Source: an uncultured Opitutia bacterium (GTDB lineage: Bacteria; Verrucomicrobiota; Verrucomicrobiia; Opitutales; Opitutaceae). Taken from it: a DNA stretch of 64,000 nucleotides. Positions 1 through 64,000 of the stretch are shown here, one piece after another. Where the stretch lies: contig CAIJZY010000031.1 of the NCBI GenBank assembly GCA_903825285.1, positions 1 to 64,000 on the forward strand, read 5' to 3'. Numbering within the stretch: the stretch's first letter is position 1; every line of letters starts with the position of its first letter. The notes beneath the pieces were generated by a model. The model had not been told where the DNA came from, did no database searches, and saw only the letters and a program-made list of their open reading frames with translations. A program made the position numbers and the translations under genes.

Positions 1-1244
<1,244 letters not shown>

Positions 1245-1256
1245 GGCGGAGAAGGC

Positions 1257-2027
1257 TTAGCGTTGGGTGAGCGCCGGGGCGGCCGCATGCGGCTGCAGCC
1301 GTCCGAGCAGGACGGCGCCGGGGATGGCGGCGTTGGCGAGGAAATAGACGAGGCAGAAGGCGATCGCGATCCGGCGGAGGCACCCGGACCACTTCGCCGA
1401 GCGCCAGCCGATCGACTGGAACATGCTGTCGAAGCCGTGCAGCAGGTGGAGGCTCAGCAGGCCCACCGCGACCACGTAGAAGAGCGAGACCAGCGGGTTC
1501 TGGAATCCGCGGATGACCATGTTGTAGACGTCGAGCACCTCCGCGCCGGCCTTCACGACCGGGAAGCCCGCGATCCGGTACTCGCCGCCCATCGTGTAGT
1601 GCGCCAGGTTTTCCTTGTACGTCGCGGGCTGGGCCACGCCGACGGTGAAGTGCGCCAGGTGATAGAGCAGGAACGCCAGCACCACCACGCCGGTCCACCG
1701 CATCAGCCGCGACGACAGCGTCGCCTGCAGGGTGTAGGCGACGCCATAGCCGACGCCGCGCGCGGCGCGGTTCTCGAGGGTCAGCACGGTGGCGGCCCAG
1801 ATGTGGATCCCCGCGGCCAGGAGCAGGCCGATCCGGGCGGCCCACAGGAGGGGCCCGAGCCGGTGCAGAAACGCGCCGTAGCCGTTGATGTGGTCCGGGT
1901 CCGAGAAAATCTGGAGGTTGCCCACCAGGTGGCCGATGACGAAGCCGATGAGAATCACACCGGTGACCGCCATGAGAATTTTCCGCCCAACGGAGGAACT
2001 GAAGAGGCTGCCTGCGAGGTTCATCAC
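1257..2027 (-). CDS. sdhC: succinate dehydrogenase cytochrome b558-type membrane subunit
   Basis: 256-aa ORF MMNLAGSLFSSSVGRKILMAVTGVILIGFVIGHLVGNLQIF..., five-helix SdhC/FrdC b558-type pattern, adjacent to sdhA. Confidence 0.88.
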   Translation of the reverse strand: MMNLAGSLFSSSVGRKILMAVTGVILIGFVIGHLVGNLQIFSDPDHINGYGAFLHRLGPLLWAARIGLLLAAGIHIWAATVLTLENRAARGVGYGVAYTLQATLSSRLMRWTGVVVLAFLLYHLAHFTVGVAQPATYKENLAHYTMGGEYRIAGFPVVKAGAEVLDVYNMVIRGFQNPLVSLFYVVAVGLLSLHLLHGFDSMFQSIGWRSAKWSGCLRRIAIAFCLVYFLANAAIPGAVLLGRLQPHAAAPALTQR

Positions 2028-2207
2028 AAATACGCGAAGTTAGGTGGGGTAACGGGTCCGCCGACGCTCGGATACCGCCCCGGGGATGTAAAGTTTATCG
2101 GCAGGCGCACCCGTTTGCCCCCGGGGCTTATTAGCGAGCCTTACCCGGTTCGTCGCCATAAGAATAGCCGCTGACGAACGGGTCAGTAGCACAGGCATTC
2201 ACGGGGA

Positions 2208-2254
2208 GGACCGCTCAGGGGATTTCACCAATGGTGAAATCCCCTGAGCGGTCC
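2208..2254. repeat. 23-bp perfect inverted repeat with 1-nt spacer
   Basis: ggaccgctcaggggatttcacca-a-tggtgaaatcccctgagcggtcc; lies between the stop of the 2274-3539 gene and the sdh operon start. Confidence 0.9.
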
Positions 2255-2273
2255 CCAAAAACTCCAACGCCGG

Positions 2274-3539
2274 CTATTTCGTCGGCAGCGGTTTCAGCAG
2301 CGCGAACTTGCCGCTGGCGGCCGGGGCGATCACGCGGCGGCGGAAAGCGTTCACGCGCACGGTCGGACCCAGCAGGTTCGCCAGCGCGGTCTCGACCGCC
2401 GCATGCGGCCGCGTCTCGTCCGCGACATAATGGAAGTCCCAGCGCCGCTCCCCGGTCTGCACGAGCGAATAGTGCCAGCACGCGAAGTCCGCCGGCAGCG
2501 CGGCGTCGACGTCCGTCGGCGACACGAGCGAGCCATCGGGCCGGAAGTACAGGTTGCCCTCGCGGCCCAGCAGGCGGAAGCCCGTGGGAAACTGCTGCAC
2601 GATGTCGCCGGTGTGGTAGCGCAGCAGCGGCATCGCCTCGCGGTCGCGGGTGGTCACGTGGATCTGGAACACGCCGGGCAGCTCCGCCCGCCACGGCACC
2701 AGCTCGATGAAGGCGTTGGCGTCGATGACCCGCGAGTTGTCGCGGAAGGCCTCGCCGACAAACAGGTAGCCGGCCTCGGTCGAGCCGTAGAGGTCGACCT
2801 GCGGCGCGGGGAACGCCTCGGCGAGGCGCGCGCCGTGCTGGGCGCTGGCCTTGCCGTAGGTGAGGATCACGGCGCGGATGCTCGGCACGCGCACGCCGCG
2901 CTTCTGCGCGGCCCGCGCGAGCAGCGCGAGGTAGACGGGCTCGCCCTCGATCACCTCGGGCTTCGTCGCCTGCAGCTCCACCACGATGCGGTCCCACTCC
3001 GACTCGGGGAACGAAAACGGATCACTGGACAGGTTCAGGTAGACCGTGCCGTTGAAATAGCGGTGCGGGAACGGATGATCCTCATACGGGCAGAGGTTGC
3101 TCGAGCAGCCGACGGGCGCGAGGACGCACTTGCGGTAGGGCCGGCCGGCGAACTCGCGCAGGATCGGCGAGGCCTGGTAGGCGCGCTCCGTCTGGCGGTC
3201 CCACCAGCCCTCCTCCATGATCACCGTCATGGGCGACTGCGTCGTGCCGCCGGTGCTCTCGTACTCGAAGCGCTTGGTCTGCAGCCCGCGGTCCACCTCG
3301 GCGTAGTCCGCGAAGAACGCTTGGTGCCCGCGCTGGACGATCTCCTGCTTCGAGAGCGCCGGGATGTCCTGGTAGCAGGACCAGCGCAGCGGGTTCGGGT
3401 GCAGCGGGAAGCGCTGCGCGTACAACGGGCTGCGCGCGTAGATCTTCCGGATCTCGCCCTCCAGCAACGCCGGCACGCGGTCCCCGGAGATGACGGGGCC
3501 GAGCGACTCGCGGGCGTTGGCAAACAGGGGGGCGGACAT
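2274..3539 (-). CDS. phenylacetate-CoA ligase/PaaK-like adenylate-forming enzyme
   Basis: 421 aa; FEYESTGGTTQSPM and DLYGSTEAGYLF motifs typical of AMP-forming ligases, plus LLRYHTGDIVQ. Confidence 0.7.
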   Translation of the reverse strand: MSAPLFANARESLGPVISGDRVPALLEGEIRKIYARSPLYAQRFPLHPNPLRWSCYQDIPALSKQEIVQRGHQAFFADYAEVDRGLQTKRFEYESTGGTTQSPMTVIMEEGWWDRQTERAYQASPILREFAGRPYRKCVLAPVGCSSNLCPYEDHPFPHRYFNGTVYLNLSSDPFSFPESEWDRIVVELQATKPEVIEGEPVYLALLARAAQKRGVRVPSIRAVILTYGKASAQHGARLAEAFPAPQVDLYGSTEAGYLFVGEAFRDNSRVIDANAFIELVPWRAELPGVFQIHVTTRDREAMPLLRYHTGDIVQQFPTGFRLLGREGNLYFRPDGSLVSPTDVDAALPADFACWHYSLVQTGERRWDFHYVADETRPHAAVETALANLLGPTVRVNAFRRRVIAPAASGKFALLKPLPTK

Positions 3540-3617
3540 GGTGCAGGGAGGATGCGCAGGTAAGCGGGCCGGGAGGGTAAGTCAAATGCCGCGGGCGGGC
3601 GGAGCACGGGTCAGGGC

Positions 3618-3716
3618 GAACTTCGAACGTCCAACGCCGAAGCGATTCCAGCGTCCGGATCAATCCCGTGATGTTTCGCTAGGATCCGTTCGGTGTTGGA
3701 CGTTCGGCTGAAGCCT
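3618..3716. repeat. intergenic imperfect inverted repeat, 'GAACGTCCAACGCCGAA' family
   Basis: cgaacttcgaacgtccaacgccgaag ... ttcggtgttggacgttcggctgaag; related to the copy at 26148-26275. Confidence 0.65.
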
Positions 3717-3719
3717 CTT

Positions 3720-4298
3720 TCAGCCGCGCGGCTTCAGCCGCGTCCGCCAGTGCTGCTCGAAGAACAGCAGGGCATCCAGCACGAGGCCGTGTGTGATGCC
3801 GCCGGCGTGGGCGAGCGCGAGCACGTCCTCGACCGGCTGCGTGGAGATCTCGATCTCCTCGTCGGCGTCCCATTCCGTCGCGGTGGCGGCGACGGCCTGC
3901 TCGACGAGGACGAAGTGGCAGCGGTTGCTCTGGATGGCGGGATTGGGATGCACGCTGCCCATCAGCCGCGCGGGCGCGCCGGCGAAGCCGGTCTCCTCGC
4001 GCAGCTCGCGCAGTCCCGCCAGCACGGGATCCTCGCCGCGCTCCATCACGCCGCCGGGGATCTCGAGCGAGAAGCCGTCGATGCCGAAGCGGAACTGCCG
4101 CACGAGCACGATGCGCTGGTCGGGCGTGAGGGCCACGACGTTCACCCAGTCCGGCGGGTGGGCGATGACGAAGTCGCGCTCCGTCTCGCGCACCGGGTGG
4201 CGGTAGCGCGTGCTGTGCAGGTCGAACACGCGCGTCTGCGCGAGCGTCGTGTGCGTGAGCTTCTGCCAGCGGGCGGGGCCGGGCGCGGGGGATTTCAT
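3720..4298 (-). CDS. NUDIX hydrolase (ADP-ribose pyrophosphatase-like)
   Basis: Nudix box GGVMERGEDPVLAGLRELREETGFAG; start ATG at 4298 (MKSPAPG) preferred because the longer ORF runs into the LysM gene terminator. Confidence 0.88.
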   Translation of the reverse strand: MKSPAPGPARWQKLTHTTLAQTRVFDLHSTRYRHPVRETERDFVIAHPPDWVNVVALTPDQRIVLVRQFRFGIDGFSLEIPGGVMERGEDPVLAGLRELREETGFAGAPARLMGSVHPNPAIQSNRCHFVLVEQAVAATATEWDADEEIEISTQPVEDVLALAHAGGITHGLVLDALLFFEQHWRTRLKPRG

Positions 4299-4304
4299 GC
4301 GGGC

Positions 4305-4339
4305 AAAAAAAAGCCTCCTGACCACGAGGGCGAGGAGGC
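4305..4339 (-). terminator. rho-independent terminator of the LysM gene
   Basis: On minus strand: GCCTCCT...AGGAGGC stem followed by T8 (plus: aaaaaaaagcctcctgaccacgagggcgaggaggc). Confidence 0.85.
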
Positions 4340-4361
4340 AATGGGGGTGATCAGGCCGGAG

Positions 4362-4880
4362 TTACTTCTTCTGCGGCAGCTTGATCTTCTGGCCGACCTT
4401 CAGCTTGCTCGGGTTGACGTCGGGGTTGACCGCGGCGACCTCGGTGCCGGAGAAACCGCCGTGGGCGCGACCGATCTTGGCGAACGTGTCGCCGGCCTTG
4501 ATGACGTACTCGCCGGGACCGGCGACCACTTCACCGTGACCACCCTTGCCGCTGGCGGCGGGGCGCTTCTGCGCTTCCTCGAGCTTGACGATCGAGGCGT
4601 GAATGTTGGCGAGGTCGGCGGCGACGGTGTTGAACGCGTCCTGCGTCGTGCGCGACAGCGAGCCGATGTCCTTCGTCGATTTGTCGGCGGCGGCGGAGAC
4701 CGTGCCCAGTTGGGACTCAAGGCCGTCGACCTTGTCCACCTTCTCCTGATGGGCCGCGACCGTCTTCTGGAGGCTCGAGGCCTTGATGGCGCCGTAGCCA
4801 CCGACGATCAGGGCGAGCACGCCAACGATGACTCCTGCAACCGGAAGCATGCTATTATTTTCGCGAGAAATGGTATCCAT
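4362..4880 (-). CDS. membrane-anchored LysM-domain protein
   Basis: N-terminal TM helix (LPVAGVIVGVLALIVGGYGAI), coiled-coil middle, C-terminal LysM (YVIKAGDTFAKIGRAHG...NPDVNPSKLKVGQKIKLP). Confidence 0.85.
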   Translation of the reverse strand: MDTISRENNSMLPVAGVIVGVLALIVGGYGAIKASSLQKTVAAHQEKVDKVDGLESQLGTVSAAADKSTKDIGSLSRTTQDAFNTVAADLANIHASIVKLEEAQKRPAASGKGGHGEVVAGPGEYVIKAGDTFAKIGRAHGGFSGTEVAAVNPDVNPSKLKVGQKIKLPQKK

Positions 4881-5034
4881 AGGTGAGAGGTTAGAGGCGG
4901 AGAACTAGCGGAATGGCGGGACGTGGCAAGCAGAGATTATTAACAATCGCAGAGTTCCCCCATGGATAAACCCCAGCCCGGGATAGCATTGACACACTGC
5001 GGCAACCAGCGTCCCTATCGGCGTCCATGGCCGA

Positions 5035-5111
5035 CGGGGTGTAGCTTAGCCTGGTAGAGCGCCTGGTTTGGGACCAGGAGGTCGCGAGTTCGAATCTCGC
5101 CGCCCCGACCA
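5035..5111 (+). tRNA. tRNA-Pro(TGG), CCA encoded
   Basis: CGGGGTG...CCTGG-TTTGGGA-CCAGG...GCGAG-TTCGAAT-CTCGC-CGCCCCG-ACCA; cloverleaf stems pair by eye. Confidence 0.95.
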
Positions 5112-5112
5112 T
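5089..5112 (+). repeat. attL: 24-bp direct repeat within tRNA-Pro 3' end
   Basis: ttcgaatctcgccgccccgaccat, identical to 7193-7216. Confidence 0.85.
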
Positions 5113-5313
5113 TTTGAGGACGCGACAGAGAGCGTCAGAGCCCGACTAATCACGGCTCATGCGTGGGTTGCAAGAATTTCCCCTCCCGCCCCATCGCGAC
5201 ACCTTGCGACCCCAAACGACCCATTGCGGGTAAAATTTGGGTGCACTCTTGGGAGCACTCGCGCTCTTAAGCCAGAAGCTGCGCTGAACCGAGGTGATGT
5301 CGGGAATGCTGAA

Positions 5314-6732
5314 CTATTTCGGTTTTTTGCTCCCCGTTAAGCTTTTGGCTTTTTCCTCGTCCACCTTCGCACCTGCTTCGTCGCCTAGTTTGCGCCTGGC
5401 GTCGGCTCGATGCTGGTAGGCCTCGACCCGCTTGGGGTCGAGCGTGATGGCTTCAGTGAAATCGGCAACCGCCCCATTGAGGTCACCCTTGGCCGCCTTC
5501 GCATTGCCTCGGTTGTCGTAAGCCTCGGAATTCTTGGGGTTGAGTGTAATGGCCACAGTGCAATCAGCAATGGCACCATCATGATCCCCCTTGGCATTCT
5601 TTGAGTTGCCCCGGTTGTTGAAAGCTGCGGAAGACTTGGGATTGAGGTCGATGGCCTGTGTGCAGTCGGCAATAGCACCGTCATAATCACTCTTGGCGTG
5701 CTTAATGTACCCACGGTTACTGTAAGCCTCGGCATACTTGGGATTGATGGCGATGGCCCCGGTGAAATCTGCGATGGCTCCGTCTAGATCACCTTTGTAA
5801 TACTTCGACTGGCCGCGGCCGTTATAGGCAGCGGCATACTTGGGGCTTAGCGCAATGGCCACCGTGTAATCGGCAATGGCGCCGTCTTGATCACCCATGG
5901 CTTTCTTCGTACCGCCGCGTACGTGGTAGGCCCAGGCATTCTTGGGGTCGACAACAATGGCCTCGGTAAAGTCGGCAATGGCTCCGGCTTGATCGCCCTT
6001 GGTCATCTTCGTGATGCCTCGGTTGATGTAGGCATCAGTAAACTTGGGATTTAACACTATGACCTGCGTGTAGTCAGCAATGGCGCCATCTTGATTTCCT
6101 TTGGCCGCCTTCGAGAGGCCGCGGTTGTAATAGGCTTCGGGAACTTTGGGGTTGAGCGCAATCGTCTGCATGTAGTCAGCAATGGCACCATCTTGATCTC
6201 CCTTGGCCGCTTTCGCTAGGCCGCGGTTGTTGTAGGCATCGGCATACAGGGGATTGAGCGCAATCGTCTGGGTGTAGTCAGCAATGGCGCCATCTTGATC
6301 ACGCTTCTCCGCCTTAAGCAGGCCGCGGTTAAAGTAGGCTTCAAAGCCCTGCGGCTTGAGCGTAATCACCTGCGTGAAGTCGGCCATGGCGCCGTCTAGA
6401 TCGCCCTTGGCTTTCTTCCCGCGGCCGCGGGCGTAGTAGCCATCGGGATCGTTGGGTTGAAGCGTGATGTACTGCGTGTAGTCGGCTAGGGCTCCGTCTT
6501 GATCACCCTTGGCCGCCTTCGAGATGCCGCGGTTGTAGTAGGCGTCGGACAACTTGGGATTGAGTGTAATCGCCTGCGTGTAGTCAGCGATAGCCTCAGT
6601 ATAGTTGCCGTTTCCAACTTCCGTATTTCCTTTGGCGAGCAACTCATTTGCCGTCACAGCCAGCGCCTGCGTAGCGCCAACGGAAAAGACCAGTAGCAGG
6701 ACCACTCGCAGCAGGAGCGATTTCGGTTTCAT
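5314..6732 (-). CDS. secreted TPR-repeat protein (about 12 near-identical TPRs)
   Basis: 472 aa, signal peptide (LLLRVVLLLVFSVGATQALA), repeated 34-aa unit 'KGDxDGAIADYTQAIxLNPKxxxAYxNRGxxKxA'. Confidence 0.9.
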   Translation of the reverse strand: MKPKSLLLRVVLLLVFSVGATQALAVTANELLAKGNTEVGNGNYTEAIADYTQAITLNPKLSDAYYNRGISKAAKGDQDGALADYTQYITLQPNDPDGYYARGRGKKAKGDLDGAMADFTQVITLKPQGFEAYFNRGLLKAEKRDQDGAIADYTQTIALNPLYADAYNNRGLAKAAKGDQDGAIADYMQTIALNPKVPEAYYNRGLSKAAKGNQDGAIADYTQVIVLNPKFTDAYINRGITKMTKGDQAGAIADFTEAIVVDPKNAWAYHVRGGTKKAMGDQDGAIADYTVAIALSPKYAAAYNGRGQSKYYKGDLDGAIADFTGAIAINPKYAEAYSNRGYIKHAKSDYDGAIADCTQAIDLNPKSSAAFNNRGNSKNAKGDHDGAIADCTVAITLNPKNSEAYDNRGNAKAAKGDLNGAVADFTEAITLDPKRVEAYQHRADARRKLGDEAGAKVDEEKAKSLTGSKKPK

Positions 6733-6838
6733 GCTAAAGCGCAGAATAGAATCAGCCTCTAGTGGTGGCTAGCGGATTCTATCTCTTTAGCTTTAGCGCA
6801 CCTTATAGCTTATCATGGGGTGATCGTTTTTAGCGCAG

Positions 6839-7018
6839 TTATTGCGCCAGCTCCAAAATTGGCCCCCTTTGCCTGTTCCAAGGGAGCAGCTTGACGGCCG
6901 CACCTACCGGCCCTGTTAGCTGGGCAGCATCCATGTAGGTTTTCATGGTGAGCTTGAGATCACTGTGCCTCATCGCCTCCATCACCACACGAGGCTCAGT
7001 CCCACTTATGTCAAGACT
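6839..7018 (-). pseudogene. tyrosine recombinase/integrase C-terminal remnant
   Basis: Minus-strand in-frame 59 aa: SLDISGTEPRVVMEAMRHSDLKLTMKTYMDAAQLTGPVGAAVKLLPWNRQRGPILELAQ*; matches the box II 'MRHS...LTxxxYxD' of phage integrases; N-terminal and first catalytic residues missing. Confidence 0.8.
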
Positions 7019-7192
7019 AGCACTGCGGCGCGCGCCCCCAGTCCGATCCAGTTTGAAATGCCGAGGCGAGGATGGCCGACCGGGGAAAAGCGGGAATTAC
7101 CCGCGAGGAGGGAGCAGTCTTGGGAGCGTTGCATGGGAGCGTTTTGGTTAAAAACGCTCCTGTCCCGTCCTCTTACGCTCGGAGGCGGCTTT

Positions 7193-7216
7193 TTCGAATC
7201 TCGCCGCCCCGACCAT
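7193..7216 (+). repeat. attR: 24-bp duplicate of tRNA-Pro 3' end
   Basis: ttcgaatctcgccgccccgaccat; not preceded by the rest of a tRNA. Confidence 0.88.
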
Positions 7217-7292
7217 GTCAACCGAACCGGTTGCCCCGTGGCGGCTGCCGGCAGGATGATAGTTTCGCCGGTTTTGACCGGGAAGATCAGAC

Positions 7293-8021
7293 CTATTTGC
7301 CTGCTCCAGGCAGCTTTACGGCCGGTGAGGCTGCGGCGGGGGCGGCGGACGGCGGGAGGCTGGCGCGAAGTTGGAAGACGCGCTGGGTCCAGGGGCTCAT
7401 CGGGTCGAGCTGCATGATGAGGTCGGAATATTTCTGCACTTCGTCGGTCCGGCCGGCGATGCCGGCGAGGCTGGCCAGCTGATAACTGGCCTCGACGCGC
7501 GTGGCCAGGGCCTCGGTGGTGTCAGCGGCAAGAACCTTCAGCGCGAGCTCGCCATCGGCGGCGCGCCCGGCCTGCAGCTTGGACATCGCTAGGCCGAGCT
7601 TGGCGCGGCTGGCGAGCGGGCCGGCGGGGAGCGCGGCCATGGCTTCCTCGTAACCCGTCACGGCCTCGGCGGACTTGCCGGCGGCATAGGCCGCGTCGGC
7701 CAGCTGGAGACGGGCGACGCCCGCGAGCGTGTGGCCGGCATGCGCGCTGGCGAAAGACTTGAGCTTGTCCGGCGTCGTGGCCGCCGCGTACTCCTGCTCC
7801 GTGGCCAGTTCCTTCTGCGCCTGCAGGTAGTCCCAGCCGCCCTTGGCGAGGATGCCGAGCAGCACGAGGCCCACGCCGATCATCACGGTCTGGCCGTTCT
7901 GCGTCCAGTAGAGGCGCAGCCGATCCTCGAAGGTCAGGACCGGCGTGGTCGCATCCGCCGCGGCGGAATGATGGCGGTCACCGGCGGGCGTGGGAGCGGA
8001 GGGAGAGGCAGGCGTGGTCAT
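7293..8021 (-). CDS. TPR-like single-pass membrane protein (YfgM-like)
   Basis: MTTPASPSAPTPAGD...LTFEDRLRLYWTQNGQTVMIGVGLVLLGILAKGGWDYLQ followed by an Ala-rich helical repeat region; start ATG at 8021. Confidence 0.65.
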   Translation of the reverse strand: MTTPASPSAPTPAGDRHHSAAADATTPVLTFEDRLRLYWTQNGQTVMIGVGLVLLGILAKGGWDYLQAQKELATEQEYAAATTPDKLKSFASAHAGHTLAGVARLQLADAAYAAGKSAEAVTGYEEAMAALPAGPLASRAKLGLAMSKLQAGRAADGELALKVLAADTTEALATRVEASYQLASLAGIAGRTDEVQKYSDLIMQLDPMSPWTQRVFQLRASLPPSAAPAAASPAVKLPGAGK

Positions 8022-8102
8022 GGGGCGTAATTGGGAGCGATGAAACGGGTACGAGAACAAAACGCCCCCGCCGTGTAAATGCCGGAAAAAGCCCATGGAA
8101 GA

Positions 8103-8296
8103 GGGGCCGCCACGAAATCCGCGAAACCCACGAAAGGGGTTTGGGTGCCCACGGAACACACGGAATACGCGGAAGCATGGGTTCGAAGGAGGCATCCGAT
8201 CCCCCACCCCTCAGGTTTCCGTGTGGTCCGTGTATTCCGTGGGCCACCGGATCGGGACCTTCGTTTCGTGGGTTCCGCGGATTTCGTGGCGGCCCC
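8103..8296. repeat. nested long intergenic inverted repeat
   Basis: Outer arms 8103-8135 / 8264-8296 (33 nt, one mismatch: ggggccgccacgaaatccgcgaaacccacgaaa); inner arms 'gcccacggaacacacggaatacgcggaa' / 'ttccgtgtggtccgtgtattccgtgggc'. Confidence 0.9.
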
Positions 8297-8301
8297 AAAC
8301 C

Positions 8302-9150
8302 TCAATCGAACACGACGGTCTTGTGGCCGTAGATGAGGACGCGGCCCTCGAGGTGCCAGCGGACCGCCTGGGCAAGGACCGTCTTCTCGAGGTCGCGGCC
8401 CTTGCGGATCAGATCCTCCACGCCGTGGCGGTGCGTCACGCGGGCCACGTCCTGGTTGATGATCGGGCCCTCGTCGAGGTCCCGCGTGGCATAGTGCGCC
8501 GTGGCGCCGATGAGCTTCACGCCGCGGGCATGCGCCTGATGGTAGGGGCGGCCGCCGGCAAACGCGGGGAGGAACGAGTGGTGGATGTTGATCACCGGGC
8601 GCCCGAACTGCGTGAGAAAATCCGCCGACAGCACCTGCATGTACCGCGCGAGGATGACCAGCTCCGCGTCCAGCTTGCGCAGCAGCGCCAGCTGCTTCGC
8701 CTCGGAGGCGGCCTTGGTCTCGGCGGAGATCGGGATGTGGTGAAACGGCAGCCCGTAGCCGCGGGCCAGGGCGCCGAGGTCGGCGTGGTTGCCCACGACG
8801 GCGACGATCTCGCCGGCAAACTCGCCCGCCTTCCACCGCAGCACGAGGTCGTGGAAGCAGTGGTCGGCCTTGGAAATGAAGAGCACCACGCGCGTCCGGT
8901 GGGCCGACTGGCTCACCTGCACCTGCATGCCCAGCCCGGCCGCAAAGGTCCGGAAGTCCGCGGCGTCGGCCGCGTGCGTGTCACCCTTCGGCACCCACTC
9001 CACGCGCTGGAAGAACACGCCGGCCTCGTGGTCGTGGTGCTGGTCGGCGTGGATGATGTTGCCGCCGTGCTCAAAGATCCAGCCGGACACGCGCGCGACG
9101 AGTCCGGGGCGATCAGGTCCGTGCAGCAGGGCAATCAGGGTCGAGGGCAT
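8302..9150 (-). CDS. purU: formyltetrahydrofolate deformylase
   Basis: N-terminal ACT domain (LIALLHGPDRPGLVARVSGWIFEHGGNIIHADQHHD) plus formyltransferase-fold core (NIHHSFLPAFAGGRPYHQAHARGVKLIGATAHYAT). Confidence 0.93.
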   Translation of the reverse strand: MPSTLIALLHGPDRPGLVARVSGWIFEHGGNIIHADQHHDHEAGVFFQRVEWVPKGDTHAADAADFRTFAAGLGMQVQVSQSAHRTRVVLFISKADHCFHDLVLRWKAGEFAGEIVAVVGNHADLGALARGYGLPFHHIPISAETKAASEAKQLALLRKLDAELVILARYMQVLSADFLTQFGRPVINIHHSFLPAFAGGRPYHQAHARGVKLIGATAHYATRDLDEGPIINQDVARVTHRHGVEDLIRKGRDLEKTVLAQAVRWHLEGRVLIYGHKTVVFD

Positions 9151-9156
9151 AGTTGG

Positions 9157-9465
9157 GATTTACGAATTACGGTTTACGATTGGCGGACGCAAGCGAGGGG
9201 ACGGGGAGAAATTGGCTGCGGCGTGTCATACGAATTTACGATTTACGAGGGACGATTTACGATTGCCGGACGCAGGCGGGGGACAGCGCGTGATGACCAG
9301 TGCAGTGATGTCCCTCTACTCGTCATCCTGAGCGAATGCGAAGGATGATGAGCCGGGTGGTTATGTGGTACGCCGCAGCGGTTGCCTGTGCCGCAGCATG
9401 CGGGCGGATCAACTCCATCCAACGCCTGCGCCGGCCAATCGTAAATCGTCCCTCGTAAATCCCAA
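9157..9465. repeat. three-copy intergenic repeat array (two direct, one inverted)
   Basis: gatttacgagggacgatttacgattg at 9240-9265 perfectly inverted at 9436-9461; related direct copy at 9157-9200 (ttacgaattacggtttacgattggcggacgc). Confidence 0.85.
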
Positions 9466-9471
9466 ATCTAG

Positions 9472-10440
9472 TCAGGGCTGCAGCAGCACCTTGCCCGTGG
9501 TCGCGCGGCTCTCGAGGGCGCGGTGGGCGTCGGCGGCGGATGCGAGCGGGAAGGTGGCGCCGATGCGGACCTTGAGCTGGCCGGCGGCGACCCACGCAAA
9601 GAGGTCGGCGGCCCGGGCGCGGAGTTCCTCCGGCGTGCGGAGGTAGTGGTTCAGCGTCGGGCGCGTCATGTAGAGCGAGCCCTTCTGCGCCAGCACGAGC
9701 GGCGCGAACGCCGGCACGGGCCCGCTGGCGTTGCCGAAGGAGACGAACAGCCCGCGCGGACGCAGGCTGTCGAGCGTGCCCTCAAAGGTCTGCTTGCCCA
9801 CGGAGTCGTAGGCGACGTCCACGCCGCGGCCGTCGGTGAAGCGGCGCACGGCCTCGGTGAAATTCTCCCGCGTGTACACGCACACCGCGTCCGCGCCCGC
9901 CTCGCGCGCGAGCGCCACCTTCGCGTCGCTGCCCACCGTGGCGATCACGCGCGCGCCGCGCAGCTTCGCGAGCTGCGTGAGCAGCAGCCCCACCCCGCCG
10001 GCGCCGGCATGGACCAGCGCGGTGTCGCCCGCCTTCAGCGGGAACGTGTCGGTGGCGAGGAAGTGCGCGGTCAGGCCCTGGGACAGCAGCGCCGCCGCGG
10101 TCGGCGTGGCGATGGCGGCCGGGATCGGCAGCGCCTTGTCGGCGGGCACCAGCGTCTCGGCCGCGTACGCGCCGAGGGCGTTCGTCGTCGCGACGCGGTC
10201 GCCGCCGCGGAAGCCCGTCACGCCCGCGCCCACCGCCGTCACCACCCCCGCGGCCTCCATGCCGGGGAGGAACGGCAGGCTGACCTTGTACAGGCCGCTG
10301 CGGAGATAGGTGTCGATGAAGTTCACACCGGCCGCCTCGACGCGGATGCGCAGCTGGCCGCGGTCCGGGGCCGGCAGGGCGATTTCCTCCGGCAGCAGCT
10401 TTTCCGGCCCGCCGGTTTCGTGGATGCGGATGGCAAACAT
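9472..10440 (-). CDS. zinc-independent NADPH:quinone oxidoreductase (MDR family)
   Basis: MFAIRIHETGGPEKLLPEEIALPAPDRGQLRIRVEAAGVNFIDTYLRSGLY...; VHAGAGGVGLLLTQLAK cofactor motif; the 3885-nt ORF containing it is an artefactual extension. Confidence 0.92.
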   Translation of the reverse strand: MFAIRIHETGGPEKLLPEEIALPAPDRGQLRIRVEAAGVNFIDTYLRSGLYKVSLPFLPGMEAAGVVTAVGAGVTGFRGGDRVATTNALGAYAAETLVPADKALPIPAAIATPTAAALLSQGLTAHFLATDTFPLKAGDTALVHAGAGGVGLLLTQLAKLRGARVIATVGSDAKVALAREAGADAVCVYTRENFTEAVRRFTDGRGVDVAYDSVGKQTFEGTLDSLRPRGLFVSFGNASGPVPAFAPLVLAQKGSLYMTRPTLNHYLRTPEELRARAADLFAWVAAGQLKVRIGATFPLASAADAHRALESRATTGKVLLQP

Positions 10441-10520
10441 GGGGAAGATGACGATTGACGAGTTGCGCGTGGGTGGAGGCCGGCGGGGACCAGCGTCCCG
10501 CCTCGCTCGAAAAACGCGGA

Positions 10521-13757
<3,237 letters not shown>

Positions 13758-14065
13758 GTGCGTGAGCGCCCGCGAGGGTTGGCGGGGGCCAAACGCCCGG
13801 CAAGCGGGAAAGCACCCCACCCTGCAAATCGGGCCGACCCCGCCCCCCGGGGCCTGCTGATCGCGATGAGCGGCCCTACTGCCGCCGCCCGGCGTGTCGC
13901 GGGGGTTGCGGGACCCCGCCGCGGGTGATAGGAAACCATCGTCATGCTCTCGGCCGAGACACGGTTCCCGTGGCGGCTTCCGGGTGGCACGTCGGTTCCC
14001 GGACGCCACCGCCTCCTGGCGGTGGACGGAGGCAGGTGCGGCGGCGAACTCAACCCCCTGGTTCC

Positions 14066-16888
14066 ATGAAGACGACGATGCTGCGGCTGGTTTCCCTCGG
14101 TGTCCTGGCGACAATCCTGCTGCTGGGCGGATGCGAAGGCGTGCCCAAGCGCACGGGTGATGAAGGCGGAGGCCGGCTGTACGCCAAGCGGCCGGCCGCG
14201 CCGGCCGACGAATACGACTCCGCCCGGCCGGATGCCGGGGCCAAGCCCCGGGCCCCCGAGGGGATGGTCATGGGCCGGAAGAAGTCGCGGCGCAGCGCGG
14301 GCGACGAGCCGCAAGTCTCCCGCCCGGGCGGCAGCCGGGCCAGGGCCGCGGCGCAGCGGCCCACCGCGCCGGCCAGCGGCCTCTACCTGGCGGATGCCCA
14401 GCTGAACTTTGACACCCTCGACGGCGCCGCCTTCGACCCGGTGAAGGGCACGCTGTCCCTGTTCGGCCACCGCAGCCGCACCGACGGCGCCGCCGACCAG
14501 CCCTACCTGCAGCTCCTGGCGGCCGCGCTCGACGCGCGCGCGCCGCAACTGAGCCTCGAGTGGACCCCCGACTCGCAGCGGGAGGTCGACCAGGCCATGG
14601 CGCGCTTCAGCGACGACCGCAACAATGACGCGCTGACGACCGAGATGGCCCACATCTTCGACGCCCAGGGCCAGCTGAACCGCCGCGGGGCCGGCTTCTT
14701 CCGCGCGCTCGGCGCGAACGTGCGGGAAGGCATGAACCGCTACGAGTTCAACGGCGCCCTCCTGACGGCCGCGGGCCGGCCCGGCGCCGGCGAGGCGCTG
14801 CGGACCTTCGGCAACATGATCGAGGCCATCAAGCGCGACGACGCGGAGGCCAAGCGCACCAGCGTGGAGGAGCTCGCCCGCGCCCTGGGCCTGTATGACT
14901 TCATCGCGGAAGTCGCCGGGCGCTTCCGCAACGGGGAAATTTCCCAAGTCGACATGATGGACCAGGTCTGGCCGCGGATCGTGAGCGGGCTGGCCCAGGC
15001 GTTTGGCTGGGACGACGGCCCCTACACCGCGAAGTACTGGCGGCTCCGGCACGGCGGCATGACCTACGACGCCGCCAACGACGAGGTCCTCTGGGACATC
15101 CAGCACGACCTGAACCGCCTGCCCCGCCAGGCGCTGGATGCGATCACGGCGAACAAGTCCGAGGTCGTGGTGCCGCCCGAGGTCATGCGGGACGTGCTGG
15201 GCGTGGAGCCCCGCGTGCAGCCCGTGCTGACCGGCCTGCCCGACCACACAAGGCTGGCGCTGACCGCCTGCCAGGCCGACGCCTTCTGCAAGACGCTCTT
15301 CGACCAGCCCGAGGTCGCGGCCAAGGTGCCGCAGTACCAGGGCTATTTCGCCTGGCTGCGGGCGCGCGGGGAGCATCCGGTGGCCGGCGACGGCCATCTC
15401 TGGACCAGCCCCGGCAACTTCGAGCTCATGGAATCGCCCGACGGCCGCGTGCTGCGCTTCGGGCGGACCCCCGTGTTGTTCCACATTGAGGAGTACATGT
15501 CCGGACGGCGCAGCGTCGCGCGGCCGCAGCTCAGCGCCTACGCGGACCTGCTCACGTCGTGCTACGACGACCTCGCGCGGGAATATCCCGTGATGCACCA
15601 ACTGCGGGAATGCATGAAGGTGGTCACGCTGGCCCAGTGGCTGCGGCAGCACAACTACGCGGTGTCCCTCCCGCAGGCGGGCCGCGAGAGTGTCAACCTG
15701 CCGCCCGAGCTGCCCGGCGTCATCTACATGGTGATGGCGCTCCAGCAGGGCCCCATCGGCGAGATCCTCACCGCGGCGGGCGGCGTGGATTACGGTGGCG
15801 ACCGGAACTGGAACTATGCCCCCCGCGACCTGCCCGCGCCCGGCTCCGACCTGGTCGACGAGACCGGCCGCCGGGTCCGCGAGGCGATGGAGCGGTACCA
15901 GCATCAGAAAATCGCGGGGCCCGCGCCCCGGCTGCTCGCCGAGGTTAGCACTTCGGAAGTCGACGGCCGCCAGGTCACCACCGTGACCGTCGCGGCGAAC
16001 GCCCCGTCCGAGCGGGGCCCGGCCCCGGGCGTCCGGGCGCAGCGCCTGGCCGACGAGGAGGCCGTGCTGTTGTGGAAGGCCGACGACCTGGCCGGCGCGG
16101 CCGAGGCCCTCCGGGGGCAAATCGAGGCCGCCGCCGGCGACCCGGTCCTGCAGGCGTCGCTGCGCGCCCAGCTGGCGCGTGTGCTGCACCAGATGGGTGA
16201 CGAGGCCAGCGCCCTGCGCGAACTCAAGCTGGCCCAGCAGCTCGATCCGCACTCCCGGATCTTTGACCTGCTCCTTGCCGAGTTGGACGAGCAGAGCGGC
16301 GACCTCGCCGGGGCCCGGGAGGCGCTGCAGCGCTACCTCAAGAACGACCCCAGCAACCAGGCCGCCGCCCAGATCCTCGCCAGCATCGAGGCGCGGCTGA
16401 AGGGCGGCGTTGCGCCCACGGGCGGGCGCGCGGCGATGGCCCAGGCCCACGCCCAGGCGGCGATCCTGAACGGCCCCGACGAGGCCGCCAAGGCCGCCGA
16501 GTGGGCGCCGCCGGTCAACCTGCCGCCGCTCCATCTCACCGGCGTCAAGGCCACCGACCGGGTCATCCAGAGCGATCCCGTGATCCGCGACCTGCAGAAA
16601 AACTATGCGAGCGCCGTGGCGTCGCAGCAGCAGCTGGAGGCCACGCTCGTCTCCCTGCGTTCGCAGCTCGCCACGACGTCCAATCCGACGGAGCGGAAGC
16701 AGCTGGAGTCCGGCGTGTCCACGCTGCAGAGCCAGAGCACCCAGGCCGAGGCGCAGGCCAAGCAGCTGGCCGGGGAGATCGAGAAACGCGTCAAGCTGAT
16801 CATCGACACCCAGGTCGAGCCCGCCGCGCCGGCACCCGACTCGTCCAGCCCGCCATCCCCGAGTCCCGCGGGCACGAAAACGCCATGA
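14066..16888 (+). CDS. large lipoprotein with C-terminal TPR and coiled-coil region
   Basis: [25 protein letters not shown] lipobox; TPR-like [44 protein letters not shown]-rich coiled coil near the C-terminus. Confidence 0.75.
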
Positions 16889-17988
16889 CGTCCACCTGGT
16901 TCGCCGCCGGTGTCCGCTGGCCGGCCCGGCTGCTGCTCTGGGCCGGCCTGGCCCTGGCGACGGCCCGGGCCGAGCCGATTCCCGCGCTCGGCCGCGTGCC
17001 GGCGGGGCTGCCCGGCGACGTGGCGAGCCGCCTCGCCTCGCGGCGGCAGGAGCTCGAGCGGCAGCTGAACCGCTTCCTGGCCGAGGCGGACGGCTTCAAC
17101 CGGAAGCGCCCGGAGGATCAGACCGACGCGGAGTACCAGGCCCTGCTGGCGCGCCGCGCGCAGTACATCGGCCTGGTGCGGGCCTTCAACCGCGAGGAGG
17201 AGGCCGCGGTGGCGGCGAGCGGTGCGTCGGAGCAGGAGCGATTCGCCCGGGATCGCGCGGCCTGGGTTCGTGAGGAGCAGGCGGCGATCGCGCGACGGCT
17301 GCAGGAACCGAATCACCTCTGCGCCGCCATCACCGCCTCGTTGAGGATCAAGGAGCCGCCCCTGCCCTACAAAACGTTCGCCGAACTGCAGCCCGGCGAT
17401 GTCCTGCTGCTCGCGCCCGACGACGCCAAGAGCCGGCTGATCCGCTGGGCGGACCGGTTTTCCTCGCAAACACCGGACTCGCCCGCGTCCCACACGGTGC
17501 TGTTTCTCCGGGAGGTGAAGGGCCGGCGGCTGTTCCTGGACAACCAGGGCGGCGAGGGCATGGCCATCATCACCGAGGAGGAATTCCTGCGCCGCTATGC
17601 CGGACGGCTGCCCGCCTCGAGCGTGGCCAGCCTGCGGGAGCCCGGTTGCAGCGTGGCCCAGCCGCTGGCGCCCCAGGAGGCGCAGCACCTGTGGCAAGAG
17701 TCCGCCCAACTGGCGCGGCACCAGCTGGCCGACCGCGAGCGGAAGGCCGGAAACTGGGTGGATACGAGCGACTATGGCCTGTATGGCGACGACAACATGG
17801 TGTGCTCGGAGGCCAGCCGCTGGGCGCTCGTCCGCGGGCTGGCCGCCAGTCGGCCCGACCTGAGCCTGCCCGACACGAAGTCACCGCTGAAGAAGCTGCT
17901 CGGGGTCTATTACGGCCCCGCCAATTTCTACAATGATCAGGAGCATTTCCTGATCACGCCCCTCGGCGTGCCGGCGCGCGCCCCGTGA
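16885..17988 (+). CDS. secreted YiiX/permuted NlpC-P60-like hydrolase (putative)
   Basis: ATGA overlap with the upstream lipoprotein gene; signal peptide; PGDVLLLAPDD...SPASHTVLFLREVKGRRLFLDNQGG...DDNMVCSEAS (candidate His and Cys catalytic residues). Confidence 0.6.
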   Translation: MTSTWFAAGVRWPARLLLWAGLALATARAEPIPALGRVPAGLPGDVASRLASRRQELERQLNRFLAEADGFNRKRPEDQTDAEYQALLARRAQYIGLVRAFNREEEAAVAASGASEQERFARDRAAWVREEQAAIARRLQEPNHLCAAITASLRIKEPPLPYKTFAELQPGDVLLLAPDDAKSRLIRWADRFSSQTPDSPASHTVLFLREVKGRRLFLDNQGGEGMAIITEEEFLRRYAGRLPASSVASLREPGCSVAQPLAPQEAQHLWQESAQLARHQLADRERKAGNWVDTSDYGLYGDDNMVCSEASRWALVRGLAASRPDLSLPDTKSPLKKLLGVYYGPANFYNDQEHFLITPLGVPARAP

Positions 17989-17991
17989 GGC

Positions 17992-18396
17992 TCAAATCTT
18001 CCCGAAGACGCCGCTGATGTCGGCCGCGCCCTCCAAAGGCGGATCGACCCGGTACTGCAGCGGGAGGATGGGCTCGCCGCCGAGCTGGGCGGAGAGGGCC
18101 TGCAGCGCGGGCCGCGCCAGATCGGGGAGGTTCAGGTTGATGACGTCGTGCCGGCCCGGCACGAACAGGCCGAAGGCGTAGAACGACTGGAGCCCCACCA
18201 GGTAGCCCGACAGCCGCCGGCCGGTGGGCGTGGTAAAGGTGGCGCGGACGAACAGGGTGCCAAGATGGGTGGGCAGCGGACCCGGACCGGCGAGCGGATG
18301 ATGGCCCTCCTGCGCGTCGTCCCACACCCAAACCGGGTGCCGGGCAAATTCTCCGGCCGCGAGCTCCCTCACGTGGATGTCACTTAATTTTTCCAT
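17992..18396 (-). CDS. small protein overlapping the RHS C-terminus; candidate immunity protein
   Basis: 134 aa from ATG 18396 (MEKLSDIHVRELAAGEFARHPVWVWDDAQEGHHPL...), start lies inside the end of the RHS frame (stop at 18380-18382). Confidence 0.6.
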   Translation of the reverse strand: MEKLSDIHVRELAAGEFARHPVWVWDDAQEGHHPLAGPGPLPTHLGTLFVRATFTTPTGRRLSGYLVGLQSFYAFGLFVPGRHDVINLNLPDLARPALQALSAQLGGEPILPLQYRVDPPLEGAADISGVFGKI

Positions 18397-21300
18397 ATTG
18401 GCGCAGGACGGCCTCCGCGGCACCGCGGGCGGAGGCATTCTGTTTGATCACGATGTTCTGGCCGGCGTTCACCGGGTTGAACTTCAGCAGGAATTCTCGC
18501 ATGACGGCGGGGTCGGACAAGGAGAGTCGCTGGATGGGAATGGCCGGCAAGCCTGCCGACTGGAAGACCGCAAGACGACGATTATCCAGCGTGTACAACG
18601 AGCCCTGGTGCTCCACGACCCGGATCGCGGGCAGGTCCGCGGCCGCGAGGTTGCCGCTGCGCAGCGCCTCGGCGGTCTCGGCCAGGGTCTGGCCCGAGCT
18701 GAATCGCTGGGTGATCGTTGGCTGCGTGAACCGCACCAGCCGCGGGCTCGTCGACTCGAATGCGGCGGGGTCTACCATCGTCAGCGCCGCGCCCATCGCC
18801 GCCATCGCGAGCCGGTTCGCCGGGTCACCCGGATCGTACCAACCGAGACGCGCAGCCGGGCTGAGGTTCGACGCCAGGCCGGCGCTCAACTCGTCGTCGT
18901 TGACTTCCTGCGTGAACGGATTGCCCCCGGCCAGGGCAAAGTGGGCGTACTGGGCCCCGCGCGAGAAAAAATGGGCCGTCCCGAAGATCGAGTCGCTGAG
19001 CGTGTCGAGCGCCGGCCCTAGCGCGCCCTTCAGCAGGGCCGCGAGAGTGTTGCCACTCGGCTCCACGTCCAGCGCCGCCAATCCGAACGGATCCACGGCC
19101 GTGACCGGATTGCCGTTGGCATAGGCGAAGCGGTTCAGCGAGGTGGGGACGCCGATCTCACCGAGCGTCGGATCCTGGTTAAGAAACCGCCGCAGGGCCG
19201 GATGATAGTAGCGCGCGCGGTGATGGCAGAGCCCGTTGGCATCGGTCTGCACGCCCCACCGGCCGTTGAAGAGAAACGGCGTGTCCGTCGCGCCGCTGCG
19301 GGAGAGCTGTTCGCCGTACGGCCCATAGCTCGCGCGATCCGTCACCACGCCCCCGGCATCGGTCAGGGCCACGGTGTCGCCCCGGCGGTCGTGATGATAA
19401 TACCTCAGCGCGTCGCCGGTCTGCTCGTACAACAGGCCTAGGCCATAAACAGAAAAACGTCCGCGTGCCGTCCGGCGCCGTGCGCACAAGCACCTGGTCG
19501 AGCGCAGCGTTGGGATTGATCGCATACCGGGTTGTGCCCGCGGCGCTGGCCTGGGCCACGCGGCGGTTCTCGGCGTCGTAGGTGTAGGTGAGATTGCCTG
19601 CGCTTGTGAGCCGATTGCGCGCGTCGAAGGAATAATTCGCCGGGGCCACCCCGGCGATTGCGAGCAGGTTGCCGTCCGCATCGAAGCTCGCCGCCGCGCC
19701 GTTGTGCGTGAGGAGGCGGTTGTCCCGATCGAAGGTCTGTCGCACCGGATCCGCCTGAAAACTCACCGCCGGGCTGAGCGTCTCGGCGGTCATCCGCCCG
19801 GCCGCATCATAAGCATGTTCGCCGCTGTAGATGAGCGTCGTGCCATCCGGCGCATACTCCTTCAACTGGCTCAGCTGGCCGGCCACGTCGTAGGCGCGCA
19901 CCTGTCGCGTGCCGTTCGCCCGGAGCACCTGCGTCACCCGCCCCACTCCGTCGTAGGCGTAGGTGGTCACACGGCCCGCCCAGTCCGTCACCGTGCCGAG
20001 CCGGCCGGCGCGATCGTACGCGTAGGACACCTGCCGGCCGTCGGGATAGGTCAGCTGATCCAGCCGGTCGAGGGCGTCGTAATGGTAGACGATGACGTTG
20101 CCCTCGCCGTCGGTGTAGGACGTGAGCCGGCCGAGGAGATCATAGGTCCGCGTCAGGGTTCGTGTGCCCTCCGTCACGGTCAGCACGCGGCCGACGGGAT
20201 CGCGCGCGATTGCCACCTGTCCCGCCGGGTCGGTCGTGCGGCTGAGCCGGCCCGCGTCATCGTAGTCGAAGGTCGTCGCGCGGCCCGACGGCGCCACGAC
20301 CGCCGCCGGCAGGCCGCGTTGGTCATAGAGGCAGGTGGTGACGGCTCCTTCCGGCGTGGTGGTCGAGGTCGGCCGACCCGCCAGGTCGCAGGCCAGGAGC
20401 GTGGCCTGGCCCGCGGGATCAGCCAGCGACACCCGGTTGCCGTCGTTGTCGAAGGCCTGCGCGGAATTCAGGCCGCCCGGATCGGTCGCCTGCACCAGGC
20501 GTCCGATCGCGTCGTAGGCGAAGGTCGTGGTGCGATTCAGCGGATCCTGCACGGTGAGGCGCCGGCCGAGGTCGTCGTAGGTGAAGCGGGCCGTGCGGCT
20601 GAGCGGATCCGTCACGCCGGTGAGCAGGCTGCGGCTGTCGTAGGCGCAGAGCGTGCGCTGGCCGAGGGCATCCACCACCGCGGTCAACTGCCCGGCGGCA
20701 TCGAAGTCGCGGGTCACGGTCCGACCGGCCGGATCGGTCACCGCCGTCAGCCGTCCGGCGGCATCATACGTCCGGCTCGCAGTGCGGTTGAGCGCGTCCG
20801 TGACTGACAACAGCCGGTCCTCGCCGTCGTAGGCGGAGGTGGTCACACGGCCCAGTGCATCCGTGATCGTGAGCGGATTGCCGTTGGCGTCGTAGGTGTA
20901 GCCCGTGACCGCACCGACGGGATCGGTCACGGTGAGCAGGCGATTGCGGTGATCGTAGGTGAACGCGGTGGCCTGGTTCAGCGCGTTCCGGACGCTCAGG
21001 ACATTGCCGACCGCGTCGTAGGCGTAGGTCGTCCGCCGGCCAAGGGCGTCCTCCCGATAAAGCAGGCGGCCGTCGGCATCGTAACCGAAGCGGGTGACGA
21101 CCCCCGCCGGGTCGGTGAGCTGCGTGAGCTGGCCTGCCGCGTACGCGTAGGTGAACACGCCGCCGCGCGGGAGCGTCATCGTGAGCGGCAGCGAATTCGC
21201 GTCGTACGTCCACGCGGTCGTGCGCCCGGGGGCGTCGGTGAGCGTAAGCAGGTTGTTGCTCGCGTCGTAGGTGCGGATCGTGACGTGGCCGAGCGGGTCC

Positions 21301-23087
21301 GTCGTCGTCAGGAGATTGTTGCGGGCATCGTAGCAGTGGGTCGTGGTTTTCCCCGCCGGGTCGGTGACGGTGAGGATGTTGCCCGCGGCATCGTAGCTGA
21401 ATGCGGTGGTGCGGCTCAGGGCATCCGTGACGGAGGTCGGGTTGTGGTCGGCGTCATAGGTGAACGCCATGGTCTGGCCGAGCGGGTTCCGGACGGACGT
21501 CAGGTTGAAATCCGGATCGAAGGTGCACACCGAGGGCCGGCCGGTGCGGTCGGTCGCGGTGACGATGATGGCCGGCGTGACCGGCGTGGTGCGCCCGGCG
21601 GAATCGGTCACGACGACGGCGTTGCCCTGCGCGTCGTAGCTCACGGAAGTCGTCTGCCCCGCGACCGTGGCGGACGTCAGACGGCCGGCATCGTCGTACT
21701 GGTAGCTGATCGTCTGGCCGTCGAGGCGCGTGAAGCTCGCGAGACCAAAGTTGCCGATGCTCGGCAGCGGCAATGGCACCTGCCGGGCGGTGTCGGAGGC
21801 CGCGTAAAGATTGCTGCCCGGCAGGCCCTGCTCGACGTAGGCGAAGGTCAGCGGCGGATGGCCCGCGACCCCGTCGGCCTGGGTCAGGACGCGGCCATCA
21901 GTGTCGTAGGTGTTGGTCGTGAGGAGGGTCCCGTCGTGATCGGCCACCGTGAGCAGGGCCCGGTTTGCGTCGTAGGTAAACGTGGTCTGCCAGCCGTTCT
22001 GGTTGACGATCCGGTTCAGGAGCGGGCCGGAGGTGTAGCCCAGGCTGACCATGGCCCCCGTGCCATCCGTGAGCGTGGCAATGCGCGGCGTGCCGGAGAC
22101 GTAGGTGAAGGCCAGACGCGTGTTGGCGACCGGGTCGGTGATCGTGGCGATGCGGGAACTGCCGTCGTAGGTGAGGACCAGTTTTCGTCCATGCGGGTCG
22201 CAGTCCTCGAGCAGTCGTCCGGCACCATCGAACCGCAGCGAGGCCTGGTCGCGGCGGGTGAGCCGCCAGCCGCCTCCGGCCAGCGCAGTCAGCACATCCT
22301 GCCGCGTGGCGTCCTCCGTGGAGCGGAACGTTCCGGCGACGCCCGGCTGCGGCGTGAACGTGTTTGCGCGGGCCTGGTTCCACTGCACGACGAGGTTGCC
22401 GCCGCTGGGCACGACGCGCACCTCGAAGGGATGGGACCAGCCGAAGCCGGCGGCCCCGGGGTTGTCCTGCGTGGCGGCCAGCGTGGAGTGATAGCCCAGC
22501 GTGAAGTCCCAGGTGCGCGCGCCGGTGAAGGCGAAAAGCGGCCGCGTGGCGGTCTCGGCGCCCGTGGCCACCTCGACCGGGCCGCCGAGGTGCAGGATGC
22601 GCCCCGGTTCCATCGTCGCGAGCCGCGCGCCGGCGGCGGTGCCCGTGTTGGCGAGGAGCCCTTCGGCGGTGCGTCCGGGCCAGGCCGCGTCCGCGACACC
22701 GTTCGTGAAGTGCACCGCGCCCACGGTCGTGACCCGCGAGTGTCCCGGCGCCGTCGCATAGGTGGCGCCGAGCAGGAAGTAGCCGTTGCTCCGGTTGAAA
22801 TCGGCGTAGCGCCCGTCGCCCTGGAGCGGCACGCCCTGGGGATCCTGCCAGTTGAGCTGGGAGCTGGCCGGGACGGTGCCGGTGGCGGCCGGGATGTTGC
22901 CGACATTGTTGACCGCCGCCTGGAGGCTCGCGGTGTAGGCGTAGGGGATGGGCTGGCCGGCGTTGGCGCGGTCGACGAACCGGCCGGTGAAGGTCAGGGT
23001 CGTGACGACAGCGGCGGCCGGCACGGCCAGGATCAAGCTCAGGAACCCGAACCGGGCGAACCGGCGGGCGCGTGGGAATACAGTCAT
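18380..23087 (-). pseudogene. RHS/YD-repeat secreted protein with C-terminal candidate toxin domain, interrupted by a frameshift in a T5 run
   Basis: Frame A (ORF 19179-23177, probable start ATG 23087) carries signal peptide and dozens of YD repeats to ...RTAPDGTRTFFCLWP; frame B (ORF 18380-19681) continues SVYGLGLLYEQTGDALRYYHHDRRG...NRFAYANGNPVTAVDPFGL + about 220-aa tail. Switch at plus-strand aaaaa 19453-19457. Confidence 0.85.
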
Positions 23088-23382
23088 GCAGCGTGCGGGA
23101 ATATTTCGGGCGCGGGCGGCGAACCGTTCGCGCCACATCGCAGGGCGCGGAGGGAAAGAATCCCGTTTCCGGCGCACAACGCTCCCGATTACCGGAAGCT
23201 CGGTAGATCACCGAAATCCCGACGCATGCTGCTCCCTCGAGCACCGGGAAAAATCTCGCTCAATCGCAGCCGAGTCGCGGCAAGAACAGCCGCCGGGTGA
23301 AACCGCTCCTGCTCGCTCATCTTCGCCAATGACCCGGAGCGTATCCGGATCAGCGGGGAGGAGCGGAAATTAGTGGTTCCCT

Positions 23383-24642
23383 CTACTTGCCCAGCTTGGC
23401 GATGTCGACGCCGAGGACCTTGGCCGCGGCGGCCTTGTCGTCGCGGCAGACGTGCAGCACGAGGTCGATGTACTGCTTCTCCTGGCCGGCCAGGTATTCC
23501 GACAGCGGCGGCCAGTGCTTCAGCTCGCGCAGGCGGAGCGGGAGCTGGGAAGAGGTGATGACGCGCGTCTCGGTGCTGGTGGCGACCTTCGACACGACCT
23601 GGAAGAGCTCGGTGAGGTTGCCCGGCCAGTGGTACGCCATCAGCACGCCCATCGCATCGTCGGTGAACTCGATCATGTTCGAGTCAAAGTGCGGGTTGGC
23701 GGCCTTGACGGTGTATTTCTTGACGAGCAGCGGGATATCCTGCGGCCGCTCGCGCAGCGCGGGCATCTGCACGGGCAGCGAGGCGACGCGGTAGAACAGC
23801 TCGTCGTGGAACCGGCCCTCGTCGGACATCTTCTCAAGGTCCTCGGTCGTGGTGCAGATCAGCCGGAAGCCGTGGGCGGTGTTGCGGAGGACGCTGACGA
23901 GCTCCTTCTGGACGGAGAGCGAGAGGCACTGCAGGTGCTGGAGGAAGAGCGTGCCGCCCTTGGCCTGCTGGACCCAGGTGCCGCCGGCGCCGTTCTGGCC
24001 GAGGACGCCCTCGCGGAAGCTCGCCTCGGAGCTCAGCGAGCAGTCGATGCGCACGAACTGGGCCTCGGGCGCGCCGCTCGCGGCGTGGAGGATCTCCGCG
24101 ACCGCGATCTTGCCGGTGCCCACCTCGCCCTGCAGCAGCACGGGCGTGCGGACGGCGATGAGCTTTCGGATCTGCTGGATCAGCTTCTTGATGGCCGGGC
24201 TCTGGCCGACCAGCCGGCTCTCGAGATCCTCGGGGCGCGCCGCCGGGACGAGGCCGGTGAGCGCGCGCTCGTTTTGAAACTGCTTGAACTCGATGCCGCG
24301 GCGCAGCGTGGCAATGAGCTCGTCCACGCGGAAGGGCTTCTGCAGGTAGTCGAACGCCCCGAACTTCAGCGCCTGCACCGCACTCTCGGTGCTGGCGTAG
24401 GCGGTCATGATGATGATGATCGAGTTCGGGTCGTAGAGCTTGAGCTGCTTGAGCAGCGTGATGCCGTCCATCGGCTTCATGTCGATGTCGGCCAGCACCA
24501 GGTCGAACTTCTCCGCCTTGTACCGCACCAGCGCCTTCTCGCCGTCCGTCGCGAAGGACGTCGCGAAGCCCGTGGGCTGGATGACAGCCTCAAGCATCTC
24601 GTGGATCGAGAGGAGGTCGTCGACGATGAGGACGGAGGGCAT
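23383..24642 (-). CDS. NtrC-like response regulator with receiver and degenerate AAA+ domain
   Basis: Receiver MPSVLIVDDLLSIHEMLE...VLADIDMKPMDGITLLKQL...MTAY...LQKPF; AAA+ with Walker A-like GEVGTGKI but GGTLFLQH at Walker B and no GAFTGA; C-terminus stops within the HTH. Confidence 0.85.
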   Translation of the reverse strand: MPSVLIVDDLLSIHEMLEAVIQPTGFATSFATDGEKALVRYKAEKFDLVLADIDMKPMDGITLLKQLKLYDPNSIIIIMTAYASTESAVQALKFGAFDYLQKPFRVDELIATLRRGIEFKQFQNERALTGLVPAARPEDLESRLVGQSPAIKKLIQQIRKLIAVRTPVLLQGEVGTGKIAVAEILHAASGAPEAQFVRIDCSLSSEASFREGVLGQNGAGGTWVQQAKGGTLFLQHLQCLSLSVQKELVSVLRNTAHGFRLICTTTEDLEKMSDEGRFHDELFYRVASLPVQMPALRERPQDIPLLVKKYTVKAANPHFDSNMIEFTDDAMGVLMAYHWPGNLTELFQVVSKVATSTETRVITSSQLPLRLRELKHWPPLSEYLAGQEKQYIDLVLHVCRDDKAAAAKVLGVDIAKLGK

Positions 24643-24820
24643 GGAGGAGCCCAGACTTCGCCATCAAGCCGGAGCAAAGTCAATCGGCAGTAGCGGGCCC
24701 GAAAGGCCCGTCGCAGTGCGCAATCCGAAGCTCGCAGATCGGCCGCTGCCGGAGGCCCAAGGCATGCGTGCCCTGGGCCACCAAGACTGACCTCTGACGT
24801 CTGTCCTCCAGCCTCTGGTA

Positions 24821-25995
24821 TTACTGCAGTCCGCCGGCGACCGCACCCAGTTGGAAGATGGGGAGGAACATCGCCATGACGATGCCGCCGACCACCACGC
24901 CAAGGAAGACGATGAGGATCGGCTCGATCAGGGAGGTGAGCGCGGAGACCGTGGCCTCGCACTCCACATCGTAGAAGTCGGCGATCTTCGTCATCATGCC
25001 ATCGACGTTGCCGGTGGCCTCACCCGCCTTGACCATGTGCTTCATCATGGGCGGGAAAAACGTGTTCGCGGCGAGCACCACGGAGACCTGGCCGCCCTGG
25101 CTGACGTGCTTGGCGATCTCCTGGCAGGCGTCCTCGATCTGCACCTTGTCGCTGGCGGCCGAGACGATCTCGAGCGTGCGCAGGATGGGCACGCCGGAAC
25201 GGATGAGGGTCGCGTAGGTGCGGCAGAACCGGGAAAGGGCGATCTTGTGGATGAGGTTGCCGAAGATCGGGGCGCGGACGAGGAGCAGGTCCTTCTGGCG
25301 GCGGCCGTTGGGCGTGGCGATGAACTTGCTGAGGCCCCAGTAGGCGCCGTAGGCGCCGGAGAAGATCGCCCACCACCACTTCTTCATGAAGTTGGAGAGA
25401 TCGATCAGGAACTGCGTGGGGGCCGGCAGCTTCGCGCCGAAGTCCGCGAACATGGCGGCGAAGACCGGGATGACGAAGATGAGGAGGACGTTGACGAGCG
25501 CGACAGCCAGGCCGATGACCGCGATCGGGTACGTCATGGCGGACTTGACCTTCTTGGTCAGCTTGACCGTGGACTCGAAGTAGCCCGCGACCTTCATCAG
25601 GATCTCGGCCAGGCCACCGCTCGCCTCGCCCGCCTCGACCATCGAGACGAACAGCGTGTTGAAGGAGTTCGGGAATTTCCGGACCGCGGAGGAGAAGGAG
25701 TTGCCGGAGGAAATGTCGGAACGGACGTCGCGGATCACGATCCGGAAGCACTGGTCCTCCGTCTGGTCCTGCAGGGCCTCAAGGCATTGCACCAGCGGCA
25801 GGCCGGCGGTGAGGAGGGAGGCGAGCTGCTGGGTGAAGATGGCGAGCTCGCCCATCGGCAGCTTGTAGTTCTTCGACCTCTTCTCGAGCGCCTTCATCTT
25901 CGCCAGCGCCTGAGCCGTCTTGACGTTGGTGCGGCCTCTCTGCGTTTCCTGCAGCGAGCCTGCGGATTGCCCCGACGCAGAAGAAATGATTGCCA
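24821..25995 (-). CDS. pilC: type IV pilus/type II secretion inner membrane platform protein PilC/GspF
   Basis: MAIISSASGQSAGS...LAIFTQQLASLLTAGLPLVQCLEAL...; two T2SSF domains; C-terminal EPILIVFLGVVVGGIVMAMFLPIFQL. Confidence 0.93.
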
Positions 25996-26147
25996 TGACG
26001 GTCTCAGGCATACGCCCGGACGAGGGCGCCGCAATACCATTTCGCGGGGTGTACGGTAAAAAAACTAATATGTCTGTCCGGGGCATCCAGACGAACCCGC
26101 CTTCGCCGAGGCGACGGAGGGCAGGCGCCCAAAGCCGATGACGGAGG

Positions 26148-26275
26148 GATTCGGGCGAACGCCGAACATCGAACGCCGAACGCCCAACGTCGAAGTGGAT
26201 TCCAGCACGCGGCTGCGCCGCGGGCCAATCCTTCGGCGTTCGGTGTTGGCCGTTGGGCGTTCGGCGTTCGCTCCG
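26148..26275. repeat. intergenic imperfect inverted repeat, 'GAACGCCGAACGCCCAACG' family
   Basis: cgaacgccgaacatcgaacgccgaacgcccaacgtcgaag ... cttcggcgttcggtgttggccgttgggcgttcggcgttcg. Confidence 0.8.
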
Positions 26276-26338
26276 CCTGCTATCCATCGCAGGCTTGACC
26301 CTCCTCCGGCACAGTCACGGAATCACCCGCGCCAGGCC

Positions 26339-26412
26339 GCGGGTGTAGTTTAGTGGCAAAACTCCTCTCTTCCAAAGAGGTATCGTCGGTTCGATTCCGT
26401 CCACCCGCTCCA
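26339..26412 (+). tRNA. tRNA-Gly(TCC), CCA encoded
   Basis: GCGGGTG...CCTCT-CTTCCAA-AGAGG...GTCGG-TTCGATT-CCGTC-CACCCGC-TCCA. Confidence 0.95.
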
Positions 26413-26499
26413 TCCTTCGCTCTGCGAGCTTCGGATGGCACGGCCATCCATGGCCTACTGGGATCGTCGCGGGCATGGCATCGTCGCAGCGAAGGATGC

Positions 26500-26523
26500 C
26501 CTCCGTAGCTTTAGCGAAGGAGG
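26500..26523. repeat. small intergenic palindrome 'CCTCCGTAGCTTTAGCGAAGGAGG'
   Basis: Self-complementary apart from central mismatches; lies between tRNA-Gly and the next CDS. Confidence 0.6.
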
Positions 26524-26716
26524 ACCTTCCGCTTTGGATCCGGCTACTCCCTTCGCGCTTTCAGCTTTGGATTTTCCCGCGATCCCCCACTTCCAGCTGA
26601 CTGTTGCCCGCCACGCGAAGGCGCATTGATGCGATTGCCATGATCGCCGTTGGCGGTGTCTAATGACCGACCTTCGGTCCCATTCATCGCACAACCCGGT
26701 GCGGGGCCTCCCTCCC

Positions 26717-28669
26717 ATGACCTTCCGCACCCTCGGTTTTCTTGCCCTGCTGGCCGGCGCTTCGGTGACGCTCCGCTCGGAATCGGCGCCCGATCTCTCC
26801 GATGCCGCCATTTCGCGCCGCTACCTGGAACGGCGGGAATTCATCCTCCGGCAGGCGGTCGACGCCGTCGTGCCCGGCGACCTGACGAAGGGGAGCAAGT
26901 TCGACATCGCAGCGTGCCTGCAGCGCGGCGAACGCGTGGACGCGGCCCTGGCGCGCCTCGCCCGCCTCGATGGCGGCACGCCCTCGGGCAACATGTTCTG
27001 GGCCTATCCGACCGTGGCCGTGATGCTGGCGGGGGACCGGTCGCTCGATGCGCGCAGCCGCGCCCGCATCACTGAATTGTGGCGCACCTACTGGCCGAGC
27101 CGCGGCGACACCGAGAATCACTGGGTCCTGTCCTACGCGAGCCTCTATCTCGCCGCCCAAACCTGCCCGGAGGCCGGACCCGAGCACTGGTTCAACGGCA
27201 AGTCCTCCGCCGAAAACATGGCCAACGCCCGGAGCTACCTGGAGCATTGGATGGATGTCACTGCCGCGCATGGCCAGGGGGAGTACGATTCGCCCAACTA
27301 CATCGAGGAATACGCCATCGGCCTCTCGCTGCTGGCCGGCTGGGCCCAGGATCCCGCCCTCCGCCAGCGGTCAAAAATGATGCTGGATTACATCCTCTAC
27401 GACTACGCGGTGGAAACGCTCGACGGCCTCTATGGCGGCGCCCACAGCCGGGTGTATCCGCGCCACATCATCGCGCCGGGCCGCACGGCCGCCGCCGCCC
27501 TCGGCTGGCTGCTGTTCGGCCTCGGCGACTATGAGCCCAGCGAACGGCAGGTGACGCGTCACCAGCTGCGCGAGGAATTGCCGGAGCGCGGGGCCAAGCT
27601 GATCGCCCTCAGCGGCTACGTCCCGCCGCCGATCCTCGAGCGCATCGCCCGCGAACGGGCACAGCCGTACGTCGAGCGCGAGCTCAAGCGCACGCGGTGG
27701 CGCCTGCGGCACGCGGGGCCGGACTCCTTCGTCATCGGCGACAAGCGCACCGTGCCGGTTTACAAATACAGCTACGTCGACCGGGATTTCATCCTCGGCT
27801 CGTCCCAGGGCGGCGTGCTGCAGCCCATCCAGCAGGAAACCTGGAGCCTCATCTGGCGCACCGATCATGCCGTCATGCGCTGCCCGACCTTCTTCGGCAC
27901 CCAGCCCTACGCCTCGGAGGACGAGGGCAGCATGTATTTTGCCGTCGATCCCGACGTGGTCACGGAGCTGATCGTGCGCTCGAAGGCCGACTATGATTCC
28001 CCGGACAAGCTCCCGGGCGGCTCGCCTTACGAGCAGGTCATGCAGAGCGGCGGGGCGCTGATCGCCCTGCAGGACATCCCGGCCACCGCCCGGTTTCGGC
28101 ACACGACACTCTTCTTCTCCCGCGACCTGGTGGGCACCGAGGAGGACGCCTCGGGCTGGATCTTCAGCCAGGGCGGACCCGTGTACATCGCGTATCGCCC
28201 CTTTGTCCCCGGCCAGTGGAAGCCGAACGACTGGACCGGCTTCCTGGCTCACGGCGGCGGCGGCGTGCTGATCAGCGGCGATTTTTCCGAGTGGGGCGTC
28301 GGCCACCGCTGCTACGTCAGCACCGCCCTCCAGAACGGCTACATTGTGCAGGTCGCCGCGGCCCGCGACTACCGCTCGTTCGCCGCGTTCAAGGACGCCG
28401 TGCGCGCGTTGCCCGTGTCCTTCGCCCTGGCCCCGCGGCCCGAGGCCACCTTCACCGGGCTCGATGGCTCGGTGCTGCATGCCCGCTATGGTGACAATCC
28501 GACCGTGAACGGCACCCCGGTGGACTACGCGCACTGGCCCCTGTTCGACAGCCCCTTCGGTCACGCCCAGCCCGGCGAACGGCGGCTCACGCTGCACCAC
28601 GGCGCGGAAAGCTACCTCCTCGATTTCAACCTCAACCGCAGCGAGCACTCGCCTGCCGTCTCGCCATGA
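26717..28669 (+). CDS. secreted protein with probable alpha/alpha-toroid fold; candidate polysaccharide-active enzyme
   Basis: MTFRTLGFLALLAGASVTLRSESA signal peptide; helical repeat with GEYDSPNYIEEYAIGLSLLAGWAQDPALRQRSKMMLDYILYDYAVETLDGLYGGAHSRVYP. Confidence 0.55.
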   Translation: MTFRTLGFLALLAGASVTLRSESAPDLSDAAISRRYLERREFILRQAVDAVVPGDLTKGSKFDIAACLQRGERVDAALARLARLDGGTPSGNMFWAYPTVAVMLAGDRSLDARSRARITELWRTYWPSRGDTENHWVLSYASLYLAAQTCPEAGPEHWFNGKSSAENMANARSYLEHWMDVTAAHGQGEYDSPNYIEEYAIGLSLLAGWAQDPALRQRSKMMLDYILYDYAVETLDGLYGGAHSRVYPRHIIAPGRTAAAALGWLLFGLGDYEPSERQVTRHQLREELPERGAKLIALSGYVPPPILERIARERAQPYVERELKRTRWRLRHAGPDSFVIGDKRTVPVYKYSYVDRDFILGSSQGGVLQPIQQETWSLIWRTDHAVMRCPTFFGTQPYASEDEGSMYFAVDPDVVTELIVRSKADYDSPDKLPGGSPYEQVMQSGGALIALQDIPATARFRHTTLFFSRDLVGTEEDASGWIFSQGGPVYIAYRPFVPGQWKPNDWTGFLAHGGGGVLISGDFSEWGVGHRCYVSTALQNGYIVQVAAARDYRSFAAFKDAVRALPVSFALAPRPEATFTGLDGSVLHARYGDNPTVNGTPVDYAHWPLFDSPFGHAQPGERRLTLHHGAESYLLDFNLNRSEHSPAVSP

Positions 28670-29685
28670 AACACCTCGCCCTGCTCCTGCTCGCCGCCGG
28701 CCTGCCGGTCATCCCGGCCCCCGCCGCCACCGACTCCGCCGGGACCCCGGCGTTCTACGCCGCGGTCGCGATGACCAAGGCGCAGCGGAACACCTCGACG
28801 CCCGCGGACTCCGGGCTGTATCAGCGGCTGGATTCCGGCCAATGGGTGCTGACCGGGCCGCGCATGCTCGGGGTGGGCAGCGTTGCCATCCATCCCGCCA
28901 CGCCCGCGATCCGGTTGATCGCCTGCTCCGACGGCATTGTGCGGAGCGCCGACGGCGGCAAAACCTGGAACCTCACGACGACCTGGGAGGTGGCCGACGT
29001 GCGGACCATCGCCTTCGACCCGGCGGATCCCTCCCACGTGTATGCCGTCACGGCCTGGGGACCGCTGCGTTCCGTGGATGCCGGCCAGTCGTGGCAACTC
29101 GCCCAGCGCGGACTCGATCGGCTGTTCTGCGCGGCGCTGGTGGTCGATCGCCGCCAGGCCGGCCGCGTTCTCATCGGCATGGAGGAAGGCCTGTACGTCT
29201 CGACCGACTCGGCCGTCTCGTGGACCCGGCTGGATTTTCCCTCCGTCCCGGTCACCCGGCTCGTGCAGAGCGCGACTCAGCCTAGTGTCATGCTGGCAAC
29301 CACGACGGGAAAGGGCGCGTGGCTTTCCCGCGACGCGGGCCTGCATTGGATCGCGGTGGACCCGGGGTCGGCCTCGGCCCACCTGTATGCGGCCGCCATC
29401 GCTCCCCATGATCCGGCGCTGATGGCGACGGGCGGCTGGGAAGTGGGCGTGCGGGTGTCGGCCGACGGCGGCAAGACCTGGACCGACCGCAGCCGCGGGC
29501 TGCCCAACCGCAAGGTGTTCGTGGTCGCATTCGATCCCCAGCACCCCGGCCGGCTGTGGGCCTCCACCTTTGAGGAAGGCTCCTTCTACAGTGATGACCT
29601 CGGCCAGACTTGGTGCGACGGCGGCCTCTACGGGGCCTACGGCTCGGACTTCGTCTTCGCCTCGCAGTCGGCTCCGGGCAAATAG
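28666..29685 (+). CDS. secreted BNR/Asp-box beta-propeller (sialidase/YCF48-like)
   Basis: ATGA overlap with upstream gene; repeated Asp-box SADGGKTW, SVDAGQSW, STDSAVSW, SRDAGLHW, SADGGKTW, SDDLGQTW. Confidence 0.85.
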   Translation: MKHLALLLLAAGLPVIPAPAATDSAGTPAFYAAVAMTKAQRNTSTPADSGLYQRLDSGQWVLTGPRMLGVGSVAIHPATPAIRLIACSDGIVRSADGGKTWNLTTTWEVADVRTIAFDPADPSHVYAVTAWGPLRSVDAGQSWQLAQRGLDRLFCAALVVDRRQAGRVLIGMEEGLYVSTDSAVSWTRLDFPSVPVTRLVQSATQPSVMLATTTGKGAWLSRDAGLHWIAVDPGSASAHLYAAAIAPHDPALMATGGWEVGVRVSADGGKTWTDRSRGLPNRKVFVVAFDPQHPGRLWASTFEEGSFYSDDLGQTWCDGGLYGAYGSDFVFASQSAPGK

Positions 29686-29696
29686 CCTCCGCGCGC

Positions 29697-31115
29697 CTAC
29701 CGCGCGAAGGCCGGTTCCAGCTCGAGATTGAAGAAGCTGCGGGCGTTGCCAAAGCAGATCTCGCGCACCATGGCGCCCACCAGCTCGCGGTCGGCCGGCA
29801 GCTCCCCGCGCTCCATTTCCGCCCCGAGCAGGTTGCAGAGCACGCGGCGGAAATACTCGTGCCGCGTGTAGGAGAGGAAACTGCGCGAGTCGGTCAGCAT
29901 GCCCACGAACCGCCGCAGCAGGCCCAGGTTGGACAGGGCGTTCATCTGCCACTCCATCGCCTCCTTCTGGTCGAGGAACCACCAGCCGCTGCCAAACTGG
30001 ATCTTCCCGGCGATCGTGCCGTCCTGATAGTTGCCCGCCATCGTGGCGAAGGCGTAGTTGTCCGCCGGATTGAGGTTGTAGAGCACGGTCCGCGGCAGCT
30101 CGCCGGTGGCGTCGAGCGCGTCGAGGTAGCGGGCCAGCGCGCGCGTCTGCGGGAAGTCGCCGATGCTGTCGAACCCGGTGTCGGGCCCGAGCCGCGCGAG
30201 CAGGCGGCGGTTGTTGTTCCGCTGCGCCCCGAGGTGCAGCTGCTTCGTCCAGCCCCGGCGCGCGTCCCAGCGGCCAAACTCCAGCATGAGATACGAGCCG
30301 TACTTCGCCCACTCCTCCGGCGTGGCCGCGCGACCCGCGCGGGCGGCGTCGAACACCGCCGCGGCCTCCGTGGGCGTGCAGGGCTCGGCCAGCGCCGTCT
30401 CCATGCCGTGATCGGACAGCCGCCCGCCGAAGGCGTGGAATTCATCGTGCCGCCGCTGCAGCGCGGCCAGCAGGTCGTCAAAGCTGCGGATGGAGGTGCG
30501 CGCCGTGCCGCCGAGCCGCTCGAGCCACGCGTTGAAGGCCGCGGGCTGGTTCACGCCGAGGGCCTGGTCGGGCCGGAAGGTGGGATACACCCGCGTCTTC
30601 AGCCCGAGTTTCCGGATACGCTCGTGGGTATCGAGCGGGTCCGCCGGGTCGTCGGTGGTGCAGATCACCGCGACGCGGTTCGCCGCGAGGATGTCATGCA
30701 CCCGCAGGCCCTCGAGCCTGGCATTCGCCTCGCGCCAGATGGCGTCGGCCGACGCGGCGTTGATGGTGGCGCCGATGCCGAAGTAGCGCTGCAGCTCGAG
30801 GTGCGACCAGTGGTAGAGCGGGTTGCGCAGCGTGTAGGGCACGGTCGCGCACCACGCGTCAAACTTCTCGCGGGGCGCCGCGTCGCCGGTGCACAGCCGC
30901 TCCGCCACGCCGTTCGCCCGCATCGCGCGCCACTTGTAGTGGTCGCCCCCGAGCCAGATCTCGGCGAGGTCGGCGAACCGGTGGTTGTCCGCGATCTGCG
31001 CCGGCGGCAGGTGGCAGTGATAGTCGAAGATCGGCTGGGCCTCCGCGAACCCGTGGTACAGGTCGCGCGCGGCCGCCGAGTGCAGGAGAAATTCGGGATG
31101 GATGAGCGAAGACAT
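29697..31115 (-). CDS. uxaC: glucuronate (uronate) isomerase
   Basis: MSSLIHPEFLLHSAAARDLYHGFAEAQPIFDYHCHLPPAQIADNHRFADLAEIWLGGDHYKWRAMRANG...; 472 aa. Confidence 0.96.
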   Translation of the reverse strand: MSSLIHPEFLLHSAAARDLYHGFAEAQPIFDYHCHLPPAQIADNHRFADLAEIWLGGDHYKWRAMRANGVAERLCTGDAAPREKFDAWCATVPYTLRNPLYHWSHLELQRYFGIGATINAASADAIWREANARLEGLRVHDILAANRVAVICTTDDPADPLDTHERIRKLGLKTRVYPTFRPDQALGVNQPAAFNAWLERLGGTARTSIRSFDDLLAALQRRHDEFHAFGGRLSDHGMETALAEPCTPTEAAAVFDAARAGRAATPEEWAKYGSYLMLEFGRWDARRGWTKQLHLGAQRNNNRRLLARLGPDTGFDSIGDFPQTRALARYLDALDATGELPRTVLYNLNPADNYAFATMAGNYQDGTIAGKIQFGSGWWFLDQKEAMEWQMNALSNLGLLRRFVGMLTDSRSFLSYTRHEYFRRVLCNLLGAEMERGELPADRELVGAMVREICFGNARSFFNLELEPAFAR

Positions 31116-31234
31116 GGGCTGAAAGTAGCGAGTCGTGGGTAGTGCGTAGTGAGTAGTGAGTAGGTCGGACTTTCTGGGGTCCTGGAGATGGGAGATGGCG
31201 GACGGGAGCGGAGCCGGGCTGGTTTGGAGCCTCG

Positions 31235-33085
31235 CTACCCGCTACCCGCTACTCCCCCGACATCCCCCAGCAGCGCGTCGAGGCTGGCGTAGCCGGCGAG
31301 GAGCTTGCGCGCGGCGGCGGCGCGCGCGGGTGGCACAAGGCCGGTCTCCTCGGCGAGGAAGATGAGGTAGGACGCCACGCGGCGCGAGTAGTTGAGCCGC
31401 GCCTCCGGGCTGATGGCGTAGAACCGCGCGCGCTGGCGGTAGCCCGCCGGCGAGTGGTCGCCCAGCGCCGCCTTGTCCGCCCGGCCGTCCGCGGCCAGCA
31501 CGTAGAGGAAATTGTACTCGAAGAAGAACATGTGCTCCGGGCTCGGCGGCAGCGCCTCGAGCGCGCGGCGGCACGCGGCGGGCGTCGCGAAGACCCCGTC
31601 GGCCGGCCCGCCCAGCGAGGTGGTGACGAACACCCGGGCCATCTTCTGCTCGGTGGCGTCGGTGCTGAACGCGCCGGCCACGGCGAGGTCGAGCGTGAAG
31701 CGGTACCAGTCGCGCCACAGCGCCTGGTCGGCGGCGGCCTTCGACGCGTGCAGCGCCACGCCCATCTCGTAGGTGTAGCGCCCGCTGGTCTTGATCTCGA
31801 GCCGGCTGCCCGTGACCTCGCCCATCACGCGGTAGTTCTCGGCCGACTTGCCGGAGCCGGAGTGGAAGCCGATGCTGACGCCGAATTTCTCGCACACGGC
31901 CCACTGCTTCGCGATCAGGCCGCGCAGCGCGGCGTTGTCCGGGTAGGGCGAGTTCTTCTGGAACCCGAAGGCGGGGGCGACGAAGTTCACCGGCATGCCG
32001 AGCAGCTCGCAGAGCGCCAGCATCACCGCGGTGGTCTCGGGCGTGGTGAGGCCCGGCAGCTCGTCGATCGACAGCTCGCGCAGGTAGGCGCGGCCCGCCG
32101 CGGTGGTGAACGCGGCCGCGCGCGCGGCGGCGTACTTGTCGTCGCGGCGCTTCATCTTCTGGAGCGACGGCCAGACCGTCACCAGCAACTGGTTGAACGC
32201 CGCCTCCTCCCCCTTCAGCCCCGCGGCCGCGACCCGCGCGCGGGTCCGGGTCACGAGGTCCGCCGGGATGTCCGCCAACTTCGCCGGCTGGTTGAGCGCG
32301 AGCTCGGGCGACAGGTCGAAGGTGATGTAGCTCGCGAGCAGGCAGCCGCGCACGAGCGCGTCCTCGCGCGCGTCGAACTTGCCGCCAATCGGCTGGTGGT
32401 CGGCGTTGAACGACCACGCGATGCGCCGCCGGTGGAAGCCGGTCTTCAGCTTCGACAGCACGCAGCCGTGGCTCATGCCCTCCACGCTCTGGCCCTGGTG
32501 CCCCTCGGGCACGTTGGTCCCGATGAACGGGAACGGCACGGTGTCGAGCCGCCCGCCCAGCATGGCGTCCACGTCATAGACCAGCTCGCGCGGGATCGAG
32601 TTCTGGTTGGCGGTCAGGCCGAGCCCCAGCGCGCCCATCGCCCACTCCACCGCGGGCCAGTGCAGCGTGGTGAAGCGCGCCCCGACGCCGAGCGTGCTGC
32701 GGCCAAGCTGCGCTCCGGCGGACGGAAAGATCGTCGAGCCCGCGTCGTGCGCCTGCACGAGGTTCTTCAGCGCGAGGAGATTCGCCCACGTCGCGGGAAA
32801 CGCCTGGCCGCCGCCCGGGAGGTCGAGGCCGTCGGCCAGCGGCGCCTTCACCCCGGCCTGCGTCGGGCTGAGGAGCCACACGCAGTCGCCCGTCGCCAGG
32901 TCCTCGCCCAGGCTCCACGTGCCGGCCGCGGTCGCGAACCGGCTCTGCGGCCAGACGTGGACCGGCATCCCCGGCTGGAGGCGCGCCCGGAGCGCGGGCC
33001 AGTCGAGGCAGAAATCGGGCGACACGCACGGGTTCTGCGCGATGCGGAGGCTGTGCTGCAGGAGGAAGGCATTGATGGCGGACAT
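31235..33085 (-). CDS. tagaturonate epimerase (UxaE)-like protein
   Basis: 616 aa, QSVEGMSHGCVLSKLKTGFHRRRIAWSFNADHQPIGGKFD; adjacent to uxaC; family assigned from memory. Confidence 0.6.
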   Translation of the reverse strand: MSAINAFLLQHSLRIAQNPCVSPDFCLDWPALRARLQPGMPVHVWPQSRFATAAGTWSLGEDLATGDCVWLLSPTQAGVKAPLADGLDLPGGGQAFPATWANLLALKNLVQAHDAGSTIFPSAGAQLGRSTLGVGARFTTLHWPAVEWAMGALGLGLTANQNSIPRELVYDVDAMLGGRLDTVPFPFIGTNVPEGHQGQSVEGMSHGCVLSKLKTGFHRRRIAWSFNADHQPIGGKFDAREDALVRGCLLASYITFDLSPELALNQPAKLADIPADLVTRTRARVAAAGLKGEEAAFNQLLVTVWPSLQKMKRRDDKYAAARAAAFTTAAGRAYLRELSIDELPGLTTPETTAVMLALCELLGMPVNFVAPAFGFQKNSPYPDNAALRGLIAKQWAVCEKFGVSIGFHSGSGKSAENYRVMGEVTGSRLEIKTSGRYTYEMGVALHASKAAADQALWRDWYRFTLDLAVAGAFSTDATEQKMARVFVTTSLGGPADGVFATPAACRRALEALPPSPEHMFFFEYNFLYVLAADGRADKAALGDHSPAGYRQRARFYAISPEARLNYSRRVASYLIFLAEETGLVPPARAAAARKLLAGYASLDALLGDVGGVAGSG

Positions 33086-33195
33086 GGGAAGGAAAAGTGG
33101 GAAGTGACAGGTAACAAGTGGCAGGCGGAAATCAGCGCCGGACGCCGAGGTGCCGGCTCTTGATACCTGGCTCCTGCTACTTGTGACTTTTCACA

Positions 33196-33978
33196 TCAGA
33201 TGGTCATGGCGTGATACCCGCCGTCCACGACGAGTTCCTCGCCGGTGATGAACGAGCCGGCGGCGCCGCTCGCGAGCAGCAGCGTGGCGCCGATGAGCTC
33301 GCGCGCCTCGCCGAAGCGCTTCATCGGCGTGTGGCCCATGATGTGGCCGACGCGCTCGGGGGTGAGGACCGAGCGGTTCTGCTCGGCGGGGAAGAAGCCC
33401 GGGACGAGCACGTTGACGCGCACCTGATGTGGCGCCCACTCGCGGGCGAGGTTGAGGGAGAGGTTGTGGACCGCGGACTTGGTCGCCGAGTAGGTGAAGA
33501 CGCGCGACAGCGGCACCAGGCCGGACATCGAGCCGAGGTTGATGATCGAGCCGCCGGCGCCGCGCTCGACGAGGAGCTTCCCGAACACCTGGCAGCCGAG
33601 GAACACGCCCTTGAGGTTCACGCGCACGATGCGGTCGAACTCCTCCTCGGTGATGTCGAAGAACGGGGTGGCGGAGTTGATGCCCGCGCCGTTGATCACG
33701 ATGTCGATCCGGCCGGACCGCCGCAGGACCTCGTCGCGCAGCGCCTCGAGCTCCGCCTTGCGGGTCGCCTCGGCCGCGTGGAACCACGCCTTGCCGCCCG
33801 TCGCGGCGATCTTGGCGAGGCGGGCCGCGGCCTTCGTCTCGCTGCGGCCGACGAGGACGACCTCGGCGCCCGCGCCGGCGAGGCCCTCGGCCATCGCGCC
33901 GCAGAGTTCACCCGTGCCGCCGATGACGACGGCGACCTGGCCGGAAAGGCCGAAGAGTTGCTGGAGATAGGAGCTCAT
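33196..33978 (-). CDS. SDR family oxidoreductase (mannonate/uronate oxidoreductase-like)
   Basis: Rossmann [12 protein letters not shown]..., YSATKSAV (YxxxK); located in the uronate cluster. Confidence 0.85.
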
Positions 33979-34026
33979 GGGTTGGGGTCCGGCAGCATAG
34001 CGGTTTGGCGGCCGGCGGGATATACG

Positions 34027-34060
34027 ATTTTGCGTAATTCAGTTTATATTTTGCGTATTA
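34027..34060 (+). promoter_or_regulatory. direct-repeat operator candidate for the XylR/AraC-type regulator
   Basis: ATTTTGCGTAATT (34027-34039) and ATTTTGCGTATTA (34048-34060), 21-bp period, in the divergent intergenic region. Confidence 0.6.
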
Positions 34061-34108
34061 CCCGCTTGGCAGCCCCGCGCCGCCGGTGCAGGCTGGCGCG
34101 GCCGTCCC

Positions 34109-35281
34109 ATGCCGCCCACCCGTCCACCCCGCCGCATCGCCGTCTACCTGTCGCTCGCGACCGAGCACGGCCGCGGGATCCTGCGCGGCGTCGCGCGGTT
34201 CTTCCACCAGCGGCCGGCGGTAACGGTGCTGAAGTTCAACGACCCGCGGACCTACGACGCGGCGGCGCTCCGCCGGCTGCGCGTTGACGGCATCATCGCG
34301 CGGGTGGCGTCGCGGCGCAACGAGTCCGTGCTTGCCGCGCTGCGGTTCCCGGTGGTGAACGTCTCGGGCCAGGTCGCCACGCCGCGGTTGCCGCTGATCA
34401 ACACCGACGACCTGCGCGTCGGCGCGCTCGCGCTGCGCCACCTGCACGGCCGCGGCTACCGGCACTTCGCCTACTGCGGCAACGCCACCCACCTCGGCTC
34501 GGTCCGGCGCTACCGGGGCTTCTGCGCCGAGGCGCGGCGGCTCGGGATCACGGCGGCCATCCCGCGTCACCTCCTCCCGCAGGGCGACCAGAACGCGCCC
34601 TACCCCGACGCCACCCGCGCCCGGCTCACCGCCTGGCTGGCGACGCTGCCGCGGCCGGTCGGGCTGCTCGGCTTCACCGACCGCGTGGCGCTGGAGCTGG
34701 ACGAGGCCTGCGCGCGGCTCGGCCGGCGCGTGCCGGAGGACGCCGCGATCCTCGGCGTGGGCAACGACCTCACCCGGGTCGAGTTCGCGCACGTCGCGCT
34801 GTCGAGCATCCAGCTCAACACCCAGCTCATCGGCGAGCAGGCCGCGGCCGCGCTGCAGGCGATGCTCGACGGCCGGCCCCGCACCCCGGGCGAGATCCTG
34901 GTGAGCCCGCAGAAGATCGTCACGCGCCAGTCCACCGACCGGTTCGCGGTGGACGACGAGAGCGTGGCCGCCGCGCTCGACTACCTCCGCGAGCACGCGG
35001 GCAACTCGGTCTACGTGGACGAGGTCGCAAAAGCCGTGGGCGTGACTCGGCGCGTGCTGGAGCTGCGCTTCCGTGCCGCGCTCGGCTCCTCGGTCTATGC
35101 CGAGGCGCAGCGACTGCACTTCGAACGTGCGCAGGAGCTGATGGCGGAGCCCGGGTTGACCCTGGCCGAGATCGCCTACGCGTCGGGCTTCGAGAGCCCG
35201 GCGGTCTTCGCCACCGCCTTCCGACGCCGCCACGGCGTCACGCCCACCGCGTACCGGCAGCGCCTCACCGGACTGCGCTGA
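34109..35281 (+). CDS. XylR-type transcriptional regulator (LacI/periplasmic-binding-protein-like + AraC HTH)
   Basis: 390 aa; RIAVYLSLATEHGRGILRGVARF... sensor domain; C-terminal HTH LTLAEIAYASGFESPAVFATAFRRRHGVTPTAYRQ. Confidence 0.93.
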   Translation: MPPTRPPRRIAVYLSLATEHGRGILRGVARFFHQRPAVTVLKFNDPRTYDAAALRRLRVDGIIARVASRRNESVLAALRFPVVNVSGQVATPRLPLINTDDLRVGALALRHLHGRGYRHFAYCGNATHLGSVRRYRGFCAEARRLGITAAIPRHLLPQGDQNAPYPDATRARLTAWLATLPRPVGLLGFTDRVALELDEACARLGRRVPEDAAILGVGNDLTRVEFAHVALSSIQLNTQLIGEQAAAALQAMLDGRPRTPGEILVSPQKIVTRQSTDRFAVDDESVAAALDYLREHAGNSVYVDEVAKAVGVTRRVLELRFRAALGSSVYAEAQRLHFERAQELMAEPGLTLAEIAYASGFESPAVFATAFRRRHGVTPTAYRQRLTGLR

Positions 35282-38200
35282 GGGCCGCCGGGCCGACTTG
35301 GAAACTGGTGAAGTCGGCCGATGTACCAGCGGCGCCGGCCGCAAAGATCCCGACTTTGGCGCCCACCCAGTGTCCGACCTTCGCGGCGAAAGCCGGACCG
35401 GGCACGGCCGTGAAGTTGCCTTCGCCCGTACGATACGACCACTCGACCGCACCGCCGGCCCGCACCACCGCCCGCAGCTGCACGGGGCCGGAGCTCGACG
35501 CGGCAAGCTCGCGCTCCACCTGGGGCGCTCCCGCCGCGGCGTCGGCCGCGACGGCGTACAGCAAGGCGGTGCGACCGGCGCTCCGCCGCAGGCCGAGCCA
35601 GGCATAGTCCCGCCCGAAAATGATCAGGCCCGCGCTGTCGCCGTCGGCCTTGGCTGAGAGTTCCAGTTGAACGGTAACGCTGAACTCCGTCGCCGGAAAT
35701 TTCTGCAACAGGAGTTGCGGAGCCGTGTAGAGGTTGCCCGGCCGCGGCGACGGTTGGGCGTACAGCCGCAGCGCGCCCGGCACGGCGGCGCACGAGTACC
35801 AGCCCTCCCCCGGATTGGCCTGCCACTGCCACTGCGGGCCGAGCCGAGGCCCGGTGAAGTCATCCGAGGTCGCCGGCACGGCGATCGCCTGCGCCGGCAG
35901 GGCGGGCTTCGCATGCGTGAGCACGGGGTCGCCACACGCGGCGCCGGTGACAATGCCGGTGCCCATGAGGGGCCAGTCGTCACGCCAGGCGGCGGGCTGC
36001 AGGTGCACGACGCGGCCGTAGACCCCCTGGTCCTGAAAATGGAGAAACCAGAAATCTCCCGAGGGGGTGTCCACCAGCGCGCCCTGGTGCGGGCCGTTCA
36101 CGGTCGTCGCACCCTGCGCGAGCACGATGCGGTCGGCATACGGCCCGCGGATGTCGCGGGCGCGGTAGACGACCTGCCAACCGGTCGCCACGCCGCCCGC
36201 GGGGGCGAAGACATAGTACCAGCCGTTGCGTTTATAAAGTTTGGGTCCCTCCAACGTGGTGGTGCCGGGATATTTCGCGCCGTCGATCACGATGCCGAGG
36301 TCCTCCTCGACGCGCAGGCCGTCGGCACTCAGCCGCAGCAGCGTGAGTACGTTGTTGAAGCCCGCCCGGCTCTTCGCCCAGGCGTGAATGAGGTAGACGC
36401 GGCCGTCGTCGTCCCACAGCGGACAAGGGTCGATCAGCCCCTTGCCGCCCTTGACCAGCACGGGGGCCGACCAGGGACCGCGGGGGTCGCGGGTCGTGAC
36501 GACGTAGATCCCGAAATCAGGGTCGGGGTAATAGATCCAGTACTGGCCGGCGTGGAAACGGATCGCGGGCGCCCAGACGCCCTCGCCTGGGCGCGGGGAG
36601 CGGAAGGCCGCGTCCGGCACCAGGCGCGGCAGCGCGTAGCCGACGAGCGTCCAGTTGACGAGGTCGCGCGAGTGGAGCAGCGGGAGGCCGGGCACGTGGC
36701 TGAAGCTCGACGCCGTCATCCAGTAGTCGTCGCCGACGCGCACGACGTCGGGATCGGAGTAGTCGGCCGCCAGCACGGGATTCCGGTAGCGGCCGTCGCC
36801 GAGGTCGGGTTGCCAGGGAGCAGAGGCGGGGGTCATGAGAAAATCGGCGATGGGCAGGTGCAGGCGGCGCATTTCTTCGGCGGCAAGGGCGGCGACGAGC
36901 CGGGCGCCCGTGGCCGTGAAATGCGTGTTGTCGTTCTTGCCCGCCGGCAATCCCGGATACTCGCCGGGTGCGAAATTCATGTAGAGCGCCTTCGAGCCGG
37001 CCGGCCCCAGCTGCGTGACGAGCGCGCGCGTGGCCGCCTCGAGCTCAAGCAGCGGCACGTGCTCCTCGGCGGCAACGGTGCGCACGGCCGCGAGGTAGGC
37101 GCCGTGGGTGTCCTCCAAACAGCCAGCGGCGGTCCACTCGCGGCGCACCACGGGCGTGGCCAGCACCGGATGGGCCCCGCGGGCCCGGACCTCCGCCACG
37201 AACCGGCGGAGGTTGGCGGGAAAGTCCGTGGCCGCGCTGGTGTAGCGCGTGGGGTCGGCCTGCTTCGGATCGTTGTGGCCAAACTGGATCACGACCCAGT
37301 CGCCCGGCGCGAGCGCCTGAAGCAGCCGGTCCCAGTTGCCGAGGTCGCGGAAGGATTTCGTGCTGCGGCCGTTCACGGCGTAGTTGGCGAAGCGCAGCGG
37401 CGGGCGCACGAGCTCGCGGAACCGCTGGCCCCACCCGCGCTCCGGGTCGGTGAGATCGGGCTTGTCCGCCATCGTCGAGTCGCCCGCAAAGTGCAGCGTC
37501 GGCCCGCCCGCGGGCGCCCAGCCGTCCGCCCCCGCGAGGACCGCGGTCGGCGTGTATCGCGCGGAATCGCCCGAGAGCAGTTTCTGGCGCCACGCCACCC
37601 GGCCCGACGGCTGCGCCCCCGCGCCGGTGCAGGCGAATTCGGCATAGTGCGTGGTCCGCTCGGCGGCGGGCCGGTCCCAGTTGTGCCAGCCCTCGGGCCG
37701 GACGACGCCGGCCATCTGCGTCCGGAGAAATACGGTGCGGGCATAGTCGCGCCACGGCCGGCCGAGATAGGTCTTCACGCCCTCGGCGCCCGTGATCGTA
37801 CAGTCGGCAAACACGAAGCCGTGCTCCTGCCCCTCGGGCGTCGAGGCTGCGGTGATGTAGCCGTCGCCGAGGCAATGGATGTGGCAGCGTTCGAAATATG
37901 CCGTCGCCCCGCCGAAGATGAAGTCCATGTGGCCCTCGATGTAGCAGTCGGCGAAGTAGTGCCGGCCACGGTTCACCAGGATCGTGTCCTGCCAGCCGAG
38001 GAACCGGCAGCGGCGGAAGCTCACGCGGTCGCCGTCCACGCGCAGCGCGACGGCCTGGCCGACGGGGCCGGCGGAGTTCGCGATGGTGAGGTCCTCCCAG
38101 GTCATCCCGTCGCCGTCCACCTGCACGGTCGGCGTGCGAAACGTGCCGATCGGCTTGCCGTCGGGGCCAGCGACCTTGGCAGAGAGACCAAACGTGATGA

Positions 38201-38480
38201 TGGTCGTGGCCGCGTCCTCACCGCGCACCGTAAGATTGCCGCGCTCGCGCTGGACGTAGACGCGCTCGTGGTAGGTGCCGGGCTTGACGAGGATGACCCA
38301 GCGCGGGTCATGGACGCCGACGCGCATCGGCGCCGCGCTGATCGCCTCCTGCACGGAGCGGTAGGCGCCGGAGCCGTCGGCGGCGACGACCACATCAACC
38401 CCGGGCGGGTTGGCTCCCCGCAGCACCGCGGTCACGGCAGCCGTGACCAGCGCGAGACCGACTCGGGAAAAAATTCTCAT
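35265..38480 (-). CDS. fused pectinesterase (CE8) - rhamnogalacturonan acetylesterase (CE12) - GH43 protein
   Basis: CE8: LGWQDTILVNRGRHYFADCYIEGHMDFIFGGATAYFE, YLGRPWRDYA; CE12/SGNH: HFAGDSTMADK, GDWVVIQFGHND, DNTHFTATGA; GH43: YRNPVLAADYSDPDVVRVGDDYWMTASSF. Confidence 0.92.
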   Translation of the reverse strand: MRIFSRVGLALVTAAVTAVLRGANPPGVDVVVAADGSGAYRSVQEAISAAPMRVGVHDPRWVILVKPGTYHERVYVQRERGNLTVRGEDAATTIITFGLSAKVAGPDGKPIGTFRTPTVQVDGDGMTWEDLTIANSAGPVGQAVALRVDGDRVSFRRCRFLGWQDTILVNRGRHYFADCYIEGHMDFIFGGATAYFERCHIHCLGDGYITAASTPEGQEHGFVFADCTITGAEGVKTYLGRPWRDYARTVFLRTQMAGVVRPEGWHNWDRPAAERTTHYAEFACTGAGAQPSGRVAWRQKLLSGDSARYTPTAVLAGADGWAPAGGPTLHFAGDSTMADKPDLTDPERGWGQRFRELVRPPLRFANYAVNGRSTKSFRDLGNWDRLLQALAPGDWVVIQFGHNDPKQADPTRYTSAATDFPANLRRFVAEVRARGAHPVLATPVVRREWTAAGCLEDTHGAYLAAVRTVAAEEHVPLLELEAATRALVTQLGPAGSKALYMNFAPGEYPGLPAGKNDNTHFTATGARLVAALAAEEMRRLHLPIADFLMTPASAPWQPDLGDGRYRNPVLAADYSDPDVVRVGDDYWMTASSFSHVPGLPLLHSRDLVNWTLVGYALPRLVPDAAFRSPRPGEGVWAPAIRFHAGQYWIYYPDPDFGIYVVTTRDPRGPWSAPVLVKGGKGLIDPCPLWDDDGRVYLIHAWAKSRAGFNNVLTLLRLSADGLRVEEDLGIVIDGAKYPGTTTLEGPKLYKRNGWYYVFAPAGGVATGWQVVYRARDIRGPYADRIVLAQGATTVNGPHQGALVDTPSGDFWFLHFQDQGVYGRVVHLQPAAWRDDWPLMGTGIVTGAACGDPVLTHAKPALPAQAIAVPATSDDFTGPRLGPQWQWQANPGEGWYSCAAVPGALRLYAQPSPRPGNLYTAPQLLLQKFPATEFSVTVQLELSAKADGDSAGLIIFGRDYAWLGLRRSAGRTALLYAVAADAAAGAPQVERELAASSSGPVQLRAVVRAGGAVEWSYRTGEGNFTAVPGPAFAAKVGHWVGAKVGIFAAGAAGTSADFTSFQVGPAALSAVR

Positions 38481-40459
38481 GACCGGTGATGCTTGGCCTG
38501 CCACCGGGGAAAGTCCTTCTCCAGCAGCTGGGCGGGCCAATAGCCGAGGTAGGCATAGCCGGTGCGGCGCTCGCGTTCGATCGCATTGTAGTCGGAGCGG
38601 AACACGCGGTCGCGGCCGACGAAGATGGGGCGGTTGGTGCCGATCTCGTAGAAGCGCGCCCAGATCACAGGTGCGGCCGAGTCCGCCACGGCGTGCCGGT
38701 CCCGGTGTCCGTCGGCCCCGGGCGTGGCGTCGAGCCGCAGCCCGGGGATCGCCACGGTGCGGAACCAGGCGACAGCGCCCTCGATCGCCGCGATCACCTC
38801 CGGCGACGGGTCCTCGACCTGCATGAGCATCCGGACCACGCCCACGCTCTCATTGCCGGAAAGGGAGATCGGCTCGAAGTTGCGGGCCGGCGCGGGCGCC
38901 AGCGTGACCTCGTCGTGCTGCGCGCACCACACGGTGCGGCGGCCGTCCTCGATCACCTGGCAGCGGAGAATGCACTCGAGTCCCTTCGCCACCGCTCTCG
39001 CGGCGCGCGCCCGGCGGTCCGCATCCACGAAGGCGAACGGCGCGCGGGCATGGGCGACATCGTCCAGCACGCGCATGACCTCCGCCATGGCGTCGTCGTT
39101 GAACGTGATGTGGCTGTAATAGCCGTGACGCAGCGGAAAGAACTGCGGCCAGCCGCCGTTCGGGTACTGCGCCGCGAGCAGGTAATCGAGCCCGCGCTCG
39201 ACCGCCGCGCGGTGCGCCGCGGTGCCGTTGCCCGCGCTGATCACACGCGCAAGCAGCCGCAGCTGGGTGTGCGTCGCGTTGTTGTCGATCGTGGGCATCT
39301 GCTCGTCCGCCGCCACGGGGTTCTGGCGGGCGGCCGCCTCGGCCGCGGGCGCGAGGGTCATGTCGCGGTTCTTCGGCCAGCCGCCGTCGTCAAACTGGTA
39401 GAGCAGCACCGTGTCCGCGACGGCGCGCGCCGCGGGCATCGCGTACCAGCTCGCGGGCTGCCTGAGCACGTCGCGCCAGGTCAGCGGCGCGGTCCGCTCG
39501 GCCGGCGCGAGGTGGACACGGAGAAAGGTATCCGCCGCCGCGAGCGTGGGCTCGAACCAGGGCTGGAAGAGCCAGAACGGGTGCGGCGTGCCGGGCACGA
39601 CCGTCAACTCGCTGGCCACGCCGGCGGCGTGCAGCCGGTCGCGCATGGCCTCGCGGCCGGGCAGGATCGGCGTTGGCGCCGTGCTGTTGATGAAAAAGGT
39701 CGGCGCGCTGCGCGGACCCACGTGCGTGAGCGCCGACGCGGCCCGCCAGGTGTCCGGTCGCTCGCTGAACTTGCCGCCAAGGTATCGCGTGGGCGCGCTG
39801 GGCGAACGCTCCTGCTGCGCCACCAGCTCGGCCCCGGTGAAGTCGGCCAGCCCGTCAATGTCCACCACCGCCTGGACCGCGCTGGATACGCCGCGCTCCC
39901 CCACGTCGCCCTCGAAGTCCGCCTGGCCGTTGGTCGCGCCGAGCAGCGCGGCGAGCTGGCCGCCCGCGGACATGCCGATGACGCCGATGCGCGCCGGGTC
40001 AACCCCGTGCTCGGCCGCGTGGGCCCGCAGCCAGCGGACCGCGGCCTTCAGGTCGTGGAGCGGATCGGGAAAGCGGGCAACCGGGCCGAGCCGGTAGCTG
40101 ACCGGCACGGCGACGTAGCCGAGGCCGGCGAGCCGCTTGGCAAACGGGCGCTCCATCTCCCGCGAACCCGAGTCCCAGCCGCCGGCATGCACCAGCAGCA
40201 CTGCCGGGAACGGGGCGTCGCCGGCCGGACGATAAAGATCGAGCGCCAGCGCGGTGTCGCCGGCCCGCGCATAGGTCACGTCCTCCTGCGCCGTTACTCC
40301 CGGCGGCAGGACATCCGCCAGCGGCTGGATCTGCGGGTACTGGGGACGAAGCTGCCGCGTGACATTCGCGAGGGTGAACGCCTCGGCCGCGCGGGTCGGC
40401 GCCGGGCGGCCGGCGACCGCCAGGGCGAGGAGCGCCGACCATGCCACGGTGCGGGTCAT
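38477..40459 (-). CDS. fused alpha/beta-hydrolase (acetylesterase-like) - pectate lyase family PL10
   Basis: Esterase: LLVHAGGWDSGSREMERPFAKRLAGLGYVAVPVSYRLGP, IGMSAGGQLAAL; PL10: LLYQFDDGGWPKNRDMT...TIDNNATHTQLRLLARV...YPNGGWPQFFPL...HITFNDDAM. Confidence 0.92.
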   Translation of the reverse strand: MTRTVAWSALLALAVAGRPAPTRAAEAFTLANVTRQLRPQYPQIQPLADVLPPGVTAQEDVTYARAGDTALALDLYRPAGDAPFPAVLLVHAGGWDSGSREMERPFAKRLAGLGYVAVPVSYRLGPVARFPDPLHDLKAAVRWLRAHAAEHGVDPARIGVIGMSAGGQLAALLGATNGQADFEGDVGERGVSSAVQAVVDIDGLADFTGAELVAQQERSPSAPTRYLGGKFSERPDTWRAASALTHVGPRSAPTFFINSTAPTPILPGREAMRDRLHAAGVASELTVVPGTPHPFWLFQPWFEPTLAAADTFLRVHLAPAERTAPLTWRDVLRQPASWYAMPAARAVADTVLLYQFDDGGWPKNRDMTLAPAAEAAARQNPVAADEQMPTIDNNATHTQLRLLARVISAGNGTAAHRAAVERGLDYLLAAQYPNGGWPQFFPLRHGYYSHITFNDDAMAEVMRVLDDVAHARAPFAFVDADRRARAARAVAKGLECILRCQVIEDGRRTVWCAQHDEVTLAPAPARNFEPISLSGNESVGVVRMLMQVEDPSPEVIAAIEGAVAWFRTVAIPGLRLDATPGADGHRDRHAVADSAAPVIWARFYEIGTNRPIFVGRDRVFRSDYNAIERERRTGYAYLGYWPAQLLEKDFPRWQAKHHRS

Positions 40460-40460
40460 C

Positions 40461-41870
40461 TCAGGCGTCCGCCAGCCGCACTGGCGCGAACCGCGGGGCG
40501 AGCAGGTGCATGATGAACCAGGCCACGACGTAGGCGGAGCCGCAGATGACAAAGAGGATCCCGTACCCGACCTCGATTTTATCCAGGGCGGCGAAGTGCT
40601 CGAGCAGCAGGCCGGCGATGCGGGCGACCAGGATGCCGCCGATGGCGCCGGCCATGCCGCCGAGGCCGGTGACGGAGGCCACGGCCTGCTTCGGGAACAT
40701 GTCGGACGCGGTGGTGAAAATGTTGGCCGACCACGCCTGGTGGGCGGAGCACGCGATTGCGATCGTGGCGACCGCGAGCCAGGTGTTGATCTGGCCCAGG
40801 CGCGACGCGAGCAGGACGGAGAGCGGGAGGACCGCGAAGATGAACATGGCGAGCTTGCGCGCGCGGCTGACGTCCATGCCGCCGTTGATGAAACGCTTCG
40901 GCAGCCAGCCGCCGAAGATCGAGCCGAAGGTGGACACCGTGTACACCACCGCGACGGCGAACGGCCAGCTGATCACGCCGGGGATGTCCGCCGCGCTGCC
41001 GGTGTAGCCCGGGTGGGCCGCGGTGTACGCGGCGACCTTGCGGGCATTCTCGCCGCCGAGGAAGGCGGGCAGCCAGAACAGGTAGAACCACCAGATCGGG
41101 TCGGTCAGGAACTTGCCGATGATGAAGGCCCAGGTCTCGCGGATCCGAATGAGGCGGAGCGCGGTCAGCCGCGGCGCCGCACCGGCCGGAGCCGACTGCT
41201 CGTCGCGGTCGCTGTGGATGAAGTCGTACTCCGCCTGGCTGAGCTGCCCCGTCGCCAGCTTCGCGGCGGGCGAGGCGTAGATGCGGTACCAGAAGAAGAG
41301 CCAGAGCAGGCCGATGGCGCCGGTGAGGACGAAGGCCCATTCCCAGCCCCAGGTGGCCGCGATGCCGGGGACGACCAGCGGCGCGACGATGGCGCCGACG
41401 TTGGCGCCGGAGTTGTACAGGCCGGTGGCGTAGGCGCGCTCCTTCTTGGGGAACCACTCGGCGATGGTCTTGTTGGCCGCGGGGAAGTTGCCCGCCTCGC
41501 TGAAGCCGAGCGCCGCGCGCCAGAAGCCGAAGGTGGCGGTGGTGTGGCCGAACGCGTGGCCGATGGCCGCGCCGCTCCAGCCGATGAGCGAGTAGGCGTA
41601 GCCCGCCTTCGTCCCCACGCGGTCGATCACGCGGCCCGCCGCGAGCATGCCCACGGCGTACGCCACCTGGAAGCAGATCACGACCGTCGAGTAGTTGAGC
41701 TCGCGCCCGCCCTTGTCCGCGCCGAACACGCCGCTGTCCGACAGCGTCTGCTTCAGCAGGCCGAGCACGTTGCGGTCGAGGTAGTTGATCGTCGTGGCGA
41801 AGAACACGAGGGCGCAGATCGTCCAGCGATAGCGCCCGATCTGCGCGTTGAGTTGATGCAGGGAAGTCAT
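40461..41870 (-). CDS. exuT: MFS hexuronate transporter
   Basis: RWTICALVFFATTINYLDRNVLGLLKQTL...ALGFSEAGNFPAANKTIAEWFPKKERAYATGLYNSGANVGAIVAP; within pectin/uronate operon. Confidence 0.88.
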   Translation of the reverse strand: MTSLHQLNAQIGRYRWTICALVFFATTINYLDRNVLGLLKQTLSDSGVFGADKGGRELNYSTVVICFQVAYAVGMLAAGRVIDRVGTKAGYAYSLIGWSGAAIGHAFGHTTATFGFWRAALGFSEAGNFPAANKTIAEWFPKKERAYATGLYNSGANVGAIVAPLVVPGIAATWGWEWAFVLTGAIGLLWLFFWYRIYASPAAKLATGQLSQAEYDFIHSDRDEQSAPAGAAPRLTALRLIRIRETWAFIIGKFLTDPIWWFYLFWLPAFLGGENARKVAAYTAAHPGYTGSAADIPGVISWPFAVAVVYTVSTFGSIFGGWLPKRFINGGMDVSRARKLAMFIFAVLPLSVLLASRLGQINTWLAVATIAIACSAHQAWSANIFTTASDMFPKQAVASVTGLGGMAGAIGGILVARIAGLLLEHFAALDKIEVGYGILFVICGSAYVVAWFIMHLLAPRFAPVRLADA

Positions 41871-41892
41871 GGGGCGGGGTGACAAATCGGGC

Positions 41893-44472
41893 TCAGGGTT
41901 TCGGCGGCGCGGCCGGGGGCATGGAGTGGAGGCTGGCCGCCGCCTGGGCGGGCGTGATGGTCACGCGCTCGAAGGTGATCGTGCCGGCGCCATTGACGAC
42001 CTCGGTCTCGCGCACGCCGCCGAACGCGCAGTCCGTGAAGCGGAGCTGGTCGATGACCGCGCCCGGGAAGCCGTTGAGGTACAGGACGCGCGGGCTGGCG
42101 GCGCTGGTGACGTGGTCGAGCTGGACGTTGCGCACCACGGGCCGGTACGGGCCGACGGCGCCCTCCTCGTACAGGAAATCGACCGTGACCACGGCCTCGC
42201 CCACCCGGCCGATCTTCACGCGGCGCATGAAGACATTTTCCAGGATGCCGCCGCGCTGGGCGTTGGACTTGAACCGCAGCGCGCGGTCCAGGTCGGGGCT
42301 GTCCATCGTGCAGTCCTCCACGAAGACATTGCGGACATCGCCCGAGATCTCGCTGCCAAGCACGACCCCGCCGTGGCCGTTGAGCATGGTGCAGCGGCGG
42401 ATGACGAGGTTCTCGCTGGGCGTGTGGATGCGGCGGCCGTCGTTGCCCCGGCCGGACTTGATCGCGATGCAGTCGTCGCCGGTGCTGAACACGCAGTCCT
42501 CGATCAGCACGTCGCGCGACGACTCGGGGTCGCAGCCGTCGTTGTTCGGTCCGGCCGTGTCGATCTTCACGCCGCGCACCGTGATGTTGCGCGAGAGCAC
42601 CGGGTGGATCTCCCACATCGGCGAGCGGAGGATGGTGACGCCCTCGACGAGGACGTTCTCGCAGCGGTAGAACTGGAGAAAATTCGGCCGCAGGCAGCCG
42701 CCCGCGCCGAAGCGGCGCTCGGCCACGGGCACGCCGCGCTCGCCGAAGTCGACAAGCCGGTTGCGCGCCGCGCGCTGGCGCACCGGCGCCTGGTCATGGT
42801 GGTTGTTCCAGGCCCACCAGGTGGACCAGTCCGCCTGGCCGTCGAGCGTGCCGGTGCCGGTCACGGCCACGTCGGTCTGCCCATAGGCGTGGATCAGGGA
42901 GGAGTAGTTCATGCACTCGACGCCCTCCCAGCGCGTGAACACGACGGGGTACGCGGCCGGATCGGTCACGAACCGCAGCGTGGCACCCGCGCTGACGTGG
43001 AGGTTGACGCCGCCGAGCAGCTCGACCGCGCCGGTGAGCCAGTCGCCGGCCGGCACGACCACGCGGCCGCCGCCGGCGGCGTGGCAGGCGGCGATGGCCG
43101 CGCGGATCGCCGCGGTGGCGTCGGCGCCGGGACGCGCGCCGTAGGCGGTGATGGCAAAGTCGCGCGCGGGGAAGACCGGCGCCTTGATGCGAGCCAGCAC
43201 GCGGTCGAGGTCGGACCAGCCGCGCACCACCTCGGGCGCGGCCGGCGCGGTCAGCAGGGTCTGGACCTCGAGGCCCGCGAGGATGAAGGGCGCGACGCCC
43301 TTGAGGTCGTTGTCCACGACGGGCTCGCTGACATAGTAGGCGTACGTGCCGTCGCGGGCCCGGCCGCTGGCCGAGGTGAAGCCGAGGCCGGCGACCTCGC
43401 AGACATGGGTGAGGCTGAACCGGTCCGCGCCGTCGGCGCGCACGCACTCGCGCACCAGTCCGGCATAGGCCTTCAGCACGACCGGCAGGTACGGCTCGCG
43501 CGGGAGGTAGCCCCGGTTGATTCCCTTCGCCAGCGCGTACACGAACATGCTGGAGGCGGAGGTCTCGAGGTAGTTGCCCGGCTTGCCGCCCTGGTCGAGG
43601 ACCTGCCACCACAGCCCGCTGGCCGGATCCTGGTGGCGCGCGAGCCCGGCGGCCGCGCGGCGCAGGATCTCGTTCACGGCCTCCACGTCGGGCTGCGTCG
43701 GCGGCAGCTCGTCGAGGCAGTCCACCAGCGCCATCGCATACCAGCCGACGGAGCGGCCCCAGAAGCTCGGCGAGTGGCCGGTCTTCGGATCAGCCCACGC
43801 CTGGGCCCGGGCCTCGTCCCAGGCGTGATAAAACAGGCCGGTGGCCGGATCAAAGGTGTGCCGGTCGGCCAGCAGCAGCTGCTTCGCGACATCGTCAAAG
43901 GCCGCGGGCTCCGGGGTGGTTTTCGCCGCATGGGCGAGGAACGGCGACGCCATGTACAGGCCGTCGAGCCACATCTGGTGCGGGTAGCGCTGCTTGTGCC
44001 AGAAGCCGCCGTCGGCCGTGCGCGGCTGCGCGGCGAGCTGGCGGCGGAGCGTGGCGAGCGCGGTCTTCAGGCGCGGATCGCCGGTCTGCTCGGCGCGCAG
44101 CTGCAACGCCCGGCCGGACGTGATCATGTCGAGGTTGAACTCGTCGGGGCGGTAGGTGGCGATGCTCCCGTCGGGCTGGACAAACGACTCGACCAGCCGC
44201 GCGGCGTAGGCGGTCGTGGCTGTGTCGCCGGTGCGGGCGGCGAGCTGCAGCAGCGCGTAGGAGAAGAGTCCGGTGGTGTAGTCCCAGCGCGCGCGCGGCG
44301 AGCCCAGGTAGTTCAGCGAGGTTCCGCGGCGGGCCATCTCGGACCGCGCGAGCCGCTGCGACCATTCCAGGGGCGTGGCCCCGTTGAAGGACGGCACCGG
44401 GTCCGCGGCGAGCAGGCGCAGCGGAAGCAGGAGGAGGATCAGGCCGAGCCGGCCGGGGCGGATGGTGCGCAT
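41893..44472 (-). CDS. fused GH105 unsaturated (rhamno)galacturonyl hydrolase - GH28 polygalacturonase
   Basis: GH105: WHKQRYPHQMWLDGLYMASPFLAHAA...FYHAWDEA...SFWGRSVGWYAMALVD; GH28: NNDGCDPESSRDVLIEDCVFSTGDDCIAIKSGRG...NGHGGVVLGSE. Confidence 0.93.
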   Translation of the reverse strand: MRTIRPGRLGLILLLLPLRLLAADPVPSFNGATPLEWSQRLARSEMARRGTSLNYLGSPRARWDYTTGLFSYALLQLAARTGDTATTAYAARLVESFVQPDGSIATYRPDEFNLDMITSGRALQLRAEQTGDPRLKTALATLRRQLAAQPRTADGGFWHKQRYPHQMWLDGLYMASPFLAHAAKTTPEPAAFDDVAKQLLLADRHTFDPATGLFYHAWDEARAQAWADPKTGHSPSFWGRSVGWYAMALVDCLDELPPTQPDVEAVNEILRRAAAGLARHQDPASGLWWQVLDQGGKPGNYLETSASSMFVYALAKGINRGYLPREPYLPVVLKAYAGLVRECVRADGADRFSLTHVCEVAGLGFTSASGRARDGTYAYYVSEPVVDNDLKGVAPFILAGLEVQTLLTAPAAPEVVRGWSDLDRVLARIKAPVFPARDFAITAYGARPGADATAAIRAAIAACHAAGGGRVVVPAGDWLTGAVELLGGVNLHVSAGATLRFVTDPAAYPVVFTRWEGVECMNYSSLIHAYGQTDVAVTGTGTLDGQADWSTWWAWNNHHDQAPVRQRAARNRLVDFGERGVPVAERRFGAGGCLRPNFLQFYRCENVLVEGVTILRSPMWEIHPVLSRNITVRGVKIDTAGPNNDGCDPESSRDVLIEDCVFSTGDDCIAIKSGRGNDGRRIHTPSENLVIRRCTMLNGHGGVVLGSEISGDVRNVFVEDCTMDSPDLDRALRFKSNAQRGGILENVFMRRVKIGRVGEAVVTVDFLYEEGAVGPYRPVVRNVQLDHVTSAASPRVLYLNGFPGAVIDQLRFTDCAFGGVRETEVVNGAGTITFERVTITPAQAAASLHSMPPAAPPKP

Positions 44473-44483
44473 GGGCAGGCTCC

Positions 44484-45413
44484 TCACGGCTGCCAGTCGC
44501 CGAGCACGGCGGCGCGGTTGAATTCCGCCGGGGCGGGCTGGGACGAGACCTTGGCCCAGGCCACGCGGCCGGCGGGCGCCGCGCCGGGACCGGTGCAGGC
44601 GTACTCGGCGAAGCGGACCAGCGGCGGCTTCACGTTCCACTCGCGCCAGCCCTCGGGCCGCACGCCGGCGCCGAGCTCGCACTGGATGAAGGTGGCGCTG
44701 GGCGACTCGTGCCACGGCCGGCCGAGGTACGTCGGCGGATTGCCATAGGGGAACGTGAGGCGGCACGCGCAGAACACGAGCCCCACCCTGCCCGCCGGCG
44801 TGGCGGGCGCCACGACATAACCCGTGTCGCGGCAGAAGATCTCGCACCGCTCGAAGTACGCCGTGGCCGCGCCGTAGATGAAGTCCACGTGGCCCGAGAG
44901 GTAGCACTCGGTGAACACCTGCCGCCCGGTCTCGAGCCGGAGCGTGTCCTGCCAGCCGAGCAACCGGCACCGGCGGAAGGCCACGCGGTCGGCCAGCACC
45001 GAGCAGGCCTGCGCCTGCATGCCCTTGCCGTAGGTGTTCTCGAGCGTGAGGTTCTCCACGGCCGCGTCGTGCGCCTCCGCCGTGATCAGCAGCGTGGACG
45101 CGCCCTGCCAGCCGATCGGACGCCCGTCGGCGCCCGGGATCGCCTGCCCGAGGTTATAGGTAAGCAGCGTCGCGGGACCCGAGCCGCGCAGCGTGACGTG
45201 CGGCTTGTTCAGGACGGTGTGGCCGAAGAACGCGCCCGGCTGCAGCAGGATCACGCACGGGGCGGCGTTGTCGGCCGGCACGGCGTCGATCGCCTCCTGC
45301 ACCGTGGCGCAATTGGCGCCGGCGGCGGGGCCGACGACGCGGAACGGCCGGGGCTCGGCCGGGGCGGCGGCCGCGAGGGCCGCGGTGGCGAGGAACAGGA
45401 CGAGGGATTTCAC
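44484..45413 (-). CDS. pectinesterase (CE8)
   Basis: GTG start overlapping the TGA of the preceding gene; LGWQDTLRLETGRQVFTECYLSGHVDFIYGAATAYFERCEI; YLGRPW. Confidence 0.9.
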   Translation of the reverse strand: MKSLVLFLATAALAAAAPAEPRPFRVVGPAAGANCATVQEAIDAVPADNAAPCVILLQPGAFFGHTVLNKPHVTLRGSGPATLLTYNLGQAIPGADGRPIGWQGASTLLITAEAHDAAVENLTLENTYGKGMQAQACSVLADRVAFRRCRLLGWQDTLRLETGRQVFTECYLSGHVDFIYGAATAYFERCEIFCRDTGYVVAPATPAGRVGLVFCACRLTFPYGNPPTYLGRPWHESPSATFIQCELGAGVRPEGWREWNVKPPLVRFAEYACTGPGAAPAGRVAWAKVSSQPAPAEFNRAAVLGDWQP

Positions 45414-46639
45414 GGCGAGCCGGGGCCGACCGTGACGGTGACGGGCGAGGCCATGCGCGCGGCGCAGGCCGCGACGTAGTTGGTCCAGTCCTGCTCGGTG
45501 GTGAACACGCCGGCCTCGGACCAGCCCGCGCCGATCGCGTAGCGCAGGGGCTGGCCCGGGGTGACGCGCGCAAGGACGAGGCGGTTCACCGCGTCCTCCG
45601 CGTAGCCGGCGAAGGCGGACTTCGTCACCACCACCGCGGTGCCGAGCGAGCCGTGCGTCTTCTGGCGCACCCACTGGGCGAGCGACGCCTGGTCGGGCGC
45701 GGGGACAAAATCGGTCTGCGGATCCTGGCCCTTGTCCGTGGGAAATTTATGCAGGCCGACGCCGACGGTGAGTTCGCGTGGCGCGCCGCCGGTGACGGTG
45801 AACGTGCTCTCGACCTGGTCGAGGTTGTGCCCGGCGTCCACGGTGAAGCGCTTGGTCTCGCACACCTGGAGCCCGTCCGCCTCCCACGGCCCGTAGGTCA
45901 CCTCGAAGACCGCGCGCACCGGGCCGTTGGCGAGGATTTTCCAGGTGCGGTAGTTGCCGCTGATGGCCAGCCGGTGGCCGTCCCAGATCCCCGTGCCGCC
46001 GCAGCCGCGCGACTGGCCGACATTGTACATGTCCATGCCCTCGGCGAGGTCGTGCTTGTGGTAGAAGTCGTGGCCCTTGTTGTACCAGCGGTCGACGATG
46101 GGATAGCTGACGCGCTTGCACCAGACGTCCACGCCGCTCGACACCAGCACCTCCTTGTTGGTGCCGGGCGCGGCGGGGGCGGCGAGGCCCGGGCCGTAGA
46201 TGCGGTGGCCGATGCGGTCGTTTTCCCACGCGAAGTCGTCGAGGCGCTCGGGAACGTAGCGGGCGTAGGCCTGGACCGGGAAGGGCGGCGTGACGTCGGC
46301 GGTGCGCTCGATGGTGAAGATCGCGGAGCGCTCCCCCGCGGCGAAGTCATGCTGGAAAATCAGGTCGCCGTACGCCCCGCCCCGGCCCGAGGGATCCTTC
46401 GCGGTGGGGGCGACATTGGACACCTGATACGGCAGCGCGTGGCCGGCGGCGTCCTTGACGGCCAGATGGTAGATCTGCACCCCCGGCAGCTGCGCGGCGA
46501 GCTGCGACCAGGGCACGAGGATGGTCTCGGATGGGCGGGCGAGGGCGAGCGACTGGGTGACAGTGACCGTGGCGCGCTCGGCGGCGGACAGGGAGAGGCA
46601 GGCGGCGAGGCCGGCGACGGCCGGCAGCAGGATCTTCAT
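45410..46639 (-). CDS. DUF4861-type secreted protein
   Basis: Signal peptide; ...YGDLIFQHDFAAGERSAIFTIERT...ENDRIGHRIYGPGLAAP...VDVWCKRVSYPIVDRWYNKG; common in pectin clusters (recalled). Confidence 0.7.
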   Translation of the reverse strand: MKILLPAVAGLAACLSLSAAERATVTVTQSLALARPSETILVPWSQLAAQLPGVQIYHLAVKDAAGHALPYQVSNVAPTAKDPSGRGGAYGDLIFQHDFAAGERSAIFTIERTADVTPPFPVQAYARYVPERLDDFAWENDRIGHRIYGPGLAAPAAPGTNKEVLVSSGVDVWCKRVSYPIVDRWYNKGHDFYHKHDLAEGMDMYNVGQSRGCGGTGIWDGHRLAISGNYRTWKILANGPVRAVFEVTYGPWEADGLQVCETKRFTVDAGHNLDQVESTFTVTGGAPRELTVGVGLHKFPTDKGQDPQTDFVPAPDQASLAQWVRQKTHGSLGTAVVVTKSAFAGYAEDAVNRLVLARVTPGQPLRYAIGAGWSEAGVFTTEQDWTNYVAACAARMASPVTVTVGPGSP

Positions 46640-46693
46640 GGGGCGGCAGGGGTGAAAGATGGGCGGGCGGAGGTTCGGCCGCGGGCTCGGGCA

Positions 46694-46716
46694 GTCGCGA
46701 GCAAGCCCGCTCCCAC
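46694..46716. repeat. REP-like singlet gtcgcgagcaagcccgctcccac
   Basis: Near-identical to the arms of the paired REP at 57956-58044. Confidence 0.7.
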
Positions 46717-46777
46717 CCGGGAGGTCAGGCCTTCGACTTCGGAGCCAGCGGGGCGGGTGACATCGGGAGGGAAAAAC

Positions 46778-47545
46778 TCAGCGGGCGAGCCAGCCGCCGT
46801 CCACGGGCAGGGTGACCCCGTGCACGTAGGCGGAGGCCGGCGAGGCGAGGAAGACCACGGCGCCCTTGAGGTCGGCGCCGGTGCCCCAGCGTCCGGCCGG
46901 GATGCGCTCGAGGATGGCCTGGTGGCGGGCGGGATCGGCGCGCAGCGGCGCGGTGTTGTCCGTCTCCATGTAGCCCGGCGCGACGGCGTTCACATTGATG
47001 CCAAGCGGCGCGAGCTCATTGGCCATGGCCCGGGTGAGGCCGGCGAGGGCGCTCTTGGCGGCCGCGTACGAGGCGACCCGCACGCCGCCCTGGAACGAGA
47101 GCAGCGAGGCCGTGTTGATGATGCGGCCCGGCGCGCGGCGCGCGGCCAGCGCGGCGGCGAACCGCTGGCTGAGCCGGAACACGGCGCGGAGGTTGACGTT
47201 CATCACGTCGTCCCAGTCCGCCTCGGAGAACTCGAGGAACGGCGCGCGCCGGATGATCCCGGCGTTGTTGACGAGGATGTCGGGCGGACCGAGGCCCGCG
47301 GTGACCGCGGACATGATGCGCTCGGCCGCATCACGCGCCCCCACATCGACGGAAATGACGCACGTGCGCCGGCCGAGCGCGGTGATGGCGGCGACGGTCG
47401 CGGCCAGGTCGCCACGGGCGACGAGGGCGACGTCGGCCCCCGCCTCCGCGAGGCCGACGGCCAGGTCGGCGCCGAGGCCGCGCGAGGCGCCGGTGACGAT
47501 GGCCACGCGGCCGTCCAGCCGGAAGGACTTGAGCACGTCGGCCAT
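46778..47545 (-). CDS. kduD: 2-dehydro-3-deoxy-D-gluconate 5-dehydrogenase (SDR)
   Basis: MADVLKSFRLDGRVAIVTGASRGLGADLAVGLAEAGADVALVAR...DILVNNAGIIRRAPFLEFSEADWDDVMNVNLRAVF...; adjacent to kduI. Confidence 0.92.
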   Translation of the reverse strand: MADVLKSFRLDGRVAIVTGASRGLGADLAVGLAEAGADVALVARGDLAATVAAITALGRRTCVISVDVGARDAAERIMSAVTAGLGPPDILVNNAGIIRRAPFLEFSEADWDDVMNVNLRAVFRLSQRFAAALAARRAPGRIINTASLLSFQGGVRVASYAAAKSALAGLTRAMANELAPLGINVNAVAPGYMETDNTAPLRADPARHQAILERIPAGRWGTGADLKGAVVFLASPASAYVHGVTLPVDGGWLAR

Positions 47546-47555
47546 GGGGAGCGGG

Positions 47556-48386
47556 TCAGCGGAGCTGGGGGAGCGGCGCGGGGTCCATGTCGGTGAACTC
47601 CTGGTTCTCGCCGCCCATGCCCCAGGCGAAGCTGTAGTGGGACGTGCCCGCCCCGGAGTGGATGGACCACGGCGGCGAGAGCACGGCCTCGCCGTCGCGC
47701 ACGACCAGGTGCCGCGTGGAGTCGGGGCGGCCCATGAAGTGGAACACCGCCTGCTCGGGGGGCAGGTTGAAGTACAGGTAGACCTCGGAGCGGCGCAGGT
47801 GCGTGTGCGGCGGCATCGTGTTCCAGACGCTGCCGGGCTCAAGGCGCGTGACGCCCATCACCAGCTGGCAGGTGGGGAAGGCGCCCGGGTGGATGAGCTT
47901 GTAGATCGTGCGCTCGTTGGCGCCCTCGCGCTGGCCGAGGCGCTCGCCCTTGAGGGCCTGGAAGGCGACGTGGCGGGTCGGATAGGCCGCGTGGGCCGGG
48001 TAGCTGAGCAAATAGAAACGCGCCGGCCGGGCGGCGTCGGTCGAGCGGAAGGTCACCGCCTTCGCGCCGCGGCCGACATACAGGGCGTCGAGCGGGGCCA
48101 GCGCGTGGTCCGCGCCGTCGACCCGCACCAGGCCGGGCCCGCCGAGATTGACGATGCCCGCCTCGCGGCGCTCGAAGAAACTGGCGGCGCGGAGCGCGGC
48201 CGGATTGTGGAGCGCGACCTCCGCCGTGGTCGGCGCGACGCCGCCGATCACGGTGCGGTCCGTCTCCCACCAGTGCAGGTTGACCGAGCCGGACTGGAAC
48301 AGCCCGCTGACGAGGAACTCGCTGCGCAACTCCGACGTCGGCAGGCTGCCGGCGAGCAGGGAGAGGGATTGATCGCGGATTTTCAT
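47556..48386 (-). CDS. kduI: 5-dehydro-4-deoxy-D-glucuronate isomerase
   Basis: 276 aa; NTMPPHTHLRRSEVYLYFNLP, FHFMGRPDSTRHLVVRDGEAVLSPPWSIHSGAGTSHYSFAWGMGGENQ. Confidence 0.97.
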   Translation of the reverse strand: MKIRDQSLSLLAGSLPTSELRSEFLVSGLFQSGSVNLHWWETDRTVIGGVAPTTAEVALHNPAALRAASFFERREAGIVNLGGPGLVRVDGADHALAPLDALYVGRGAKAVTFRSTDAARPARFYLLSYPAHAAYPTRHVAFQALKGERLGQREGANERTIYKLIHPGAFPTCQLVMGVTRLEPGSVWNTMPPHTHLRRSEVYLYFNLPPEQAVFHFMGRPDSTRHLVVRDGEAVLSPPWSIHSGAGTSHYSFAWGMGGENQEFTDMDPAPLPQLR

Positions 48387-48582
48387 GGGGGGACGGGCGG
48401 GCCAGGCGGGGCCGGCTCAGGGGACAGTCCAGAACCGGGGGCGGAAATCAAGCGGGCGGAAGGCGGGCGAACCGCCGCGGCCGCCCGGGGACCGGGGGCG
48501 AGCGGCGGAATCTCCATGGGGTCGAGAGGTGGGGTTGCGGGGCAAGGGCGCCGGGGGCGCTTGTTTCACTAATAAAAACTAC

Positions 48583-48596
48583 GTTCACTAGTGAAC
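48583..48596. promoter_or_regulatory. palindromic operator candidate GTTCACTAGTGAAC
   Basis: Perfect 14-bp palindrome in kduI / TonB-receptor divergent intergenic region. Confidence 0.65.
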
Positions 48597-48686
48597 GCTC
48601 GGGGCCCAGACCGCAACCGGAAAATGCTCGGTCCCCCCACAATCACCCCGCGCCCGGGGCCGGCGGCCCGCCGGACGCGGGCCGAA

Positions 48687-48700
48687 GTTCATATATGAAC
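48687..48700. promoter_or_regulatory. palindromic operator candidate GTTCATATATGAAC
   Basis: Perfect 14-bp palindrome sharing GTTCA-N4-TGAAC with 48583-48596, centre spacing 104 bp. Confidence 0.65.
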
Positions 48701-48810
48701 TATACGTTCAACAATGGTGTTGCTTGTTGCCACGCGCCTGCTACTGAATGTTCTCACCCCACCCCGACCGCACACACCCCTGTGCCACCCCCGCACCCAT
48801 TGATACCGTT

Positions 48811-51800
48811 ATGAAACCCCGTGACCACGCCATGATCCCCTGTGCCCCTGCCCTGAAGTCCGGTGCCGCGACGCCCCTCTGGTCGCTGCGCCCCGCGCTG
48901 CTCGCGCCGCTCTGTCTCCTGCTGCTCGCCCCGGTGACCCGGGCGCAAACTCCCGCCGGCCTCCAGTCCGACGACGCCAAGGCCAAGGGCGTGGTCGTTT
49001 CGACCGCCACCGCGGCGGAGGAAACGGACAAGGACAAGGAGAAGGAAATCGTCCAGCTCTCGCCCTTCCAGGTGGTGGAGAGCAACCGCGGCTACTATTC
49101 CGCGAACACGATGTCGGGCACGCGCTTCAACACGAAGCTCGATGACCTCGCCTCGTCCCTCACCGTGATGACGAAGGGGCAGATGGCGGACTTCGGCATG
49201 CGCGACATCAACGACGTCTTCCGCTACGTCGCGGGCACCGAGGGCACGGGCACGTACACGGACTTCACGGTCGACCGCAACGGCAGCCTCTCGGACAACG
49301 TGCAGATCAACCCGACGGGCGCCAACCGCGTGCGCGGCATCGCCCCGGCCAACGTCTCCCTCGGCAACATCGAGACGATGAACCGGGTGCCGGTGGACCC
49401 GATCACGATCGACGCCCTCGAGATCAGCCGCGGCCCGAACGCCAACGTGTTCGGCCTGGGCAATCCCTCGGGCACGGTCAACCAGGTGCCGGCCACCGCC
49501 AACCTGACCCGCAACAAGGACACCACGGAATTCTGGGCGACCAGCTACGGCGGCTACCGCACGAGCATCGACGCGAACCGCATGCTGGCGAAGAACAAGC
49601 TGGCCATCCGCGGCAGCGCGGTCTTCCAGCACGAGGGCTACGAGCGCAAGCCGTCCGGCGTCGACACCGAGCGCTACAACGGGATGATCAAGTACCAGCC
49701 CTTCAAGAACACGACGATCAGCGCCGCCGTATATTATTACCACGCCTACGGCAACCGGCCCAACGAGCTGCCGCCGCGCGACAACCTCTCCTACTGGCTC
49801 GCCAGCGGCAAGCCGACCTGGGACCCCGTCACCCAGCAGATCCACATCAACGGCGCGACCGTCGCGACCGTCACCGCCGCCACCTACAACGGCCCGGACT
49901 ACTTCTCCGCGACCTACCTGGGCAACGACCACAACCAGATGTTCATCGACCAGAACGGCCTGAGCTACTGGGCGGCCCCGCGCGGCACCACCAGCACCGC
50001 CGGCCCGTCCCTGGCGACGCTGCAGGCTGGCCGCTATCTCCAGGCCACCGCGGCCGCCGGCGCGGTCTTCTCCGGCACGGCGCCCCGCCCCTTCGCCCAG
50101 CCGCTGTTCAACACCACGCCGACGCTCAACAACAAGAGCATCTATGACTGGTCGGAGATCAATCTCTCGGCTCCCAACAGCTTCTGGGACCGGACCGTCA
50201 CGTCGAACGTCAACCTCGACCAGATCATCATCAACACGCCCAGCCAGACCCTCGCCGCACAGCTCTCGTTCATGCGCGAGGATTCCGGCCGCTGGTCACG
50301 CAACCTGATCGGCATCGCCAACGACAACGGCCAGTCCGGCCAGCTGACGGTGGACGTCAACGAGCGCCGCCTCGATGGCACGCCCAATCCGTTCTTCCTG
50401 CGGCCCTACCTCAGCGTGGACAAGCCCCGCACGATGTCCCAGCCCGCGAAGTGGGACACGACGCGCGGCCAGCTCGCCTACCGCCTCGACCTGACCGACA
50501 ACACCAGCCAGCTGCTGCGTTATCTCGGCTGGTTCCAGTTCACCGGCTACGGCGAGTACAAGTACCGCGTCAACCGCCAGTACTCCTACCGCGACGCGAT
50601 CACCTCCGCCCCGTGGATTACCCCCGGCACCTACGTCGGCTACCAGGCCGCGCCCTCCGGCACGCCGGCTTCCATCAACCTCACGCAGGGCCTGGAGCGC
50701 TTCTACGTCGGTGACAACAGCGGCAACAACGTCGACTACGCGCCCGGCAACTTCCGCTACGGCAACTATCCGTTTGTCTGGGGCAACGTCGCCTCCGGCT
50801 CCTTCCGCACCGACAACCTGAACCTCGGGCAGGTCGCGGCCGACAAGTCCGGCGGCACCTTCAACACCAAGGTCGTGCTCAAGACGATCGGCGGTGTCAT
50901 GCAGAACCACCTGTGGGGCGACCGCCTGGTCACCACGCTTGGCGCCCGCTACGACCAGACCTATTCCAAGTTCGGCAACCAGGGCAATCCGTCGACCGTG
51001 TTCCTCAATCCCGACGGCGTCACCTTCAACTCGTCCCTGATCGATGCCTGGTCCCCGGTCCAGTACAAGAACGGCGGCCGCACCACGAACGTCCAGTTCG
51101 TCCTCCGGCCCCTGTCGGAGTCGGCGGTGACCAAGAACCTCGGCCGGGACTCCTTCCTCGGCAGCCTGCTCAACGGCCTGTCGCTGACCTACAACCGCTC
51201 GAACAGCTTCCTGCCCGTGAATCCCGCGCAGGACCTCAACCAGAAGCTGCTGCCCAATCCCACCGGCGCGGACAAGAGCTACGGCCTCGGCTTCAACCTG
51301 TTTGACGGCAAGCTGGTCATCCGCGCGTCGCACTACGACGACTACCAGCGGAACTCGCAGAACGGCGACGCCAGCACGATGGCGCAGCGCGTCACGCGCA
51401 CGGACGTGGCCATCAGCGGCGCCACCCCGGCCACCCCGCCGATCAACCTTCAGCCCAACGTCATCCGCTGGGTCACGGCCGCGAACCCGACCTGGTCCAC
51501 GGATCAGATCAACGCCGAGGTCTCCCGCCAGATGGGCCTGACCCAGGACCAGCTGAGCTTCCTGTTCCTGCCGAACGTTCCGATCGGCACGACGAATGAC
51601 ATCCACTCCTACGGCAATGAGATCGAGGTGTACGTCAACCCGTCGCAGTACTGGACAGTCGCAGGCTCGGTGACCGACACGCAGTCGACCAACCTGAACG
51701 TCTCCAAGACCCTCGCCGACTGGATCAACCAGCGCATGGCGATCTGGACGACCATCAAGGACCCGACGATCGACCCGGTGGCCGAGCCGGCCCAGCTGTG

Positions 51801-52308
51801 GTGGACGCACCGCTACTCGGCCACGGGCCAGACCCCGCAGGAAAACTTCCAGGCCTTCGTCGCGGCACCCTACGGCGTCATCAAGGCCCTCGAAGGCAAG
51901 TCCAGCCCCGAGATCCGGCGCTATGCCTTCCGCGCCAGCACGAGCTTCCAGCTCGCCGGCCTGAGCACGAACAAGATCCTGCAGAAGACCACGGTCGGCG
52001 GCGCCCTCCGCTGGGAGGACAAGGCCGCGATCGGGTACTACGGCGTGCAGACGCTGCCCGCGATCATCACCGACCTGGATCCCAGCCGGCCGATCTATGA
52101 CAAGGCCCACTACTACGTGGACCTGTTCGTCGCCTACAAGACGTCGTTCTGGAGCGACCGCATCCTCGCGACCTTCCGGTTCAACGTCACCAACCTGGGC
52201 GAGCAGGGCCGCCTGCAGCCGGTCGGAGCCTTCCCCGACGGGTCGATCTCCACGTACCGCATCATCACTCCGCAGCAGTTCTCACTGACCTCGAGCTTCG
52301 ACATGTAG
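48811..52308 (+). CDS. TonB-dependent receptor (Opitutaceae-type)
   Basis: Signal peptide; EIVQLSPFQVVESNRGYYSANTMSGTRFNTKLDDLASSLTVMTKGQMADFGMRDINDVFRYVAGTEG plug; C-terminal beta-barrel ending FSLTSSFDM; start 48748 also possible. Confidence 0.92.
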   Translation: MKPRDHAMIPCAPALKSGAATPLWSLRPALLAPLCLLLLAPVTRAQTPAGLQSDDAKAKGVVVSTATAAEETDKDKEKEIVQLSPFQVVESNRGYYSANTMSGTRFNTKLDDLASSLTVMTKGQMADFGMRDINDVFRYVAGTEGTGTYTDFTVDRNGSLSDNVQINPTGANRVRGIAPANVSLGNIETMNRVPVDPITIDALEISRGPNANVFGLGNPSGTVNQVPATANLTRNKDTTEFWATSYGGYRTSIDANRMLAKNKLAIRGSAVFQHEGYERKPSGVDTERYNGMIKYQPFKNTTISAAVYYYHAYGNRPNELPPRDNLSYWLASGKPTWDPVTQQIHINGATVATVTAATYNGPDYFSATYLGNDHNQMFIDQNGLSYWAAPRGTTSTAGPSLATLQAGRYLQATAAAGAVFSGTAPRPFAQPLFNTTPTLNNKSIYDWSEINLSAPNSFWDRTVTSNVNLDQIIINTPSQTLAAQLSFMREDSGRWSRNLIGIANDNGQSGQLTVDVNERRLDGTPNPFFLRPYLSVDKPRTMSQPAKWDTTRGQLAYRLDLTDNTSQLLRYLGWFQFTGYGEYKYRVNRQYSYRDAITSAPWITPGTYVGYQAAPSGTPASINLTQGLERFYVGDNSGNNVDYAPGNFRYGNYPFVWGNVASGSFRTDNLNLGQVAADKSGGTFNTKVVLKTIGGVMQNHLWGDRLVTTLGARYDQTYSKFGNQGNPSTVFLNPDGVTFNSSLIDAWSPVQYKNGGRTTNVQFVLRPLSESAVTKNLGRDSFLGSLLNGLSLTYNRSNSFLPVNPAQDLNQKLLPNPTGADKSYGLGFNLFDGKLVIRASHYDDYQRNSQNGDASTMAQRVTRTDVAISGATPATPPINLQPNVIRWVTAANPTWSTDQINAEVSRQMGLTQDQLSFLFLPNVPIGTTNDIHSYGNEIEVYVNPSQYWTVAGSVTDTQSTNLNVSKTLADWINQRMAIWTTIKDPTIDPVAEPAQLWWTHRYSATGQTPQENFQAFVAAPYGVIKALEGKSSPEIRRYAFRASTSFQLAGLSTNKILQKTTVGGALRWEDKAAIGYYGVQTLPAIITDLDPSRPIYDKAHYYVDLFVAYKTSFWSDRILATFRFNVTNLGEQGRLQPVGAFPDGSISTYRIITPQQFSLTSSFDM

Positions 52309-52348
52309 TCTGGCCCGACGCGTCCGGCGCTGCGCGCCTGCTGCCAAC

Positions 52349-52385
52349 ATCGCCGCCATTCCCACCGGGAGGGCGGCGATTTTTT
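52349..52385 (+). terminator. rho-independent terminator after the TonB-dependent receptor
   Basis: atcgccgcc-attcccaccgggag-ggcggcgat followed by ttttt. Confidence 0.88.
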
Positions 52386-52449
52386 CTCCCTCCGCCCGAT
52401 CTGGATTAGCATCGCGCGCGTTCTCACCGGTGGTTTTGTCTTCCCCCGC

Positions 52450-54429
52450 ATGACCCGCCGCTCCGGTATCCTCCCCTCGGCGCCCGACCAGGCCGCCGCC
52501 GACCGCGCCCCCGGGCCGACGGGCTGGAACTGCGCGCTGGTCCTGCTGGCGGTCGCCCTGGCCTACCTGCCGGTGCTGTCGGCGGGATTCATCTGGGACG
52601 ACGACGGCCATGTCACGAGACCGGAGCTGCAGTCCCTGGGCGGCCTGACGCGGATCTGGACGGAGATCGGCGCCACGCAGCAGTATTATCCCCTGCTGCA
52701 CTCGGCGTTCTGGCTGGAGCACCTTGCCTGGGGCGATGCGCCGCTGGGCTATCACCTCGTAAACGTGCTGCTCCACGCCCTCGCGGCCTGCCTGTTCGGC
52801 GTGCTGCTGCGCCAGCTGGCGGTCCCGGGCGCCTGGTTCGCCGCCCTGCTGTTCGCGCTGCATCCCGTGGCGGTCGAATCCGTCGCCTGGGTCTCCGAGC
52901 AGAAGAACACGCTCTCGGCCGTGTGCTACCTCGCCGCCGCCCTCGCCTACCTGCGCTTTGACGAGCAGCGCCGGTGGTCCGGCTATGCGCTGGCCACCGG
53001 CCTGTTCATGCTCGCGCTGCTGACCAAGACCGTCACGGCCACGCTGCCCGCGGCGCTCTGGGTGGTGATCTGGTGGCGGCGCGGCCGCCTGGACCCACGC
53101 CGGGATGTCCTGCCGCTGCTGCCCTGGCTGGCCCTGGGCGCGGCCGGCGGACTGGTGACGGCCCATTTCGAGCGGGTGCTGATCGGCGCCCAGGGTGCGG
53201 ACTTCAACCTGAGCGTCATCCAGCGCGTGCTGCTGGCCGGACGGGTGTTCTGGTTCTACCTCGGAAAACTGGCCTGGCCGGATGACCTCATGTTCATATA
53301 CCCTCGCTGGACCGTGGATGCGTCCGGAGCTGCGTGGTGGATTTGCCTTGCTGGCGCCGTGGCCCTGGTTGGCGCGCTGTTTGCCTGGCGGCGGCGCTCG
53401 CGCGCCCCGCTGGCGGCCGCGCTGCTTTTCGGCGGCACGCTGTTTCCCGTCCTGGGGTTCTTCAATGTCTTCCCGTTTCTCTTCTCCTACGTGGCCGACC
53501 ATTTCCAGTACCTCGCCAGCCTGGCGGTCTTCGCCCTGGTTGCGGCGGGACTGACCCAGGCCGCGGCCCGGGTACCCCGCTGGCTGCGGACCGTCGGCGC
53601 GGCCGGCGTGCTGGCGGTGCTGGGGATCCTGACCTATGCGCAGGCCGGCACCTACCATGATGCCACGACGCTTTACCAAACCACGCTGGCGCGGAATCCC
53701 GGCTGCTGGCTGGCCCACCACAATCTCGCGATCACGCTCGCCAGCGCGGGACGCGTCGAGGAGGCCATCCCGCACCTCGAGACTGTCCTCAAGCTCCACC
53801 CCGACTACGCCCCCGCCGAGAACAACCTCGGCGACGACCTGTCCCGCCTCGGTCGCCACCAGGAGGCCATCCCGCACTTGGAGCGAGCGTTGCGGCTGCA
53901 GCCCAACTACGACGTCGCCCACAACAACCTGGGCAGCACCCTCGTGGCGCTCGGGCAGCCGGCGCAGGGGATTCCGCAGTTCGAGCGGGCGCTGCAGATC
54001 CGGCCCAACTTTCCCGAGGCGGAGCGCAACCTCGGCATGGCGCTGGCCCTCCTGAACCGGACGGCCGAGGCGCTCCCGCACTTCGAACGGGCCGTGCAGC
54101 TCCGGCCAAGCTACGCCGAGGCGGAGCTGAACCGGGCGATCGCCGTGATGCTGTTGCAGGGGCTGGCCGCCGCCGTCCCCCACTTTGAGCGGGCCTTGGC
54201 GCTCGATCCGGACTCGACCGAGGCCCACGACACCTATGCCCGGGCGCTGATGCAGGCCGGGCGCTTCGAGGCGGCCCTGCGGGAATGCCAGGAGGTCGTC
54301 CGCCTCGCGCCCCGTCAGGCCTCGGCCCAGATGAACCTGGCCCTGGTGCATCGCCAGCTCGGCCATCGCGAGGAGGCCATGCAGCACTACCTCGAGGCGG
54401 TCCGGCTCGATCCCCGCCTGGCCCGCTGA
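52450..54429 (+). CDS. multi-pass membrane protein with C-terminal TPR domain (PMT/TMTC-like)
   Basis: FIWDDDGHVTRPELQSL...ALHPVAVESVAWVSEQKNTLSAVCYLAAALAYLRF; about 8-9 TPRs at C-terminus. Confidence 0.88.
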   Translation: MTRRSGILPSAPDQAAADRAPGPTGWNCALVLLAVALAYLPVLSAGFIWDDDGHVTRPELQSLGGLTRIWTEIGATQQYYPLLHSAFWLEHLAWGDAPLGYHLVNVLLHALAACLFGVLLRQLAVPGAWFAALLFALHPVAVESVAWVSEQKNTLSAVCYLAAALAYLRFDEQRRWSGYALATGLFMLALLTKTVTATLPAALWVVIWWRRGRLDPRRDVLPLLPWLALGAAGGLVTAHFERVLIGAQGADFNLSVIQRVLLAGRVFWFYLGKLAWPDDLMFIYPRWTVDASGAAWWICLAGAVALVGALFAWRRRSRAPLAAALLFGGTLFPVLGFFNVFPFLFSYVADHFQYLASLAVFALVAAGLTQAAARVPRWLRTVGAAGVLAVLGILTYAQAGTYHDATTLYQTTLARNPGCWLAHHNLAITLASAGRVEEAIPHLETVLKLHPDYAPAENNLGDDLSRLGRHQEAIPHLERALRLQPNYDVAHNNLGSTLVALGQPAQGIPQFERALQIRPNFPEAERNLGMALALLNRTAEALPHFERAVQLRPSYAEAELNRAIAVMLLQGLAAAVPHFERALALDPDSTEAHDTYARALMQAGRFEAALRECQEVVRLAPRQASAQMNLALVHRQLGHREEAMQHYLEAVRLDPRLAR

Positions 54430-54437
54430 ACCTGGTT

Positions 54438-54449
54438 TTCACTAATGAA
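54438..54449. promoter_or_regulatory. operator candidate TTCACTAATGAA upstream of the IclR gene
   Basis: Shares TTCA-N4-TGAA with the two palindromes at 48583 and 48687; about 60 bp upstream of the IclR start codon. Confidence 0.5.
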
Positions 54450-54508
54450 TTTGTATCCCCCCGCCCTCCGGCTAGGTTTTTCCCGCTAATTTCTCCCCCG
54501 CTCCCTTC

Positions 54509-55318
54509 ATGAAGAAGCCACTCGCCCGCTCCGGCCAGGACACCACCTCCCTCGAGCGCTACGTCGTCCCCAATTTGCGCAACGCGTGCCGCATCCTCAA
54601 GCTGCTCGGCCGCCAGTTGGACGGGCTCAAGGCGGCCGAGATCGCCCGCGAGCTCGACATCCCCGTCACGACGACGCTGCGGATCATGACCACGCTCCAC
54701 CTCGAGGGCCTCGCGCGCAAGGTCGGGGGCCGCTACGAGCTCGGACCCGTCCTGATCCAGCTCGGCAACTCCGCGCTCGCCGGCACCGAGATCCGCGAGC
54801 AGGCCCTGCCGCTGCTGCTAAAGCTGACGACCCTCACCGACGAGACCTCCCACCTCGCGATCCCCTGCGACGACCGCGCGCTGATCGTGGCGGTGCAGGA
54901 CAGCCCCCACCCGCTCCGCGCCGCGTCGCGGCCCGGCTTCCTCGCGGAACTGCACTGCTCGTCCACCGGCAAGGTCTTCCTCGCCTACCTGCACCGCACC
55001 CGCATCGCGGAGATCCTGGTGGCGAACGCGCCCACGGCCCGCACCCCGCAGACGCAGACCTCGCTCGGCGTCATCCGCCGGGAGGCCGACCTCACCCGCA
55101 AGCGCGGTTTCAGCCTCGATAACGAGGAGTTCAACCCCGGCGTCCGCTGCCTCGCCGCGCCCGTCTTCGGCTCCGATGGCACCGTGGTCGCCGCCATCGG
55201 CATCACCGCCGCCACCGTGCGCCTCACCAAGGAGCGCATCCCGGAGATGTCCGCCAAGGTCCGCGGCGTCGCCGGCGAGCTCTCGCGGCTCATGGGCTAC
55301 ACCGAGCCCCGCGCCTGA
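54509..55318 (+). CDS. IclR-family transcriptional regulator
   Basis: N-terminal winged HTH (LKAAEIARELDIPVTTTLRIMTTLHLEGLARKVGGRYELG); effector domain with LHCSSTGKVFLAYL...GVRCLAAPVFGSDGTVVAAIGITA. Confidence 0.95.
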   Translation: MKKPLARSGQDTTSLERYVVPNLRNACRILKLLGRQLDGLKAAEIARELDIPVTTTLRIMTTLHLEGLARKVGGRYELGPVLIQLGNSALAGTEIREQALPLLLKLTTLTDETSHLAIPCDDRALIVAVQDSPHPLRAASRPGFLAELHCSSTGKVFLAYLHRTRIAEILVANAPTARTPQTQTSLGVIRREADLTRKRGFSLDNEEFNPGVRCLAAPVFGSDGTVVAAIGITAATVRLTKERIPEMSAKVRGVAGELSRLMGYTEPRA

Positions 55319-55323
55319 CCGCC

Positions 55324-56613
55324 ATGGCCGCCCCCGTCTCGCTGCTTGCGCCCCCGGGCGGCTCGCTCACCGCCGCGCAGGCCGCCGCGCTCATCGCCCG
55401 CGCCGCCCCGGCCGCCGCTTTCCGCGGCCAGCGCGTGATCCTCATCATCCCCGATGGCACCCGCACCGCCCCGGTGGGCCTGATGTTCAAGGCCCTCCAC
55501 GCCCACCTCGCGCCGGTGGTGCAGCGGTTCGACGTGATGATCGCGCTGGGCACCCACCCGGCGATGACGGACGAGGCGATCAATGCCCGCGTCGAGCTCA
55601 CCGCCGCCGAGCGCGCCGGCGCCTACCGCGACGTCGCGTTCATCAACCACGAGTGGGACAATCCCGCCGCGCTCCGCGACCTCGGCGTGATCCCCGCCGA
55701 GGAGATCCGCGCGCTGTCCGGCGGGCTCTTCGCAATGGACGTGCCGGTCCACATCAACCGCCGCCTGTTCGACTACGACCGCATCATCATCTGCGGTCCG
55801 GTCTTCCCGCACGAGGTCGTCGGCTTCTCCGGCGGCAACAAGTATCTTTTCCCCGGCGTGGCCGGCCCGGGCATCCTGAACTTCTTCCACTGGCTCGGCG
55901 CGGTCGTCACCAACCCGATGATCATCGGGAACAAGTGGACGCCGGTGCGCCGCGTCGTGGACCGCGCCGGGGCGATGGTGACGGTGCCGAAGCTGTGCTT
56001 CAGCCTCGTGGTCGGCGACGGCGGCGCGTTCTCCGGGCTGTTCGCCGGCACGCCCGAGGTGGCGTGGGACGCCGCGAGTGAGCTGTCGCGCGAGCTCCAC
56101 ATCACGTACAAGGACCGGCCGTTCTCCACCGTGCTGTCGTGCGCGCCGGCGATGTACGACGAGCTGTGGGTCGCGGGCAAGTGCATGTACAAGCTCGAGC
56201 CGGTCGTCGCCGACGGCGGCGAGCTGATCATCTACGCGCCGCACCTCCACGAGATCTCCGTCACGCACGGCGAGCACATCCGCCGGATCGGCTACCACTG
56301 CCGCGACTACTTCCTGAAGCAGTGGGACCAGTTCAAGGACGAGCCCTGGGGAACGCTGGCGCATTCCACGCATGTCCACGGCATCGGCACCTACGACGCG
56401 CAGACCGGGATCGAGACGCCGCGCGTGCGCGTGACGCTGGCCACCGGCCTCAACGAGGCGCAGTGCCGGGAGATCAACCTCGGCTACCGTGACTGGCGCA
56501 CCATCCGCCCGGAGGACTACGCCAACCGCGAGGCCGAGGGCGTGCTGTACGTGCCGAAGGCCGGGGAACGCCTCTACCACCTGCGCAACAAGCCCAAGTG
56601 GGCGGGCGGCTGA
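55324..56613 (+). CDS. LarA-family (DUF2088, nickel-pincer racemase-like) protein
   Basis: IIPDGTRTAPVGLMFKALHAHL...IALGTHPAMTDEAI...GGNKYLFPGVAG; adjacent to the IclR gene. Confidence 0.85.
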   Translation: MAAPVSLLAPPGGSLTAAQAAALIARAAPAAAFRGQRVILIIPDGTRTAPVGLMFKALHAHLAPVVQRFDVMIALGTHPAMTDEAINARVELTAAERAGAYRDVAFINHEWDNPAALRDLGVIPAEEIRALSGGLFAMDVPVHINRRLFDYDRIIICGPVFPHEVVGFSGGNKYLFPGVAGPGILNFFHWLGAVVTNPMIIGNKWTPVRRVVDRAGAMVTVPKLCFSLVVGDGGAFSGLFAGTPEVAWDAASELSRELHITYKDRPFSTVLSCAPAMYDELWVAGKCMYKLEPVVADGGELIIYAPHLHEISVTHGEHIRRIGYHCRDYFLKQWDQFKDEPWGTLAHSTHVHGIGTYDAQTGIETPRVRVTLATGLNEAQCREINLGYRDWRTIRPEDYANREAEGVLYVPKAGERLYHLRNKPKWAGG

Positions 56614-56628
56614 GCCAGCCCGCGCCGG

Positions 56629-57180
56629 TCACCGGGCCGGAGCGGCGGGCTTCGGATCGAGCTTCACCAGGGCGAAATTGATGGCCGTCAGCACGACCAT
56701 GCCCGCGGCGCCGCCGATAAAGGAAGTGACGAGGGAATGCCGCAGCGCCTCGAAGCCGCCGAAGCCGAACGCGATCAGCTGGAGCAGCGTCACGACCAGC
56801 TTGGCCGCGAGATAACCGAGCGGCGCGAGGATCCACCAGCGCGGCGCCCGGCGCACGGCCCACGCGACGACCAGCGTGAAGACGGCGAGCTCCAGGGCCA
56901 TCAGGCCGAGGGCCTTGCCGGACGGCAGCCCGGTCACCAGCAGGTTGACCGCCGGCGCAAACAAACCGACCAGCAGACCGGTCCCCGCCCCGTAAAGATA
57001 TACCGCGGCAAACGTCGCCCAGAACATCGGCAGCAGATACGCGCCGAGCGGCCGCGCGCCCGCCCAGGGCACGAGGTGCACGAGGAACGGCACGAGCCAG
57101 GCCAGCGTGAGCAGGATGACGGTCTCGCGCGCCGTGACCTTTCGGAAGGCGCCGTCCACAGGGGTCGCAAAGGAGCTCAT
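56629..57180 (-). CDS. small integral membrane protein (ECF-S-like)
   Basis: 183 aa with about 6 TM helices; MSSFATPVDGAFRKVTARETVILLTLAWLVPFLVHLVPWAGARPLGAYLLPMFWATFAA. Confidence 0.6.
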   Translation of the reverse strand: MSSFATPVDGAFRKVTARETVILLTLAWLVPFLVHLVPWAGARPLGAYLLPMFWATFAAVYLYGAGTGLLVGLFAPAVNLLVTGLPSGKALGLMALELAVFTLVVAWAVRRAPRWWILAPLGYLAAKLVVTLLQLIAFGFGGFEALRHSLVTSFIGGAAGMVVLTAINFALVKLDPKPAAPAR

Positions 57181-57235
57181 GGCTGTCCAACTTAGGACGC
57201 GACTCCGCCGGCGCAACCCACAATCCTTTTCCCGC

Positions 57236-57949
57236 GTGAACCTCATTCTGTTCGCCCCCGCCGAGCTCGCCGCGCCGCTCCCGCGGAGTGATCCCCGGGC
57301 CGCGCACCTGCTCGGCGTGCTGCGCCGGCAGCCGGGCGACACCTTTGATGCCGGCGTGATCAACGGCCCGCGTGGCCGGGGCACGCTGGTGGCGATCGGG
57401 ACGGAGGCGCTGACGCTGGCGTTCACGTGGGGGCCGCCGCCCCCGCCGCCCGTGCCGCTCACGCTGCTGGTCGGGCTGCCGCGGCCGCAGACGGCGCGCG
57501 ACATCCTGCGGGAGGCGACGGCGCTGGGCGTGGGCGCGCTGCATTTCGTTCGCGCCGACAAAGGCGAGGCGGGCTATGCGCGGAGCACGCTCTGGTCCTC
57601 GGGCGAGTGGCGGCGCCATGTGATCGCCGGCGCGGAGCAGGCGTTCGACACGCGCCTGCCCGAGGTCACGCACGGCCGGACGCTGGCCGAGGTCCTGGCG
57701 GAGATTCCGCCGGAGGCCACGCGTCTCGCGCTCGACAACTACGAATCGCCGCAGCCGCTGTCCGCCGCCGCGCTCTCGCCCGCCGTGGCGCTCGCCTTCG
57801 GTCCCGAGCGCGGCTGGTCGCCGGCCGAGCGGGACCTGCTGCGCGCATCCCGCTTCACCCTCGTCCACCTCGGGTCGCGCGTGCTCCGCACCGAGACCGC
57901 CGTGATCGCCGCGCTCGCGGTGGTCAGGTCGCGGCAGGGCTGGGCCTGA
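57236..57949 (+). CDS. rsmE: 16S rRNA m3U1498 methyltransferase (RsmE family)
   Basis: GTG start; LLVGLPRPQTARDILREATALGVGALHFVRADKGEAGYARSTLW...RHVIAGAEQAFDTRLPEV...LAFGPERGWSPAERDLL...LGSRVLRTETAVIAALAVV. Confidence 0.88.
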   Translation: MNLILFAPAELAAPLPRSDPRAAHLLGVLRRQPGDTFDAGVINGPRGRGTLVAIGTEALTLAFTWGPPPPPPVPLTLLVGLPRPQTARDILREATALGVGALHFVRADKGEAGYARSTLWSSGEWRRHVIAGAEQAFDTRLPEVTHGRTLAEVLAEIPPEATRLALDNYESPQPLSAAALSPAVALAFGPERGWSPAERDLLRASRFTLVHLGSRVLRTETAVIAALAVVRSRQGWA

Positions 57950-57955
57950 TTGGAA

Positions 57956-58044
57956 TGTGGGAGCGAGCTTGCTCGCGACCCTTCGATGGTCGGCGGCCTA
58001 TGGGTGACTGCCACAAGGTAGTCGCGAGCAAGCTCGCTCCCACA
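57956..58044. repeat. REP/REPIN-like palindrome pair
   Basis: 24-nt arms tgtgggagcgagcttgctcgcgac (57956-57979) and gtcgcgagcaagctcgctcccaca (58021-58044), perfect inverted repeat. Confidence 0.88.
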
Positions 58045-58084
58045 AATTCACTAGCCCCGGCTCCTGCCCAGCCCAATGGGGCGC

Positions 58085-58642
58085 CTACTCCCGGCGGAAA
58101 AAGGCGGTCGTCGGCTGGCGGATGCCCTTGCCCAGGCGTTTCAGCAGTTTCCAGCCCGGCGGCGCGAGCTCCAGCTCGCCCGGCAGCTCGAAGACGACGA
58201 GCGCGTCGGGCTTTGCAGCGAGGGACTCACTCAGGCGTGAAAACAGGATGGGCGCCACGTCGGGGATGATCTCGTAGGGCGGATCGATGAACACGAGGTC
58301 CGGCACGCCGTCCGTCGGCACGGTCCGCGCATCCGCTTGGAACACCTCGGCCACGGACGCGTCGCAGCCGAGGCTCTTGCAGACCGCGGCCAGGTTGCGG
58401 CGCAGGCACGCGGCGGCCTTGGCATTGTGCTCCACGAACACGCCGCCCGCCGCGCCGCGGCTCAGGGCCTCAAGGCCATAGGCGCCGCTGCCGGCGAACA
58501 GGTCGAGAAACCGGGCGCCCACGACGAGCCCGCCCAGGCTGGAGAACACCGCCTGCCGCATGCCGTCGGTGGCCGGCCGCACGGCGTCGCCCTTCGGCAC
58601 CGCCAGCGGGATGCCCCGCGCCGTGCCGCCGCTTATGCGCAT
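58085..58642 (-). CDS. rsmD: 16S rRNA (guanine966-N2)-methyltransferase (RsmD family)
   Basis: MRISGGTARGIPLAVPKGDAVRPATDGMRQAVFSSLGG...FLDLFAGSGAYGLEALSRGA...LVFIDPPYE. Confidence 0.93.
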   Translation of the reverse strand: MRISGGTARGIPLAVPKGDAVRPATDGMRQAVFSSLGGLVVGARFLDLFAGSGAYGLEALSRGAAGGVFVEHNAKAAACLRRNLAAVCKSLGCDASVAEVFQADARTVPTDGVPDLVFIDPPYEIIPDVAPILFSRLSESLAAKPDALVVFELPGELELAPPGWKLLKRLGKGIRQPTTAFFRRE

Positions 58643-58728
58643 GACTCGCCTCCCGGCCGGCAGGACTCCCCGCGGCACCGTTGGAAAATTTGCGCTCGGG
58701 CCAAAAGCAGCTTCATAACCACGCACCC

Positions 58729-59685
58729 ATGACACCGCCGGCCTCGGATCACTTCAACGGGAAAACTTTTTTCAACCCGGGCCCGCGTGCCGACCGCGGC
58801 CTGCTCGACGTGTTGCGCTGGCAGTTCACAAGCCGCGCGGCCCGTTGGCCCCGCTGGGTGGACATCGCCCCGCCGCCCCTGCCGCCGGCCCCGCAGGGAA
58901 GCGCCGTGGCCGTGACATGGGTGAACCATGCGACGTTCCTGCTGCAGACGCCCTGGGGCAACCTGCTGACCGACCCCGTTTTTTCCGACCGCGTGAGTCC
59001 GGTCAGCTGGGCGGGACCGCGGCGGGTCCATGCGCCCGGCGTGGCGCTGGACGCGCTGCCGCGGATCGACGTGGTGCTCGTGAGCCACGACCACTACGAC
59101 CATTGCGACCTGCCGTCGCTGCGGCGCCTCGCGCAGCGGCACCCGGCGCTGTTCGTGGCCCCGCTGCGCCACCATGCGCTCCTCGCCGCCGCGGGCGCGC
59201 ATCGCATCGTCGAGCTCGACTGGTGGCAGGCCCATCAACTGGGGCCGGAGACCGCCGTGACCCTCACCCCCTCACGCCACTGGAGCCGCCGGCACATTGG
59301 CGGCACGAATCACCGGCTCTGGGGCGGATTTCACCTGCGCCTCGGGCCGCACCGCGTCTGGTTTGTGGGCGACTCGGGTTATGACCAGGAACTCTTTCGC
59401 GAGATCGGGCGGCGCGGCGGCGCGCCGGACCTCGCGCTCGTGCCCATCGGGGCCTACGAGCCGAGATGGTTCATGAGCGCGGCGCACATGAACCCGGCGG
59501 AGGCGGTACGCACGCACCAGGACTCCGGCGCGCGGCGCAGCGTGGCGATGCACTGGGGCGCGTTCCAGCTGACCGACGAGGGCCGCGACGAGCCCGTGCG
59601 CGCGCTGGAACAGGCCCGCGCCTCGGCCGGACTCGGGGCGAAGGAGTTTCTCGTCCTGCAGCCCGGAGAGAGCGTGACGGTGTGA
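58729..59685 (+). CDS. metallo-beta-lactamase-fold hydrolase (NAPE-PLD/UlaG-like)
   Basis: SDHFNGKTFFNPG...TWVNHATFLLQT...VSHDHYDHCDLPSL...SRHWSRR...GDSGY; HxHxDH motif. Confidence 0.88.
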   Translation: MTPPASDHFNGKTFFNPGPRADRGLLDVLRWQFTSRAARWPRWVDIAPPPLPPAPQGSAVAVTWVNHATFLLQTPWGNLLTDPVFSDRVSPVSWAGPRRVHAPGVALDALPRIDVVLVSHDHYDHCDLPSLRRLAQRHPALFVAPLRHHALLAAAGAHRIVELDWWQAHQLGPETAVTLTPSRHWSRRHIGGTNHRLWGGFHLRLGPHRVWFVGDSGYDQELFREIGRRGGAPDLALVPIGAYEPRWFMSAAHMNPAEAVRTHQDSGARRSVAMHWGAFQLTDEGRDEPVRALEQARASAGLGAKEFLVLQPGESVTV

Positions 59686-59830
59686 TGCGGGGTAAAATTG
59701 CTCGGCCAACATAGAATTTGCCCCACCTCGCTTTTCCTCTAGCGTAGGCCGTTAAATATCATCGCGTTCGGGGGAACCGTCCCCGCCTGCCCATGCTCTA
59801 ACCCGAACGCGCGTGCTGTCTCAGTCTCTC

Positions 59831-61264
59831 ATGAACCGTTTCCGCCTCCTCGCCCTGCTCGGCGTCCTGGCCGCGCTGTGCGCGCGCGCCGGCGCGGAGG
59901 AGCGCAATGCGTGGCCGGTGCGGGTGGCGCAGCAGGACGAGTCCGGCGCGGTCATTGCGTGGGAAGGGCTCGGGCCGCTGCTGTTTGGGCAGACGACGGA
60001 GGAAGGTGGCACCGTGGCGGGCTTCCGGCCATTCTATGTGCGCCGCGCGGACGCCACGGGCCTGACCACCCGGACCACCGTGCTATACCCGGTGTTCATC
60101 TATCGGGCGGACAGCGAGCGGTACAAGTGGACCGTACTCAACCTCATCACCGGGAGCAGGCCCCAGCCGGGAGCCGTGGCGAAGGCGGCGGATCCGACGA
60201 AGGCCTTTGATTTCTGGATTTTCTGGTTCTCGCGCGAGACCGGTTCGCCCGAGACCTCCTACCACGCGTTCTTCCCTGTCCTCGGCACGATCAAGTACCG
60301 CTTCGGTTTCGACCGGCTCACGTGGGTGCTCTGGCCGGTTTATCTGCGGTCGGAGAGCAAGGGAACCGTCACGACCTCCACCCCCTGGCCGTTCCTCCGG
60401 GTCACGCAGGGCACCGAGCAGGGCTTCGCGCTGTGGCCGCTGCTGGGCTGGCGCGACCGGCCGGAGCGCTTCCATCGGACATTCTTCCTCTGGCCGCTGG
60501 GCTGGAACAACACGATCCAGCCGGCGGAGGACGCCCCCGCCGGGACGGCACCGGAGCGGCAGGTGGGCTTCATCCCCTTCTACACGCGGCTGGAGCGTCC
60601 CGGATTCCTCGACCAGAATGTGGTCTGGCCGTTCTTCGGCCACACGGAGCGCACGCTGCCGACGCCCTACCACGAGTCCCGGTACCTCTGGCCCTTCCTG
60701 GTCCAGGGCCGCGGGGAGAACCTCTACGTGAACCGCTGGGCGCCGTTCTACACCCACTCGATCCGGAAAGGCGTGGACAAGACCTGGGTGCTGTGGCCGG
60801 TGCTGCGCCAGGCGAGCTGGACGGAGGGCCGCGTGGCGCAGACCAAGACCCAGTTCCTCTATTTCGTCTATTGGTCGCTGGAGCAGCACAGCCGGACCAA
60901 TCCGCGGGCGGCGCCGGCCGAGCGCACGCATCTCTGGCCGCTGTTCAGCCGGTGGGACAACGGCGCGGGCCGGCGGCAGTTCCAGCTGCTCAGCCCGCTG
61001 GAGGTCTTCTTTCCGGGCAACGAGCCGGTGCGCGACGCCTGGACGCCGCTCTTCGCACTCTACCGCTCCGACGAGCGTGCGCCCGACGACCGGCGCTGGT
61101 CGGCGCTGTGGGGGGCGCTGACCTGGCGGCGGCAGCCGGACGGGGAGGAATTCCACCTCGGGCCGCTCCTCCGCTGGCAGCGCCGGGCCGGGGAACGGAA
61201 TGGACACGTCTTCTGGTTCGATTTTCAGCCCAAACCCGACAGGCTGCCCCCGGCGTCCCGCTGA
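59831..61264 (+). CDS. secreted protein with repeated 'LWP(L/F)' motifs, first gene of the mla operon
   Basis: MNRFRLLALLGVLAALCARAGA signal; recurrent WPVYLR, WPFLRV, LWPLLGW, LWPLGW, VWPFFGH, LWPFLV, LWPVLR, LWPLFSR; stop TGA within 1-2 nt of mlaE start. Confidence 0.75.
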   Translation: MNRFRLLALLGVLAALCARAGAEERNAWPVRVAQQDESGAVIAWEGLGPLLFGQTTEEGGTVAGFRPFYVRRADATGLTTRTTVLYPVFIYRADSERYKWTVLNLITGSRPQPGAVAKAADPTKAFDFWIFWFSRETGSPETSYHAFFPVLGTIKYRFGFDRLTWVLWPVYLRSESKGTVTTSTPWPFLRVTQGTEQGFALWPLLGWRDRPERFHRTFFLWPLGWNNTIQPAEDAPAGTAPERQVGFIPFYTRLERPGFLDQNVVWPFFGHTERTLPTPYHESRYLWPFLVQGRGENLYVNRWAPFYTHSIRKGVDKTWVLWPVLRQASWTEGRVAQTKTQFLYFVYWSLEQHSRTNPRAAPAERTHLWPLFSRWDNGAGRRQFQLLSPLEVFFPGNEPVRDAWTPLFALYRSDERAPDDRRWSALWGALTWRRQPDGEEFHLGPLLRWQRRAGERNGHVFWFDFQPKPDRLPPASR

Positions 61265-61265
61265 C

Positions 61266-62018
61266 ATGAAACAGCTCCTCTCCATTTTCGAAAGCTTCGG
61301 CAGCACGCTGGAACTCCTCGTGCGCGCCGGCTCGTACGTCGGCACGCTGCCGCGCCAGCGGGCGCGCTTCATCGAGCAGTGCTACCTGATCGGCTACACC
61401 ACGCTGCCGATCGTGGCCATCCTCAGCTTCTTCATCGGCAGCGTGCTCGCGCTGCAGGCCGGCTATTCGATGCAGAATTTCGGGGCCAAGCAGTTCATTG
61501 GCTCGCTGGTGGGCCTCTCCATGGCGCGCGAGCTCGGCCCCGTCATGGTGGCCATCCTGCTCGCCGGCCGCGTCGGGTCCGCCATCACCGCCGAGCTGGC
61601 GTCCATGAAGGTCTACCAGGAGGTCGACGCGCTGGTGACGATGAACATCCCGCCCGCCCGCATGCTCGTCTTGCCGCGGCTGGCGGCCGCCCTGGCCATG
61701 GTCCCCGTGCTCGCGATCATCGCCGACCTCGTCGGCTGGTTCGGCGGCGCCATCGTGGCGAAGTACGTCGCCTTCATCAGCATCGAGCCCGAGTCCTATT
61801 TCGCGGTGCTGCGGCGCTACATGGTTTTCAAGGACGTGCTCAACGGCCTGATCAAGGCCGAGAGCTTCGGCTTCGTCGTGGTCCTGGTCTGCTGCAACAT
61901 CGGCCTCAACACCCGCGGCGGCCCGCGGGAAATCGGCGCGGCGGTCACCCGCGCGGTCGTCGTGTCACTCATCCTCATCCTCGTGCTCGATTATTTCATC
62001 ACGAAGGCGCTGATGTAA
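61266..62018 (+). CDS. mlaE: MlaE-family ABC transporter permease
   Basis: MKQLLSIFESFGSTLELLVRAGSYVGTLPRQRARFIEQCYLIGYTTLPIVAILSFFIGSVLALQ...LSMARELGPVMVAILLAGRVGSAITAELASMKVYQEVDAL. Confidence 0.95.
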   Translation: MKQLLSIFESFGSTLELLVRAGSYVGTLPRQRARFIEQCYLIGYTTLPIVAILSFFIGSVLALQAGYSMQNFGAKQFIGSLVGLSMARELGPVMVAILLAGRVGSAITAELASMKVYQEVDALVTMNIPPARMLVLPRLAAALAMVPVLAIIADLVGWFGGAIVAKYVAFISIEPESYFAVLRRYMVFKDVLNGLIKAESFGFVVVLVCCNIGLNTRGGPREIGAAVTRAVVVSLILILVLDYFITKALM

Positions 62019-62027
62019 TCCGCCGCC

Positions 62028-62834
62028 ATGCCCGCCTGCTCCCCCACCCGCAATCCGTTCACCGCCCAGGAGACCCCGGCCGTCGGCGTGGCCATCGAGG
62101 GCCTGAGCAAGAGCTTCGGCCCTCGCCTGGTGCTCGACAACATCACGCTCAGCGTCGAGCCGGGTGAGATCTTCGTGCTCATGGGCCCCAGCGGCTCCGG
62201 CAAGAGCGTCCTGCTGCGGCACATCGTGGGCCTGGAGGCGCCCTCCGCGGGCCGGGTGACCATCAACCGCCAGGACGCCACGGCCGAGACCACGCGCGAG
62301 CACGTGCGCATGGCCATCGTCTTCCAGGCCGGCGCGCTGTTCAATTCCCTCTCGGTCTACGACAATCTCGCCCTCTACCTGCGCGAGCACCGCGTGACCA
62401 ACGAGGCCGGGATCCGCGAGAAGGTCATGCGCGCCCTGCAGATCCTCTCGCTCGAGGGCGCGGCGGAGAAATTCCCGTCCGAGCTCTCCGGCGGCATGAA
62501 GAAACGCGTGGCGATCGCCCGGGCCCTCGTGATGGAGCCGCAGCTGATGCTCTACGACGAGCCGACCAGCGAGCTCGACCCTGTGATGTCCGCCACGATC
62601 AGCGAGATCATTGCCTCGCTGAAGAACGAGTACCACGTCACCACGGTGGTCGTGTCCCACGACCGCGACCTCGCGCTCAACATCGCGGAGCGGGTGGGCA
62701 TCCTGATGGACGGCCGCCTCATTTTCCTCGGGACGCCCGACCAGCTTCGCCAGCCGGAGGACCCGCAGGTGGCCAATTTCCTCTATCCGAAGATCGACCT
62801 GAAGAATCCGCGCTACAAGCAACTGGAGACCTGA
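62028..62834 (+). CDS. mlaF: MlaF-family ABC transporter ATP-binding protein
   Basis: Walker A GPSGSGKSV; signature LSGGMKKRVAIARAL; Walker B LMLYDEPTSELDPV. Confidence 0.95.
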   Translation: MPACSPTRNPFTAQETPAVGVAIEGLSKSFGPRLVLDNITLSVEPGEIFVLMGPSGSGKSVLLRHIVGLEAPSAGRVTINRQDATAETTREHVRMAIVFQAGALFNSLSVYDNLALYLREHRVTNEAGIREKVMRALQILSLEGAAEKFPSELSGGMKKRVAIARALVMEPQLMLYDEPTSELDPVMSATISEIIASLKNEYHVTTVVVSHDRDLALNIAERVGILMDGRLIFLGTPDQLRQPEDPQVANFLYPKIDLKNPRYKQLET

Positions 62835-62838
62835 AACC

Positions 62839-63831
62839 ATGCAAAACTCACAACAGACCGCCCGTGTCGGGCTCTTCTTCATCCTCGGCCTCGCCCTCAC
62901 CTGGGTCACCTTCGAGACCCTCAGCGGCGGCCGCGTCTTCAAGAACAAGGGCTACACGCTCATCGCGGGCTTCGAGAGCCTGAAGGAGCTGAAGGAGGGC
63001 GACGACGTCCGCATGGCCGGCGTGAAGGTCGGAGTCGTCGAGAAGACCCGCCTCGCCGGCCGCCGGGCCGAGGCCATCCTCCGCATCGAGGGCGACACGA
63101 AGATCCCCAGCGACGCCACCGCCAGCATCGTCATGGCCGGGCTTATCGGGACCAACTACATCGGCGTCGACCTCGGCTCGGCCGGCGTGCCGCCCCTCGC
63201 CCCCGGCTCCGAGATCCGCACCAAGGTCACGCCCGACATCAACGCGATCATGACCGAGCTGGGCAACCTGGGCCAGAAGCTGGAGGGCGCGCTCGGCGCC
63301 TTCGGCAACAGCATGAACGGCGACGGCCGGAATCCCGGGCTGTTCCAGAAGCTCGACCGGCTCGTGACGGAGAACGGCGAGCGCGTGAACACCACGATGA
63401 CCAACCTCCAGGAGATCACCACCAAGCTCAACCGCGGCGAGGGCACGCTCGGCAAGCTGGTCAACGACCCCGCGCTGCACGACGAGCTCGTCGCCGCCGT
63501 GGGCGAGATCAAGACGACCGCCACGCAGGCCCGCGTCTTCGTCACCGACGCACAGGGCCTGCTCGCCCAGGTGAAGACCGGCAAGGGTCCGCTTGGCACC
63601 CTGGTCTATGACGAGGCCGCCGCCAACGACCTCAAGGCCACCGTCGCCAACCTCCGCCAGGTCTCGGACAAGCTGGCCAAGGGCGAGGGCACGCTCGGCA
63701 AGCTCATCAACGACGACTCCCTCTTCACCTCCGCCCAGAGCACGCTGCGCAAGGCGGACCGCGCCATCGACGGCCTCGACGACTCCGGCCCCATCACGGC
63801 CGTGGGCATCGTGGCCAAGTCGCTGTTCTAA
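62839..63831 (+). CDS. mlaD: MCE-family (MlaD) substrate-binding protein
   Basis: N-terminal TM + MCE domain (FESLKELKEGDDVRMAGVKVGVVEKTRLAGRRAEAILRIEGDTKIPSDATASIVMAGLIGTNYIGVDLG); C-terminal repeated GEGTLGKL. Confidence 0.94.
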   Translation: MQNSQQTARVGLFFILGLALTWVTFETLSGGRVFKNKGYTLIAGFESLKELKEGDDVRMAGVKVGVVEKTRLAGRRAEAILRIEGDTKIPSDATASIVMAGLIGTNYIGVDLGSAGVPPLAPGSEIRTKVTPDINAIMTELGNLGQKLEGALGAFGNSMNGDGRNPGLFQKLDRLVTENGERVNTTMTNLQEITTKLNRGEGTLGKLVNDPALHDELVAAVGEIKTTATQARVFVTDAQGLLAQVKTGKGPLGTLVYDEAAANDLKATVANLRQVSDKLAKGEGTLGKLINDDSLFTSAQSTLRKADRAIDGLDDSGPITAVGIVAKSLF

Positions 63832-63843
63832 GCCCGGTCGGCT

Positions 63844-63882
63844 GGACAAAAAAGGGCGCGCCGGTCGGGCGCGCCCTGGGTG
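63844..63882 (-). terminator. hairpin terminator candidate of the minus-strand argG-like gene
   Basis: aaaaaagggcgcgcc-ggtcg-ggcgcgccc on plus; T-tract follows on minus. Confidence 0.75.
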
Positions 63883-63898
63883 AGGGATGGGAAGCGGC

Positions 63899-64000
63899 TC
63901 AGCCGAGCTTCGGTCCGCGCTGCGCCAGCGTGCGCGCGCGGAGCCGCAGGCCGTTGAGGCGGATGAAGCCCGTGGCGTCGGTCTGGTTGTACCAGCTCTT
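63899..64000 (-). CDS. argG: argininosuccinate synthase C-terminus (5' part outside window)
   Basis: Minus frame ...[33 protein letters not shown] resembles the ArgG C-terminus. Confidence 0.7.

Follow-up and report, generated by a model that had tools for sequence, protein, structure and literature searches.

Classical CIMEs of Streptococcus, which measure 1.2-13 kb, keep their att sites and cargo and have lost their recombination genes (PMC7563491); they descend from conjugative or mobilizable elements, either ICE or IME (PMC7563491). The element described here lies within a window of 64,000 nucleotides, the whole stretch of DNA that was analysed, from an uncultured Opitutia bacterium. It resembles a CIME in being decayed and att-flanked and in carrying cargo without recombination genes: both att sites and the cargo are retained, and the genes for recombination and transfer are gone. 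As to origin, its relatives are without recognised conjugation genes, some of the longer ones encode a rolling-circle Rep, and the closest contain an integrase and an excisionase only. A helper integrated in tandem with it, a further point of contrast with CIMEs, was not observed. The Islander tRNA-gene islands, with size maxima of 13.6 and 39.9 kb (PMC4383910), are likewise marked at their ends by a regenerated tRNA gene and a displaced fragment of its 3' end (PMC4383910), but the window element is far smaller. The cryptic integrated elements of Thaumarchaeota bear integrases, mostly have no known transfer genes and reach down to 2.6 kb (PMC6563490). They are like the family to which the window element belongs in having an integrase and, in some cases, a rolling-circle Rep (PMC6563490), but they are archaeal, and we draw attention to the likeness without claiming kinship. 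By analogy only, MITEs also keep ends recognised by a recombinase whose gene has been lost, although the window element would depend on a site-specific tyrosine recombinase, has a tRNA target and carries a gene, and its mobilisation in trans is hypothetical. It is well supported that the window element is of a kind already known, the decayed mobile island, and a fairly ordinary one, of which this individual member is new.

Table 1. Features of the tRNA-Pro element and its flanks, in window coordinates
Feature	Position	Strand	Basis
Conserved host gene with LysM domain (left flank)	4362..4880	-	Pfam LysM; syntenic in genus
tRNA-Pro(TGG), target gene, intact	5035..5111	+	ARAGORN
attL core, last 23 nt of tRNA plus one base	5089..5112	+	Exact 24-nt repeat with 7193-7216
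Left end of element	5113..5313		Homologous to left ends of intact G136 element and G010:C75
Two putative arm-type integrase sites (TTGGGNRC) spaced 12 bp apart	5237-5244, 5249-5256	+	Motif match to L146, L148
Cargo gene, 472 aa, ~12 TPR repeats of 34 aa	5314..6732	-	Pfam TPR_11 1.6e-78
C-terminal 57 aa of tyrosine integrase, remainder of gene gone	6839..7012	-	Full-length homologues
Right end of element, no excisionase detected	7013..7192		Right-end alignments
Putative arm-type sites TTGGGAGC and degenerate ATGGGAGC	7120-7127, 7133-7140	+	Correspond to L146 pair
Palindrome AGCGTTTT-ggtta-AAAACGCT	7138..7158		Similar one in L146 (G136) right end
attR core, no tRNA before it	7193..7216	+	Exact 24-nt repeat, ARAGORN
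Conserved host gene with TPR_21 domain (right flank)	7293..8021	-	Pfam TPR_21

A first-pass annotation had proposed that the end of tRNA-Pro recurs downstream without a tRNA, and ARAGORN together with an exact repeat bears this out: the core TTCGAATCTCGCCGCCCCGACCAT is present at both places without a mismatch, so that the 3' end of the tRNA is directly repeated at the two boundaries of an element with a total length of 2,104 bp (Table 1). Direct 20-mer repeats are scarce in the 64 kb, being limited to the att pair, a stretch within the TPR gene and a further repeat at about 63.4-63.7 kb, and coincidence is a negligible source of the att pair. An extension of the att repeat to 36 nt, with 86% identity, was set aside as not meaningful. 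The AT-richer interior noted in the first pass is also confirmed, with a GC content of 56.2% in the element vs. 67.5% in the left flank, 69.7% in the 10 kb to the right and 68.9% in the whole window; an equally low GC was reached in only 2 of 620 sliding 2,080-bp windows, both of which probably overlap the element. The further repeat, at 63436-63705, is an exact pair of at least 20 nt whose copies are 246 bp apart.

Empty sites, which the annotation had suggested looking for in sister genomes, are present in two members of the genus (G006 and G001). In both, tRNA-Pro(TGG) is followed after 60 bp by the TPR_21 gene, with no second tRNA tail, and the neighbours on the left are those of the window (2274-3539, NUDIX and LysM genes). 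The TPR_21 gene itself is present in 11 of the 12 genomes compared within the genus. In G007 the locus holds a gap of ~830 bp with no repeat, and G008, G009 and G011 differ in their content at the same interval, which is therefore variable in general; the contigs of G002, G004, G005 and G010 break in or near it. G009 and G011 carry an RND pump and other inserts at the locus; these were considered and rejected as unrelated, no att repeat or integrase being seen there. In another genome (L039; G003:C19), an exact copy of the tail follows tRNA-Pro(TGG) after an 8.9-kb segment, and the flank on the LysM side is inverted beside this copy, an arrangement that reflects either an inversion or an assembly error. 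Conserved tRNA 3' ends, and orphan tRNA-Pro tails elsewhere in the genus, could in principle produce a 24-nt repeat by chance or through segmental duplication of a tRNA, with no integrative element involved. Such an origin is nevertheless extremely improbable here, as it is contradicted by the empty sites, by an intact integrase element with its own exact repeat at the same tRNA and by the ends that the two elements share.

The first-pass annotation had also read a 59-aa integrase C-terminus inside the repeats, of which the identity stands, on the strength of full-length homologues, and the length does not: the remnant has 57 aa on the minus strand, or 49 aa when counted from its first start codon, GTG. 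The HMM check proposed for it gave no support, as Pfam returned no integrase match for the remnant by itself, just a sub-threshold antitoxin domain, and full-length relatives were therefore used for the assignment. Within the genus, the remnant matched full integrases at 50-65% identity over 31-43 aa, and tRNA genes lie beside several of these. A search of 200 genomes of the wider family raised the identity of the best matches to 70-78%, and a tRNA-Pro gene lies nearby at 9 of the 12 loci inspected. Integrases adjoining tRNA-Pro genes, including that of the G136 element described below, are 77-78% identical to it over 45-47 aa, and the alignment with the 384-aa G136 protein covers residues 326-373. 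About 325 of the 384 residues (about 85%) are thus missing and only the C-terminus is left; because the integrase gene is not intact, we file the window element as a derivative and not as an autonomous element. Nor does it have the HTH_17 excisionase that stands next to the integrase in the int-xis family, as no excisionase homologue was matched in 5089-7216. Searches with the family integrase gave only distant matches among phage records (25-30% identity) and a single match, weak and partial, among viral contigs. With the site empty in sister genomes and the remnant matched to integrases, neither of the outcomes named in the annotation as refuting it was observed.

The intact counterpart is found in G136 (L146), a genome of the same family, at the syntenic tRNA-Pro(TGG) gene and with the same neighbours on both sides. 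There the tRNA tail TTCGAATCCTATCGCCCCGACCAT is repeated exactly (24 nt) 1,989 bp further on, and the element encodes an integrase and a small HTH_17 protein and nothing else. The integrase (384 aa; Phage_integrase 5.8e-12, with SAM-like domains) is directed toward the tRNA, and the HTH_17 protein (71 aa) matches a PHROGs excisionase family. The same layout recurs in G080 (tRNA-Pro CGG, ~2,032 bp), G053 (GGG, 2,033 bp) and G231 (CGG, 2,023 bp). We therefore consider, with a probability of roughly 0.87, that 5089-7216 is a non-autonomous derivative of mini integrative elements specific for tRNA-Pro. The first-pass view of an element reduced to one cargo gene holds as far as an att-flanked integrative element with a decayed integrase is concerned, but not in its assumption of a large parent: since intact relatives that occupy the same tRNA are equally small (1.99-2.03 kb), the element did not arise by shrinkage of a large island to 2 kb, and the change is better described as the loss of the recombination genes together with the gain of a cargo gene.

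The ends of the element tie it to these relatives. In local alignments, each scored against the best of 300 shuffles, the left end of the window element reached 41 with G136 (L146; best shuffle 24), 51 with G147 (L148; 23) and 100 with G010:C75 (24), and the right end reached 40 with the TGG element of G232 (L188; 23) and 30 with G136, slightly above the best shuffle of 26. Within the left ends, a pair of TTGGGNRC motifs is placed almost identically when counted in nucleotides from the att start (149/161 in the window, 148/160 in G136 and 151/163 in G147). At the right end, G136 has a pair at 1908/1920, again 12 bp apart, and the window element has one copy and a degenerate one 13 bp on. From their sequence and placement, these pairs may be arm-type integrase sites. 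Shared ends and the arm pair were recovered in comparisons with the TGG elements and one CGG element; the shared ends are unrecognisable against most other CGG and GGG elements. As most CGG and GGG elements are also without TTGGGNRC, the window element groups with the TGG elements and G147.

As the first pass had it, there is a single cargo gene, and this gene is intact (Table 1). Its TPR repeats follow a 102-nt period, visible in the DNA as a 102-nt repeat family, and the N-terminus of the protein, judged by eye, is likely a signal peptide. An intact homologue of 448 aa is encoded in G010:C75. The two proteins are 75% identical, with a dN of 0.15, a dS of 0.51 and a dN/dS of ~0.30, a ratio that the repeats make rough but which suggests that the cargo is under selection to be kept. 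A secreted or periplasmic TPR scaffold maintained by selection would fit these features. When named genomes were scanned for relatives of the TPR protein, the only matches were distant TPR proteins of unrelated phyla.

The G010:C75 block starts at the att boundary, spans the left end and the TPR gene at 79% identity and adjoins a tRNA-Leu gene away from any tRNA-Pro; it includes no integrase or right end. Such a pairing of left end and TPR gene could mean that the window segment consists of two tandem elements, a TPR cassette bringing its own left end plus a separate integrase relic, that fused after loss of an internal att copy. Tandems at tRNA-Pro do exist, with repeats at 3,960/5,992 bp in L195 and at 6,342/9,506 in L147, but no third att copy was seen between the TPR gene and the remnant, and both the length of 2,104 bp and the positions of the arm sites fit a single element, so we regard a fusion as unlikely. 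With a single derived element as the preferred reading, a parent of ~2 kb would have comprised, in order, the left att, the left arm sites, the integrase pointing toward the tRNA, the HTH_17 excisionase, the right arm sites and the right att. Most likely, its integrase recombined the tRNA 3' end borne by the element with the chromosomal tRNA-Pro gene, a reaction that would have made the tRNA whole again and turned the displaced 24-nt copy into attR. The TPR gene would have been gained in the interval from the left arm sites to the 3' end of the integrase gene, the excisionase and most of the integrase would have been lost, and both att cores and both putative arm sets would have been kept. No element with the TPR gene and a complete integrase was found, and the route by which the gene entered is for that reason proposed by inference only.

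The window element is probably immobile by itself. Because cores and arms remain, it could be a substrate for a related integrase acting in trans, and it could also be carried out by a relative integrated in tandem (accretion). It is nonetheless rather probable that the segment recombines no more and persists because its TPR gene helps the host, a reading about what the segment does today that does not conflict with the origin favoured above. The integrase and excisionase are gone, and the source genome, which is 96% complete, has no close family integrase elsewhere (the best match is 35% over part of the protein). Against this, both 24-nt cores are identical and both arm regions are recognisable, which a young insertion could also explain.

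Integrase matches (E <=1e-25) occur in 66 of 252 family genomes and 26 of 49 genera, and at 23 of the 30 best loci the integrase has a tRNA-Pro, -Gly(GCC), -Ala or -Met gene in its vicinity. Sixteen relatives are bounded by a repeat of the tRNA tail, exact or with one mismatch in 15 and with two mismatches in one, and range from 1,989 to 7,709 bp; an excisionase homologue is present in 13 of them. The longer relatives (2.8-7.7 kb) carry extra cargo and, in several cases, a rolling-circle Rep. L189, L191, L195, L197 and others are bounded elements of 3-8 kb at tRNA-Pro or tRNA-Gly with an integrase, a Rep and varied cargo, usually accompanied by the excisionase. Some of the Reps are of the REP_ORF2-G2P type (Pfam 2.7e-11, 1.7e-9 and 3.4e-9), and a single one was compared with Reps of plasmids of 0.7-2.1 kb, with which it shares about 46-55% identity. 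The Reps of the longer elements are related to those of tiny enteric and Aeromonas plasmids. Their sequences suggest, as a lead rather than a finding, that the fuller elements may be integrated rolling-circle plasmids. A scheme in which lineage-wide mini rolling-circle plasmids, equipped with integrase, excisionase and Rep and integrated at tRNA-Pro or tRNA-Gly, gave rise to 2.0-kb int-xis elements and these in turn to cargo-only derivatives moved in trans is conceivable but doubtful. We found no description of the int-xis family within the limited set of papers searched. At one tRNA locus, an intact relative, an empty site and a cargo-bearing derivative can all be compared, and together they appear to show a minimal int-xis element turning into an att-flanked gene carrier at unchanged size. 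The 16 precisely bounded small elements vary naturally in their size, the anticodon of their target and their cargo, and the family is useful for asking how near-geneless elements persist and move.

Several further arrangements were seen at tRNA-Pro genes. L201 (G087) is a 7.7-kb element at tRNA-Pro(TGG) with 43% GC, in which a 1,312-aa ORF between integrase and Rep begins, by eye, like a SIR2-type defence protein. In L147 (G080:C1:3103000-3122900), tRNA-Pro(GGG) is followed by a tandem array in which, within ~12 kb, the tail recurs exactly twice more alongside five integrase pieces. The source genome has a second tRNA-Pro island, at tRNA-Pro(GGG) (G000:C46:45265-50795; L054 3269-8796), of ~5.45 kb and 59% GC with an exact 24-nt tail repeat; its genes look by eye like HipA and an XRE partner and like a HepT/MntA-type pair, and no integrase was seen. 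In the source genome, G002, G009 and G010, the TGG tRNA (5035-5111 in the window, and loci L035, L037 and L038) has a 3' end like that of tRNA-Pro(CGG) and a T-stem changed to match, and other genus members have a different T-stem. The window sequence directly 3' of tRNA-Pro(TGG) is also similar to the CGG 3' flank, and this likeness between the two genes suggests that an exchange between tRNA-Pro genes may have taken place.
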